A DNA stretch of 51,493 bases from Singulisphaera sp. GP187. GTDB lineage: Bacteria > Planctomycetota > Planctomycetia > Gemmatales > Gemmataceae. A program made the translations under genes and the position numbers. Positions 1 to 51,493 of the stretch are shown here, piece by piece. Location: assembly GCA_945905925.1 (NCBI GenBank), contig CAMDQN010000034.1:1-51493 (forward strand), given 5' to 3'. Under the pieces are notes generated by a model. That model was not told the DNA's origin and did no database searches. It was given only the letters and a program-made list of their open reading frames with translations. The first letter of the stretch is position 1. The number at the start of each line of letters is the position of its first letter.

Positions 1-120
1 CGCCGCCGCCCTGACCGAACTGGCCAAAGCCGCCGCCGCCCTGACCGAACTGGCCAAAGCCGCCGCCGCCCTGACCGAACTGGCCAAAGCCGCCGCCGCC
101 CTGACCGAACTGACCAAAAC
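1..120. repeat. 30-bp tandem coding repeats
   Basis: Three identical 30-bp units (1-30, 31-60, 61-90) and one variant unit (91-120) encode GFGQFGQGGG on the minus strand. Less perfect copies continue to about 440. The identity of the units suggests recent expansion or homogenisation. The array continues beyond the window. Confidence 0.9.
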
Positions 121-655
121 CGCCACCACCCTGGCCGAACTGACCGAAGCCACCGCCACCGAAACCGCCGCCACCGAAACCGCCGCCGCCACCGCCACCA
201 AGATAACCGCCGGTCGATGGGAAGCCCGAGAAACCGCCGCCACCTTGACCGAAACCGCCACCACCTTGACCGAACTGACCGAAACCGCCACCACCTTGAC
301 CGAACTGACCGAAACCGCCGCCGCCCTGACCGAATTGACCGAAACTCCCGCCGCCTTGTCCGAACTGTCCGAACTGACCGCCGCCCTGTCCGAACTGACC
401 GCCGCCCTGTCCGAATTGACCGCCGCCCTGTCCGAATTGACCGGCGTTGCCGGCGTTGCCGGCGTTGCCGGCGTTGCCCATCTGGTTCCCACCCGGACGC
501 CACGCGCCGGGGGGCACGTAGGAGTGACCACCCACCGGGCGGAAACGACCATTCACCGGTTGCTGTGCCTTCAAGACACCCGTGAGTGGCAGAAGAGCCA
601 GGACGCCCAGACCAAGCATCAAACAAGTCAGTCGTTGTTGGAAAGTTCCAAACAT
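1..655 (-). CDS. Secreted Gly/Gln/Phe-rich repeat protein (3' end outside window)
   Basis: The frame opens with an ATG at 655-653, preceded by an AGGTGAGGA ribosome site, and stays open to the left edge, so the C-terminus is missing. Residues 1 to about 33 form a signal peptide (MFGTFQQRLTCLMLGLG, then LALLPLTG). A short stretch with GGHSYVPPGAWRPGG and four AGN units follows. The rest is low complexity: repeats close to QFGQGGG and GFGQFGQGGG, broken by one GGYLGGGG segment. No catalytic domain is visible. Such repeats suggest an extracellular or matrix-like structural protein, but that is inference. The same residue bias occurs inside the secretin at about 41930-42190. It is divergent from the gene at 1166. 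Confidence 0.7.
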   Translation of the reverse strand, partial: MFGTFQQRLTCLMLGLGVLALLPLTGVLKAQQPVNGRFRPVGGHSYVPPGAWRPGGNQMGNAGNAGNAGNAGQFGQGGGQFGQGGGQFGQGGGQFGQFGQGGGSFGQFGQGGGGFGQFGQGGGGFGQFGQGGGGFGQGGGGFSGFPSTGGYLGGGGGGGFGGGGFGGGGFGQFGQGGGGFGQFGQGGGGFGQFGQGGGGFGQFGQGGGGFGQFGQGGG

Positions 656-1165
656 GGCTGTCCTCACCTCGATGAAGATTATTCCGCTGGGTAGGAGATC
701 GACTGGCCGGAGGCGGCGGTTACACGCACCCGGTGTGCCGGACGGGCACTCCGAATCGACTAACGATCCAAGTTACCCGCTTCGGGGATAAATGCAACCA
801 CACACCTGAACTTGCGCGGTCTCTCAGAGTTTTTTCCCGAATCCTCGGGCGCGGGTAGCGATTGCGCCGGATGCTGTCTCGTGTCCACGGCTTCGCAGGG
901 ACACCGGGGACGACTCGCGTTGTTCGGTGAATCAGAAATCACGAACCGCGATGTTAGTCCCCGTTCCGCAACTCCGGGAAAACCCGAAAATCGCGGTTTG
1001 GTGAGCGGTTGCCCGTGATTGGCGAAATCACTGATTGGGTGAGGCGTCTATGGGAGTGTAACGGGGCACCCACAACAGTGGTTTGCATTTCCTCAAAAAT
1101 TCGGCCAAATTTCTCAGTCGGGCTTGAAGTAATTACACAGTCCGGCTTCACCTCGGAGGTTTCCA
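656..1165. other. Non-coding gap between divergent genes
   Basis: About 510 bases separate two divergently read genes. I see ribosome sites at both ends (661-675 on the minus strand, 1155-1160 on the plus strand), and promoters for both genes must lie here or beyond, but I cannot place a convincing -35/-10 pair. No reading frame here has plausible protein composition. Confidence 0.5.
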
Positions 1166-2785
1166 ATGAGTCGTTCGCTCTGCATCCCCAATCGCGTTCT
1201 GTGCGGCGCACTGCTCGTCGCGCTCGTCGTCGTAACCGGGCCACTCGCCACCGAGCGGTCCTGTTACGCGCAACCACCGGCAACACCACTCCCGGTCGAG
1301 TTGCGGTACGTCCCGCACGACGCAGCTCTCTTCCTCTACGCGGACGGAGCCAAAATCTGGTCGCACGAGGTCACCAAGACCTTCCGTGCCGCAGACAAGA
1401 GTACCTTCAACACACTCGAAGAGACCGCGACCAAAGTGTCCGGCATGAAGGTCGAAGACCTGAAAACAGTTGTGGTGTTCTTCCCAAAGGTGAAGCAACC
1501 GCAGGACACCGACAAGACCGGGTTCGTGCTCACCTTCACGAAAGCGTTCGACAAGGAAAAACTCGCAACCGGCCTCGCGGGGCTGTTTGGCAAGAACGCG
1601 AAGTTGAAGGTGTTCGCACCGGACGAAAAGACCGCTCTCGTTCTTCTGGGGGGCGACGACACCTACTCGAAACCGCAGTTACCCAACGAAGATGGCCCGC
1701 TCACCCCGGCCCTCAAAGCAGCGGCGAGCGGCAAGCACACGCTCGTCGCGGGCGCCACGTTCACGAACCTGCCGGACGAACTCCGCAAGGACGACCTGCC
1801 CGGCCAAGTTCGCGGGTTCCAACCGATCTTCCTGGCCGACACGCTCATCGCGACACTCGATCTCGGCAAGTCGATCGACCTTGATGTGCGCGTGAAAACC
1901 CGGCGCGCGGGCCAGGCTCTTGACGCGGAGAAGGCGCTGGCCGCGTTCGCCAAACTGCTCGGCGACGAACTCACGCGAGAGTTGCCAGACTTCGAGAAGG
2001 AAGCTACGACCGACGCCGGTCTGAAGGACGTGGTGAAGGTACTCAAGGCGGTCGTCACGACCGCGAAGGGCGCGAAGTTCGAGGTCGATGGCACCGAGGC
2101 GCGAATGACCGCAACGCTGCCGCTGGCGGGGTTGCCGCTCGCCGGTGCGTACACCGCGGCCGTGCAGAAGGCGCAGCAAGCCGCGGCCGTGAGTCAGTCA
2201 GCGAACAACCTGAAACAGATCGCGCTCGCGATGCACAACTACCACGACACGAACAACGCGATGCCGCCGGCCGCGGTGTGTGACAAACGGGGCAAACCGC
2301 AACTGAGTTGGCGCGTCCTGATCCTGCCGTACATCGAACAGGACGCGCTGTACAAGCAGTTCAAGTTGGACGAACCGTGGGACAGCGACAACAACAAGAA
2401 GCTCATCGACAAGATGCCGAAAGTGTACGCGATGCCGGGCAAGCACAAGCCGGGCGACACGGACACCTACTACCGCGTCTTCGTCGGAAACGGCGCCGCC
2501 TTCGACTGGCTCATGGGCGCTAAGCTCCAGGGAATCGCCGACGGCACCTCGAACACGATCATGTGCGTAACGGCCGCGACCGCGGTGCCGTGGACCAAGC
2601 CGGACGAACTCGAGTTCGACCCCGAGAAGGACATGGGCAAACTGATCGGCATGGTGGTGAACGGTAAGGCCCAGATCTCTCTGTGCGACGGTTCGGTGCG
2701 TACACTATCCAAACTGCCGTCGAAGGAGACGATCACCGCCCTCATCACCAGGAACGGCGGCGAAGTGATCGGGAACGATTTCTGA
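1166..2785 (+). CDS. Exported DUF1559-domain protein, paralogue 1
   Basis: The 539-residue protein starts at an ATG five bases after GGAGGT. It has a signal peptide (about residues 1-35, ending near SCYAQ) and an exterior N-terminal region beginning [19 protein letters not shown]. The C-terminal DUF1559 part starts near residue 330 with [17 protein letters not shown], followed by [27 protein letters not shown] and a final [13 protein letters not shown]1559 proteins are very numerous in planctomycetes and are often pilin-like, but the usual N-terminal prepilin cleavage site is absent here. The next gene is a clear paralogue in tandem. The molecular function of the family is not established. 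Confidence 0.85.
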
Positions 2786-2795
2786 ACCTGTTGGT

Positions 2796-2865
2796 GTTTG
2801 ATTAGCCGCGAGCCGAAGGCGAGCGTGTGCATCGCCCACCCCTGCGGGGTTGCGGCTAACCAAAC
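2796..2865. repeat. Intergenic inverted repeat containing a shared repeat word
   Basis: Arms 2796-2809 and 2852-2865 match at 13 of 14 positions. The left arm runs into a 24-base word at 2802-2825 that recurs at 13904-13927 with 22 of 24 identities, there inside a sulfatase gene. It lies between two genes read in the same direction. Confidence 0.75.
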
Positions 2866-2895
2866 CCCAAACCCCTTCCCTCAAAGGAGTACCTC

Positions 2896-4608
2896 ATGCG
2901 ATTCGCATCATTCGCGGTCGTCGCGGCGTTGGCCTTCGCGGTCACGTTCGTGCAACCCGCGGCGACACCGCAAACGAGCGCCCTCGCCGCGGCGCAACCG
3001 GCCGAACTGCCAACGGACCTCGCGCTCGTGCCCGCCGACGCGGTCGGGTTCGTTCACGTGAAGCTCGCGGACCTGTGGAAGAACGACGTGATGGAAGGGT
3101 TCCGCAAGACATGGGAGAAGGCCGGACCGAAGGCGCTCGCGGCGCTCGACGCGCAGTTCGTACCGGCGCCGTCGACGATCTCACGCGGCACCGCGTTCGT
3201 CATGCTCGACGACAAGAAGAAGCCGCAGGCGGTCGGCGTGCTGACGTTCTCAACCGCGTTCGACCCGATGACGGTCGTGAAGTTGTACATGACCAATCAC
3301 ACCACCGAGAAGGTCGGCACCAAGACCGTGTACCGCAGCCCGGACAGCGAACTGGAACTCTATTTCCCCGACAACAAGCACATCGTCATCGGCTACGACA
3401 ACTCGCTGAATCACTATCTCGCGAAGGCACCCGCGAAGGATGGGCCACTCGCGTCGGCGATCAAACTGGCCGCGAACCCGACGAAGGTGATGGTCGCGTC
3501 AGCCGACATTTCCGCGCTGCCGATTCCGCCCGACGCGCTCAAGGACATACCGCCGGAATCGCTGCCGATTCTGAAGGCGAAGCAACTGACGGTAGCTGTT
3601 GATCTCGGCGCCGACGCGCGGTTCGACGTGCGCGCGACCTACGCCGACGCCACCGCCGCGCAGGACGCGGAGAAGGCCATCAAGGCGATTGCGGAACTGG
3701 GGCGAAAAGAATTGGCGAAGATGAAGAAGGAGATCGAGGACAAGTTGTACGATCCGAAGATCAAGACGCCGCGCCCGGCGGCCGATCTGCCCGAAGCGCT
3801 GGCCTCTGTGTTCGCCCTCGGCGCGATTGCCCGGCTCGACGAGACGCTCACCGACCCGAAGCTGATTACCCGCACCGGGGCGGAACTGGCGCTCGCGGTG
3901 CCGCTTCCGAAGGAACTGCTGGTTGTGGTCGGCGGCACCGCCGCGATCGGCGTCGGGTTGATGCTCCCGGCTATCCAGAAGGTGCGCGAGGCGGCCGCGC
4001 GGATGCAGAGCAGCAACAACCTCAAGCAGATCGCCCTCGCCATTCACGGCTACCACGATGCGAACGGCGTCATGCCGCACGACATCGTGGACAAGAACGG
4101 CAAGCCGATCTTGAGCTGGCGCGTCGCGATCCTGCCGTACATCGAACAGGACAACGTCTATAAGTTGTTCAAGCTCGACGAACCGTGGGACAGCGCGAAC
4201 AACAAGGCCGCGTCGCAGCTGATGATTAAAACGTACATCTCGCCGAATACGGTGCTGCCCGCGAAACCGGAGTGGGGCTTGACGAGCTACCGCGGCGTTA
4301 GTGGTCCGGGCGCCGCGTTCGAGGCCGGCAAGAAGCTCCGCTTCGCCGATTTCACCGACGGCCTCTCGAACACCATCATGGTGATCGAGACCGACGAACT
4401 CGTGCCGTGGGCGAAGCCAGACGACTACCCGTTCGACGAGAAGAAGCCGCTGCCGAAGATCGTCCCGGTGGGCGGCAAGAACGTGTTCCAGGCCGCGTTC
4501 GGCGACGGCTCCGTTCGCGCGATCAGCACCTCGGTCGCGGAGAAGACGCTCAAGGCGCTCTTCACCCGCGCCGGCGGCGAGATCATTAACGATAAGGACA
4601 TCAAGTGA
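2896..4608 (+). CDS. Exported DUF1559-domain protein, paralogue 2
   Basis: The 570-residue protein starts at an ATG after AAGGAGTACCTC. A signal peptide covers about residues 1-30, followed by an exterior region starting LPTDLALVPADAVGFVHVKL, comparable to the first paralogue. A hydrophobic stretch near residue 345 (VVVGGTAAIGVGLMLPAIQ) leads directly into [20 protein letters not shown], the pilin-like core of DUF1559, then [30 protein letters not shown] and FGDGSVRAIS near the end. The hydrophobic pilin-like helix is therefore internal instead of at the N-terminus. The gene probably arose by tandem duplication with 1166-2785. Function is unknown; a surface or envelope role is inferred from the signal peptide. 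Confidence 0.85.
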   Translation: MRFASFAVVAALAFAVTFVQPAATPQTSALAAAQPAELPTDLALVPADAVGFVHVKLADLWKNDVMEGFRKTWEKAGPKALAALDAQFVPAPSTISRGTAFVMLDDKKKPQAVGVLTFSTAFDPMTVVKLYMTNHTTEKVGTKTVYRSPDSELELYFPDNKHIVIGYDNSLNHYLAKAPAKDGPLASAIKLAANPTKVMVASADISALPIPPDALKDIPPESLPILKAKQLTVAVDLGADARFDVRATYADATAAQDAEKAIKAIAELGRKELAKMKKEIEDKLYDPKIKTPRPAADLPEALASVFALGAIARLDETLTDPKLITRTGAELALAVPLPKELLVVVGGTAAIGVGLMLPAIQKVREAAARMQSSNNLKQIALAIHGYHDANGVMPHDIVDKNGKPILSWRVAILPYIEQDNVYKLFKLDEPWDSANNKAASQLMIKTYISPNTVLPAKPEWGLTSYRGVSGPGAAFEAGKKLRFADFTDGLSNTIMVIETDELVPWAKPDDYPFDEKKPLPKIVPVGGKNVFQAAFGDGSVRAISTSVAEKTLKALFTRAGGEIINDKDIK

Positions 4609-4609
4609 G

Positions 4610-4710
4610 TTTAGTGTTTAGTGTTTGGTGTTTAGTGTTTAGTATGGGTTGGTTGCGAGTTGGCGTGGTCAACGGCACCGAACACTAAACACTAAACACC
4701 AAATACCAAC
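4610..4710. repeat. Inverted repeat built of heptamers
   Basis: The left side 4610-4644 is five tandem heptamers close to TTTAGTG. The right side 4683-4710 is four heptamers close to CACTAAA. Arms 4624-4643 and 4684-4703 are perfect complements over 20 bases. The right side ends three bases before the ATG at 4714, where a ribosome site would be expected and is not seen. Confidence 0.9.
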
Positions 4711-4713
4711 GAC

Positions 4714-6129
4714 ATGCACTTCCCGCTATCGCGCCGCGAGATGTTGCTCCGCACCGCCAACGGGTTCGGGGCCGCGGCGCTCACCGCACTCCTCGCGTCC
4801 GAAGAACCCCTTGCTCGCGCTTCGGGCTCGTCACCGAACGATCCGTTCGCGCCCAAGAAACCGCACTTCGCGGCGAAGGCGAAGTCCGTCATCTTCCTGT
4901 TCATGGACGGCGGGCCGTCGCAGGTCGATACCTTCGACCCGAAACCGGCGCTGGAGAAGTATCACGGCAAGCCGTTCCCTACGAAGGTCGAACCGACGCA
5001 GTTCAACAACATCGGGAACACGCTTGCCAGCCCGTGGAAGTTCAAGAAGTACGGCCAGAGCGGGTTGCCCGTCAGCGACCTGTTCCCGCACGTCGGCGCG
5101 TGCGCCGACGACCTCGCGGTGATCCGCTCGATGGTGTCCAACTTCTCCGAACACACCAACGCAAACTACTTCTGGCACAGCGGCCACGGCCAACAAGGGC
5201 GCCCGAGCTTCGGCTCGTGGGTGACTTACGGCCTCGGAAGTGAGTCGAAGGAGTTGCCCGGTTTCGTTGTGCTCGGGAGCGGCATGATCCCGCCCGGCGG
5301 CGCCGACTGCTTCGGTAACGGCTTCCTCCCCGCGTCGTATCAAGGCTCCGTGTTCCGCCACGGCGCGCACCCAGTCGCGGACATCACGCCGCCCGGTGGA
5401 GAGAGCGCGAAGACCCGCGGCGCGAAGCGCGACCTGCTCCGCAAGTTCGACGCCGCCGCGAAAGAGAAGTACGGCGACAGCGACCCGCTCGACGCGGCGA
5501 TTGCGAATTACGAACTCGCGTTCAGGATGCAGACCGCGGTACCAGAACTCGCGGACCTCGCGAAAGAGAGCGAAGAGACGCAGAAGTTGTACGGCCTCGA
5601 CGACAAGAAAACGGAAGTGTTCGGCCGACAGTGTCTCATCGCGCGGCGTCTCGTTCAGCGTGGCGTGCGATTCGTGGAACTACTGTGTCAGAACCTCGGT
5701 CACGACCGCTGGGACCAGCACCAGAACCTCAAGAAGGGCCACGAGGACAACGCCCGCGCCGTGGACAAGCCCATCGCGGGGCTGCTCACCGACCTCAAGC
5801 GATTAGGACTGCTGAAAGATACGCTCGTAATCTGGGGCGGCGAGTTCGGGCGCACGCCGGTGGCGCAGGGCGGCGACGGGCGCGACCACAACCCCTACGG
5901 CTTCACGATGTGGCTGGCAGGCGGCGGCACGAAGGGCGGCACCGTGGTCGGCGAGACGGACGACTTCGGTTACCACGCGGTGAAGGACAAGGTACAGGTT
6001 CACGACCTCCACGCGACCGCGCTGCATTTACTTGGCTTCGACCACAAGAAGTTGACGTACCGCTTCGGAGGGCGCGACATGCGCCTCACCGACGTACACG
6101 GCGAACTGGTCGAGAAGGTGCTGGCTTGA
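4714..6129 (+). CDS. DUF1501 family protein with Tat signal
   Basis: This 471-residue protein begins with a twin-arginine signal (SRREMLLRTANGFGAAALTA, from residue 6), so it is probably exported folded. The family pattern is clear: SVIFLFMDGGPSQVDTFDPK near residue 60, HTNANYFWHSGHGQQGRPSFG, and a C-terminal WGGEFGRTP followed by GRDHNP. DUF1501 is related to the alkaline phosphatase/sulfatase fold and is common in planctomycetes, usually beside DUF1549/DUF1553 genes, which are absent here. Substrate is unknown. The start has no clear ribosome site because a heptamer repeat sits directly upstream. It is followed by a long inverted repeat and a convergent gene. Confidence 0.9.
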   Translation: MHFPLSRREMLLRTANGFGAAALTALLASEEPLARASGSSPNDPFAPKKPHFAAKAKSVIFLFMDGGPSQVDTFDPKPALEKYHGKPFPTKVEPTQFNNIGNTLASPWKFKKYGQSGLPVSDLFPHVGACADDLAVIRSMVSNFSEHTNANYFWHSGHGQQGRPSFGSWVTYGLGSESKELPGFVVLGSGMIPPGGADCFGNGFLPASYQGSVFRHGAHPVADITPPGGESAKTRGAKRDLLRKFDAAAKEKYGDSDPLDAAIANYELAFRMQTAVPELADLAKESEETQKLYGLDDKKTEVFGRQCLIARRLVQRGVRFVELLCQNLGHDRWDQHQNLKKGHEDNARAVDKPIAGLLTDLKRLGLLKDTLVIWGGEFGRTPVAQGGDGRDHNPYGFTMWLAGGGTKGGTVVGETDDFGYHAVKDKVQVHDLHATALHLLGFDHKKLTYRFGGRDMRLTDVHGELVEKVLA

Positions 6130-6135
6130 AAGGCA

Positions 6136-6253
6136 GAAGAGAAGAGTATTCACCGCGGAGAACGCAGAGAAAGACATTGAGAGTTCTGTATTTCAACTCT
6201 CCTGTCTTCTCTCTGTGCTCTCCGCGCCCTCTGCGGTAAACACTCTCCTCTTC
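6136..6253. repeat. Long imperfect inverted repeat between convergent genes
   Basis: The left arm, about 6136-6185, and the right arm, about 6195-6253, are complementary with small internal offsets. Both carry words such as ACCGCGGAGAACGCAGAG. The right arm ends immediately before the stop codon (6256-6254) of the minus-strand gene. It could end transcription from both sides. Confidence 0.75.
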
Positions 6254-7099
6254 TTATTTCCCCGCGCCGAAGTCCACGCGAACCACTTCGCCCGGCGTGC
6301 CGGTCACTTCGCGGGACGACTCCACTACCTGCCCACGTTCCACCCACCGCGCCATCACCGTGTATTTGAACGGCTTCCCGGCTTCGAGCGGTGGCGACTC
6401 GAAAATGCGGTCCGTCCCCGTCTGCGATGTCTTCGTTCCATCGACGAACACCTCGGCGGTCGGTTGCGGCACCTTCACCGAGAGTATCAGGCACCCGGCA
6501 CTGTTCGCAGGCGCGCCAGGGGTGTGAATCCCCGGAGATGTGAACCGTTCCACCGTGGGCCGCACGGACACGCTCGGGTATCTCGTGCGTGGCGACGCGG
6601 CGTAGATGCCAACCCACCCGTAACCAGGGAAAGGCGGTGAGAGCGTGCTGCGGTACTGCCTGACGAGGTCGTTGTTGCCAAAGACACCAGGCACCGGACC
6701 GTACACCGGCACCGGCGGACCGTAGAGGCTCAGCCCGTTCGACCACACGCTCCCGGCGCGCCCCGGGGAACCGTAGAAGCCGCGGGACCCGTAGTAACCG
6801 GGGTAGCCGAACCCGCCGTAGTAGCCGGGGTAGCCGAAGCCGGGAAAGCCGTACCCGGTGTACACACCGATGTTCGGCCCCAACGGGTCGTAGGAAGGCG
6901 CACCGTAGCGAAGCGCCGGAGGGTAAGTGACGAACGGCCCGCCGTACAACCCGGGGTAACTCCACCCTGGCGCGACTCGCGGCCCGTAAGGGTAACCGTT
7001 GTGGGTGACGCCTACGCCGACGAAGGTGTGCTGTGCGCTCCCGACTGCGGGAACGAGCACGCACACCGCGACCGCCAACCCGAACGTGCGAATCCGCAT
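6254..7099 (-). CDS. TIGR03000 family exported protein
   Basis: The 281-residue protein starts at an ATG after GGAGGAGAA. Residues 1-23 are a signal peptide ending PAVGSA. A Gly/Tyr/Pro-rich region follows, with GYPGYYGG-type repeats around residues 75-115. The C-terminal part, about 205-280, matches the planctomycete paralogous domain TIGR03000: VKVPQPTAEVFVDGTKT, TGTDRIFESPPLEAGKPF, YTVMARW and a final VRVDFGAG. The domain is known mainly as a lineage-expanded, PEGA-like beta domain; its role is unknown. It lies 97 bases downstream of the zinc-finger/alpha-2-macroglobulin gene and may be in the same transcription unit as the ECF sigma factor. Confidence 0.9.
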   Translation of the reverse strand: MRIRTFGLAVAVCVLVPAVGSAQHTFVGVGVTHNGYPYGPRVAPGWSYPGLYGGPFVTYPPALRYGAPSYDPLGPNIGVYTGYGFPGFGYPGYYGGFGYPGYYGSRGFYGSPGRAGSVWSNGLSLYGPPVPVYGPVPGVFGNNDLVRQYRSTLSPPFPGYGWVGIYAASPRTRYPSVSVRPTVERFTSPGIHTPGAPANSAGCLILSVKVPQPTAEVFVDGTKTSQTGTDRIFESPPLEAGKPFKYTVMARWVERGQVVESSREVTGTPGEVVRVDFGAGK

Positions 7100-7196
7100 T
7101 GTGATTCTCCTCCGGCTTCCCCACTCAAACGCTTCGGCCCGCCGGGAGCAGCGCGCTCACGACGGGCCGAATTAAAGTGCGGAGAAGCGGAAGCAC

Positions 7197-10100
7197 TCAC
7201 GGTCCGGGCGGCGCACCCGGTGCGGTCGGCAGAACCGTTTGCGCTCGTTCGACGACGATCACCGTGCGGGCTTCACCCAGGCGCCCGTTGGCGGTGTGGC
7301 CCGCGACCACAACCCGGTAGCCGCCGGGCGCGCTGCCCAGGTGGAAGCTCACAACTGTCTTGCCGTCGGTCGGCAACAGGATAATTGGTTGCCAGAGAAT
7401 CGTATCCGAGTTATCGGCCGCGTCCAACATCGGGGCGGGAGCGCGGCGCGGCGCGGCGTACTCGCGCACCACGAGCGGCGCGATCGGGGGCATAGTGCTG
7501 CGGACCTGCTGGAGCGCGAGCGTCTCGATCTTTTCTGCGGTCAGCGCGCCATCTCGCGGAAGTGGCGGCCCGCCGTGCTCCGGGCCAGACGGCTTCGGCT
7601 GCACGCGGACGACGAGTCGTGCGTTCAGTGATTCGGTGAGCGCGCGCTGGCGATCGTCCGCGTACCGCGCGGCGTTGTCGGTCGCTTTCTTCAGGTCGTC
7701 GGTCGCGGTGCGGCGTGCGGGTACGGGGAAGAAGAGCGAGGAAACCGAAGGGCCGTGTGTGACGAGATCGCCGTCCGTGATTTTGTTGGGGTGATGTGGA
7801 TCCCACCCACCGGTTCCGGGCACGCCCGGTGCGGGTGCCGTCATTTTCATCTCGTGGTTCTGGTCCGGGCGCACGGGCAGCGGCAAGCCACTCGGGTTCA
7901 CCGCGCCCTTCGCGCTCGCGCCGCGAGCGGTGTTCGGGAGGAAGTACGGCGGGTTCGTGAACGCGGGCGTATAGGTCACTTCTTTCCCCGGCCCGCCGGG
8001 CGCCCGTGGCAGAGCGATCGCCGAACCACCGAATCCGCCACCGTTCGGAGGCGCGAGCGGCACGCGATCGGTGCCGTTGGTCTTCCCCCCGACACCGTTC
8101 GGCCGAGTGTCCTTCCCGGCGGCAACGCCAACATCCGCACCAACCTTCGAGAGCGGTTCGTGCGGCACCGACGCGAGTTCGGCCTCGGCGCGCACGTGTG
8201 CGTCCGGTGGGGCAGAGGCGCTCGCCTTCGCTTCGTCGCCCCATCCAGCGGCGACGAAGAGGAACGCGGCCAGCCCAAACGAACCAAGCGTACTCGCGCC
8301 CAGCGGGAGACGCGTCTTCGGGCGCGCGAGCGAGATACCGCCGCACAGCAGCGCGAGCGCGGCGAACCCGGCGACACCGTACCGCGCCGCGCCGCGGAAC
8401 TGCCGCACCGGGACGCGAGCGGCTTCGGCGCGGTCCCGCTTGTCGGCGGCTTCACGCGCCGCGACTTCGGCAAGCGACTTGGCTTGCTGAATCGCGCGAA
8501 CGTCGCGAGCCTCTTCGCGGGTCGCGTCGAGCGCGGTCTTCGCCCGCGCGACCGCTTGCCCCGCGGCTTCGTACAGCGGTGCGTAGGTCTCGGCGATCTT
8601 GCGGTACTCGCGCGCCGCGGTCGGTTCTGCCAGGACCGCGTTCTGCCCGTTCTGAACCATCAACCGTGTCAGTTCCGGGTTCGACGCCGCGAACGGCGGT
8701 TGCTTCCCAACGGGAGCGGTAACCCGCGCCTGCTCGGTGAACCGGCGCCAGCCCTGTGTCCCGAGAACGAGGTCGAGCGCCTCGCCCGCGTGCTGGTGAT
8801 CGGTCAGCAAGAAGTCGGCGTGTTCCAGTTCGTCGGGGTTCTTCACGTCGCCCGCGAGGAGGAAGTGCGCCGGCATCGTCCGGTCCTTCGCGCCGGGCGC
8901 AACGCCAGTGTTCACGACCGCGGCCCACAGCACCGCGGCGACCGGGTTGTTCTTCTCGTCGGTTGCGGAGATCGCGCAGTTCAGGCCGGTGCCGGCAGCG
9001 TATCCGCCTTTCGCGGTGGCTTGCGGCGCGGCGGTCGCCTCGATTGGCGAAACCGCGAGCGACAGTTTCAGCACCTCACCGGCGCGGCGGAACACGAGGC
9101 GTTCCGCGACCGGCTTCAGGTCGGGCTTTTCGTCGCCCGGCTTCCCGTCCACTTCCTCGAACGCGGTGATGCGGACCACGCCGCCGCGCGGGTCGGTGCC
9201 GGCCATCAACTTCACTTCCGCGAGTTGCCCGCGTTCGACGGTCACCTTCTGCGTGTCGCAGAGCCGACCGCGAGTGTACGCGCCGACGACAAGATTCCGC
9301 GCTGGGCCGACCGATCGCAGGTGAACGCGGATCGGCTGGCCTGGCGAGGTGATCGTGTCCGGCACGCTCATCACGACGCCATCGGGTTGCGCCGGTGGGA
9401 GCAAAAACCCGGTTTTGGAAGCGACCGCGCCGGGACCGCCCATGAGCGCGACCGCGGACGCGTGAACCGGGGCACTCACCACGATCGGCGCGTAAACGTT
9501 GTTCGACGCGTCGAGCTTTAGCCACGTGCGAGTTCCGTCTTTCGGCGTGAAGGTGAACGATGCCAGCCCGCGGTTCGCGCCGGGTTGGCCCTCGACGCGG
9601 AGCGTGTTGACGGTCGCGAGCGTCTGCCGGCCGTCGGTGATGACGCCGCGGATGTCCACCGGTTGCCCGGCGGGCGTGGTCGCGCGGACGTACACCTTGC
9701 ACGGCACGTCGGCGACAATGGTATCGCCGCACTCCGGGAAGAACTCGACGACGAGTCGGCGACCGACGACCGGCACGCGGTCCGCGATCACTTCTTCACG
9801 GCCACCGACCGCGGTGCGGAACGTGACCTTCAACCGCACGTCGCCGTTGAGGAGTTCGTCCGGCAGCGTGAAGCGAAGTTTCGCACGTCCGGTCGAGTCG
9901 GTGCGCGGCGCGACTTCGACGGTGGTGAGCGGCACGCGATCGACTTCGACCGCGACACCGACGACCTCCGCGCCTGCAACGGGCTTGTCCTGGAACTTCA
10001 GCTCCGCCCAGGCCGTGACAGTATCACCGGGGCGGTACGACGCGCCGTCGAACCCGATCAGTTTGGCGTAGTTGTCCGAGGTGCCGGCGCGGACCTTGAT

Positions 10101-11408
10101 CGTTCGCGTAACGGGAAGCGGCAGTGTGGCCGGCGCCCCGTTCGGGTGCTGGAGTTCGCGCAGAACGAGCGTGTATTCGCCGTCGGCGAGGTCCGGGGGC
10201 AGCACGAACTCACCGCACCCAACGCCTCGAACTGGTTGCCCGTTGACGGTGCGGACCGGTTCGACACGACCGTTGGCGTCGCCGTTGACGCGCACGAGTT
10301 CGGTGGTGCCGGTCGCGGTCAGCCCGGAGACGGTGCGGCCGTTCGGCCCGGTTCCGGCGACGAGATCGTAGCGGAGAAACTGTTCGCGCTGCGGTGGCTT
10401 GAGTGTGGTTCGATCGAGCGTGAGCGACCGGAAGTAGAGCCGTTCGCCGGGGCAGTACGCGGGCTTGTCGGTGACGAGCAGTGTCGTGAACACGGGACCG
10501 GCGAGCCGCACCTCCTGGAGCGGCGTGAGTGCCTTGCCGTCCACCTGCGAAACGACGAGCGTCAGTTCGCTGTCTGGCTTCACTTTCGCCCACACGCTTG
10601 CGGGCAACTGGATTGCGTGAGTGTTGCCTTGCTTCTCGTGGTCGAGGTCTTGCGTGTAGAGAACCGCGTCGCTGGTGCGCACCTCGGCGACCAACTTCCC
10701 GCTCCGCGACTGCCCCACGTTGCGCTCGTCGCGAACCACGAGGAGGAAATCGTTGGGCGCACCGGGCTGAACAGTCGCGGACTTCCACACGTCGATGGTG
10801 AGTTTGCGGTCGGTGGCCTCGACTGCGGCCTTCTGCTTGTCAACCCACTGGTCAAGCAGCAGAACCTGGGTCTGCTCGGCGTTAGCGAGTTTCAGTTGCG
10901 CGTCGTCGAGGCGGTTTTTGCGTGCAGACCGGACGCTCGCGGTGGCGCGGTTGGCTTCATCGACATCGCGCTGTGCGATCTCGACGGCGCGGCGGGCACC
11001 GTCGGCGCGGCTGAAGACGCTAACAACGGGGACAACGGTCCCGGGAATGGCGAGCAGCACGGCAGCAGCGACTGCCCACGGGAGGAACGCGGCGATGCGT
11101 CGCGACACGCCGCCGACCTTGCGGTCTGGGTTCGCGGCCGGGAACGGCAACACGGCCGGCGCGGTGGAAGGCACCGGTGTTCGCGTGTTGGACTTCTGCG
11201 GCACGGGCACCGGCGGCTCAAACTTGGTGTTCGGGAACGTGTTCTTCGCGGCCTTCGCGAACAAGCCTTGTACGCGGGCGGTCTCGGCGCGCGCGGCGGC
11301 GCACTGCGGGCAGTTCGCGAGGTGCGCGTCAACGCCTGCGGCTTCCGCGCCTTCGAGGAGGCCGTACAGGTGATCGAGCAACAGGGTTTGGCAGTGTTGG
11401 CAGTTCAT
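7197..11408 (-). CDS. Anti-sigma zinc finger fused to alpha-2-macroglobulin-like exterior
   Basis: The 1403-residue protein starts at an ATG after AAGGAGA. The N-terminus has an anti-sigma zinc finger: C3/C6 and H29-x3-C33-x2-C36. A transmembrane segment (about 105-132) and a coiled-coil-prone stretch (about 135-190) follow. The exterior contains alpha-2-macroglobulin-like MG modules: LLVTDKPAYCPGERLYFRS near residue 310 and FDGASYRPGDTVTAWAEL near 450. Two further hydrophobic segments lie at about 1007-1028 and 1032-1054. The C-terminus has SDTILWQPIILLPTDGKTV and YRVVVAGHT (about 1332-1372), like the A2M domain. No CGEQ thioester is seen. It is downstream of the ECF sigma gene at 11566, so I infer it binds that sigma factor in the cytoplasm and senses envelope events outside. 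Confidence 0.85.
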   Translation of the reverse strand: MNCQHCQTLLLDHLYGLLEGAEAAGVDAHLANCPQCAAARAETARVQGLFAKAAKNTFPNTKFEPPVPVPQKSNTRTPVPSTAPAVLPFPAANPDRKVGGVSRRIAAFLPWAVAAAVLLAIPGTVVPVVSVFSRADGARRAVEIAQRDVDEANRATASVRSARKNRLDDAQLKLANAEQTQVLLLDQWVDKQKAAVEATDRKLTIDVWKSATVQPGAPNDFLLVVRDERNVGQSRSGKLVAEVRTSDAVLYTQDLDHEKQGNTHAIQLPASVWAKVKPDSELTLVVSQVDGKALTPLQEVRLAGPVFTTLLVTDKPAYCPGERLYFRSLTLDRTTLKPPQREQFLRYDLVAGTGPNGRTVSGLTATGTTELVRVNGDANGRVEPVRTVNGQPVRGVGCGEFVLPPDLADGEYTLVLRELQHPNGAPATLPLPVTRTIKVRAGTSDNYAKLIGFDGASYRPGDTVTAWAELKFQDKPVAGAEVVGVAVEVDRVPLTTVEVAPRTDSTGRAKLRFTLPDELLNGDVRLKVTFRTAVGGREEVIADRVPVVGRRLVVEFFPECGDTIVADVPCKVYVRATTPAGQPVDIRGVITDGRQTLATVNTLRVEGQPGANRGLASFTFTPKDGTRTWLKLDASNNVYAPIVVSAPVHASAVALMGGPGAVASKTGFLLPPAQPDGVVMSVPDTITSPGQPIRVHLRSVGPARNLVVGAYTRGRLCDTQKVTVERGQLAEVKLMAGTDPRGGVVRITAFEEVDGKPGDEKPDLKPVAERLVFRRAGEVLKLSLAVSPIEATAAPQATAKGGYAAGTGLNCAISATDEKNNPVAAVLWAAVVNTGVAPGAKDRTMPAHFLLAGDVKNPDELEHADFLLTDHQHAGEALDLVLGTQGWRRFTEQARVTAPVGKQPPFAASNPELTRLMVQNGQNAVLAEPTAAREYRKIAETYAPLYEAAGQAVARAKTALDATREEARDVRAIQQAKSLAEVAAREAADKRDRAEAARVPVRQFRGAARYGVAGFAALALLCGGISLARPKTRLPLGASTLGSFGLAAFLFVAAGWGDEAKASASAPPDAHVRAEAELASVPHEPLSKVGADVGVAAGKDTRPNGVGGKTNGTDRVPLAPPNGGGFGGSAIALPRAPGGPGKEVTYTPAFTNPPYFLPNTARGASAKGAVNPSGLPLPVRPDQNHEMKMTAPAPGVPGTGGWDPHHPNKITDGDLVTHGPSVSSLFFPVPARRTATDDLKKATDNAARYADDRQRALTESLNARLVVRVQPKPSGPEHGGPPLPRDGALTAEKIETLALQQVRSTMPPIAPLVVREYAAPRRAPAPMLDAADNSDTILWQPIILLPTDGKTVVSFHLGSAPGGYRVVVAGHTANGRLGEARTVIVVERAQTVLPTAPGAPPGP

Positions 11409-11459
11409 CGTCTCGTCTCCTTCCCACGGTCGGGCCAGCGGGGAAGGCTCTTTGGGGAG

Positions 11460-11577
11460 GATGAGGGTTGAAGGAGGAAGAATGAAATAAGAGACAACCA
11501 GACACTTCGTGAGGTTATCGTTCGCCCGTATTCCTTGGGCTGCGGTCTTCTCTTTGGTTCATCCTTCATCCTTCATC
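11460..11577. repeat. Inverted repeat between sigma and anti-sigma genes
   Basis: Arms 11460-11475 and 11562-11577 match at 14 of 16 positions. The right arm is made of a heptamer close to ATCCTTC and extends into the sigma gene, encoding its last residues (DEG) and the stop codon. Confidence 0.7.
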
Positions 11578-12189
11578 GTTACTTTCGGCGCCAGCGGGGT
11601 TGAGCACCTTGCGGAGCTTGATGAGCGCGGTGCGCATCTGGGTCTTCACGGTGCCCACGGGGGCGTTGCGGATCTCGGCGATCTGTTCGTAAGTGAGATC
11701 GCCGTTTTGCCGGAGCAGGAACACTTCTTTTTCGTCCTGCCGCAGTTGGGTAATCGCCTGGCGGAGCCGGTCGAGGGCTTCCTGATCCTCAACCGCTTGG
11801 CCCGGCGAGTCGTCCCGTGTCGGGAGCATCACGTCGTCCTCTGGGAGCGGGCGGCTCTTTCGGTTCCAGGCGCTGCGCTGGAAGTCCTTGGCTGCGTTCA
11901 GCCCCACGCGAAAAATCCACGCCCGAAGGTTCTGCACGTCCGGCACCGAACTGCGTGCCCGCCAGCACTTCAGGAACGCTTCTTGGGCCGCGTCCTGAGC
12001 GTCGTCGGAGTTCCCCAACAAGTACATCAGGGTGCTTACGAGTTCGTCGCGTATCTGATTGAAAGTGGCCACAAGCGCATCGTCGCCGGGTCGTTCTGCC
12101 GTGAGAGGCGGATCGACGGGTGTCGCGTCCGGAGCGGGTTCCGTGCCCGCTAGCGACCGCGTGATCGGTGGCGCGCCGGATTTGGCCAT
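11566..12189 (-). CDS. ECF-type RNA polymerase sigma factor
   Basis: The 207-residue protein carries sigma-70 region 2 (about 41-108: MYLLGNSDDAQDAAQEAFLK, then RAWIFRVGLNAAKDFQR) and region 4 (about 137-192: LRQDEKEVFLLRQNGDLTYE, QIAEIRNAPVGTVKTQM). It would direct RNA polymerase to envelope-stress type promoters, held inactive by the zinc-finger protein encoded next. AGGAGG lies only two bases before the ATG, which is unusually close. The final residues DEG and the stop come from an inverted-repeat arm. The gap to the anti-sigma gene is 157 bases, longer than in tight sigma/anti-sigma pairs. Confidence 0.95.
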   Translation of the reverse strand: MAKSGAPPITRSLAGTEPAPDATPVDPPLTAERPGDDALVATFNQIRDELVSTLMYLLGNSDDAQDAAQEAFLKCWRARSSVPDVQNLRAWIFRVGLNAAKDFQRSAWNRKSRPLPEDDVMLPTRDDSPGQAVEDQEALDRLRQAITQLRQDEKEVFLLRQNGDLTYEQIAEIRNAPVGTVKTQMRTALIKLRKVLNPAGAESNDEG

Positions 12190-12323
12190 ATCCTCCTACC
12201 AAGTACGACGACGACCGACCCGGGACCGATTGGCTTGAATGCCGAAAGGCGCGAAGGCGCGGAGAAAGGGGCATCAACGCATGGTAGCGGCGACCGTCGC
12301 GGAACGGCAAGATGAAAGGTCTT

Positions 12324-12400
12324 GGGCTTCAGCCCCCGGTGCGCCGTGATTCCCCAGGGTGGCGCCCGCGAAGCGCGTGATGACCCTGGGCTGAGGAATC
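12324..12400. repeat. Inverted repeat upstream of the ECF sigma gene
   Basis: A small GGGCT/AGCCC hairpin (12324-12335) is followed by arms 12348-12360 and 12383-12400, which pair over 13 bases with a five-base bulge. It lies between the sulfatase stop and the sigma start, both genes on the minus strand, and may end sigma-distal transcription or be a mobile repeat. Confidence 0.55.
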
Positions 12401-12428
12401 TAACCCCTTCGGGTACAAACCGAAACAC

Positions 12429-13967
12429 TCACTTCTTGCGAATCACCACCGGCGCAGTGTTCTTCTGCGGCTGGCCCGGTGTGCTGCGCCCGTCACTCAC
12501 CCACTTCTCCAGTTGTTTCGTCATGCGATCGACCACCTCGGCGTTCTTGTCCTGAAGGTTTAACTTCTCGCCAATGTCCTTCTCCAAGTCGAAGAGTTGC
12601 ACCGCGGGCGCGCCGGCCGGTTCCTTCGCGGGACGCGGATCACTCCACCCGCCAGAACCGGGGCAGAGGCACAGTTTCCACTTCCCCTCGCGCACACCGA
12701 ACGAACCGTTGATCGAATGAACCACCAACCCGGCGCGCCCGTCGCCTTTGCGCACGCCGAGCGCGGGCAGCAGACTAAAACTATCTTCGCCGGCTTCGTC
12801 GGGGAGCTTCACGCCGATCGCGTCGGCGCACGTCGCGAGGATGTCCGTGTGAACCGCGAGCGCCTTCGATTCGCTCTTGGGTTTCACCTTGCCGGGCCAG
12901 CGCACGAAGAACGGTACGCGGTGACCGCCTTCGTACACGTCTGCTTTGTTCCCACGAAACTCACCGCTCGGGTTGTGGCCGAGTTTCAGCAGCGCCGGGA
13001 AGTCGGCTTGTGGCGAACAGCCGTTGTCACTGGTGAAGATGACGAGCGTGTTGTCCTCGAAGCCGTGTTTCTTGAGTGCCGTGAGCACGTCGCCGACGAC
13101 CGCGTCGGTCTGCATCACGAAGTCCGCGTAAGGGTTCAACTTGCTCTTCCCGACCCACTCCTTCGACGGGGTCACCGGGGTGTGCGGTGTCGTTAGTGGT
13201 AGGTACAGGAAGAACGGTTTCTTCTCCTTCGCGCGATCGCCGATGTAACTCACCGCCCGGTCTCGCAGTTTGGGCAGCACGTCTTCCGCCTCGAAGCCGG
13301 GCGCGGCCGGACCTTTGCGCGTGCGTCCCGGTTTGCCCGCGAACATCGCGAGGTCGCGGTCCTCGGCCGGGTTCGCGACGACCTTGTCGTTCTCGATGAA
13401 CGTGTACGGCACCATGTCCAGCGACGCCGAGATGCCGAAGTAGTAGTCGAACCCGACCGCGTTCGGGCCGTTCTTGATCGGCTTGTCGTACTCCACGTTG
13501 AATACCTGCTCCCGCGGCTCGATACTCAGCTCGCTTACTTTCTTGTCGGGCTTCAGTTGCCAGTCCATGCCGAGATGCCACTTCCCGATACACGCGGTGT
13601 GGTAGCCGTTGTCCTTCAGGAGCTGCGCGACCGTGAGCCGGCCCGGCTCGATGAGTCGCGGCGAAAGACCGCCGAGAACGCCGTTCTTAAGTTTCGAGCG
13701 CCACGCGTAGCGCCCGGTCATCAAGCCGTAGCGCGTCGGCGAACAGACCCCGCTGGGCGAGTGCGCGTCGGTGAAAGTCATGCCGGAAGTTGCGAGCGCG
13801 TCGAGGTTCGGCGTCGGGATCTTACCCGCGGGGTTGAGGCACCGCACGTCGCCGTAGCCGAGGTCGTCCGCGAGGATCACGACGACGTTTGGCGGCGCGG
13901 CCGTTAGCCGCGAGTCGGAGGCGAGCGAGACGAAGACCAGCACGAAGACGGGGGAGAAGAATCGCAT
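12429..13967 (-). CDS. Secreted sulfatase (FGly-type, Cys)
   Basis: I place the start at the ATG at 13967-13965, giving 512 residues beginning MRFFSPVFVLVFVSLA; a longer frame to 14060 would add a non-signal extension. A signal peptide ends near residue 24 (LTAA). Metal-binding NVVVILADDLGYGD follows. The formylglycine motif is C75-S-P-T-R in SGVCSPTRYGLMTGRY. Further family motifs are IGKWHLG, PFFLYLPLTTPHTP and VIFTSDNGCSP. It should hydrolyse sulfate esters, probably of polysaccharides, after oxidation of Cys75 by a formylglycine-generating enzyme. Residues 14-22 of the signal peptide are encoded by a repeat word also found at 2802-2825. It is divergent from a TolC-like gene. Confidence 0.95.
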   Translation of the reverse strand: MRFFSPVFVLVFVSLASDSRLTAAPPNVVVILADDLGYGDVRCLNPAGKIPTPNLDALATSGMTFTDAHSPSGVCSPTRYGLMTGRYAWRSKLKNGVLGGLSPRLIEPGRLTVAQLLKDNGYHTACIGKWHLGMDWQLKPDKKVSELSIEPREQVFNVEYDKPIKNGPNAVGFDYYFGISASLDMVPYTFIENDKVVANPAEDRDLAMFAGKPGRTRKGPAAPGFEAEDVLPKLRDRAVSYIGDRAKEKKPFFLYLPLTTPHTPVTPSKEWVGKSKLNPYADFVMQTDAVVGDVLTALKKHGFEDNTLVIFTSDNGCSPQADFPALLKLGHNPSGEFRGNKADVYEGGHRVPFFVRWPGKVKPKSESKALAVHTDILATCADAIGVKLPDEAGEDSFSLLPALGVRKGDGRAGLVVHSINGSFGVREGKWKLCLCPGSGGWSDPRPAKEPAGAPAVQLFDLEKDIGEKLNLQDKNAEVVDRMTKQLEKWVSDGRSTPGQPQKNTAPVVIRKK

Positions 13968-14053
13968 AGCGAAGTTCCGGGAGGTGATCGCGATGATACC
14001 ACATCTGGTGCTTCGTCTGAAGAAGCTGTCGCGGCAGTGCCGATTATTCCGTT

Positions 14054-15265
14054 GTGGCAAACTTCATCGCGATCCGCGTTGTCTGTTGCGCGATCCTCGC
14101 GCTCGCGGGGTGCCACGCGCCCGTCGCGCCGCCGATCCATCAAGTTCCTGTCGCGCCGCAACTACCGGTCACACCCCGCACCGTGATCGAACCCGACGTG
14201 TCGGACGTGCCGACCGAGTCGCCTCCGCCACTCACGCACCTGGGTGAGTACCGCCGGCTCACGGCCACCGAGTGCCGGCGCTATGCCATCGCGGGCACGC
14301 CGTTCGCGGACGACCTCGACCGGCACCCCGAGAACGACTCGCCCCCGCACCCGCGGTTGATGAAGAAAGCCACGAAGACTGCGGAGACGAGCCGGTTGGT
14401 TCGCGGCCACGCGGCCGACGAACTCCGCAACCGCGCCGCGGGCGAGGCGCTCGAAGAGTTCTTCAAACTCGCCGAATCCGAAGGACAATTCGACCTGCTC
14501 ACTGCGACCGGGATGGAACTCCGCACGCAACTCGAAGCGGCCGAGAAGGCCGCAAAAGCCGGCTTCGCGGACCGCGCGGACATGCCCGCGATCCGCCGCA
14601 AGTTGCTCGACATCGAAGCAAATCAGGCGAAACTCGAAGCGGGAATTGGCGCACTCAATGCCAGCCTCCGCGCCCGGCTCGGACTCGCCGCGAACGACCC
14701 GCTTTCGTTGTGGCCGACCGACCCGTTCAAGATGAAGCCGGACGACGTGGACGTCGCGCAAGCGGTCGCGACCGGACTGCACTATCGGCCGGACCTGAAC
14801 GTGCTTCGCGTGCTCGCCGACGGCGGCGCGGGCGAAATGACGAACGCAGTGCTAACCGGTCTCAACCCGCTGCTCGGGAAGATGAAGTCGGACAACCCGC
14901 TCACGCTGCTGCTCGCCCCGTTCACAAGGGAGCCCGAACGCCAACAGGCCGCCGCGACCGCCCGCGCCGCAAGCACACTGGCCGCGCGCGATCGCCTGGC
15001 CGAAGCCGAGATCCGCGCCGCTGCGGTCTCGCTCCGGGGTCACCGCGCCGCGGTCGCGGCCCGCTCACTGGACGTGCGATCCGTGGAATCCCGGATCGCG
15101 GATCTCCAGAAGCGGCAACGGGCTGGGGTCAACGTGACGGCCGACCTCGTGGTCGCGAAGCTCGATCTCTTCAAGGCGAAAGGCGATCTGCTTGCGAGCG
15201 TGATCGAGTGGCACGTTACTGAAGTGAAGTTGCGTCAGGCGATGGGGTTGTTGGTGCGCGAGTAA
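14054..15265 (+). CDS. TolC-like outer-membrane efflux lipoprotein
   Basis: The 403-residue protein starts at a GTG and has a lipoprotein signal with lipobox LALAGC (Cys20). The rest is long and helical, rich in Ala, Arg, Leu and Glu. It includes LEAAEKAAKAGFADRADMPA, GLHYRPDLNVLRVLA and a C-terminal RIADLQKRQRAGVNVTADLV, as in the helical repeats of outer-membrane efflux proteins. It would form or contribute to an outer-membrane tunnel. No pump or adaptor gene is adjacent. No clear ribosome site is visible at the GTG, so the exact start is chosen from the lipobox. The gene ends at a perfect long inverted repeat facing a convergent gene. Confidence 0.75.
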   Translation: MANFIAIRVVCCAILALAGCHAPVAPPIHQVPVAPQLPVTPRTVIEPDVSDVPTESPPPLTHLGEYRRLTATECRRYAIAGTPFADDLDRHPENDSPPHPRLMKKATKTAETSRLVRGHAADELRNRAAGEALEEFFKLAESEGQFDLLTATGMELRTQLEAAEKAAKAGFADRADMPAIRRKLLDIEANQAKLEAGIGALNASLRARLGLAANDPLSLWPTDPFKMKPDDVDVAQAVATGLHYRPDLNVLRVLADGGAGEMTNAVLTGLNPLLGKMKSDNPLTLLLAPFTREPERQQAAATARAASTLAARDRLAEAEIRAAAVSLRGHRAAVAARSLDVRSVESRIADLQKRQRAGVNVTADLVVAKLDLFKAKGDLLASVIEWHVTEVKLRQAMGLLVRE

Positions 15266-15267
15266 TG

Positions 15268-15370
15268 CAAAGTAGTAGGCACACGCCATGTGCCGTCGCT
15301 TCGCAACCCAAAACCGCCTCGCGGTTCCGACGTGCGTAGCGACGGCACATGGCGTGTGCCTACTACTTTG
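15268..15370. repeat. Perfect 33-bp inverted repeat, likely two-way terminator
   Basis: Arms 15268-15300 and 15338-15370 are perfect complements over 33 bases with a 37-base loop. They sit exactly between two convergent genes (stops at 15265 and 15380), which fits transcription ending from both sides. The words (GGCACACGCCATGTGCCGTC) are unrelated to those of the other repeats here. Confidence 0.9.
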
Positions 15371-15379
15371 AAAGGTAAC

Positions 15380-16531
15380 TTACGGCTTGATGCTGTTGCC
15401 GACGGCGCTGGCGTCGATCTTGTACTTCAGGGTCGCGGTGGACAGTTCGGACTCGACGCGGCCGAGTTTGTCCTTTACCTGAACCTTCACCTCGCCACTC
15501 ATGCTCACCTCGCCGGTGCCAGCCATGAACGAGAGTTCGTCACAGGTGCCTTCCACGCCGAACCCGGCGAACCGCACCTTGCCCTTCGCGGTCACTGCGG
15601 ACAGCCCCGAACCCTTCTCAGGCGACTTGATGTCCACCTTCTCGCAGGCGACCTTCATCACGAGGTCGTCGCCGCACTTCACCTCGAACGTCGGCTCGCC
15701 CTCGCCCACGCGGAGCAGGATGCGGAACTTCGTGGCCGCTTTCGCGGCCTTCACGTCCATCGAGGTGGTCCCACCGTCTGGAATGGCCGGCGGGGTCAGT
15801 TTGCTCGGCGGCACGTCAATCGCGCCGGGAGGGTCGATGGGCAAGATCGGCTGCGGCCCGCCGGCGCCGACGTTCGGCTGCGGAAGCGGCGGCGTGCCGC
15901 CGGTCGCCGGCGGGACCGCGGGCAGGGTGCCGCCCGCGCCCACGACCGGCGGGGTCGCAACCGACTTGCCCGGGGGATTCAGCGGAAGCGGCTCGCCACC
16001 CGGACCGGTGAACTTCGGCGTTCCGAACAGGTCGCGCCCGTCCGGCGCCGGCGTGGTCGGCGGCGGAAGCAAATCGGCCGTCGGGAACGGAGTCTTGGGC
16101 GAGCCGGGAGCGTCAGCGACCGGAGTTTTGGCCGGCGCGGGCGGCTTCGCACCCGGCTCCGGGATGCCCGGTAGCGGGGGCAACGCGCTGGTCGCTGGGG
16201 TCACGTCGGTCGGCTTCGCGGGCGCCGGCGGCGTGAAATCGGGGATCGCGGGCAGCGCGGTGGTCGGCGCGGTCGCGGGCTTCGGCAGTTCGACCGAGGG
16301 CAGCGGCATCGGCGGGACGGCCGGGGGCAGCGGCACAGCCGGCGGGGTCGTCGCGGGCGCCGACGGCGCACCTGCCGGCGGAACCTTCGGCGTGTCGGCG
16401 AAGGCGACCGGTGTTTCAGCCTGCCGGCCCTTCGACTTGTCGAACTTTGGGCACTGGCTCGCGGCCGCCGCCAGTCCGCCGATCGACACGCCCAGAACGC
16501 CGGCCATCATCTTCCAACGAGACAACGACAT
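15380..16531 (-). CDS. Secreted Pro-rich protein with C-terminal beta domain
   Basis: The 383-residue protein starts at an ATG after AGAGGAG. A signal peptide covers about residues 1-26 (MSLSRWKMMAGVLGVSIGGL then AAAASQC). Residues 40 to about 255 are a Pro/Ala/Gly-rich, low-complexity linker. The C-terminal 125 residues are folded-looking: KFRILLRVGEGEPTFEVKCG, AKGKVRFAGFGVEGTCDELS and GEVSMSGEVKVQVKD. The alternating pattern resembles LptA/OstA-type beta-jellyroll repeats, but that is a weak likeness by eye. I do not recognise the gene. It is convergent with the TolC-like gene and probably envelope-located. Confidence 0.75.
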   Translation of the reverse strand: MSLSRWKMMAGVLGVSIGGLAAAASQCPKFDKSKGRQAETPVAFADTPKVPPAGAPSAPATTPPAVPLPPAVPPMPLPSVELPKPATAPTTALPAIPDFTPPAPAKPTDVTPATSALPPLPGIPEPGAKPPAPAKTPVADAPGSPKTPFPTADLLPPPTTPAPDGRDLFGTPKFTGPGGEPLPLNPPGKSVATPPVVGAGGTLPAVPPATGGTPPLPQPNVGAGGPQPILPIDPPGAIDVPPSKLTPPAIPDGGTTSMDVKAAKAATKFRILLRVGEGEPTFEVKCGDDLVMKVACEKVDIKSPEKGSGLSAVTAKGKVRFAGFGVEGTCDELSFMAGTGEVSMSGEVKVQVKDKLGRVESELSTATLKYKIDASAVGNSIKP

Positions 16532-16761
16532 GGTGAGTGCTCCTCTGCGCGGCGCGGCAACCAGGGGGACCGCGGGCTTCCGAACCCGTGGGGTCGCTTG
16601 AGCGCCAGGTCAAATCCGGGGAAGCAAATAACCACGCGTTCTTCCCGTGTCTGCGCCACTTTCCCAAAGCCGACACGCCGCCGATGGCAACGCCGCTTCA
16701 CTCGCGCAACTCCTTGACTACACTCACCTAATCCACCCCCGCTCCCATTATTGGTATTCCC

Positions 16762-17754
16762 ATGAGCCGCCCCAGAGTGTTCATCTCCCGCCGCATTCCC
16801 GCAGTGGGGCTAGACGCGATCCGCGCCGCGTGCGACGTGGATCTTTGGCCCGATCAACTCCCGCCCCCGGCCGACGAACTGCTGCGCCGGGTCAAGGACT
16901 GCGACGGTCTCGTGTCGCTCCTTACGGATCGCATTGATCCGGCACTTCTCGACGCGGCGCCGAAGTTGAAGGTCGTGAGCAACTACGCGGTGGGCTTCAA
17001 CAATGTGGATGTGCCCGCTTGCACGGCGCGCGGCGTGTGCGTCGGCAATACCCCCGGCGTGCTCACCGACGCGACCGCCGACATCGCGGTCACGCTGATG
17101 CTCGCTGCGGCGCGGTGCATTGGCGAAGGCACCGCCGACGCGAAGAACGGCAAGTGGCTCACGTGGGAACCACTCGGCTGGTTGGGTCAGGACTTGGTCG
17201 GGCGCACGCTCGGCATCGTGGGCATGGGGCGCATCGGGTTCGCCGCGGCGAAGCGTCTGCACCACGGCTGGGGCATGAAGGTGCTGTACACCGACCAGAT
17301 TCCAAACGCGCCGGCGGAAAAGGAATTCGGCGCGAAGCGCGTGGAATTCGATGAATTACTAGCGCAGAGCGACTACGTTTCCGCGCACGTCGATCTGAAC
17401 CCTTCGACGAAGGGTATGTTCAGCACGGCGCAGTTTGCAAAGATGAAGCGGACCGCGGTGTTCGTGAACACGGCTCGCGGGCCGCTGGTGGATCAACCGG
17501 CGCTCGCGGCGGCACTCCGTAGCGGAACAATCTTCGCGGCGGGCTTGGATGTGACCGACCCGGAACCGCTACCCACCGACCACGAACTCTACAAACTCCC
17601 GAACTGCGTGATCGTGCCGCACATCGCAAGCGCCACCGTCGAGACGCGGAACGCGATGGCCCGCCTGTGCGCGAACAACGTGCTCGCGGGCGTGACCGGG
17701 GCGTCCCTTCCGACCTGGGTGAACCCGGAGGTCGCGGACAAGCGAAGGAAGTGA
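16762..17754 (+). CDS. D-2-hydroxyacid dehydrogenase (glyoxylate reductase-like)
   Basis: The 330-residue protein is full length for the family. Substrate-side residues appear in VSNYAVGFNNVDVPACTARG (from about residue 72). The nucleotide-binding GMGRIG lies near residue 154 in LGIVGMGRIGFAAAK. The catalytic Arg is in NTARGPLVD (near 239), the Glu in DVTDPEPLP (near 268) and the His in PHIASAT (near 287). This matches NAD(P)H-dependent reduction of glyoxylate or hydroxypyruvate, though substrate cannot be fixed from sequence; phosphoglycerate and formate dehydrogenases share the fold, but the length and motifs favour the glyoxylate reductase branch. No clear ribosome site precedes the ATG. 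Confidence 0.92.
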   Translation: MSRPRVFISRRIPAVGLDAIRAACDVDLWPDQLPPPADELLRRVKDCDGLVSLLTDRIDPALLDAAPKLKVVSNYAVGFNNVDVPACTARGVCVGNTPGVLTDATADIAVTLMLAAARCIGEGTADAKNGKWLTWEPLGWLGQDLVGRTLGIVGMGRIGFAAAKRLHHGWGMKVLYTDQIPNAPAEKEFGAKRVEFDELLAQSDYVSAHVDLNPSTKGMFSTAQFAKMKRTAVFVNTARGPLVDQPALAAALRSGTIFAAGLDVTDPEPLPTDHELYKLPNCVIVPHIASATVETRNAMARLCANNVLAGVTGASLPTWVNPEVADKRRK

Positions 17755-17756
17755 GA

Positions 17757-17868
17757 GACCTACCCCCGGCCCCTGCAGGGAGGGGAGAAATAGTGGGCGC
17801 ATCGTCGAATGCAAACGGAGAGTGAATGGTTTTCTCCCCTCCCTGCAGGGAGGGGTTGGGGGTGGGTC
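17757..17868. repeat. Inverted repeat with palindromic CCCTGCAGGG cores
   Basis: The left arm 17757-17790 and right arm 17831-17868 are imperfect complements. Each contains a CCCTGCAGGGAGGGG core that is itself partly palindromic, so several alternative hairpins are possible. It starts immediately after the dehydrogenase stop codon and probably ends its transcript. Confidence 0.8.
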
Positions 17869-17988
17869 TTCTTCGCCACCGGTAACGCTCGTGTAACGCG
17901 GCAATCCTTGGCGCGTGTGGCGCCGTCGTTCTTCCGGTAGTATCACATTATCGGGTGCGCCCGCCCGATCCACTCGCGGAGGTGTTCC

Positions 17989-18948
17989 ATGCGTTACATG
18001 ATGCTCGGTGCGGCGGTCGCACTGATAGCGGCGCCGCTGAGCGCGAACCCAACGACCTGCGGGCACGGCACCAAGCTCGACTTCGTGGACAGCCCGAAGG
18101 AAGCCGCGGCGCTCGCGAAGAAGGAGCAGAAGCTCGTGCTTGTGCTTCACGTGTCCGGTCACTTCGAAGACCCGGGTCTGACCTGAAACAACGCCGAAGC
18201 GCTCCGTGTGGGCGCCCTGAACAACGCGGAAGTCGGTAAGTACTGCAACGAATACTTCGTGTCGTCGTACCAGAAGGTCGCGACCTTCAAGATCGTGGGC
18301 AACCAGAAGCAGGGTGGGAACGTGGCCGCGTACTTCTGTGCGCCGGACGGTCGCGTGCTGCACTGCGTCGCGGGTCCGGTGGACGCGCAGACGTTCCTCC
18401 GCGAAGCGAAGTGGGTGGTGGAAACCACGAAGACCTGCATGAAGGACAGCGTTGGCAAGGACGGGAAGATGGACGGGGCCAAGTTCAAGGAGCAGTTCCG
18501 CAAGGCTCACGCCGAGAAACTGCGCCAGGACTTCGGCATCGTGGTCGAAGCCGTGACCTACGACCCACCGGAGCCGATGGGCGAGAACGACGCGCTGACC
18601 TACCGCGACCCGACCGGCCGACCGCTCGCGCCGAAACTTCCGCCGCCGCCGATCAACGGCCCGGACGTGACGATCAGCGACAAGAAGTTCGAGGCGATGC
18701 AGAAGGAAGCCGCCGCCGCACCGGGCAACCGCTACGCCGCTTGCGGGAAGGGGGGCCGCGTGGTGGTCACCAACCAGAGTCTCGTTCACCAGATCATGGC
18801 CGCACACTCGATGGTTCCGATCGAGCGCGTGTACGGGACGGTGTTCGAGAACATTCTTGGGGAGAAGATCTCCACGAAGCCGGTGGACGTGGTGAAGCCG
18901 TTCACGTGGGTGGACAAGGACGGCAACCGACTCCGCCCGGAGAAGTAA
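17989..18948 (+). CDS. Secreted thioredoxin-like protein with in-frame TGA (selenoprotein candidate)
   Basis: The frame opens at an ATG after GGAGGTGTTCC, has a signal peptide (about residues 1-19, MRYMMLGAAVALIAAPLSA) and meets TGA at 18184-18186 (codon 66). The same frame then continues without another stop to 18948, 319 residues in all. Before the TGA is KLVLVLHVSGHFEDPGLT, and after it NNAEALRVGALNNAEVGKYC, then GNVAAYFCAPDGRVLHCVAG. The beta-strand followed by a reactive position resembles thioredoxin-like folds. A stem-loop starts 12 bases after the TGA. I favour selenocysteine at residue 66. The alternative is a recent nonsense mutation of a Cys or Trp codon. Standard gene finding would split it into a 65-residue piece and a piece starting near 18208. 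Confidence 0.65.
18199..18215 (+). promoter_or_regulatory. Possible bacterial SECIS stem-loop
   Basis: GCGCTC (18199-18204) can pair with GGGCGC (18210-18215) around the five-base loop CGTGT. The stem begins 12 bases after the TGA and the first loop G is 20 bases after it. Known bacterial SECIS elements lie just downstream of the UGA with a short apical loop containing GU, so position and loop fit. Short GC-rich stems occur by chance in such DNA. Confidence 0.4.
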
Positions 18949-18957
18949 CCAAAAGGG

Positions 18958-19080
18958 AGAAAGCAGAACTAACCACAGAGACACAGAGACACAGAGAAAA
19001 CCCGAGAGAAAGAGTGTTTTGAAGAACTCCTTTCTTGTTTTCTCTGTGGCTCTGTGTCTCTGTGGTTAGCTCTGCTTTCT
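18958..19080. repeat. 43-bp inverted repeat (ACACAGAG words)
   Basis: Arms 18958-19000 and 19038-19080 match at 41 of 43 positions. The words are built on CACAGAGACACAGAG. It lies between two genes read in the same direction, and translation of its right arm would add a spurious hydrophobic extension to the next gene. Confidence 0.92.
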
Positions 19081-19106
19081 GCTTACTCGCCAAGTACAAT
19101 TCTCTC

Positions 19107-19955
19107 ATGTCACAAGCAATCACCCTCGCGACGCGCCCCGACGGCGTCGCGGTACTCACGTTCGACCAACCCGGTAGCAAGGCGAACGTCCTCACGCGAG
19201 AGCTGTGGACGGAGTTCAGCGAAGCGCTCGCGGTTCTCGCCACACGCACCGACGTAAAGGGCTTGGTGTTGGCGAGCGCGAAGCCGGGCATCTTCATCGC
19301 GGGCGCTGATCTGAAGTTACTCGCAAACGCGCCCGCCCCGAACGACCCCGAAGTCAGGGCGTTCATCGAGCAGGGCTTGCGCGTGTTGGAGCAACTGGAA
19401 TCGCTCCCATTCCCGACGTGCGCCGCGATCGACGGTGCCGCCCTCGGCGGCGGCTTGGAGGTGGCACTCGCGTGCGACTACCGCGTCTGCGGCACGAACC
19501 CGAAGGTGCAACTCGGACTGCCTGAGGTGAAGTTGGGGCTGATTCCCGGTTGGGGCGGCACGCAGCGATTGCCGCGAATCGTGGGCGCGTCCGAGGCTTC
19601 CGAGATGCTCGCTTCGGCACAAAGCAAGAGTGCGGAAAACTCCTCGACATTGGGTCTCGTGGAGAAGACCGCTGCTTCCGGTCGACTGATTGAGGAATCG
19701 GTCGCGACCATCGCCGACACGCGTGCCCAGCGCGCGAAAAAGCTCGCCCCGTTACCCGCGGTCAAACAAGAGAGCACCATCACCAGTACCACCGATTCGA
19801 CTGCAGCACGCGAAGCCGTCCGCGTGATGGTCGAAGGCGCGGCGATTCCGCTCTACGACGCGATTGCGATCGAAACCGAAGCGTTCATGCGCCTCGCCGG
19901 GTCGGACGAATCGAAACGCCTCATCGCCGAATTCTTCGCCAGTCGCAAGAAGTAG
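19107..19955 (+). CDS. Enoyl-CoA hydratase/isomerase (crotonase) family protein
   Basis: I start the gene at the ATG at 19107 (MSQAITLATRPDGVAVLTFD), giving 282 residues; an earlier in-frame start at 19035 lies in an inverted-repeat arm. Crotonase motifs are present: KPGIFIAGADLKLL forming part of the oxyanion hole, AAIDGAALGGGLEVALACDY, and LPEVKLGLIPGWGGTQRLPR with the conserved Glu. It should act on an acyl-CoA thioester, such as hydration in fatty-acid breakdown. It resembles the N-terminal hydratase part of multifunctional FadB/FadJ proteins, but no dehydrogenase part or other beta-oxidation gene is adjacent, so the substrate is open. Confidence 0.9.
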   Translation: MSQAITLATRPDGVAVLTFDQPGSKANVLTRELWTEFSEALAVLATRTDVKGLVLASAKPGIFIAGADLKLLANAPAPNDPEVRAFIEQGLRVLEQLESLPFPTCAAIDGAALGGGLEVALACDYRVCGTNPKVQLGLPEVKLGLIPGWGGTQRLPRIVGASEASEMLASAQSKSAENSSTLGLVEKTAASGRLIEESVATIADTRAQRAKKLAPLPAVKQESTITSTTDSTAAREAVRVMVEGAAIPLYDAIAIETEAFMRLAGSDESKRLIAEFFASRKK

Positions 19956-19967
19956 CCCGGTTTTGTT

Positions 19968-19996
19968 TTGCCCTCTCCCGCAAGGGGAGAGGGCAA
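19968..19996. terminator. Bidirectional hairpin terminator
   Basis: TTGCCCTCTCCC and GGGAGAGGGCAA form a 12-base stem with a five-base loop. TTTTG tracts precede it on the plus strand. It lies between the convergent crotonase (stop 19955) and protease (stop 20010) genes. Confidence 0.8.
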
Positions 19997-20009
19997 GAAA
20001 GCAACAGCG

Positions 20010-22427
20010 TCAGAACCAGCCGAAGAACAACCGCTTCACGTCGAGGAAGATCACAAACACCATCAGCGACAATATCAGGAACAGTCCGGTGTACATCGCA
20101 ATCGCGAACATGCGTTCCGGCACCGGGCGGCCCAACACCTTCTCCAGTATCAGAAACACCATGTGCCCGCCGTCCAGCACCGGGATCGGCAGGAAATTCA
20201 CCACTGCCAGGTTCACCGAGATCATGCCCAGGAACAACAGGAACTGCCAGAAGTCCTCGCCCGCGAACCGGTAAGACACGGTCGCGATCGTCAGCGGGCC
20301 GCTCATCGTCTTCACGCTCACACGCCCGAACGCCATCGCGTACAGGTTCATGTACACGACCTTGATAAAGCGCCCGGTGCGCTGCGCGCCCAGACGGATT
20401 GCGTCGCCCACGCCCTCCGCCTTCTGGATCTGGTTCTCGGCCTGGAAGATCAGCCCGCGGTCGGCCGTCGGGAACTCCTTGTTCTCCCGCCCTTGAAGCG
20501 TGACCGTGAACGTCTCGGTCTCGCTGCGCTTCACCTTCAGGTCGATCTCGAACAGCGAACCGTTCTGGAAAGCGAAGTCCGCGGTCGCCCACTGGTACGG
20601 CTTGAGGTCGTCGTTCCATTCGCCCGGCACCGACTTCCCCTCCGCACCCGGCGACTTGAACCGCACCGCGACGATCACGTCGCCCGGCAGGAGTTTCTTC
20701 TCGGCGCCGCCCGCGTCCACCTCCCGACCCTCGATGCCGAGGAACCGCTTGGTGCGGTGGAAGAACCCAGGCGGCAATTCGATCGGCGTTGTCTTGGCAG
20801 TGTCGGCCGGCCCGCCTTTCGTCACATCGTCCACGATCGCCTCGACCCAGTAGGCCAACCCCAACCCGCTAATCGGGAGCGGGCTGTTGGGCAGCGTCTG
20901 CGTTTCGCGGTCGAACCGGTACGACGGGTCGAACTCCAACTTCGTTGTGATGGTTTGGTCGGTGGGATGCGCCTGGCGCGCGACGACCAGTTCCACTGCC
21001 AGCCCGGTCCGGCCCGCCGCCCACCGGTTCAACTGGTGTGGCAACAGTTGCGGGTCGAGCGGCTCCACGGCCACCGACTCCTGGAACTTCTTCGGGTCCG
21101 CGGTCGGTCCTTCCTTAGTCCAGGCCCAATCCACCGGGCCGGCCACGTACCAGGTGCGTTTGCCCTTGTCGTCCGGCGGCAACAGAACCGCCTTGATGCG
21201 GTCGCCTCGCGTCGGTTGCGGGCCTTCCTTGCGATCGACCATGCCTGCCTGCTTCGCGCTGCCGCCGTCACGCAGCGCGACGATTTCGCCCATCCGCATC
21301 CGCACACCGAGGTCGTGCCGGTACGCCGGCTTCACGACGATCGCGACCGGCTCCGCGCCCGACTTGGTGTCAGCGCGCAGCACGTGGAAGGTGATGTTCT
21401 TGCCCGCGAGCCGCACCATCCGTTGGTGGTAGTCGCCGTACGTCGCGACCGGCGAGACCTTCGCGGGGTCGTTCGGGTCGCTGCTCATCGCGACGACGCG
21501 ATCACCGGGTTGGAACTTCGGATCGGCCGCCGCGGCTGGCGTGCCTGGGTACACCGGCGTGAACCCAGACCGCTTCGGGGCCGTCAGCAGCACCAACCGC
21601 TGCGGCGGCGAGACGCCTAACTGCGGGAACCGCTGGCCCTCGTCGCGCAGCGGCGAAACGAACCCTTCCGTTTCTTTCCCGTTCCGCTCCCACTTGATGG
21701 GCAACTGCTCGTCCTTCTGCGTGCCCATCACGATCGGGCGGATGTCGTCGAAGTACGGGTTCTTGCGCCCACCGATTTCGGTGATGCGGTCGTCGGTGCG
21801 CATCCCGGAGCGCCACGCGGCGCCGCCGCTCTCGACCGAACTCACCGCGCCGGGTTTCTCCTGAACGCCGTGCAGGTACGCGGCCACAAAACACGTCATG
21901 CCGAGGATGATGTTCATCACCACACCCGCGGAGATGATTAGCATTCGCTGACCGACGCTCTTCTTGCGGAAGCTCCGCGGGTCGTCTTCCGCTTCTTCGC
22001 CATCCGCGCCGTCGCCTTCGCCCACCATCTGAACGAACCCGCCCAGCGGGATGATGCCGATCTTGTACGTAGTCTCGCCCCACTTGTACTGACAGAACGG
22101 CACCGCCGGCCCGAACCCGATGCTGAACATGTTCACGTGAACGTCGCACCACTTCGCCGCGACGAAGTGCCCGAGTTCGTGAATGAAGATGATGAACCCC
22201 AGCCCGAGCATCACCTTGAGGGTATCGATCGGGTCGAGGTAGATGCACACGAGCGCGATTACAATGGCCGTGGTCACCAGCGAGAACGCGTTCTCGCGCA
22301 CCCACGACTTGAGCGCGGAGACCTCTTCGCCGTGGTCTGGCGCGCCGGCGGGCGCGGGTTCTCCCGGCGGGCCGCTCGGGGGCGGGTTCACGGAGTCGGG
22401 GCTACCGGCGTTCGGGTTCGGGTCCAA
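20010..22427 (-). CDS. rseP: Site-2 (M50) membrane metalloprotease, RseP-like, enlarged
   Basis: The best start is a TTG at 22427-22425, six bases after a perfect AGGAGGT, giving 805 residues; a GTG at 22391 overlapping the dxr stop as GTGA is an alternative. Zinc ligands are HELGH (residues 83-87) in FIIFIHELGHFVAAKWCDVH and LDGGH (about 751-755) in NFLPIPVLDGGHMVFL. Transmembrane segments flank both. PDZ-like modules lie between, for example VSSVESGGAAWRSGMRTDDR. At roughly 800 residues it is much longer than RseP of Escherichia coli (about 450), the extra length being in the exterior part. It should cut membrane-spanning proteins such as anti-sigma factors. It overlaps dxr by 40 bases, an arrangement found in many bacteria. 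Confidence 0.92.
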   Translation of the reverse strand: MDPNPNAGSPDSVNPPPSGPPGEPAPAGAPDHGEEVSALKSWVRENAFSLVTTAIVIALVCIYLDPIDTLKVMLGLGFIIFIHELGHFVAAKWCDVHVNMFSIGFGPAVPFCQYKWGETTYKIGIIPLGGFVQMVGEGDGADGEEAEDDPRSFRKKSVGQRMLIISAGVVMNIILGMTCFVAAYLHGVQEKPGAVSSVESGGAAWRSGMRTDDRITEIGGRKNPYFDDIRPIVMGTQKDEQLPIKWERNGKETEGFVSPLRDEGQRFPQLGVSPPQRLVLLTAPKRSGFTPVYPGTPAAAADPKFQPGDRVVAMSSDPNDPAKVSPVATYGDYHQRMVRLAGKNITFHVLRADTKSGAEPVAIVVKPAYRHDLGVRMRMGEIVALRDGGSAKQAGMVDRKEGPQPTRGDRIKAVLLPPDDKGKRTWYVAGPVDWAWTKEGPTADPKKFQESVAVEPLDPQLLPHQLNRWAAGRTGLAVELVVARQAHPTDQTITTKLEFDPSYRFDRETQTLPNSPLPISGLGLAYWVEAIVDDVTKGGPADTAKTTPIELPPGFFHRTKRFLGIEGREVDAGGAEKKLLPGDVIVAVRFKSPGAEGKSVPGEWNDDLKPYQWATADFAFQNGSLFEIDLKVKRSETETFTVTLQGRENKEFPTADRGLIFQAENQIQKAEGVGDAIRLGAQRTGRFIKVVYMNLYAMAFGRVSVKTMSGPLTIATVSYRFAGEDFWQFLLFLGMISVNLAVVNFLPIPVLDGGHMVFLILEKVLGRPVPERMFAIAMYTGLFLILSLMVFVIFLDVKRLFFGWF

Positions 22428-23593
22428 CGGGCTACCTCCTGCCGCGCCCACGCGTCGAGGGCCAAGAGCCGTTCGAGCGTGGGTCGGGTTTCGTAATCGT
22501 GCGAATTAAGCACCGCCCGGCAGCACCGGGCGATGTCCAGAAAAGCCAACTCACCATGAAGAAAACGACCAACCGCAGCCTCGTTCGCGGCATTTAGAAC
22601 CGCGCCACAAGTGCCGCCGCGTTTCACCACTTCAAAGCCGAGATCGAGGGCCGCGAACGTCTCGCGGTCCGGTTGCTCGAAATTCAGTGCGGAGAGCTTC
22701 TGCCAGTCGAGCCGCTTCGTGGGGCCACTCACACGGTCCGGGTGGAGCAGAGCAAGTTGAATCGGCAATTTCATATCGGGCGGGGAGAGCTGCGCGAGAA
22801 CCGAGCCGTCAACAAACTCGACGAACGAGTGGACGATCGACTCGGGATGAACGATCACGTCGATCTGCTCGGCGGTCAAGCCGAACAGCCAGCGTGCCTC
22901 GATGACTTCGAGTGCCTTGTTCATCAGTGTGGCGCTGTCAATCGTAATCTTCGGCCCCATTTGCCAGGTCGGGTGCTTGAGCGCCTGTTCCGGCGTGACG
23001 GCTTCCAACTCGGCGACACGCTTCCCGCGAAACGGCCCGCCGCTGGCGGTGAGAACCACTCGCGTCACGTCGCTTGCGGTGTGCCCGGTGAGCGCCTGGA
23101 AGATCGCGGAGTGTTCGCTATCGACCGGGAGCAACTTCGCACCGCGCGCTGCGGCGAGTTCGGTGACGAGCGGCCCGGCGACGACAAGCGTTTCCTTGTT
23201 CGCGAGCGCGACCGTTTTACCGGCTTCGAGCGCGGCCCAGGTTCCCGCGAGGCCCGCGGCGCCGACCACCGCGGACACAACGACATCCGTGCCGGCGTCG
23301 GCGACCATCCGCGCGACGCCGGCTTCGCCACAGAGTAGTTCGGTTTCTTTCGGGAAGAATTTACGATCGGCCTGTTTGAACGCGACTGGGTCGCAGAGCA
23401 CCGCGAACCGCGGTTTGAACGCGCGGCACTGATCCGCGAGTTGTTCCCACTTGGAATGGGCCGCAAGGCCCGTGATTTCGAGCCGTTCGGGGAGGTGGCG
23501 AACCACGTCGAGCGTGCTGGTGCCGACGGAGCCGGTGGAACCGAGCACCGCGACCCTTCGCGGCTGACGAGTGCTCGGTGGGGGGGACGGCAT
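22388..23593 (-). CDS. dxr: 1-deoxy-D-xylulose 5-phosphate reductoisomerase
   Basis: Starting at the ATG at 23593-23591 the protein has 401 residues; a GTG nine bases upstream is an alternative. The NADPH-binding VAVLGSTGSVGTSTLD begins near residue 14. Metal and substrate residues are in LLPVDSEHSAIFQAL, and the substrate loop in TASGGPFRG. MGPKITIDSATLMNKALEVI and IDVIVHPESIVHSFVEF complete the family pattern. The enzyme converts 1-deoxy-D-xylulose 5-phosphate to 2-C-methyl-D-erythritol 4-phosphate in isoprenoid synthesis. The downstream protease gene overlaps its 3' end, so the two are probably cotranscribed and translationally coupled. Confidence 0.97.
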   Translation of the reverse strand: MPSPPPSTRQPRRVAVLGSTGSVGTSTLDVVRHLPERLEITGLAAHSKWEQLADQCRAFKPRFAVLCDPVAFKQADRKFFPKETELLCGEAGVARMVADAGTDVVVSAVVGAAGLAGTWAALEAGKTVALANKETLVVAGPLVTELAAARGAKLLPVDSEHSAIFQALTGHTASDVTRVVLTASGGPFRGKRVAELEAVTPEQALKHPTWQMGPKITIDSATLMNKALEVIEARWLFGLTAEQIDVIVHPESIVHSFVEFVDGSVLAQLSPPDMKLPIQLALLHPDRVSGPTKRLDWQKLSALNFEQPDRETFAALDLGFEVVKRGGTCGAVLNAANEAAVGRFLHGELAFLDIARCCRAVLNSHDYETRPTLERLLALDAWARQEVARWTRTRTPVAPTP

Positions 23594-23713
23594 TACGCGC
23601 ACCGGTGGACCGCGGGCGGAACCCGCAAGTGATACCGGGTATTGTACGAGGGGGCGGAACGGGGCAACAGGCGTGGTCAGTTGCTCCGCCGCTTGCGGCG
23701 GAAGAACACAGAC

Positions 23714-23989
23714 TCAATCCCCACCGCCGTACTCGGTGTAGTCGGCGTCGAGGTCGGTCGGTTTCGCGCGCCTCGTGGGGAAGGGGATCGAGAGCATCGG
23801 GGTCGAAACCAACACCGGTTCCGGGACCGCCGCGAACCCTTCGCTCGCCCGCGCCGGGATCAGGCGCAACCGCACCGGGAGCGGATCGCCGCCGGGCCGG
23901 GCCACCGAGACTGTCCCCTCCCACGGTTCCGCCAACAGGAACCCGACTGGGACAACGACTTGCAGTTCCCCGTGTTCGAGCGTTGCCAT
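23714..23989 (-). CDS. Small protein of unknown function
   Basis: The frame starts at an ATG (23989-23987) seven bases after GAGGTGA and encodes 91 residues: MATLEHGELQVVVPVGFLLA, a Val/Pro-rich middle and a C-terminal DLDADYTEYGGGD. It has no transmembrane segment or motif I recognise. The good ribosome site and the composition favour a real gene over opposing frames in the same stretch. It lies upstream of dxr on the same strand, with about 120 bases between them. Confidence 0.6.
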   Translation of the reverse strand: MATLEHGELQVVVPVGFLLAEPWEGTVSVARPGGDPLPVRLRLIPARASEGFAAVPEPVLVSTPMLSIPFPTRRAKPTDLDADYTEYGGGD

Positions 23990-24491
23990 CACGTTCACCT
24001 CGGAAATGAGTAGTTGGATAGGTGTACCGGTGGTGCCGGCGTCGGCCCGCACCAGTTGTGGTGGGGTCGGGGCTGCGAAGGGGCTGGGAGAGGATGTCCC
24101 GCCGCGAGAGCCTGAGTTGGCGGGTTACCATTTAGAAGATAACGCCGGCCGATCGGGAATCAAAGATCCGTTTGGCGAATTCGGGGGCGAATGTCGTCAG
24201 GGTGGGAGGACCAGAACCGTCGGCTTGAGGAAATCCGACAAGGCAACCTTAGCGTGGGGTGGTGGGCGTGTTGAATATGCGGGTTGGAATTGACGCGACA
24301 ATGTGGCGCCGCAGTTGGGATCGGATCGTGTGGGAAAGGTGGGGAAGAGCGTGGCGAGTTGCGCGTTGAGAGATAGTCGGAGTTGAAGAGATGCTGAACG
24401 CACCCGGTTGCTGATGCTCCGGGTTCGCCCCAATCACTTGGCGAACCCGAAGCGTCAGCAACCCGGTGAACCTTCACAACACCGGTCGCGG
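23990..24491. other. Non-coding gap
   Basis: About 500 bases lie between the start of the small protein gene and the stop of the sigma-factor gene. I see no frame with credible protein composition. The right part holds the inverted repeat at 24402-24467, and the left part must hold the promoter of the small gene, which I cannot locate. Confidence 0.5.
24402..24467. repeat. Inverted repeat (GCTGACGCT word)
   Basis: Arms 24402-24429 and 24440-24467 are nearly complementary over 28 bases with a 10-base loop. They lie 24 bases after the sigma-factor stop. A related single copy of the same word occurs at 29928-29953. Confidence 0.85.
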
Positions 24492-26507
24492 TTACTCGTT
24501 CTCTTCCTTCTCAGGCTTCGGCTTCGGCTTGTCGCCGATCGGCTTCGCACCGCCGCTGACGATCAGCACCGCGGCGGACTCGTCGGAACTCAGCGTCACG
24601 GTCACTTTGTCGCCGGCCTTCAGGTCGGCCAACTTGCCTTCCTTCTCGCCGATCATCACTTTGCCGCCGGCCGCGAGCTTCACCACGCGGTCGTTCTTCT
24701 CGCCGCCGATGGTGATTGTGGTCGAGTCCAGTTGCTTGATGACGCCAGTGAAGTTGGTCCCGGAGACGGTCACCTCGCTGGCCTCGCGCGGTTGACCGTC
24801 CTTGGCGGCGGCGATGGTGAAGGCCGCGTTCATGCCCTTCACGAGGTCGGCGATCTTCGCTTCCTTGCCGTCGATGGTGATCTTCGCGTCGGCCGTTAAC
24901 TTCACCGGCACCTCCTTGATGGCGTCGCCCTTACCAACACTGATGGTGACCGTCTTCGCGGTCGCGTCCACGGCCGCAATCTTCCCGCCGAACTTCGCGA
25001 CCTTTTCGGGCTTCACGCCGGGCTTGTCGCCGTCGCCGCCCACCTTCGCACCCGTGGCGATCAGAATCGCGCCCGACTCGTCAGCGGTCGTGGTCACCGC
25101 GACCTTGTCGCCAGCCTTCAGGTCGGCGAGTTTCGCGTCCTTGCCGTTGATCGTCACCTTGCCGTCGGCGGCCAGTTTGATGGTGCGCGGGTTCTTCTCG
25201 CTGTCGAGCGTCACGCTCGTCGAGTCAACCTGCTTGATCACGCCAACGACCGACGACCCAGTGATGCGGAGTTCGGTGATCTGCGGGAGCATTCCATCTT
25301 TCGACGCGTTCGCGATGAACGAAGCGTTCGCGTTCTTCGGCACCGCCTCCAGATTCGCTTCCTTGCCGTCGATGAACACCTTCGCGCCCTGCGCGAGAGG
25401 GAACAGTTTCTCGACCACGCCGCCGTCGCCCTTCGTTGCGAGCATGATCGTGTTCGCTTTCGCGTCAACCGACGCGACCTTGCCGCCGAACTTCGCGGCC
25501 GGCTTCGCTGGCTTTTCGCCGTCGGGCTTCACGACGGGCTTGTCGCCCGGCTTCGCCGGCTTGTCGCCATCAGGCTTGACGGCCGGCTTTTCACCGGGCT
25601 TCACGGGTTGCACGGCCGGCTTTTCACCGGGCTTCACCGGTTGCACGACGGGCTTCTTGTCTTCGGCGCTCAGGGTGTACACCCCGAACCCGCCGCCGGC
25701 GAGCGTCACGGACAGCGCGACGGCGCACAGCGTTTTCAGATTGAGCATGATCATGGAACGCAAAACCTCGTTAGAGAGAGTGAGAACGGTTGTGGGCACG
25801 AGCGCGGACCCGACCGCGACCTCGGTGCCTGCGGCGGCAAGCGCGGGTGGAACAGCCGCCTGTAGCGCGTCGGAGGTGAGCAGCGTCCCGAGCGCGACGG
25901 CCGGAACGACGAACCCGCGGCGTGTGAGTCGCTCGCGGAGCATTTCGCGGGCGCGGGCGAGTCGGCTGGAAACGGTGCCTTCGGGGAGGCCGAGGCGCTC
26001 GGCGGCTTCCGCCTTGTTTAAGCCTTGCATCGCGCACAGCACGAGTGGGGTGCGGTACTTCTCCGGGAGCGCGTTCAGTTGCTCGTCGATCACCGGAAGC
26101 AAGTCGGCGTCTTCGCTCGTAGCGGTCTTCGCACGGGTAGCGGCTTCGTTTGCGTACTGCTGTTCGACCTGCTGCCGCCGGAACACGCGCCCGCGAGCCT
26201 TCATCGCGGTTCGGTACGCGACGCCGTACAACCACGGTGCGAGCCGGTCCGGGGGGCGCACCGTCTCGGCCTTCTTCGCAAGAACGAGAAACGTCGCTTG
26301 AAACGCGTCGTCCGCCGCGTGCGAATCACGCAGGACGCGGTTGCACACACCAAGTACCATCGGCCCGTGCCGCCGCACGAGCGATCCGAAGGCGTCCTGA
26401 TCACGCACCGTTCGGTAGCGGGTGAGCAGGTCGCCGTCGCCGTTGCTCGCGGAGTCGCGAACACGGTCGAAGACCTTGCGTACCGTATCGAGTTGGGCCA
26501 GAGCCAT
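24492..26507 (-). CDS. ECF sigma factor fused to membrane and exterior beta domains
   Basis: The 671-residue protein starts at an ATG after GGAGG. Residues about 30-105 are sigma region 2 (FGSLVRRHGPMVLGVCNRVL, DDAFQATFLVLAKKAETV) and about 135-192 region 4 (LPEKYRTPLVLCAMQGLNKA, EGTVSSRLARAREMLRERL). Hydrophobic stretches at about 200-245 and 252-278 (LNLKTLCAVALSVTLAGGGF) give a membrane anchor. A Lys/Pro linker with KPGEKPAVQPV repeats follows. Two homologous beta modules come next, each opening AKFGGK and containing GVIKQ then KLADLKAGDKV. The sigma part should be cytoplasmic and the modules outside. Planctomycete ECF sigma factors with fused membrane domains are known. No separate anti-sigma gene is adjacent. 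Confidence 0.9.
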   Translation of the reverse strand: MALAQLDTVRKVFDRVRDSASNGDGDLLTRYRTVRDQDAFGSLVRRHGPMVLGVCNRVLRDSHAADDAFQATFLVLAKKAETVRPPDRLAPWLYGVAYRTAMKARGRVFRRQQVEQQYANEAATRAKTATSEDADLLPVIDEQLNALPEKYRTPLVLCAMQGLNKAEAAERLGLPEGTVSSRLARAREMLRERLTRRGFVVPAVALGTLLTSDALQAAVPPALAAAGTEVAVGSALVPTTVLTLSNEVLRSMIMLNLKTLCAVALSVTLAGGGFGVYTLSAEDKKPVVQPVKPGEKPAVQPVKPGEKPAVKPDGDKPAKPGDKPVVKPDGEKPAKPAAKFGGKVASVDAKANTIMLATKGDGGVVEKLFPLAQGAKVFIDGKEANLEAVPKNANASFIANASKDGMLPQITELRITGSSVVGVIKQVDSTSVTLDSEKNPRTIKLAADGKVTINGKDAKLADLKAGDKVAVTTTADESGAILIATGAKVGGDGDKPGVKPEKVAKFGGKIAAVDATAKTVTISVGKGDAIKEVPVKLTADAKITIDGKEAKIADLVKGMNAAFTIAAAKDGQPREASEVTVSGTNFTGVIKQLDSTTITIGGEKNDRVVKLAAGGKVMIGEKEGKLADLKAGDKVTVTLSSDESAAVLIVSGGAKPIGDKPKPKPEKEENE

Positions 26508-26613
26508 TGTGCCCTCCGTCAGCCGTCGCTGTGTAATGCCTTGTGGAGCGGAACCGGGTCCAGATTTTTGGCGAACGCCGCCCGTTAAGGGCTGGAGTGC
26601 GTGCGGCGCCGAT

Positions 26614-26639
26614 AACCCTTCGCCCTCGCGGGTAGGGTT
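26614..26639 (-). terminator. Weak hairpin after the G8 gene
   Basis: On the minus strand AACCCT and AGGGTT pair around an inner CCC/GGG stem, just downstream of the stop codon at 26646. There is no strong T-run, so termination is tentative. Confidence 0.4.
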
Positions 26640-26645
26640 CGCCCG

Positions 26646-28607
26646 TCACTTCACCTTCGCCTCGTGCGGTGTCTTCTCGACGTTGCCGGCGGCGTCTTCG
26701 GCGTGTGCTTTTAGTTCGGTTGTCGCGGCCAACACAACTTCCCACTGCGCGAAGTTTGCGGTCGTCGCCTTTGCCTCGGCACCGTTGACCACCACTCGCT
26801 TCACCGCGTTGTTGTCGCTTGTGGTGCCGCGAACCACGAGTTTCCCGTTTGTCTTCGCGACGTGCGTAATGACCGTGGTCGGCGGCAGGTCGTCCGTCGG
26901 GTCGAGCGGCTTCGGGTAGTCCACTTCCTTCGGTCGCGTCCCGGTCGGGGCGAACTCCGGGGTCACGGAGATTTTCGTCATCGCCACGCCTTTGTAAGCG
27001 TGCCGCGTGTAGACCGACCGCCATAGCCCGTACTCCACATCGTGCATCGTGTAGCCGTCCACCAGTAGCGACGGCGTCATCGCGTGGAACGCCCAGTGAC
27101 TGTTCCACACTTTCATGTTCCGCACAACGAATGGGTGTTTCTCGTCCGGTCCGATGCCGTCGACGCCTTTCGACCCGTTGCCGAGACCGCCAAGGTTGAA
27201 CGCGTGGCGGCGGTGGCAGTGCGCCTCGTTGTCTTCAAATCGCACGAACGGCAACGTGCGAACGTCCACGGTCTTTCGCGTGCCATCCGGCTGGCGCACC
27301 GCGAGCTTCGGGTCAAAGTCCTTTCCCGCGACGACCTCGAACCGGAAGCCGTACTCGTCGCACTCGGCCGCGACGTTTCGCGTGAACGTGTTGTGACTGT
27401 TCGACCACCAGAATCCGGCTCCGTCGTTGGGGTCGAATGCGAGTACCTGTTTTGGGAGCGGTTTGCCGATGCACGCTTGCAGCGCGAGGTTGCGGTCGAA
27501 CACATTGTAAACTTCGGTGGCGTCTTCAAGGAAGAACCCGTGACCGATGCTGTGGTAACCGACGCAGTCGCGTACCACGAGGTGGTTCGTGCCGTGGATC
27601 GTAAGCCAGCGGTTGTGGCTGTCGTGGATGCTCGCGCCGATCACGGACGAGCCGCGCATCGTGTCGCCGCAGAGGTGGAAGTGCATCGCATAACGGCCGA
27701 GCGTGTCTTTCTTCCCGAGGTAACGGAACTCCGCGTACGAGATGCTGCCGGCGGAATGCTTGTGGTACATCGTGTGGCCGCGAACACCGTCCGGTGCGGC
27801 GGATTCCACCACAACGTTGCGCGACAAGTTCGCGACCTCACCCGCGTAGCCGTCTTCGACGCGGTGATCGAACGCAACCGGTTCGGCGAGCGTGAGGACC
27901 GCGCCCGCGATGGCCTTCACGATGCGCTCTTCGGTCTGCGTGTAATCGCGCACGCTCGGCTGGAACGTCTTCTTCGTTTTGATTTGGCGCGTGGTTGCAG
28001 TGAGAACGACTTTGTCACCGACATTCCACCCGGTCGGCGCCTCCGCCAGCGTGACCGTGGCGGCACCCTTCGTTAGGGGCTTGCCGAGTTTCAGCCACGT
28101 GCGCGACATCGGTTGCCCGTGGAAGTCCATACGCCCACCGCAGCACACGATCGCGGGACAACTCTCCTTGTTCATTCCTTCGACAAAATGCAAACGGATC
28201 GTCGCGGTCTTGGTGATGGGTGTCTCCGGCGTACCGACGAGGAACGCAGGCCGTGTACCCTTGCTCTCCGGTGTAGCGTGGTCGCAGTCGAACCCTTCCT
28301 CGCTGTACTCATCGCCAGCCTGCACCTTGATCAGCCCAACGTTGAGGACGGTGTCTTTATCAGCAGCAAACCGGAACGTGCCCGCAACATTGATTCCGCG
28401 AATCACGGCATCTGATTTCGCGTCGTAGGTAACGGTGTGCCCTTCGCGCACGAGCACGCATGCCCCGGCACCGGGCACCTTGCCGCTATCCCATGTCGCG
28501 GCAGCGGACCACGGGCCAGACTTCGCCGATTTCGTCACAGGGGGAGCCGCGTGCGCGGCGAGTGCGAAGCCGAAGGTGAGCGCCAACGAGAGCAAGTAGC
28601 CGGGCAT
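26646..28607 (-). CDS. Secreted G8-domain / beta-helix protein (CEMIP-like)
   Basis: The start is the ATG at 28607-28605, eight bases after GAGGAAA, giving 653 residues. An open extension upstream to 29888 only shadows the opposite gene. A signal peptide (MPGYLLSLALTFGFALAAHA) precedes a G8 domain (about 25-150: GPWSAAATWDSGKVPGAGAC then VLVREGHTVTYDAKSDAV). Right-handed beta-helix sequence follows, with YHKHSAGSISYAEFRYLG, MHFHLCGDTMRGSSVIGA, SHNRWLTIHGTNHLVVRDC and DNEAHCHRRHAFNLGGL. A C-terminal Ig-like segment begins near TTVITHVAKTNGKLVVRG. This layout resembles animal CEMIP/TMEM2 proteins linked to hyaluronan breakdown. The bacterial substrate is unknown; a polysaccharide-binding or cleaving role is inferred. 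Confidence 0.85.
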   Translation of the reverse strand: MPGYLLSLALTFGFALAAHAAPPVTKSAKSGPWSAAATWDSGKVPGAGACVLVREGHTVTYDAKSDAVIRGINVAGTFRFAADKDTVLNVGLIKVQAGDEYSEEGFDCDHATPESKGTRPAFLVGTPETPITKTATIRLHFVEGMNKESCPAIVCCGGRMDFHGQPMSRTWLKLGKPLTKGAATVTLAEAPTGWNVGDKVVLTATTRQIKTKKTFQPSVRDYTQTEERIVKAIAGAVLTLAEPVAFDHRVEDGYAGEVANLSRNVVVESAAPDGVRGHTMYHKHSAGSISYAEFRYLGKKDTLGRYAMHFHLCGDTMRGSSVIGASIHDSHNRWLTIHGTNHLVVRDCVGYHSIGHGFFLEDATEVYNVFDRNLALQACIGKPLPKQVLAFDPNDGAGFWWSNSHNTFTRNVAAECDEYGFRFEVVAGKDFDPKLAVRQPDGTRKTVDVRTLPFVRFEDNEAHCHRRHAFNLGGLGNGSKGVDGIGPDEKHPFVVRNMKVWNSHWAFHAMTPSLLVDGYTMHDVEYGLWRSVYTRHAYKGVAMTKISVTPEFAPTGTRPKEVDYPKPLDPTDDLPPTTVITHVAKTNGKLVVRGTTSDNNAVKRVVVNGAEAKATTANFAQWEVVLAATTELKAHAEDAAGNVEKTPHEAKVK

Positions 28608-28700
28608 GGGGTATTTCCTCGGGGTGGCGACAGGTGGGTTGTGTCGGCGGGTACTTGAGATGATAGCCGACCGGGCGGGGGAAGTGGTAGAATCGCTTGT

Positions 28701-29918
28701 ATGAAGTACGTCATCATCATTCCCGACGGATGCGCGGACGAACCGGTCGCGGAACTCGGCAACCTCACGCCGCTCCAGGCCGCGAAACTCCCGAACATGG
28801 ACCGCGTCGCGAAAGCCGGCGTGGTCGGACTGTCGAACAACGTGCCCGCGTCGCTCACGCCCGCGTCGGACGTCGCGACGCTGTCGCTGTTCGGCTACGA
28901 CCCGTTGAAGTTCTATACCGGGCGAGCGCCGCTCGAAACCGCCGCGATGGGCATCCACCTCGGCCCCAATGACTGGGCCATTCGCTGTAACCTCGTTTAT
29001 ACACCCGACGGCCACATGCGGGACTTCACCGCGGGCCACATTTCGAGCGAAGACGGCGCACCACTCATCAAGGCGCTTCAGAAGGAGTTTGGCGGGAAGG
29101 AAGTTGCCGGCGGCACGCTCGAATTCCACGCGGGCGTGCAATACCGCAACATCCTCGTCTGGCGCGGCCATTCGCCAACGTCTATCCTCGAGGGCACGAA
29201 GGCGCAGGCTCCGCACGACATCCCGGATAAGCCGGTCGCGGGCTACCTCCCAACGGGTCCGGCCGCGGAGATGCTCAACGCGATGATGGAGGCGAGCAAG
29301 CCGATTCTCGCGGCTCACCCGGTGAACGCAAAGCGGATCGCGGAGGGCAAGAAACCGGCCACGCAAATCTGGCTGTGGGGTCAGGGCAAGGCGCCACGCA
29401 TGGACCCGTTCGCGCATGTGTACGGCGGGCGCGGCGCGATCATCTCCGCCGTTGATCTCGTTCGCGGGGTTGGCACGCTGATCGGCTGGCACCGCATCGA
29501 CGTGCCCGGCGCGACCGGTTACCTCGACACGAACTACGCGAACAAGGGCCGCTTCGCAATTGAAGCGCTCGGTGCGTTCGACCTCGTGTGCGTTCACGTC
29601 GAAGCCCCGGATGAGGCTTCGCACGAAGGCAAAGCACTTGAGAAGGTGAAGGCACTGGAACAGATCGACGAGCACATCGTCGGGCCGCTGCTCGACGCGC
29701 TCCCGCGATACAAGGAATACCGTATCCTGGTGGAACCGGATCATCGCACCACGCTGAAGACACGGGCGCACGCTTACGGGGCGGTTGCGTTCGCCGCGTG
29801 TGGCACCGACATCGCCCCCGACAGCGCCGACCGATACGACGAACCGACCGCCGCCACGACCGGACTGAACTTCGATCCGGGCTGGCACCTGATGAAGTGG
29901 TGGCTAGGGCGCGAGTGA
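28701..29918 (+). CDS. apgM: 2,3-bisphosphoglycerate-independent phosphoglycerate mutase (archaeal type)
   Basis: The 405-residue protein opens MKYVIIIPDGCADEPVAELG, the metal-binding start of the alkaline-phosphatase-fold phosphoglycerate mutases. TPASDVATLSLFGYDP supplies the nucleophilic Ser region. GRAPLETAAMGIHL, FDLVCVHVEAPDEASHEG and LVEPDHRTTLKTRAHA provide the remaining metal ligands. Length and order match the ApgM branch, not the larger GpmI. It interconverts 3- and 2-phosphoglycerate in glycolysis and gluconeogenesis without a cofactor. It is divergent from the G8 gene with 93 bases between the two starts. Confidence 0.93.
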   Translation: MKYVIIIPDGCADEPVAELGNLTPLQAAKLPNMDRVAKAGVVGLSNNVPASLTPASDVATLSLFGYDPLKFYTGRAPLETAAMGIHLGPNDWAIRCNLVYTPDGHMRDFTAGHISSEDGAPLIKALQKEFGGKEVAGGTLEFHAGVQYRNILVWRGHSPTSILEGTKAQAPHDIPDKPVAGYLPTGPAAEMLNAMMEASKPILAAHPVNAKRIAEGKKPATQIWLWGQGKAPRMDPFAHVYGGRGAIISAVDLVRGVGTLIGWHRIDVPGATGYLDTNYANKGRFAIEALGAFDLVCVHVEAPDEASHEGKALEKVKALEQIDEHIVGPLLDALPRYKEYRILVEPDHRTTLKTRAHAYGAVAFAACGTDIAPDSADRYDEPTAATTGLNFDPGWHLMKWWLGRE

Positions 29919-29927
29919 TACAAAACT

Positions 29928-29953
29928 CCCGTCGCTGACGCTCCGCGTTCGCC
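29928..29953. repeat. Single copy of the GCTGACGCT repeat word
   Basis: This 26-base word matches an arm of the inverted repeat at 24402-24467 at about 21 of 26 positions. No matching second arm is nearby, so it is a half element just after the apgM stop. Confidence 0.6.
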
Positions 29954-30016
29954 GAGCAACTGGGGCGAAGGGGCGCCCGATTCAATTTGAGAAAAACCTT
30001 TACCGCGGAGTCTCAG

Positions 30017-30871
30017 ATGAAACGGCTACTCGTGGTGCTTGGCGCGTTCGCGCTCTTGTTCTCCTCGCTCCTGACTCCTGACTCCTCACGAGTGAGGGGA
30101 CAGGAACCGAAAGAGCAGAGCGTGAAGGTGCGGTGGCTCGGGCAGTCGTACTTCCAGATCGAATCGGCCGAGGGTCGCAAGATCGTGATCGACCCGCACG
30201 CGATCCCAGCGTTCGGGCGCCAGACGGTCGCGGCCGACCTGATCCTCATCAGCCACCCGCACGACGACCACGCGCTCATCGAGATCATCGAACCGCCTGC
30301 CGGGGCCAAGAAGTTCAACGACGGGGATATTCTCCGCGGCGTGATCGAGACGAAGACGGGTAAACAAGAGTGGAAGGTGATCGACGAGAAACGCGGGAAC
30401 ATCCGCATGCGCACCGTCGCGACCTACCACGATACCATGAACGGAATGCAGCGCGGCAAGAACAGCATCTGGATCATCGAGATGAACGGCCTGGTGCTAT
30501 GCCACCTCGGTGACCTGGGTCACGAACTGTCCGCCGAACAGGTGAAGGCGATCGGCAAGGTTGACGTGCTGATGATCCCGATCGGGGGCATCTACACGAT
30601 TAACGGCGAGCAAGCGCAAGCGGTGATGAAGCAGATCAAGCCGCGGTTGTATGTGCTGCCGATGCACTATGGCGTGCCGGGCTACGACGAACTCGCCGGA
30701 CCGGAAGAGTTCCTCGACGGGGTCAAGAAAGACGACATCAAGAAAACGCCCCTCACGAACGAACTCGTGATTCCCGTGGATACCAAATTGGACGCCCCCA
30801 AGATCGTACTGCTTGGCTGGAAGAAGCCGGAAGTGAAGAAGGAAGAACCAAAGAAGGAAGAGAAGAAGTAG
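30017..30871 (+). CDS. Exported metallo-beta-lactamase-fold hydrolase (UlaG-like)
   Basis: I choose the ATG at 30017, seven bases after GGAG, over an earlier in-frame start at 29987. The protein has 284 residues with a signal peptide (MKRLLVVLGAFALLFSSLLT). VRWLGQSYFQIESAEGRKIV leads to the zinc motif H80-P-H82-D-D-H85. CHLGDLGHELSAEQV and YVLPMHYGVPG supply further ligands. The C-terminus is a Lys/Glu-rich tail (KKPEVKKEEPKKEEKK). The pattern fits the UlaG-like metal-dependent hydrolases; the substrate is unknown. Three heptamers close to CTCCTGA at 30068-30088 encode part of the signal peptide region, next to a small CCTCAC/GTGAGG palindrome. Confidence 0.85.
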   Translation: MKRLLVVLGAFALLFSSLLTPDSSRVRGQEPKEQSVKVRWLGQSYFQIESAEGRKIVIDPHAIPAFGRQTVAADLILISHPHDDHALIEIIEPPAGAKKFNDGDILRGVIETKTGKQEWKVIDEKRGNIRMRTVATYHDTMNGMQRGKNSIWIIEMNGLVLCHLGDLGHELSAEQVKAIGKVDVLMIPIGGIYTINGEQAQAVMKQIKPRLYVLPMHYGVPGYDELAGPEEFLDGVKKDDIKKTPLTNELVIPVDTKLDAPKIVLLGWKKPEVKKEEPKKEEKK

Positions 30872-30878
30872 GTGTCTT

Positions 30879-30964
30879 GGCGAGCGGGGGACGTAAGCCC
30901 CCTGTTTGCTTTTCCGGCACAACAACGCGAAGGCTTACCAGGGGGCTTACACCCCCCGCTCGCC
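30879..30964. repeat. 26-bp inverted repeat overlapping the rdgB 3' end
   Basis: Arms 30879-30904 and 30939-30964 match at 24 of 26 positions and share the word GCGAGCGGGGG with the repeat at 37037-37122. The right arm encodes the last residues and the stop codon of rdgB. It lies between convergent genes and may end both transcripts. Confidence 0.88.
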
Positions 30965-31558
30965 TGAAACTCGCGTGAGTACAGGGCGCAGGTCGGCGAA
31001 CGCCTTCGCGCGGTGGCTCATCTGCTGTTTCACCTCCGGCGGCAGTTCACCGAACGTCTTCCCGTGTTCTGGCACAAGGAACAACGGGTCGTACCCGAAG
31101 CCGCCCGAACCGCGGCGCTCGGCCACGATTAACCCGTGGCACCGCCCCTCGACCGACGCGACCACGTTTCCAGCGGGGTCGGCCAAGACCGCCGTGCTGA
31201 CGTAGTACGCGGCCCGCGCGTCGTCGGTGAGGTGAGCCATCTCGCGCAGCAGTTTGTCGTTGTTGGCCTGGTCGTCGCCGTGCGCGCCCGCGTAGCGCGC
31301 CGAGTACACACCCGGCGCGCCGCCCAGCGCCGGCACGCACAACCCGCTGTCCTCACCAATCACCCACGCGCCCAACACCGGAGCGAGTTGGGTCGCTTTG
31401 AGTGTCGCGTTCCCGACGAACGTCTCGGATGTCTCTTCGACTTCCGGCGCGTCAGGGTATGGCGTGAGGTCCGTAAGGTCTAACTCCAAGTCGCCAAGCA
31501 ACGCGACCATTTCCTTCAACTTCTTCTTGTTGCGGCTCCCGATCACGACGCGAATCAT
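30947..31558 (-). CDS. rdgB: Non-canonical purine NTP pyrophosphatase (RdgB/HAM1)
   Basis: The start is the ATG at 31558-31556, eight bases after AGGAGG, giving 203 residues. The family pattern is complete: IRVVIGSRNKKKLKEMVALL at the N-terminus, ETSETFVGNATLKA, GEDSGLCVPALGGAPGVYSA with the catalytic acid region, and GSGGFGYDPLF with the base-binding Phe. It hydrolyses XTP, dITP and ITP to the monophosphates, keeping damaged purines out of DNA. The final residues (GERGV) and stop come from a repeat arm, so the natural C-terminus may have been replaced. Confidence 0.96.
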   Translation of the reverse strand: MIRVVIGSRNKKKLKEMVALLGDLELDLTDLTPYPDAPEVEETSETFVGNATLKATQLAPVLGAWVIGEDSGLCVPALGGAPGVYSARYAGAHGDDQANNDKLLREMAHLTDDARAAYYVSTAVLADPAGNVVASVEGRCHGLIVAERRGSGGFGYDPLFLVPEHGKTFGELPPEVKQQMSHRAKAFADLRPVLTRVSGERGV

Positions 31559-31627
31559 TCCGGCCCTCCTGGGATGCGTTCCGGCCCACACGATGTGCGC
31601 CCGTGGCGCCAGCAGCACGCGTGTGAA

Positions 31628-32803
31628 TCACTTCTTCCCGACGGCCGCGGCGACGATCGTTCCCACCTCGCGGCGGAGCGGCGTCGCGTTGCCCTTGTCG
31701 TCTGGGTGAACGCGGTTCGTCAGGATGATGATGGCCGTCTTCGTGCCGGAATCGACCCACACGCTTGTCCCGGTGAACCCGGTGTGCCCGTAGCCCTCGC
31801 CCTTCTTGAACCCAGCTCCGCGAGGTGCCGAATAGCTCGTGTCTACATCCCAACCAAAGGAACGAGATCCTTTCGACTCCTTCCCGCCTTTATCGAGTAC
31901 CGGCACCGCGTGCGGGTCGGTGAACAGTTTCACGGTCTTCGCGTCGAGAATGCGCGTGCCGTCGAGTTCGCCGTCACGGAGCAGCATGCGACAGTAAATC
32001 GCCATATCGTCGGCCGTGGAGAACAGACCCGCGTGCCCGGCCACGCCGCCCATCTTGAACGCTCGCGGGTCGTGAACTTCGCCGAGGATGATCTTGCTGT
32101 CGCGAAGCCCGGTCGGGGCAACGCGTTTCTTGATCGCGTCTGTCGGCGTGTAGCCGGTGTCGGCCATCTTCAGCGGGTCAAACACGTGCTTCTTCGCGAA
32201 CTTGTCTACCGGCATCCCGCCGAGCTTCTCGACTAACTCGCCCAGCACGATGAACCCCACGTCGCTGTACTTGAACCGCGTTCCGGCGGGCGCTTCGAGC
32301 TTCAACCCCGCGATGCGCTCCATCGCCTTCACCCGACCGTCGGCGTAATCGGCGATCGCGTTGTCCGCGGTTAGTCCGGACGTGTGTAACAGGAGGTGTT
32401 CGACGGTGACTTTGTCTTTGCCGTTCGCACCGAACTCCGGCCAGTGCTTGCTCACGAGGTCTTCTGGCTTTAGCTTCCCTTGTTGAATGAGAAGCATGAT
32501 TGAAGTGCCGGTCGCGACCGGCTTGGTGAGCGAGGCCATGTCGAAGACCACGTCGGGCGTCATGGCGACCGTGTCCGGCTTCACGGCGCGATTTCCAAAT
32601 GCTTTGCGATAGGCGACCGCGTCGGCAGACACCACGACCACGACCGCACCGGGGCACTCGCCGCGCTTGATCGCGGCTTCGACGGCTGTGTCGATCTCCT
32701 TGAGCTTGGTCTTGTCGAGGTCCGCAGAGAAGGCAGATTGGCCACAAAAAAGCACAAAGAGCACAAAAGAAAACCAACACCGAAACAGTGTTTTGGAACT
32801 CAT
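31628..32803 (-). CDS. Exported serine hydrolase, beta-lactamase/penicillin-binding fold
   Basis: The 391-residue protein starts at an ATG after GGAG. A signal peptide covers about residues 1-27 and ends QSAFSA. The catalytic S91-L-T-K94 is in DMASLTKPVA, the Tyr motif in FKYSDVGFIVLGEL, and the third motif in GYGHTGFTGTSVWVD. HLLLHTSGLTADNA is also typical. This is the class C beta-lactamase/D-alanyl-D-alanine carboxypeptidase-like group; true beta-lactamase activity cannot be claimed and an esterase or peptidase role is as likely. The hydrophobic core of the signal peptide (residues 13-24) is encoded by one arm of the inverted repeat at 32732-32853. Confidence 0.92.
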   Translation of the reverse strand: MSSKTLFRCWFSFVLFVLFCGQSAFSADLDKTKLKEIDTAVEAAIKRGECPGAVVVVVSADAVAYRKAFGNRAVKPDTVAMTPDVVFDMASLTKPVATGTSIMLLIQQGKLKPEDLVSKHWPEFGANGKDKVTVEHLLLHTSGLTADNAIADYADGRVKAMERIAGLKLEAPAGTRFKYSDVGFIVLGELVEKLGGMPVDKFAKKHVFDPLKMADTGYTPTDAIKKRVAPTGLRDSKIILGEVHDPRAFKMGGVAGHAGLFSTADDMAIYCRMLLRDGELDGTRILDAKTVKLFTDPHAVPVLDKGGKESKGSRSFGWDVDTSYSAPRGAGFKKGEGYGHTGFTGTSVWVDSGTKTAIIILTNRVHPDDKGNATPLRREVGTIVAAAVGKK

Positions 32804-32853
32804 CTCTTCTGCTCCCTGTTGTGCTTTTTGTGCCTTTTCGTGGCCAATCTGCC
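32732..32853. repeat. 35-bp inverted repeat, left arm inside a signal peptide
   Basis: Arms 32732-32766 and 32819-32853 match at 32 of 35 positions; the words are built on GCACAAA. The left arm lies inside the serine hydrolase gene and the right arm ends two bases before the TPR-like gene stop. The loop contains the hydrolase start codon and ribosome site. Confidence 0.9.
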
Positions 32854-32854
32854 T

Positions 32855-33178
32855 TCACTCTATGGAAGACAGAAGCCCCTGCATTTCGCCTTGCGCGTGC
32901 GTGTCCCCGGCGCGGCGGGCGACCTCAACACCCTCCTTGAGTACCGCGCACGCTTCCTCGGTGCGGTCGAGTCGCATGAGCGCCTGACCGCACTGGAGGA
33001 ACGCCGGGACGTACGGTTGCGCCGTGGTGCGCGCAATGAGATCTCGCAAGACATTCGCGCATTCGGTGTCGTCGCTGGCGCTGGCGTGTTCCATTGCGAG
33101 ACCGTAGCGCAGGAACGCGTCGTTGGGGTCTTCGGCGAGCAGTTCTTCGATCTGCGCCATGCGCGGGGTGCGGGCCAT
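32855..33178 (-). CDS. Small TPR-like protein
   Basis: The 107-residue protein begins MARTPRMAQIEELLAEDPND and contains helix pairs with TPR spacing: DAFLRYGLAMEHASASDDTE, PAFLQCGQALMRLDRTEEAC and AVLKEGVEVARRAGDTHAQG. Tetratricopeptide-like helices usually mediate protein contacts. There is no signal peptide, so it is probably cytoplasmic. It is upstream of the serine hydrolase on the same strand but separated by the inverted repeat. No partner can be named. Confidence 0.75.
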   Translation of the reverse strand: MARTPRMAQIEELLAEDPNDAFLRYGLAMEHASASDDTECANVLRDLIARTTAQPYVPAFLQCGQALMRLDRTEEACAVLKEGVEVARRAGDTHAQGEMQGLLSSIE

Positions 33179-33493
33179 GTGAAAATACTCGCGGTTTAGC
33201 GTTGGACCCGAGGGCGGAATCTGGATCGAGCAGTTTTAGGCTCAAGCCCGTGCTCCGAGTCACCCTACTCGTTCGCGCGCCGAGCGACAACGCGCCGGCA
33301 CGGCCCTCATATCCCGCACAACTTGCGAATCCGGCCAACCGTTCTGTTCGCGCCACAGGGTACGCGCGGCGCAGGCGTGTCGCGAACGGACGCCGGTGTC
33401 CGTTCCTTGCGTCTGAGACGTACAGCAGTTCTCGCCCACTGGTCGAACAGAAGTGCTGTCGTGGAAGGATTCCGCCGCTGGCACGGGGGCCAC
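33179..33493. other. Non-coding gap between divergent genes
   Basis: About 315 bases separate the TPR-like and HtrA genes. The HtrA frame stays open upstream to 33323, but the added residues are Arg-rich and unlike a signal peptide. I see no repeat or convincing promoter here. Confidence 0.45.
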
Positions 33494-34918
33494 ATGCGTT
33501 CGGTGACACTCACCTCGTTATTTCGGTTCGCGCGCCATCGGTTACTCGCGCCAGCCGCACTTTCGATCGCCGCCGTTGGGCTGGCCACATTCACCCCTGC
33601 ATTTTCCGACCCGCCGCCCATCGCGAGCGCAGGTGAGCGCAACCCCACGCCACCCAAACGGCGTGATCAGGTGGTTGAAGTGTACGAGCGGCTCAAGCCG
33701 TCCGTCGTGAACATCCACAGCGAGCGCATGGTGACCGAGCCGGGCAGCGACCCGTTCCGGCCCGCCGGGCAACCGCAGCGCGTCAACGGCATGGGCACCG
33801 GCATCGTGCTCGACGGTCGCGGATACATCCTCACGAACTTCCACGTCGTCGATGACGTAACGAGTCTCCGCGTTCGACTGCACGACGGCGGGAGCCACAC
33901 TGCCCGCATCGTCGCTACCGACAAGGAAGCCGATCTCGCGCTTATCAAGATCGAACCGACGAAGGCACTCCCGGTGATCGGTTTGGGCACGTCGTCGGAC
34001 TTGATGGTCGGCGAAGCGGTCATCGCGATCGGCAACGCCTTCGGCTACGAGCATTCGGTGACGGATGGTCGCGTATCATTCAAAGGCCGCGACGTGTCGC
34101 TGAACAAGGACATGGGCTACAAAGGACTGATTCAGACGAGTGCGCCGATCAATCCCGGCAACTCCGGTGGACCGCTCTTGAATGTCCTCGGTGAAGTGAT
34201 CGGGGTAAACGTCGCGATCCGCGCCGGGGCGCAGAACATCGGCTTCGCGCTGCCGGTCGATGCGGTCATCCCCAGAGCCGCTGACCTGATCGGCGTGCGC
34301 CGGAAACTCGGCGTCCGTCACGGATTGGTGTTCCGTGATCAGGTGACTCGCGAAGTCACCGAGATCGCCTCGAAGCGCAGCGTGATGGTGGAGCAGGTAG
34401 AAGCGAACTCACCGGCTGCGGTCGCGGGCTTCAAGGTGGGCGACATTCTCGATCAAGTGGACGACATTACCGTTCTCACCTCCATCGACTTCGAGCGCGG
34501 TTTGATCGACAAGCCCGCGGGAACGAAAACCCCAGTAAAGGTAAAACGTGGCAGTGTCGCCGCCGATCTGGAGATTTCGCTCCAGGCCGCGCCGAAGGTG
34601 CCGCTCGGAGCTGCTGACGCGGTGTGGAAGAAGCTCGGCGTGAAGGTCGCCTCGGTCGGCGCGGAAACGGTCGCGACGGCGAACCCGCAACTCCGTGGCG
34701 GGTTACAGGTGATGGATGTCGCAGTGGGTAGCGTCGCGGCAACCGCCGGGATTCAGAAGGGTGATGTGTTGGTTGGTCTTCACCTGTGGGAAACGCTCAA
34801 CCTCGACAACGTGACGTTCGTTCTCAATCACAAAGACCTCGCCACGTTCCTGCCACTGAAGTTCTTCGTCGCCCGCGACGGGAAACTGAAGGACGGCTGG
34901 ATCACGAACGTGCCGTAA
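33494..34918 (+). CDS. HtrA/DegP-type exported serine protease with PDZ region
   Basis: From the ATG at 33494 the protein has 474 residues, with an N-terminal hydrophobic signal or anchor (LLAPAALSIAAVGLATFTPA). The trypsin-like triad is H117 in ILTNFHVVDDV, D147 in DKEADLALIKIEP and S224 in INPGNSGGPLLN. A PDZ region follows from about residue 295 (VMVEQVEANSPAAVAGFKVG), and a second, weaker one includes VAVGSVAATAGIQKGDVLVG. Proteins of this group degrade or refold damaged envelope proteins and can start cleavage of anti-sigma factors. Two sigma-factor systems and a site-2 protease lie in the same window, though not adjacent. Confidence 0.93.
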   Translation: MRSVTLTSLFRFARHRLLAPAALSIAAVGLATFTPAFSDPPPIASAGERNPTPPKRRDQVVEVYERLKPSVVNIHSERMVTEPGSDPFRPAGQPQRVNGMGTGIVLDGRGYILTNFHVVDDVTSLRVRLHDGGSHTARIVATDKEADLALIKIEPTKALPVIGLGTSSDLMVGEAVIAIGNAFGYEHSVTDGRVSFKGRDVSLNKDMGYKGLIQTSAPINPGNSGGPLLNVLGEVIGVNVAIRAGAQNIGFALPVDAVIPRAADLIGVRRKLGVRHGLVFRDQVTREVTEIASKRSVMVEQVEANSPAAVAGFKVGDILDQVDDITVLTSIDFERGLIDKPAGTKTPVKVKRGSVAADLEISLQAAPKVPLGAADAVWKKLGVKVASVGAETVATANPQLRGGLQVMDVAVGSVAATAGIQKGDVLVGLHLWETLNLDNVTFVLNHKDLATFLPLKFFVARDGKLKDGWITNVP

Positions 34919-34944
34919 GTGCGAACACTCGGAAGCACCCTCCT

Positions 34945-34987
34945 CGCGCCGCCTCGGGTCTCGCCGCCCGGGGCGGTGGCGTTTTTT
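34945..34987 (+). terminator. Intrinsic terminator after the htrA-like gene
   Basis: A GC-rich hairpin (CGCCGCCTCGGG pairing with CCCGGGGCGGTGGCG, with mismatches) is followed by six T residues at 34982-34987, 27 bases after the stop codon. This is a classical rho-independent layout. Confidence 0.8.
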
Positions 34988-35043
34988 CGTCTTGAGGTTG
35001 GTTCGCTGTTTCCGAGAGCGGCGCTCCGCGAGTGTGGTGATTC

Positions 35044-36018
35044 TCATAGCGGAGCCGGCAGGTCGCGGCGCGTGAACGTGCGCAACGCCAGCGCGTAACC
35101 GGCCACACCCACCGCGAACAGCACGCCCACCGCTGGCACCGGCACCGAACCCCCGAGGTTCCACGTTTTGCCAACATCGACGGTCCAGGCGCCTTCGATC
35201 ATTAATCGCTGCGGCTGGTAGTAGTAGAAGAACGTGAACGGGCGCACAAACCTGGCCGGTTCCCACAACTGACCGATCGTGTTCGCCACGAACATCACGA
35301 TCAGCACCAGCACCGCATAACCCACCACCTTCCACCGGCTGCGCCCGAACGCGGAAAACGCGAGCGTCGTGCCACTAATGGCGAACATCAGCACGAGCGT
35401 GTTCACCAGCCCCACCAGTTCGCCGATGCCGCTTACCGCCAGCGGCGTCAAGTCTCGCGGGTAGTTTTCGGTTCCCGGCATCTCTTTCAGGATCGCGTAG
35501 TCGCGCACGAACGGCCCGACCATTTCGAGACCGAACTGCGTGCCCGCGAAGAACGCCAGACACAGCGCCGGCAGCACGATGCAATCGACGATGAAGTGCG
35601 CGAGCAAGAGCCGGTTTCGCGGGACCGGTTGCGACATGAGCAGTTCCATCGTGCCGCGATCGAGTTCGCCGGCCACCGCGCCCGCGCCGCGACCGACGCA
35701 CCACACCACACACATGATGAGCAACACTGGGTGTAACAGCCCGATCGCGAGGAACTCGGTTGGCTTGGAGAAGTTCAGGTCGCCCCAACCCAGTGCCGCT
35801 TGCGATACCTTGCTCGGACCGGTGAGCAGCAACTTTTCGAGCTTCTTCGGATCGCCCATCGAGAACTTCGACACGATCTCGAACATGGGCGCGATCTCGG
35901 TCGTCACGCGCTGTGTGATCTTCACCCAGAACGCCGCGAAGATGAACAGCACGATCGCCACCGCGATGAACGCCGGGCGCACGTCGCGGAGCAGCTTGCG
36001 AACGAGAATGTAAGTCAT
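35044..36018 (-). CDS. ABC-2 type transporter permease
   Basis: The 324-residue protein has about six hydrophobic segments: FIAVAIVLFIFAAFWV near residue 16, LLHPVLLIMCVVWCVG, FIVDCIVLPALCLAFFAG, GLVNTLVLMFAISGTTLAF, VVGYAVLVLIVMFVANTI and VPAVGVLFAVGVAGYALAL. GELDRGTMELLMSQPVPRNR after the second segment is typical of ABC-2 permeases, where it contacts the ATPase. It follows its ATPase gene on the same strand, with a 38-base inverted repeat between them. The substrate is unknown. Confidence 0.9.
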   Translation of the reverse strand: MTYILVRKLLRDVRPAFIAVAIVLFIFAAFWVKITQRVTTEIAPMFEIVSKFSMGDPKKLEKLLLTGPSKVSQAALGWGDLNFSKPTEFLAIGLLHPVLLIMCVVWCVGRGAGAVAGELDRGTMELLMSQPVPRNRLLLAHFIVDCIVLPALCLAFFAGTQFGLEMVGPFVRDYAILKEMPGTENYPRDLTPLAVSGIGELVGLVNTLVLMFAISGTTLAFSAFGRSRWKVVGYAVLVLIVMFVANTIGQLWEPARFVRPFTFFYYYQPQRLMIEGAWTVDVGKTWNLGGSVPVPAVGVLFAVGVAGYALALRTFTRRDLPAPL

Positions 36019-36038
36019 GCGGCACCGGGTGAGGCGGA

Positions 36039-36127
36039 AGAGAAGGGGTGAAAGGGAGAAGGGGAGACGAAGACAAACACAGAACGCAATTGTTTTCGTC
36101 TCCCATTCACCCCTTCTCCCCTTCTCT
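36039..36127. repeat. 38-bp inverted repeat between ABC ATPase and permease
   Basis: Arms 36039-36076 and 36090-36127 match at 33 of 38 positions. They are purine/pyrimidine tracts (GAAGGGG words) with a 13-base loop. The element fills the gap inside what should be a two-gene operon, so it could lower permease expression relative to the ATPase. Confidence 0.85.
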
Positions 36128-36129
36128 TC

Positions 36130-37005
36130 CTACCCATGGAACTTCTTGTAGATCGGGGACAGCCCCTGCGGTTCGATCACCAGGTCCGCGAGCGGTTGCT
36201 TCGCGAGCCAGTCGAGCAGCACCGGGAGCGGGCCGCGAAACGTCATCTGCAACCTGCCGTCGGCGACCGTGTTCGCGCCGAGTTCAGAGCCGCCGGGACC
36301 GATCAGGGGCGCCGTGCCCGTGAGCCGCGCGCTCACGACGCGACCCTCGCGCAACGCGCTCATCTCCTGAACGTGAACCAACGCACCGCGGCGTAGCACC
36401 GCGACCCGGTCGCACACCGCTTCCACTTCCTGAAGCACGTGCGACGAGAACAGCACCGCCTGACCGCGGTCGCGTGCGGACTTGAGCTGGTCGAGGAGTT
36501 CGTCACGCATCGTCGGGTCAAGCGTGTTCGTCGGCTCGTCGAGAATGATAAGCGGCACTTTCGGGACGAGCACCGCGAGCAGCGCGACCTTACGCTTCAT
36601 GCCGCTGGACATCTGCGTGAGCGGCCGGTCGATGTCGATGTCCAGTTTGCGTGCGAGGTCATCGACTTCGGTGCCGGGTGTGTCGCCGCGGAGTTGAGTG
36701 AGGAACGTGACGAGCCGCCGCCCGGTCATGGTGTCGTAAAGTCGTAGTTCGCCCGGGAGGTACGCGACCCGCTTGCGCGCTTCGACGCTGTCGAGCCAGC
36801 AGTCGAACCCGCCGACCGTTGCGCGGCCGATTGTCGGTCGGAGGAAGCCGAGCATGAGCCGCAACGCGGTGGACTTGCCGGACCCGTTGGGGCCGAGCAA
36901 CCCGACCACTTCGCCGGGCGCAACGGACAGTGTCAGTGCGCTCAGCGCGCGGAACGAACCGTAGTCCTTCGTCAGGTTCTCGGTCACCAGTATCGGTTCG
37001 GTCAT
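36130..37005 (-). CDS. ABC transporter ATP-binding protein
   Basis: The 291-residue protein has all nucleotide-binding motifs: Walker A GPNGSGKST (residues 38-46), signature MSSGMKRKVALL (near 131), Walker B LIILDEPTNTLDP (near 152) and the switch His in LFSSHVLQEVEAVCDRVAV. A C-terminal domain of about 80 residues follows. This is the CcmA/NatA-like group that pairs with ABC-2 permeases, supplied here by the next gene. Together they would move a substrate or a membrane component across the inner membrane; the cargo cannot be inferred. Confidence 0.95.
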   Translation of the reverse strand: MTEPILVTENLTKDYGSFRALSALTLSVAPGEVVGLLGPNGSGKSTALRLMLGFLRPTIGRATVGGFDCWLDSVEARKRVAYLPGELRLYDTMTGRRLVTFLTQLRGDTPGTEVDDLARKLDIDIDRPLTQMSSGMKRKVALLAVLVPKVPLIILDEPTNTLDPTMRDELLDQLKSARDRGQAVLFSSHVLQEVEAVCDRVAVLRRGALVHVQEMSALREGRVVSARLTGTAPLIGPGGSELGANTVADGRLQMTFRGPLPVLLDWLAKQPLADLVIEPQGLSPIYKKFHG

Positions 37006-37036
37006 GCGCTTATTGTCGGACGCGGTGGTACTAAAG

Positions 37037-37122
37037 GCGAGCGGGGGGCGTCAGCCCTCTGATACACCTCAGCGCACACATTGACGCTGAGGTGTATCAG
37101 AGGGCTGACGCCCCCCGCTCGC
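37037..37122. repeat. Perfect 38-bp inverted repeat
   Basis: Arms 37037-37074 and 37085-37122 are perfect complements over 38 bases with a 10-base loop (CACACATTGA). It separates the secretion locus from the ABC genes on the same strand and begins 14 bases after the lipoprotein stop, so it is a good candidate terminator of the secretion operon. It shares GCGAGCGGGGG with the repeat at 30879. Confidence 0.95.
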
Positions 37123-37135
37123 TTTCGAACACAAC

Positions 37136-38218
37136 TTATTGACGCCCCGGGAGCGTGATGGTCAGCGGCAAAGCCCCTTCCGGCACTGCCGGGTTCGGCG
37201 CCACGCCCGGCATCGCGCCACTCGCGCCGTTCGGTTGAATCGGGATCGCGCCGCTCGGGAGCGGTATCATCGGTTGCACGCCGTTCTGAATCGGCATCGG
37301 CGCCACGCCGTTTTGAATCGGCATCATCGGCGCCGGCTGGTTCTGAATCGGCATCATCGCGCCCGGTTGGGGCATCATCCCACTGGGCTGCGCCCCGGCG
37401 GCCGGGAAGCCGCCCAGCCCAGTCACCGAACTCGATCCGAGCGACTGCGGGCGGTTCCCCATCGGGGCGCTTCCCGTTCCGCTCGACACGGGCGAGAACA
37501 CCGGTGCGCCGAACTCGTTCGCGGGGTCGAGCGTGATGATGGCCGGCGTCGAGTAGAGCGTGTGGCCGTTGTCCGGGTCGTAGCGAGCCGAGATCCGCAC
37601 CCGCGTGATGTCCGACTTGTACGTCGGCCACGGCAGGAACAGCACGTAGCTCTTCCCGAACGTCTCGTCGCGGGTGACGAGCTTGCGCAGCGTCTCCTTG
37701 TCGAACTGCCATCGCTCCGCCTTGGCCGCGGGCTGGCCCGGTGGCCGCGGGGTTTCGTCCAACAGATCGATGGTCAGCGTGCCGTCGGCCAGCACGAACT
37801 CCATCTTCGGCTGCGCGCCGAACAGGAACATCTGCCCCGCGAGGCCCGGACTCATTTGCCCGTGGCGCACCGGGTCCGGCAGGTAGGCGATGCGGTTCTT
37901 CCAGCCGACCGCCATCTCCGCCGCGACCACCTTCCGCTCCAGTTTGGCGGTCAACTTCGAGAACGACGGCCCGACCCCGGTGGCCGCCGGCGCGGCGCCC
38001 ACCGGCCCTTCGGCCGGTGCGGTCGCGGACGCCGGAATCACCGGCCCGGCGGGATTGTCGCCGGACACCGGGCGGGCCATCGCCTGCGGCGGCGGGAGCA
38101 CACCCGGTTGCGTCACGTCGGGCTTCTTCGACTCACTCTTCTTGTCGGCGGTCAGGCACCCGCTGCCGAGGGCCAGCAGCGCGACCGCGAGCGCACTCAG
38201 CGGCGATCGAACACCCAT
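37136..38218 (-). CDS. Lipoprotein coupled to the secretin gene
   Basis: The 360-residue protein has a lipoprotein signal with lipobox LGSGC (Cys21). A Pro/Ala-rich linker leads to a folded region (about 85-240: FSKLTAKLERKVVAAEMAVG, FLFGAQPKMEFVLADGTLTI, DETFGKSYVLFLPWPTYKSD). The C-terminal 120 residues contain repeats close to MMPIQNG and many Met/Pro. The start codon lies inside the last codons of the secretin gene (22-base overlap), which implies translational coupling. I do not recognise the family. By position it could be a pilotin-like or secretin-associated lipoprotein; that is inference, since known pilotins are much smaller. Confidence 0.8.
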   Translation of the reverse strand: MGVRSPLSALAVALLALGSGCLTADKKSESKKPDVTQPGVLPPPQAMARPVSGDNPAGPVIPASATAPAEGPVGAAPAATGVGPSFSKLTAKLERKVVAAEMAVGWKNRIAYLPDPVRHGQMSPGLAGQMFLFGAQPKMEFVLADGTLTIDLLDETPRPPGQPAAKAERWQFDKETLRKLVTRDETFGKSYVLFLPWPTYKSDITRVRISARYDPDNGHTLYSTPAIITLDPANEFGAPVFSPVSSGTGSAPMGNRPQSLGSSSVTGLGGFPAAGAQPSGMMPQPGAMMPIQNQPAPMMPIQNGVAPMPIQNGVQPMIPLPSGAIPIQPNGASGAMPGVAPNPAVPEGALPLTITLPGRQ

Positions 38219-41200
38219 GACAAGCCCTCCTTGGCTTTGGTAATCGGCTTCTTACCGGCCGGCGGGGCGTCCTTACCCACGGCCGGTTGCGGCTGTTGAA
38301 CGGGCTGCCCCATCGGGGCCACCATGGCGTACCCGCCGCGGCTCGCGGTGCCGGGTGGCCCCCCGGGAACCACCGGCATACCCGGCAGCGGTTGACCCGC
38401 CATCGGGTACACCGGGTACGTCGCGACGGGCTGGCCCGGTTGCGCCGGGGTACCGGCCGGAGGCTGCATCTGGTAGCCGATCGGCGCCGTTGGGCGCGCC
38501 GGGATCGGTTGAGTCGCCGCCGGCGCGAAGCCCGGTTGCACAAACCCGGGTTGCGTGACCGCAGGCTGCGCGAAGCCCGGCTGCGTGGCGCTGATTGGCA
38601 TCACGCCCGCGGCGGGCTGATTCGGCCATAGTTGCGGGGCCGCGGCACCCGGCGCGCCCGGCAACGGCTGGAGCGTGTTCGGCACGCCCGGCAACGGTTG
38701 CAGCGTGTTCGGCTGCGGCTGGCCCGGCTGAGGTTGTCCGACCATCGGGTACATCGGTTGCGTCGGCATCATCGGCAACACGGCCGCGCCACTCTGGGGC
38801 ATCACGTTGTTCGGAACCGGCTGCCCCGGTTGAGCGTAGCCCTGCGGCAGCGACCCCAGCATCGGCTGGTACGTTCCCGGCTGGAGCGTACCCTGCGGCG
38901 CGGTTCCCGGTTGATAAGCCGGGGCGCCGTTGAGCGGGATCGGCTCGTTGAAATTGCCGAAGTACGCGGGACCGGGCACGAAGTTCGGCTGCCCCTGCGG
39001 GCTGCCCACCGGCACCGGGCGGGCGCCCCGCGACGCCGGACCCATCACCTCGCCCCCATGCTTGTGCGCGTCCAGCACTTCGGGCAGGCACCACTTCAAC
39101 TTGCCCGACTCTTCCGCCAGCACGCGAGCCTGGTCGTACTCGCTGCGCACGATGTGCGGCGTCATGATGATCAGGATCTCGCGCCGCCCGACGACATGCG
39201 TGCGGTATCGGAACAGCGCCCCCAAGTAAGGGATGTCCTTCGCGTAGGGGATGCCGACCTCGTTGCGGGTCTCCAGTTTAGTGATGAGGCCGCCGAGCAC
39301 GATCGTCTCGCCGTCGGACGCGAGTACCGTCGTCTGCACCAACTGCTGGTTGATCACGGACGCCTGGACCCCGCCCACGGCCACGGTCCCCGGTTGCACA
39401 CTGGACACCGACGGCTCGACCCGCATCAACACCTTGCCGTCCGGGTTCACCCGCGGCGTCACCCGCAGCGTGATACCGACGTCCCGGTACTCGATGGACT
39501 GCTGAGCGAGGCCGTTGGTGATCACCTGCTGGCCCGGGGTCGGGAAGCTTTGGCCGACGCTCATGTACCCGGTCTGGTTGTCGGCCACCTGGATCTGCGG
39601 CCGGCTCAGCACGTCCACGCGGCCCTGCGCCTTGAGTGCCCTAACCAGCAAGCTGAACGTGTCGCTGGACGCGGAGAACAGGAACCCGCCGACGCCCTGG
39701 TTGGGCGACGACCGACCGACGCCCAGGTTTCCCAACCCCTGGAACCCGACGATGCTCTCGCCGACCGTCGCGGTCGGTAGCGCCGCGGTCGTGTTGAAGT
39801 TGAGCGTCGAGCCGCGGCCGAAGAGCACCGGACTTTGCAGCCCGATTTCCACGCCGGCTTCTTCCGTGTTGTTCAACTGCACTTCGGCGATCGTCACCTG
39901 GATCACCACCTGCGGCGGCTGCGAGTCGATCTTCTCGATGATCCGACGGATCTCGCCGTAGTACTCCGGTGTCGCGCTGATGAGCACCGTGTTGCTCACC
40001 GGCTCCGCGATCACCACCACCGAGCGCTGGAGCGTCTGGTAGGCACTGGTGAACGCGGCCCCAGTGTAGACCGCGAGCGCCTGCGTGAAGAACGTCTGCA
40101 CGGCCTGCGCCACGTCCGCCGCGGCGGCGTTCCGCAGTTTCACCACCTCGTGATATCGCGCCGACGTTTCGGACCCTTCCAGCCGCGCGATGATGGCGCG
40201 AATGGTGTCGAGGTCGTTGAGCGAGCCTGCCGCGATGATGCTGTTGGTCCGGTCGTCCACGGACAGCCGCAGGTCGATCAGCGACGCCCCATCCGAGGGG
40301 TTCGGGGTCAGCGTCAGGATCGGCCGCGCCTGGGGCGTCTGGTTCTGCCCCGGCGCCTGGATGCCCTGAGCGGCCTGCCGCCCCTGGCCGGTGAACAACT
40401 GCGCGATCAGGTTCGCGGTGAGCGTCGCGTCCGCGCCCTTCGAGAGCCTGAACACGTTCACATACGACCGCGCCGCCGCGACCGTGTCGAGGTTCTCGAT
40501 GAGTTTCTCGATTACCTGCATCGTCTCTTTGGGTGCAGCAACGATCAGTGCGTTGATGCGCGCGTTCGAGACGATGTGGACGTCCGAGAGGAACCCGGTT
40601 TCGTAGGTCTTGCCGTCGCGTGCCGAGTAGAACTTGATCGCGGTCGTCTTGGTGTGGATGCCGCCTTGACCGCCGGTCCCGAGGGTCGGGATCAGCGCGT
40701 TGATCTGCGCGACCTGCACCCCCTGCCCGAGCTGGCCCTGCTGGCCGCCCGGCTGCTGTTGCCCCGGTTGCTGTACCGGTTGCTGTACCGCCGCGCCGCC
40801 CGCCCCGGCAGTGAGACCGAACGCCGCCGCCCCGCCGGCCTGCGGCGCGAGCGGGCCGGTGAACGTCTGCTGCGGCAGCGGGTTGAGCACGTTCGCTGTC
40901 AGCGCCTGGCTCAGCACCTGACCGAGTTCGTCCGACAGCGCGTTCTTCAGGTGGAAGACTCGCATGTCGTTGATGGCTTTGGACGTGGACACGTCCATCA
41001 GCGTTATCAGGTCTTCGGCGTCCTTGAGGTCGCCGGGGCTACCCTGGATGAACACCGTGTTGCTGGCAATGTCGAACGTGACGCGGAACTGGTTCTTGGT
41101 CTGCGGCTCGCCCGGGTAACGCGAGTTCCAGAAGTTCTGAATCTGCGTCGCGACGATCTGCGCCGACTGGTTCTTCAGTTGGAACGCCTTGAACGGCGCG

Positions 41201-44200
41201 TTGTTCGGCTGATCGAGCAGGCGCTTCAGTTCCTTCTTCACGTCCTCGAACCGGCCCTCCGGTGCGACAAGCATGATGGCGTTGAATCGCGGCAACGCGA
41301 GCGCGGCAACGTTCTGCGCGCCAGCGGCGCCGGCCTGTTGTCCGCCGCCTGGCTGACCACCCTGGAACCCGCCACCGGCGCCCGCGCCCGTGCGGGTCGC
41401 GGGGAGGTAGCCGCCGTTCTGACCGAGTTGCACCTTAGTGAACAGCGCGTTGAGCGTGTCCGCGATGTAGTTACAGTCGCCGTGTTCGAGGTAGATCACC
41501 TCGATCTTGGGCTGCGTGTTCGTCGCCTGCCGCGACAGGATGTCGAGCAGTTCGAGAACGATCAGGAGGTCGGCGTTGTCGCCCGCGCGGAGGACGAGCG
41601 TGTCGAGTCCTTGGATGGGAATCGCGGTGACCGTGCCGCGCGGGGCGGGACCGGTGTAGGTTCCCGGACCGCCCGCGCCCGCGTTGCCCATCGCGCCGTA
41701 GCCCGGGGGCACTGGGGGCAGTGTCATCGGCAGTGGGCCACCGGGGGTGAGATCACCCGGCTGCCACGCGCCGATCTGAACGATGCTGCTGAGTGGTTTC
41801 GGGGGCGCCGGTCGGTTGTACCCGAAGTCCGGCGCGTCGGTCTGCGGATCGTAGAGAGCGGAGACTACGGAAGGGGCTTCCTTGCCCCGGTAGTCAAAAT
41901 TTAAGGAGCCCCCCATTCCGCCGAGGCTGGCAGTGCGCCCGCCGCGCCCGCCTCCCCCCCCGCCGCCGGGTCTAGCTCCCCCGCCAGCACCGCCCCCGCC
42001 GCGGGTGCCTCCGCCTCCGCCGATTCCGGCGCCACCACCACCGAACCCGCCGAGGCCACCGCCGAATCCGCCGAGGCCACCCTGGCCACCACCGAATCCG
42101 CCCTGACCACCACCCTGGCCTCCGCCCTGACCACCACCCTGGCCTCCGCCGAAGCCACCCTGGCCACCACCGAAGCCGCCCTGTCCGCCGGTGCGGCCCT
42201 GGGTCCGCGTGTCGCGGCCCTGCATGGCGTTGATCGCCTGCTGCACCACGTTCGGGTCGATGCCCTTCAGCGACACCAGTTTCACCACTTCCGTGGTGTT
42301 AACGGTGGCGTTGTCGAGTTGCGTGACCAACTCCTTGACATCGTCGTACAGCGTCTCGGCCGCCAGGATGACCAGGCTGTTGCTCCGATCATCGACGGTG
42401 ATCGAGAGCGCCGGCGGGCGTGCTGGCTGCTGGCCGCCACCACCGCCGCCGGTGAGCGCCGCGAGTGGGTTGAGGGCCGCCCCACCGCCGACCGCCCCGC
42501 CGCCAGTGCTGCTCATCGCGCTGCGGTACACTTCTTTGATCGTCGCGGCCATCGTGGACGCTTCGGCGTTCTTGATCGGCAGGATGAACGTCTTCAGCAC
42601 CGCGGCCGAGTCGTTGACGCCGCCGTCGATGGCGCCCGCGAGCAACTTCTCGATCATCACTACGTCGAGCGGGCTGGCCTTCACCACGATCACGGAGTTG
42701 CTGCTCTTCTCCGCGACAACGCGGATGCGCCCGGGGGCCGGTGCCGCCGCCGCGCCGCCACCGCCGAGGCCGAGCAGCGCCAGCGGGTTGAACCCGCCGC
42801 CACCGCCGCCACCGCCACCGCGCTGACCACCGCCGCCTTGTTGCTGTTGCGGCCCGTTGAAGATTTCGTTCAGTTCGCGGGCCGCGTCTTCCGCGGACAC
42901 GTACTTGAGACGAATCACCTTGAACAAGTTCTCGTCAACCTTCGCGCCGTCCGTGATAAGGTAGCGGGCAAGTCCCGCGAGCACATCGAGCGCCTTGGTG
43001 TCGTCGCTCTGGACGATGAGTTTGCCGCCCGCCACCGTGATGATGATCGGCTTGTCGTCGGCCGGTTTGGTCGGGTCCACGAGCTGCGCGGCGACGAGGA
43101 AGTCGCGACCGGGCAGCGCGTCGCGGGTGAGCGGTCCGGGCTTCACCGGTGCCGGCAGCGTCGGCGGCATCACCGGCGGCTGCGACGGCAGACCGCCCAC
43201 CGGCGGCTTGATGGCCGGTTGCCTCGGGTTGAGCGGGTCGTTGATGATGGTTCGCTTGCCCATACCCTCCATCGCGCGGCCGAGGATCTCCGCGACGGCC
43301 GCGGAGTTCGCGTTCCCGCCGAGGTTGATTGTGCGCGAGGTCGCGTTCGAACCAGTGTTCGCGCTGCCGTCGATACCGGTTTCGCCGAGCAACTTGAGTG
43401 TGTTCTTCGCTTCGGCGATCTGCGCCGTGGTGCCCTTGATGAGCAGTCCCGGGGTCGGCCCGGTTTTTTGTGGCTCGATGCTCGGGCCGCCCGCGAGCGT
43501 GGTCGGGAAAATCTTGACCAACTGGGCTGCGGCTTCACCCGGGTCGAGAATGTTCAGCGTGAGGAACACCGTTTCCTGACCCGAGCCGCCCGGCTGATCC
43601 AGACCGAGGTACTTGACCACGTCGACGTGGTCGGCCGGCGAACCGGACACCAGCACCTGATTCTGGGCCGGCAGTGCGATGGCCTGCAACCACGGGAACT
43701 TGCCCTGCACGTTCTTGGCGAGTTCGGCCGCGGCGCCCGCCGGCACCGTGTACGACTTCATCACCGGGTCGGCCGCGACCAACTTCGGCTGTCCGACGAA
43801 GAGCGGCTTGTCCTGATCCTCGATGATCTTCTTGGCCAGCCCGATCTTGTCCTGCGGTGCGGTGACGAGGATCGCGTTGCGGCGCGCGTCCACCGCGATC
43901 TGCACGGTCTTGACGCGACCGCCTCCGGTCGTCGTCGGCGGGTTGCGGCGCGGGTCGTTACGCGGGTCGCCCCCGCCCCCCCACTGGTCGCGGCCACCGC
44001 CACCCCAGCCGCCACCGCCGAACCGCGGATCACTATAGCGTGGGTCGTAGGCCGGTTGCGTGCCGGTCACATCGACCTTCACCTCGCTGCTGGACATCAG
44101 CTTGGCGAGCGTCTCGGCGATCTCCTGGGGCCGCCGGTACTCGCACACGTGGTTCAGCGAGTCCGAGCCGATGTCCTTGTTCGTCACGTCGTCGATTGTC

Positions 44201-44883
44201 TGCCGGATACGGAGGATGTTGCCAACCGTGTCCTGAATCAGCAGCGCGTTCGGCGACTTCAGCGGCAGCATTGTGCCGAACGGGGTGAGGAGCTTCTTCA
44301 GTTCCTCGGCCGCGTCTTCCACGACCATGCCCGTGACCGGCAGCACGACCTGCACGATCTCGGTGCGCCCGCGATCGGCCAGTTCGCTCGGCGCGACGCG
44401 CGGCAGCAGCGTCGGGTCGATCTTCTCGTCCGACGGCTGGATGAAGAACGTCATGTGCCGGCGGATCAGGATGAACTTCTGCTGCATCATCGCTTCGTTG
44501 ATGAGGTCGGTAACCTCGCCAACGGTGAACTTCCGGTCCTTGCCCGGCTTGATCGCGACGGTGCCGGTCGGCTTGACGGTGGTGATGAGCGTCAGCCCGG
44601 TTTCCTTCGCGTACCAGTCCAGGACTTCGTCCCAACCGGCCTTCTCAAAGTGGACGCTGACGGTCTTCACGGGTGTCGCGGGCACGACGGGTGTCACGGG
44701 CCCGACCGGCGCGATGGCACCGGGCATCCCGGGAACCGGCATGGTCGTCGGTTGGGCCAGGGCCATGTCGATTGGCCCGGTCAGCCCGGCGGCGGCGGCG
44801 AGAACGCCGGGCAGCCATTTGCGGAGCTTGATGAGCTTCCAGAGCGGAATCGCTCGGAGGCGCGAGCCGTGACGCAGACCCAT
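38197..44883 (-). CDS. gspD: Giant type II secretion secretin (GspD-like)
   Basis: From the ATG at 44883-44881 after GGGGGAAG, the protein has 2228 residues; usual GspD has about 650-700. An N-terminal signal region (about 15-45) and an N0-like module (about 70-150) come first. About 13 N1-like modules then span about 175-1650, recognisable by VIRLKYVSAEDAARELNEIF, FQLKNQSAQIVATQIQNFW, FHLKNALSDELGQVLSQAL and VVKLRNAAAADVAQAVQTFF. A Gly/Gln-rich insert lies at about 897-984. The secretin channel domain is about 1655-1910 (VQVTIAEVQLNNTEEAGVEI, VADNQTGYMSVGQSFPTPGQ, VGIPYAKDIPYLGALFRYRT). A Pro/Gln/Gly-rich tail of about 300 residues ends it. It should form the outer-membrane exit channel, with a very long periplasmic part. 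Confidence 0.9.
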   Translation of the reverse strand: MGLRHGSRLRAIPLWKLIKLRKWLPGVLAAAAGLTGPIDMALAQPTTMPVPGMPGAIAPVGPVTPVVPATPVKTVSVHFEKAGWDEVLDWYAKETGLTLITTVKPTGTVAIKPGKDRKFTVGEVTDLINEAMMQQKFILIRRHMTFFIQPSDEKIDPTLLPRVAPSELADRGRTEIVQVVLPVTGMVVEDAAEELKKLLTPFGTMLPLKSPNALLIQDTVGNILRIRQTIDDVTNKDIGSDSLNHVCEYRRPQEIAETLAKLMSSSEVKVDVTGTQPAYDPRYSDPRFGGGGWGGGGRDQWGGGGDPRNDPRRNPPTTTGGGRVKTVQIAVDARRNAILVTAPQDKIGLAKKIIEDQDKPLFVGQPKLVAADPVMKSYTVPAGAAAELAKNVQGKFPWLQAIALPAQNQVLVSGSPADHVDVVKYLGLDQPGGSGQETVFLTLNILDPGEAAAQLVKIFPTTLAGGPSIEPQKTGPTPGLLIKGTTAQIAEAKNTLKLLGETGIDGSANTGSNATSRTINLGGNANSAAVAEILGRAMEGMGKRTIINDPLNPRQPAIKPPVGGLPSQPPVMPPTLPAPVKPGPLTRDALPGRDFLVAAQLVDPTKPADDKPIIITVAGGKLIVQSDDTKALDVLAGLARYLITDGAKVDENLFKVIRLKYVSAEDAARELNEIFNGPQQQQGGGGQRGGGGGGGGGFNPLALLGLGGGGAAAAPAPGRIRVVAEKSSNSVIVVKASPLDVVMIEKLLAGAIDGGVNDSAAVLKTFILPIKNAEASTMAATIKEVYRSAMSSTGGGAVGGGAALNPLAALTGGGGGGQQPARPPALSITVDDRSNSLVILAAETLYDDVKELVTQLDNATVNTTEVVKLVSLKGIDPNVVQQAINAMQGRDTRTQGRTGGQGGFGGGQGGFGGGQGGGQGGGQGGGQGGFGGGQGGLGGFGGGLGGFGGGGAGIGGGGGTRGGGGAGGGARPGGGGGGGRGGRTASLGGMGGSLNFDYRGKEAPSVVSALYDPQTDAPDFGYNRPAPPKPLSSIVQIGAWQPGDLTPGGPLPMTLPPVPPGYGAMGNAGAGGPGTYTGPAPRGTVTAIPIQGLDTLVLRAGDNADLLIVLELLDILSRQATNTQPKIEVIYLEHGDCNYIADTLNALFTKVQLGQNGGYLPATRTGAGAGGGFQGGQPGGGQQAGAAGAQNVAALALPRFNAIMLVAPEGRFEDVKKELKRLLDQPNNAPFKAFQLKNQSAQIVATQIQNFWNSRYPGEPQTKNQFRVTFDIASNTVFIQGSPGDLKDAEDLITLMDVSTSKAINDMRVFHLKNALSDELGQVLSQALTANVLNPLPQQTFTGPLAPQAGGAAAFGLTAGAGGAAVQQPVQQPGQQQPGGQQGQLGQGVQVAQINALIPTLGTGGQGGIHTKTTAIKFYSARDGKTYETGFLSDVHIVSNARINALIVAAPKETMQVIEKLIENLDTVAAARSYVNVFRLSKGADATLTANLIAQLFTGQGRQAAQGIQAPGQNQTPQARPILTLTPNPSDGASLIDLRLSVDDRTNSIIAAGSLNDLDTIRAIIARLEGSETSARYHEVVKLRNAAAADVAQAVQTFFTQALAVYTGAAFTSAYQTLQRSVVVIAEPVSNTVLISATPEYYGEIRRIIEKIDSQPPQVVIQVTIAEVQLNNTEEAGVEIGLQSPVLFGRGSTLNFNTTAALPTATVGESIVGFQGLGNLGVGRSSPNQGVGGFLFSASSDTFSLLVRALKAQGRVDVLSRPQIQVADNQTGYMSVGQSFPTPGQQVITNGLAQQSIEYRDVGITLRVTPRVNPDGKVLMRVEPSVSSVQPGTVAVGGVQASVINQQLVQTTVLASDGETIVLGGLITKLETRNEVGIPYAKDIPYLGALFRYRTHVVGRREILIIMTPHIVRSEYDQARVLAEESGKLKWCLPEVLDAHKHGGEVMGPASRGARPVPVGSPQGQPNFVPGPAYFGNFNEPIPLNGAPAYQPGTAPQGTLQPGTYQPMLGSLPQGYAQPGQPVPNNVMPQSGAAVLPMMPTQPMYPMVGQPQPGQPQPNTLQPLPGVPNTLQPLPGAPGAAAPQLWPNQPAAGVMPISATQPGFAQPAVTQPGFVQPGFAPAATQPIPARPTAPIGYQMQPPAGTPAQPGQPVATYPVYPMAGQPLPGMPVVPGGPPGTASRGGYAMVAPMGQPVQQPQPAVGKDAPPAGKKPITKAKEGLSWVFDRR

Positions 44884-45284
44884 AACTTCCCCCAAAGAAC
44901 TGCGAAGCCCCCGTCGGACCGGGTTCGTAGGGCCGACCGTTCCCCAACGGGCGACCCACCGGACCGACGAGAGTGTTCACACACGTGATGAGGCTGAATA
45001 TCGTCGGTTGTTGGGGTCAGCAACGAAAAACTGCCGATTCAAGACGACTTTTAATCTAAACCCAGTTTATCCCGGTCGCCGAGTCAATGCACGGTTAGAT
45101 TGCTATGAGAGTGCGGATTTAATCTTGGGCGATGGGGGAAGAGTGGGCAGGAACGCGAAAGCCGTGCGACCGCAGTCGCACGGCTTGTCTTGCTATTCCT
45201 CTACCTCCCGACCTCTGTCTGCTGGCCTCCGACTTTTGTTCTCTGAGTTCGGAATTCTGATTTCTGTTCTCTGCCTCTCATTTC
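44884..45284. other. AT-richer non-coding gap before the secretin gene
   Basis: This 401-base gap separates gspM from the secretin gene. It holds a terminator-like hairpin (45159-45186) and then an AT-richer stretch (about 45035-45125) suited to a promoter for a separate secretin transcript. Next to the gspM stop is a pyrimidine-rich tract (about 45200-45290). No coding frame is convincing. Confidence 0.55.
45159..45186 (-). terminator. Hairpin terminator after gspM
   Basis: AAGCCGTGCGAC and GTCGCACGGCTT form a perfect 12-base stem with a four-base loop. On the minus strand it is followed by a short T-run. It lies about 100 bases after the gspM stop. Confidence 0.7.
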
Positions 45285-46955
45285 TCACTTCCCAGAGATC
45301 TCGAACATCGGGCCGGTGTCAGCCGATTGCTTCAGAACCTTCTTCGCCTCCGTCTCGGTGAGTTCCTCGATCGTATTGAGCGACTGGCCCACGGTCCAGC
45401 GGTACACCTTGCCCGGCGCGAGCACCACGCCGTTGGTCATGTTCCCAGCGATAGCCGCAAGCGGCGCCGCCGGTCCCTGCTTCGGCGGCCCCTTCGGACC
45501 GAACCCGGGGAACCCGCCCTTAACTGGCGGAGCCACCTTCGGTGGCGCACTGCCCGGCTTCTGGTCCTGAAGGATCAGCCCCTCGCCGTCCACGCCGACG
45601 ATCTTGAACGTGCGTTTGGTCGCGGTGCTATCGTCGGAGATGGTGAGAATCCCGTCGGTGTTCGGGTCGCTCTCCTCCTTCTTCTTGTCCTTGATGTAGT
45701 AGAACTTGCTGACAGTTACCTTCTTGCCCTCGACCTCAATCTCGTAGCGCTGGCGGTTGGCAGCGTCGCGGATCGCGGCCGACGCGGTGCCGTCGGACCT
45801 GAACGTGACCATCGTGAGGATGATCGCACGGGACACGTCGATCCCGGGCGGTGGGGGCGGCGGGTCCGGCTTATCCGGTTCGGGCGGCTTCGGGCCGACG
45901 GACACCTTGAACGAGGTCTTATCGATCTTGCCTTCGACCGACGTCGCCATGATGGAGACGGTCGCGGTGCCCGAAGTCGCGGAGGTCTTCGGCAGTTCGA
46001 TAGCGAGCGTCTTGGGATCGACCTTCAGCGCCCCCGGGGCGAACGGCCCACCCTCGATGAGCGCGATGACCTTCGCACCGACCGAGCCTTCGCCGCTGAC
46101 CGCGACCTTCACAGTCGATGACTTCTCGTCCTGAATGACCGTCACGTTCTTCGGCTGGTAAACCTTGAACGCCGGCGGTTGCGCGAGCGGACCGTTGAAC
46201 GGATCGTTCCGCACGATCAGGCTGTAGTCGCGTGGGTGGGTCGCGAGGATCGGGGTGAGCACCTGCGGCGAGACACCGCGCCCGGCCTCCGGGGTGGCTC
46301 GCATCGCCTGGAACATCGCGCCGCCACCGATCGCGGCGAACGCGGTCGGCACCGGGAGCAGCGTGCGCCGATTCTCGGCACCGTCCACAATCACGGCCTC
46401 GGTGGTGAGCACCACCGTCAGGTCGTTCCGCTTCACAGCGCCCTTCGCGGTCGTGTCCTCGTCCTTCTTGATGCTGAAGTGGGTGATCTGGTGGAGCAAC
46501 CCGAGTTCGTAGTACCCCTTGAGGAAGTCCTTCACGACCCACATGTCGGCCTTCTTGATCGTGACCTCGTAGGCGATGCGGTTGTAGATCGGCTTGCCCT
46601 TCGCGATCTCGGGCACCTGGCGCGCGGTGTTGTCCATCACCTTCTGAGTGATGGTGTAACCACTCGGTGCGCCGGCGGTGTCGAGCAGGCGAGTGAGCGC
46701 AACGCGATACTCATTCTTGGCGAGGTTCACGTCGGCCGGAAGGCTGCGGGCGCGGGCCACGGCCAACTTCTTCGCGGCGGCCGCCTGCGCCCGGTCTTCG
46801 GTTTCCAACTTGCCGATCTCTTCCCCGAGCGCGGCCTCGGCATTCTTCTTCGCCTGATACGGCTGCCAGACGAACAGATAGCCGCCAACCGCGCCGACGG
46901 TCAGCGTCATGATGCCGATCAGGAGGAGGGCCAGCATTTGATCGCGGGAGGTCAT
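45285..46955 (-). CDS. Type II secretion inner-membrane protein, GspM/PilO-like, enlarged
   Basis: The 556-residue protein has one transmembrane segment (about 7-29: MLALLLIGIMTLTVGAVGGY) and then a coiled-coil stretch (YQAKKNAEAALGEEIGKLET), the layout of GspM and PilO. A ferredoxin-like region may include YEVTIKKADMWVVKDFLKGY and YYELGLLHQITHFSIKKDED. Later parts are an Ig-like region (VTVIQDEKSSTVKVAVSGEG), a Pro-rich linker near residue 375 and a C-terminal domain. GspM is usually about 160 residues, so over half of this protein is additional periplasmic material. It sits between gspL and the secretin gene, supporting the assignment despite low family conservation. Confidence 0.75.
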   Translation of the reverse strand: MTSRDQMLALLLIGIMTLTVGAVGGYLFVWQPYQAKKNAEAALGEEIGKLETEDRAQAAAAKKLAVARARSLPADVNLAKNEYRVALTRLLDTAGAPSGYTITQKVMDNTARQVPEIAKGKPIYNRIAYEVTIKKADMWVVKDFLKGYYELGLLHQITHFSIKKDEDTTAKGAVKRNDLTVVLTTEAVIVDGAENRRTLLPVPTAFAAIGGGAMFQAMRATPEAGRGVSPQVLTPILATHPRDYSLIVRNDPFNGPLAQPPAFKVYQPKNVTVIQDEKSSTVKVAVSGEGSVGAKVIALIEGGPFAPGALKVDPKTLAIELPKTSATSGTATVSIMATSVEGKIDKTSFKVSVGPKPPEPDKPDPPPPPPGIDVSRAIILTMVTFRSDGTASAAIRDAANRQRYEIEVEGKKVTVSKFYYIKDKKKEESDPNTDGILTISDDSTATKRTFKIVGVDGEGLILQDQKPGSAPPKVAPPVKGGFPGFGPKGPPKQGPAAPLAAIAGNMTNGVVLAPGKVYRWTVGQSLNTIEELTETEAKKVLKQSADTGPMFEISGK

Positions 46956-47018
46956 CGGTATCGGTCCGTAGTCGCGGTGGTTCGATTGGGGGGGTAACGC
47001 CGGGGTCGCAAACGACGG

Positions 47019-48656
47019 TTACTTCTCGGTCGGTGGCGGAGCCGGTTCCCCGGGCGGAACTGGCGGGGGCGGTTCCGGGACCGGCTCCGGCGCGACGGGT
47101 GCCGGGGTGAACACGCCCCAACTCCGCTTCGGCGGGACGAACGTCGGGTGCCGGTCGTACATGTTTGCCGGGCGGCGGCTCACCTGCGTCACCAACCCGT
47201 ACGCGAGCGTGTGCTTGCTCCCAGGGGTCGCGCCCGACGCCGCCCCGATGACGCTGATGGGCGAGTTCGTGTAGTATTTGTTCGTGGTCGTGTTGTCGTG
47301 ATCAATGGCGGACGCCAGCGCATCGACCGGCTTGACGGAAGGGGCGGCGAACTTCATTTCAATGCGCGCCTGCGCGTCCTGCTTGCCGTCCTTGCCCACC
47401 GGGAGCGGGGTCGCGGTGAAACTCGTGAGACGCACACCGTCGTCAGCCGGCATCCGGTCGGCGAGGTCGTGCAGTTCGTCGAGCCACACCACCTCGCGCT
47501 TCGACCACCCCTCAACGGCGTCGGTGCGCTTCACGTCCGCCTTGCCCTTGTCGATCTTCGTCTTCAGTTCGTCTCGCTGCTGGGTCAGGTTGTCCACGCG
47601 GTTAGCGGCGGTGGCGCGGAGGAACAAGCCGCCACCCGCGCCGACGGCGAGCAGGAGCGTGGCCGCGAGTGCGGCGAGGACGAGCAACTTCTTGGCCGGG
47701 TCGCGAGCGGCGGTCGGCTGACGGGGCGAAGCAAAGTTGATCGGCAGCGTGTCAGTGGCCTTGCCCGCGAGCAGCCCGACAGCGCCGGCGAACCGGCCGC
47801 GGAACGCATCGGGCACCTTGGGCAGAACCCCCGCAAGCGGGTCATAAGCGTGGACCGGGACGCCGAGTGAGTCGGACAACCGCCCAGTCCAACCGGGACC
47901 GACCTCCGCGACGTACACGGCCCGAATCGGGTGACTGGGGTGCTGTTGGGCGTACACCGTCAGGTTGCGGCGCAACTGGGCGACGAGCATCGACTCGTTC
48001 GCCATCACCGGGCCGGGCAGAGCGAGCGTGAGAACCACATCGCCGTTGCGGACGACGGTGAACTCGCCGCCCCCGGGGTTTAGCGTGAGGGTCGCGAACG
48101 AGTCGGTCTTGTGTTCCGGCGGCGGGACTGTGCCCGCGGCGAACGCCCGGACTAGCCCCGCGGCCACCGCGTAGGGCCGGGGCGTGACGCCCGCGAGCTT
48201 CACCCCAGCCGCGACGCACATCGCCTGGATCGCGTGGAACAGATCCTTCCGCAGCATCACGGCCATCGCGCGGCACTCGCCTGTCGCGTCGGTGCCGAGC
48301 GGCACGTAGTCGAGCACCACGTCGTCGGGCGATTCGGACATCTCCTTGATGGCCTGGAACTTGATGAGCGCCGGTTCCTCGGTGGGTGGCACCGGTGGGT
48401 GCTTCAGTTCTTTGAGGATGACCTTGTCGCGGCCGATCGCGAAGAGCACCGGGGCGGGCGGTCCACCGGCGGCGCGGAGTTTCGCGCGCAGCCCCTCGCC
48501 GAACGCGCGGGCTGTGTCGAGCGTAAGCGCCAGTGGCGGTTCCGGGTCGTCGGTGGTCCAGGCAACCGCGTGGGTCACCTTCGCGCCCCCTCGCGCTTCG
48601 CCGAAGACGGCGTACACCCCGTTCGTTTCCAGATCGATCGCGATGAAGTTGGCCAC
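47019..48656 (-). CDS. Type II secretion protein GspL-like (PilM/PilN-type fusion)
   Basis: The 545-residue protein starts at a GTG and opens with an actin-like phosphate-loop strand (MANFIAIDLETNGVYAVFGE). The cytoplasmic part continues to about residue 318 and includes LLFAIGRDK-like and VYVAEVGPGWTGRLSDSLG segments. A transmembrane segment lies at about 320-346 (KKLLVLAALAATLLLAVGAG), then a coiled coil (NRVDNLTQQRDELKTKIDKG) and a periplasmic domain. This is the layout of GspL, equal to PilM joined to PilN. The C-terminus is Pro-rich. It should link the secretion ATPase to the inner-membrane platform with the GspM-like protein encoded 63 bases downstream. Confidence 0.82.
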   Translation of the reverse strand: MANFIAIDLETNGVYAVFGEARGGAKVTHAVAWTTDDPEPPLALTLDTARAFGEGLRAKLRAAGGPPAPVLFAIGRDKVILKELKHPPVPPTEEPALIKFQAIKEMSESPDDVVLDYVPLGTDATGECRAMAVMLRKDLFHAIQAMCVAAGVKLAGVTPRPYAVAAGLVRAFAAGTVPPPEHKTDSFATLTLNPGGGEFTVVRNGDVVLTLALPGPVMANESMLVAQLRRNLTVYAQQHPSHPIRAVYVAEVGPGWTGRLSDSLGVPVHAYDPLAGVLPKVPDAFRGRFAGAVGLLAGKATDTLPINFASPRQPTAARDPAKKLLVLAALAATLLLAVGAGGGLFLRATAANRVDNLTQQRDELKTKIDKGKADVKRTDAVEGWSKREVVWLDELHDLADRMPADDGVRLTSFTATPLPVGKDGKQDAQARIEMKFAAPSVKPVDALASAIDHDNTTTNKYYTNSPISVIGAASGATPGSKHTLAYGLVTQVSRRPANMYDRHPTFVPPKRSWGVFTPAPVAPEPVPEPPPPVPPGEPAPPPTEK

Positions 48657-48672
48657 AGGTGGTTAGTCCTCG

Positions 48673-48759
48673 GTCATTGGTCCTTCGTCATTCGTGGTCG
48701 TTGGTATTTGTTCGCCTTCGTGGTTCGGCTGTCCCCACGAATGACGAAGGACCAATGAC
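48673..48759. repeat. 25-bp inverted repeat inside the secretion operon
   Basis: Arms 48673-48697 and 48735-48759 are perfect complements over 25 bases. The element fills the gap between gspK (stop 48766) and gspL (start 48656). It could attenuate transcription between the pseudopilin and platform genes. Confidence 0.9.
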
Positions 48760-48765
48760 GAATGA

Positions 48766-50388
48766 CTACTGATTCGGTTTCGACGGCTCGAAGCCGCGGG
48801 GGTTCTCCAGGTCCGTCAGGTCGCGGACATGGAGGAACCTGGGCGCGCCCTGGTTGGTGTCAATCACGGCCTCCATGCGGGCCACCGCGCCCCCGCCCTC
48901 CGAATACCCGATCGACTGCACGCGGTACACCATCGTGCTCCCGGTGAGGTACTTCTCCATCCTCTTGAACACGTCCGGCGGGATGCCAGCGGTGGTAATC
49001 ACCCACGCACCCGAGACGGTCGCGGGGTCGGTCGGGGACTGGTCCGCGCGGGCGCCGATGATCGCGTCGGCGTACGCCTCGGTCATGTTCGGGACCGCGA
49101 GGAGCACCTCGCGCGGGGCGGTGTTCACGTTAATCCGCGGCACCAACTCGACGGCCTGCTTCACGGTGGTCTTGTCCATCAGGGTGGCGAGCAGCGCGGC
49201 GCGGGTGTCCGGGTTGAGCAACGGCGAGTACGCTACGACTTCCGGTTCGTCGTTCGTCGCGGCCTTGATTGTGATGCGTGTGTACACGAGATCCATCAGC
49301 GAGCGAATCCGCTTGCCGCCGGTGAACGTGGTCGCCGCCCTCGCGGCCACCGCGGCCTTGAGTTCGTCCGGCGACGCGGGCCGCACCGGCTTCTGTGCCG
49401 GCTGCATGGTGAAAGTGATCGCGATAGCGCCGCCGTTTCCGGTGGTCATCGTACCCGAGACGGGGGTTCCGGGGAGGTTGCCGTTCGCGTCCGTCTTAGT
49501 CACGTTGAGCAACTTGGCCGCGAGGATGTAGGTGACCAGGTCGTCGTTGCCGAGCGAGTTGATGAGTTGTTGGGCCAGGTTCGTGAGGTTGTCGCCGTTG
49601 AGGTAGGTCCGCACGGTGCCAGCCATGTCCACGTTCAGTTCGCGGCCGTACACGGTGAGGTAGTCGGACCAGCCGCGATCGGTGCTGATTTCGCCCTCGT
49701 CGAATACGCCGTTGCGGTTCCGGTCGCCACCGTAGAGCATCTCCGGCGAGACGCCCCGCACCAGCAGCAGTTCGTCGAGCGAGTTGAGGGGTCCGTTCTT
49801 CGCCTTGTACGGGTTCGGGAGCGACGAGTATTCCGACGACTCGGCGCCCGCGACCCGCGGCACGTCGTCCGCGTCCACCCAGTCCACGATCGCGTCCGCG
49901 AGGTCTTCAACCATGTTGGGAAGTTTCATCAGCGCGGCGTAGAGCAACTCGCCGGTGGGGTCGAGCGCGATCATGCTGTTGATGTTGAGTTTGCCGCCCT
50001 CGTCGATGACGCCGAACCGCGGCTCGTACCCGCCGGTGCTGGTGAGAGCGACGGCGCGGATGTCGAAGTACGACTTCTTGCGGGCGGTCGCGCCGGCCGC
50101 GGGCACTTCGACGCGTTCGAAGATGTCGGGGTTGTCGAACGGGTCGCCGTCGAGGTCGCCGAAGAACGTCTCGCGGTCCGAGAGTACCGCGGCGGCGTAG
50201 TGCAACCCGGAGACGGCCGCGAGTTTGGCCTGCGCGTTGTCGCTGGCGCGGGCGCTGGACCGTGACTCGGCCGACATCGATTCGGTGAACCGGTACGCGA
50301 CCAGTGACAAAACGACAACGACGACGAGTACGGCGAAAATGACGTACCCGCCTCGGCGAGGTGCCGCGTTCCGCGAGTGTAACTTCAT
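48766..50388 (-). CDS. gspK: Type II secretion minor pseudopilin GspK
   Basis: The 540-residue protein has a short basic leader and pilin-like helix (RRGGYVIFAVLVVVVVLSLV, from about residue 11); it lacks Glu at position 5 of the mature chain, as is usual for GspK. The GspK body shows FGVIDEGGKLNINSM, DAIVDWVDADDVPR and YKAKNGPLNSLDELLLVRGV, then a second helix-hairpin-like segment with VPRINVNTAPREVLLAVPNM. A calcium-site-like DRNRNGVFDEGE lies near residue 222. GspK caps the pseudopilus tip. Typical length is about 320-330, so this one is enlarged. Its ATG overlaps the gspJ stop as ATGA. Confidence 0.93.
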   Translation of the reverse strand: MKLHSRNAAPRRGGYVIFAVLVVVVVLSLVAYRFTESMSAESRSSARASDNAQAKLAAVSGLHYAAAVLSDRETFFGDLDGDPFDNPDIFERVEVPAAGATARKKSYFDIRAVALTSTGGYEPRFGVIDEGGKLNINSMIALDPTGELLYAALMKLPNMVEDLADAIVDWVDADDVPRVAGAESSEYSSLPNPYKAKNGPLNSLDELLLVRGVSPEMLYGGDRNRNGVFDEGEISTDRGWSDYLTVYGRELNVDMAGTVRTYLNGDNLTNLAQQLINSLGNDDLVTYILAAKLLNVTKTDANGNLPGTPVSGTMTTGNGGAIAITFTMQPAQKPVRPASPDELKAAVAARAATTFTGGKRIRSLMDLVYTRITIKAATNDEPEVVAYSPLLNPDTRAALLATLMDKTTVKQAVELVPRINVNTAPREVLLAVPNMTEAYADAIIGARADQSPTDPATVSGAWVITTAGIPPDVFKRMEKYLTGSTMVYRVQSIGYSEGGGAVARMEAVIDTNQGAPRFLHVRDLTDLENPRGFEPSKPNQ

Positions 50389-51461
50389 CGCCCGCCTCCG
50401 GTCTTGGGCGTACTCGTACTCGGCGTGCTGGTGCTCGGGGTCGGCCCACTGGGGGGCGTCGTGCTCGGGGTACTCGTGCTGGGCGTCGTTGTACTCGGCG
50501 TCGTGGTGCTGGGGGTGGTTTCGGTCGCGCCGTCGATCGGAGCCTCAACGAACGTCGGGGTGTAGGTGCCGGGCGCCGAGCGGACCGGGATCACCTGCGT
50601 CATCCGCTTCTCGGCAAACTGGCCCTTTCCGACCGGGATCCGCAACGTGACCGTAACGCGGATAGCGCGTGGCGGGCCGAGCGGGGTCACGCCGTCCGGA
50701 CCGGGTACCGTGCCGTCCCATTCCGTGAGCCAACTCGACCCGTCCGAATACTCGAACGACAAATCGGAAACTTCCTCGGCGATCAGAATCGCGTCGGGCG
50801 ATTCGAGGTCCGGTTCGATCGAGTTGCGGACTCCGTCGGCGGTAACCCACGGGCGCTCCAGTCGGTACAGTCCACCGCTCGGCCCGAGCCAGTAGATGAT
50901 CTGTCGCTGATCACTGCGGATCTGTTCGCCGGGGTTACCGAACCGCCCGAACGCCTCCGGGGTGCGACCGGCGTAAACCACGACCTTCGTTAATTCCCCG
51001 ACCACTCCGCCCTGGAAAGCGTAGTCCGCGGCGACGGCGGTTGCATTATCGGTTGCGCCAGGGGTCGCCGTCTCGGTCATTCCGTCGATGCCGGTGGTCG
51101 TCGCGGGCGCGGCGGTAGTACCCGTTGCCGGAGCGGCAGAAGCGGCAGGATCGATTGCCGGGGTTGTGGTAGCTGGCGAGGTTGTCGTGGGCGCCACGGT
51201 GCCGCCAGACGCGGCCGAGTTCCCGCCGGACTTGGGCGGGAGCGGCCCGAGCGTGCCGCTCAGGTCCACCGTCATCTTGTTGAAGACGCCGCGTGACAGC
51301 GTTTCGACCTCGCCGGCGTCGCGGGTCACTTGCGTCTGCTGCAGCGTGACAAACATCGACAAGTAGAGCGCGGCGAGAATCAGCGCGGCGATCAGCGTCG
51401 CGAGGAGGATTTCGAGCAGCGTGAAACCGGCCCGTTGGGCACGGCGAGAGCGGAGCATCAC
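50385..51461 (-). CDS. gspJ: Type II secretion pseudopilin GspJ-like
   Basis: The 358-residue protein starts at a GTG nine bases after GGAGG; an ATG three bases later is an alternative. A prepilin site is clear: RRAQRAG cut before FTLLEILLATLIAALILAAL, with Glu at mature position 5. A Thr/Ala/Pro-rich insert (about 85-140) interrupts the body. Then come VVYAGRTPEAFGRFGNPGEQ, QIIYWLGPSGGLYRLERPWV and IAEEVSDLSFEYSDGSSWLT, as in GspJ. The last 45 residues are STTTP-type repeats. GspJ is part of the pseudopilus tip with GspK and GspI. Upstream gsp genes (E, F, G, I) probably lie beyond the right edge; they are not visible. Confidence 0.88.
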   Translation of the reverse strand: MMLRSRRAQRAGFTLLEILLATLIAALILAALYLSMFVTLQQTQVTRDAGEVETLSRGVFNKMTVDLSGTLGPLPPKSGGNSAASGGTVAPTTTSPATTTPAIDPAASAAPATGTTAAPATTTGIDGMTETATPGATDNATAVAADYAFQGGVVGELTKVVVYAGRTPEAFGRFGNPGEQIRSDQRQIIYWLGPSGGLYRLERPWVTADGVRNSIEPDLESPDAILIAEEVSDLSFEYSDGSSWLTEWDGTVPGPDGVTPLGPPRAIRVTVTLRIPVGKGQFAEKRMTQVIPVRSAPGTYTPTFVEAPIDGATETTPSTTTPSTTTPSTSTPSTTPPSGPTPSTSTPSTSTPKTGGGR

Positions 51462-51493
51462 GGCGTCGTTCCTCCCATTCCGGTTGTGGCGGG

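Follow-up and report, generated by a model that had tools for sequence, protein, structure and literature searches.

A gene in the 51,493-nucleotide stretch of planctomycete DNA analysed here (Singulisphaera sp. GP187; hereafter the window) is interrupted by one in-frame TGA, which raises the question of whether this codon terminates translation or is read as selenocysteine (Sec). The frame runs from ATG 17989 to the TGA at codon 66 and on through 253 sense codons to TAA 18946-18948, and besides the codon-66 TGA there is no stop ahead of this TAA and no frameshift. The initial annotation had proposed, from the letters alone, a selenocysteine codon in an otherwise intact gene with a good ribosome-binding site, and its description of the frame holds (Table 1). 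A standard listing of open reading frames splits the same gene into a 65-aa and a 246-aa fragment, the second of which starts at GTG 18208. Judged from sequence comparison and structure modelling, the gene very probably represents a real and new selenoprotein family with relatives in planctomycete bacteria.

Table 1. Coordinates of the predicted selenoprotein gene and its local features in the window.
Feature	Position	Strand	Basis
Predicted selenoprotein gene, 319 residues (TAA included in the span)	17989..18948	+	Full length kept in relatives; purifying selection on both sides of the TGA
Ribosome-binding site GGAGGT	17978..17983	+	5 bases ahead of the ATG; direct reading
Probable signal peptide, ~19 residues	17989..18045	+	Judged by eye
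Thioredoxin-fold domain, residues 28-151	18070..18441	+	AlphaFold2 model and VIA-align 2 match to 3f9u_A, Z 9.0
In-frame TGA, predicted Sec66	18184..18186	+	Invariant in 29/29 aligned relatives and 44/44 named loci
Probable SECIS hairpin GCGCTC / GGGCGC, loop CGTGT	18199..18215	+	Consensus fold and covariation in type I relatives
Cys117 codon; conserved residue, candidate for the second redox site	18337..18339	+	Invariant among the 29 sequences of alignment A1; at least 90% in alignment A2

The strongest indication comes from the relatives. The window protein is matched in 24 of 59 genomes, its own genome counted, and among 29 aligned relatives (alignment A1) the TGA column is invariant together with T65, N67, N68 and A69, which form a TUNNA motif. 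Cys117 is not universal: L121, L085 and L086 carry either Leu or Met there. A profile search across 397 genomes of the class found matches in 66 of them, and a manual count over the listed rows of this search gave TGA in 95 of the 98 matches that span the motif (94 with exactly one and one with two); TGA is the only stop listed among these 98. The three exceptions carry Ser (L045), Ala preceded by Cys (L080) and Cys (L081), the last being a member of a distant sister type, type III, outside the window's subfamily. Contigs were also scanned with two peptide patterns, one with the Sec codon read as Cys, an approach that detects pattern-bearing sequences only: 87 stretches matched and 44 were confirmed as relatives, every one with TGA. 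These 44 loci overlap the genomes of the class-wide search and are therefore not independent of the 95/98 count.

The initial annotation had expected Cys or TGA at this column among homologues and had named varied residues, or a re-reading of the codon as TGC or TGG, as evidence to the contrary. The column does not vary among the 29 aligned relatives or the 44 loci, and a re-reading finds no support in relatives that share the TGA; a sequencing error is very unlikely because they carry it too. The expectation of Cys fared differently, since no Cys homologue appeared within the window's own TUNNA subfamily in either the 397-genome profile search or the 44 scan loci, whereas Cys does stand at the aligned Sec column in sister type III relatives.

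Type I, to which the window protein belongs, comprises two forms, namely a secreted one of ~320 aa (that of the window protein) and one held by a hydrophobic N-terminal anchor followed by a proline-rich stretch, both judged by eye; an anchored example is found in the window's own genome (C13:28174-28653). Gemmata sp. IIL30 (HG799477.1, L143) bears such an anchored paralogue and is the only apparent isolate, rather than a metagenome-assembled genome, among the 44 loci, so that a labelling test looks feasible. One anchored paralogue lies in two halves ~40 kb apart (G007:C1 4082592-4123616; L024 and L049), and directly after its N-terminal half follows a frame that by eye resembles a large serine recombinase; an element has probably integrated into this selenoprotein gene.

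Codon selection extends past the TGA. In seven of seven pairwise comparisons, dN/dS on its 3' side lies at 0.10-0.24, two of these values being rough because dS is saturated (> 1.8), and purifying selection is seen on both sides of the TGA. Such low ratios indicate that the downstream part is translated in the window's frame and selected.

A bacterial Sec codon would be expected to be followed by a SECIS-like hairpin, and the initial annotation had pointed to a GC stem with a GU-containing loop 12 bases past the TGA. This stem is present where described (arms 18199-18204 and 18210-18215, loop 18205-18209), but taken by itself its stability is ordinary (z -0.17; equalled or exceeded by 78 of 200 shuffles), and over a 54-base stretch a competing fold is preferred. 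The case for this putative element is comparative and comes from the relatives, not from the window's sequence. We assembled 73 distinct TGA-centred segments (53 of type I, 11 of type II and 9 of type III), from which 51, 11 and 9 distinct 48-base stretches were analysed. Consensus stems begin 13, 17 and 18 bases past the TGA in types I, II and III, with the loops CGUGU (41/51), AGGU (7/11) and CGUGUU (7/9), respectively. Under controls that ignore kinship among the sequences, the consensus energies of -3.36, -10.79 and -8.12 lie beyond every one of the 300 synonymous recodings made for each type, while stricter within-column permutation attained the observed energy in 5, 17 and 13 of 300 controls. 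Mean single-sequence energy over 48 bases is weaker in type I than in its recoded controls (-11.75 vs -13.53). In all 51 type I stretches, codons +5 and +9 pair through their third bases without a break (GC 40, GU 2, AU 3, UA 3, CG 3), whereas the neighbouring stem pair is unpaired in 28 of the 51, and Arg codon +7 is CGT in 48/51 compared with 54 of 718 Arg codons elsewhere in the same genes. Among the other TGA motif types, a hairpin of the expected kind was recognised by eye in 14 of 17 segments, one of which (L178) is of type III. Rfam at gathering scores gave no match in the whole window.

The genes that the initial annotation had named as a check on its proposal are all encoded in the window's own genome (G000): SelA scores 555.6 bits, SelB about 365 bits (364.8; 365.4 joined) and SelD 387 bits, and the tRNA-Sec scores 69.5 bits and is called tRNA-SeC with anticodon tca (UCA) by ARAGORN. 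Across the class, 60 of the 66 genomes that have a family match carry SelA above cut-off, compared with 148 of the 331 others (208/397 overall), a raw manual count that ignores kinship. Of the six matched genomes without SelA above cut-off (G018, G034, G152, G235, G266 and G330), five have a tRNA-Sec of 70-75 bits. The gene is also present in G034, where SelB scores 340.1 bits, no SelA was found and the tRNA-Sec match reaches only 44.4 bits, below the cut-off. Two genomes with neither a SelA nor a family match (G028 and G030) score only 49.2 and 46.8 bits with the tRNA-Sec model. These scores have to be read with the model's cross-matching of other tRNAs in mind: two further matches in G000 are tRNA-Ser by ARAGORN, and all 14 control genomes are matched, five of them above cut-off.

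The protein was also modelled as one chain. AlphaFold2 with 41 aligned sequences gave a mean pLDDT of 74.1 and a pTM of 0.75, with low confidence around the motif (block mean pLDDT 52 for residues 61-70). The match of residues 28-151 to 3f9u_A (rmsd 2.4, 105 aligned) is followed in VIA-align 2 by 3ira (Z 8.4) and 2lst (Z 8.3), with DsbD gamma at about Z 6, and a sequence profile of the wider group placed 3ira, 2kuc and 2lst first against the PDB; the best Foldseek E-value is only 6.4e-3. The thioredoxin-like fold that had been suggested from sequence is thereby borne out in the model. So is the placement of the TGA at the reactive residue: in alignment A5, L163 and L177 have the first Cys of their CxxC at the Sec column. 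UNNA replaces CxxC in the window protein, which lacks the classical active site; where the second Cys would stand, this protein has Ala, and none of the 27 TGA-bearing rows of A5 has Cys. Domain libraries returned little, the sole Pfam match being EpmC at 11.8 bits (cut-off 23.8), with no match to Thioredoxin_7 at E up to 1 and none in a viral fold library at E <= 0.001.

The conserved TGA, the codon selection after it, the conserved hairpin, the Sec machinery and the thioredoxin-like model constitute the computed support against which other readings have to be weighed. If the TGA were a true stop, the locus would be a pseudogene or an assembly error, and its rendering by standard gene calling as pieces of 65 and 246 aa fits that; this is nevertheless very improbable given a TGA shared by 29/29 aligned relatives and 44/44 named loci, purifying selection on the part after it, and a set of 98 motif-spanning matches whose listed stops are all TGA. 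Two proteins might instead be made, a secreted peptide of 65 residues and another product with its own start further on, for instance at GTG 18208, where the 246-codon frame opens. We give this scant credence: that GTG lies inside the conserved hairpin loop, the split would sever the modelled thioredoxin fold at its active-site region, the frame and the flanking TUNNA motif are invariant, and the same arrangement is retained in the anchored paralogues. TGA readthrough is a generally known phenomenon, and a residue such as Trp could in principle be inserted without any selenium. Several relatives (L004, L008, L010 and others), however, end the same gene with TGA, which therefore still stops translation; with a complete Sec machinery in the genome, and with Cys rather than Trp at the column in sister-type relatives and in CxxC thioredoxins, readthrough of this kind is most unlikely. 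A pseudogene, an assembly error, a separate downstream gene and Trp readthrough were accordingly set aside on the conserved TGA, selection, fold, machinery and TGA gene ends.

We regard the overall explanation, an exported thioredoxin-fold selenoprotein with UGA read as Sec, as close to certain, and incorporation of Sec at codon 66 itself as almost sure. By the established SelA/SelB/SelD pathway, a ribosome reaching this UGA would meet SelB with Sec-tRNA(UCA) bound to the hairpin 12 bases downstream, so that Sec would be put in place of termination and a full-length protein made. Its export through the signal peptide is highly likely, the N-terminus being hydrophobic by eye. Sec66 would then take the place of the first Cys of CxxC, the attacking residue of thioredoxins, with Ala in place of the second; its selenolate might attack a peroxide or a disulfide, after which the intermediate might be resolved by Cys117 or by an external thiol. 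This scheme of a one-selenol oxidoreductase or peroxidase is tentative, with chances somewhat short of even. A different use of an inserted Sec would be to bind a metal or a selenium or sulfur compound without redox chemistry. The missing second Cys of CxxC speaks for such a role, as does the Cys directly before Sec (CU) in several related families, a motif also found in some published metal-handling selenoproteins (Table 1 of PMC13188914, in the portion covered here). Against it, redox chemistry would be favoured both by the modelled thioredoxin fold, in which Sec occupies the attacking position, and by the wide conservation of Cys117, and we consider a binding role rather unlikely. Conserved gene neighbours were tried as a clue to function and dropped: among 45 loci compared, no neighbour is common to the whole family; with names assigned by eye, a cluster of enoyl-CoA-hydratase-like frames recurs in 7 loci, a serpin-like frame in 8 and a 2-hydroxyacid dehydrogenase in 4.

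Several known families share features with the window protein. Glutathione peroxidases and peroxiredoxins have a thioredoxin fold in which a single Sec or Cys stands where a helix begins, and peroxiredoxins have a Thr near it. The selenoproteins of both groups nevertheless differ from the window protein in their motifs, and their profiles in Pfam and NCBIfam do not match it; the motif given for peroxiredoxin selenoproteins is TxxU (PMC13188914, portion covered). The VPGUxxT family (NF041382 / NF041383; OS_HP5 in PMC13188914) likewise consists of thioredoxin-like predicted selenoproteins but has VPGU in place of TUNNA, and NF041199 (Trx7/PDZ domain-containing (seleno)protein) has a Thioredoxin_7-like domain with Sec or Cys and, in the same portion of that review, the listed motif CxxU. 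Neither matches the window protein, and a search of NCBIfam 20.0 at E up to 1 gave no match, whether with this protein or with the L028 and L087 domain stretches. Related types resemble these profiles only weakly, at 11-22 bits for types such as L093, L164 and L166 against NF041382 / NF041383 (cut-offs 350 and 275) and at 11-15 bits for L093, L166, L175 and L176 against NF041199 (cut-off 300), so that none exceeds 22 bits where the curated cut-offs are 275-350. Thioredoxin_7 (PF13899), DsbH/DUF255 (PF03190) and the C-terminal domain of DsbD have a fold like that of the window protein (matches 3f9u_A, 3ira and DsbD gamma) but carry CxxC where it has UNNA; thioredoxin-type Pfam scores of the related types are sub-threshold, with L175 at the 27-bit cut-off.

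The window protein's group is apparently a large, undescribed one in planctomycete bacteria. A May 2026 review (PMC13188914) lists 119 families or subfamilies, some credited to Haft and Tolstoy 2025, and the TUNNA motif was not found among them in the portion covered; in the main texts available for PMC13188914, PMC12013277, PMC9312934 and PMC5029168, the string "planctomyc" does not occur. PMC4807772, as far as covered, describes Sec genes from Gemmata obscuriglobus and Isosphaera pallida, and its selenoprotein listing is confined to strains P1 and P2. No description of the family was found in the literature searched, which consisted largely of openly accessible journal articles. Selenoprotein finders rely on Cys homologues, and the authors of deep-Sep state, in the part of PMC12013277 covered, that their method may miss selenoproteins without them, while all known ones now seem to have them. 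A family without a Cys form in its own subfamily could thus be discarded by such filters and enter annotation as a pair of broken fragments, which would leave the use of selenium in planctomycetes under-counted.

The wider group is diverse. When the profiles of the window family and type III were compared, Sec aligned with Sec at a probability of 98.9. A search with type III also gave matches lacking TGA; of 20 regions taken from these, 19 have Cys in the Sec column, within SCANSR, and the remaining one (L163) is a CxxC thioredoxin. Further TGA-bearing types have the motifs GRCUGGA/GRCUNGA/GRAUGGA, GCTUNNG/SCVUNNG/GCAUNNA, FSUMGSN/HCULAGH and similar, SCUPSG/SCUGTG, and KLUSAGH. Matches occur in 49 of 294 genomes of the phylum, with 89 rows listed; by a manual count that sets aside one of these rows, which holds the window sequence in a wrong frame, exactly one TGA is present in 75 and none in 13. 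Twenty of these regions yielded 21 matches, with TGA at the aligned place in 15, Cys in 4 (SCANSR), CxxC in 1 and Asp in 1 (L199, which also bears a TGA copy). A broad profile run over the 59 genomes gave, among the matches listed, several TGA-bearing copies in single genomes (e.g., G029, G022 and G036) along with many ordinary thioredoxins without TGA. On balance, we lean towards the view that exported thioredoxin-fold proteins with a single selenol have undergone an unrecognised radiation in planctomycetes, with at least 7 motif types and, in some lineages, several such proteins in one genome.

Some minor features accompany these genes. Two TGA-bearing thioredoxin-like genes stand in tandem at each of the loci L167 and L169. 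Residues 255-300 of the window protein (about 18751-18888; VH...AAH...VYGTVFENILGEKISTKPV) form a stretch found again in anchored paralogues, and the ends of type III proteins resemble this C-terminal stretch by eye, which may point to a second shared domain. The gene itself is flanked by inverted repeats, one on its 5' side at 17771-17850 with perfect 20-base arms (CCCTGCAGGGAGGGGAGAAA) and one directly 3' of it at 18958-19080, with 51-base arms that are 90% complementary, 21 bases between them and CACAGAGACACAGAG repeats.
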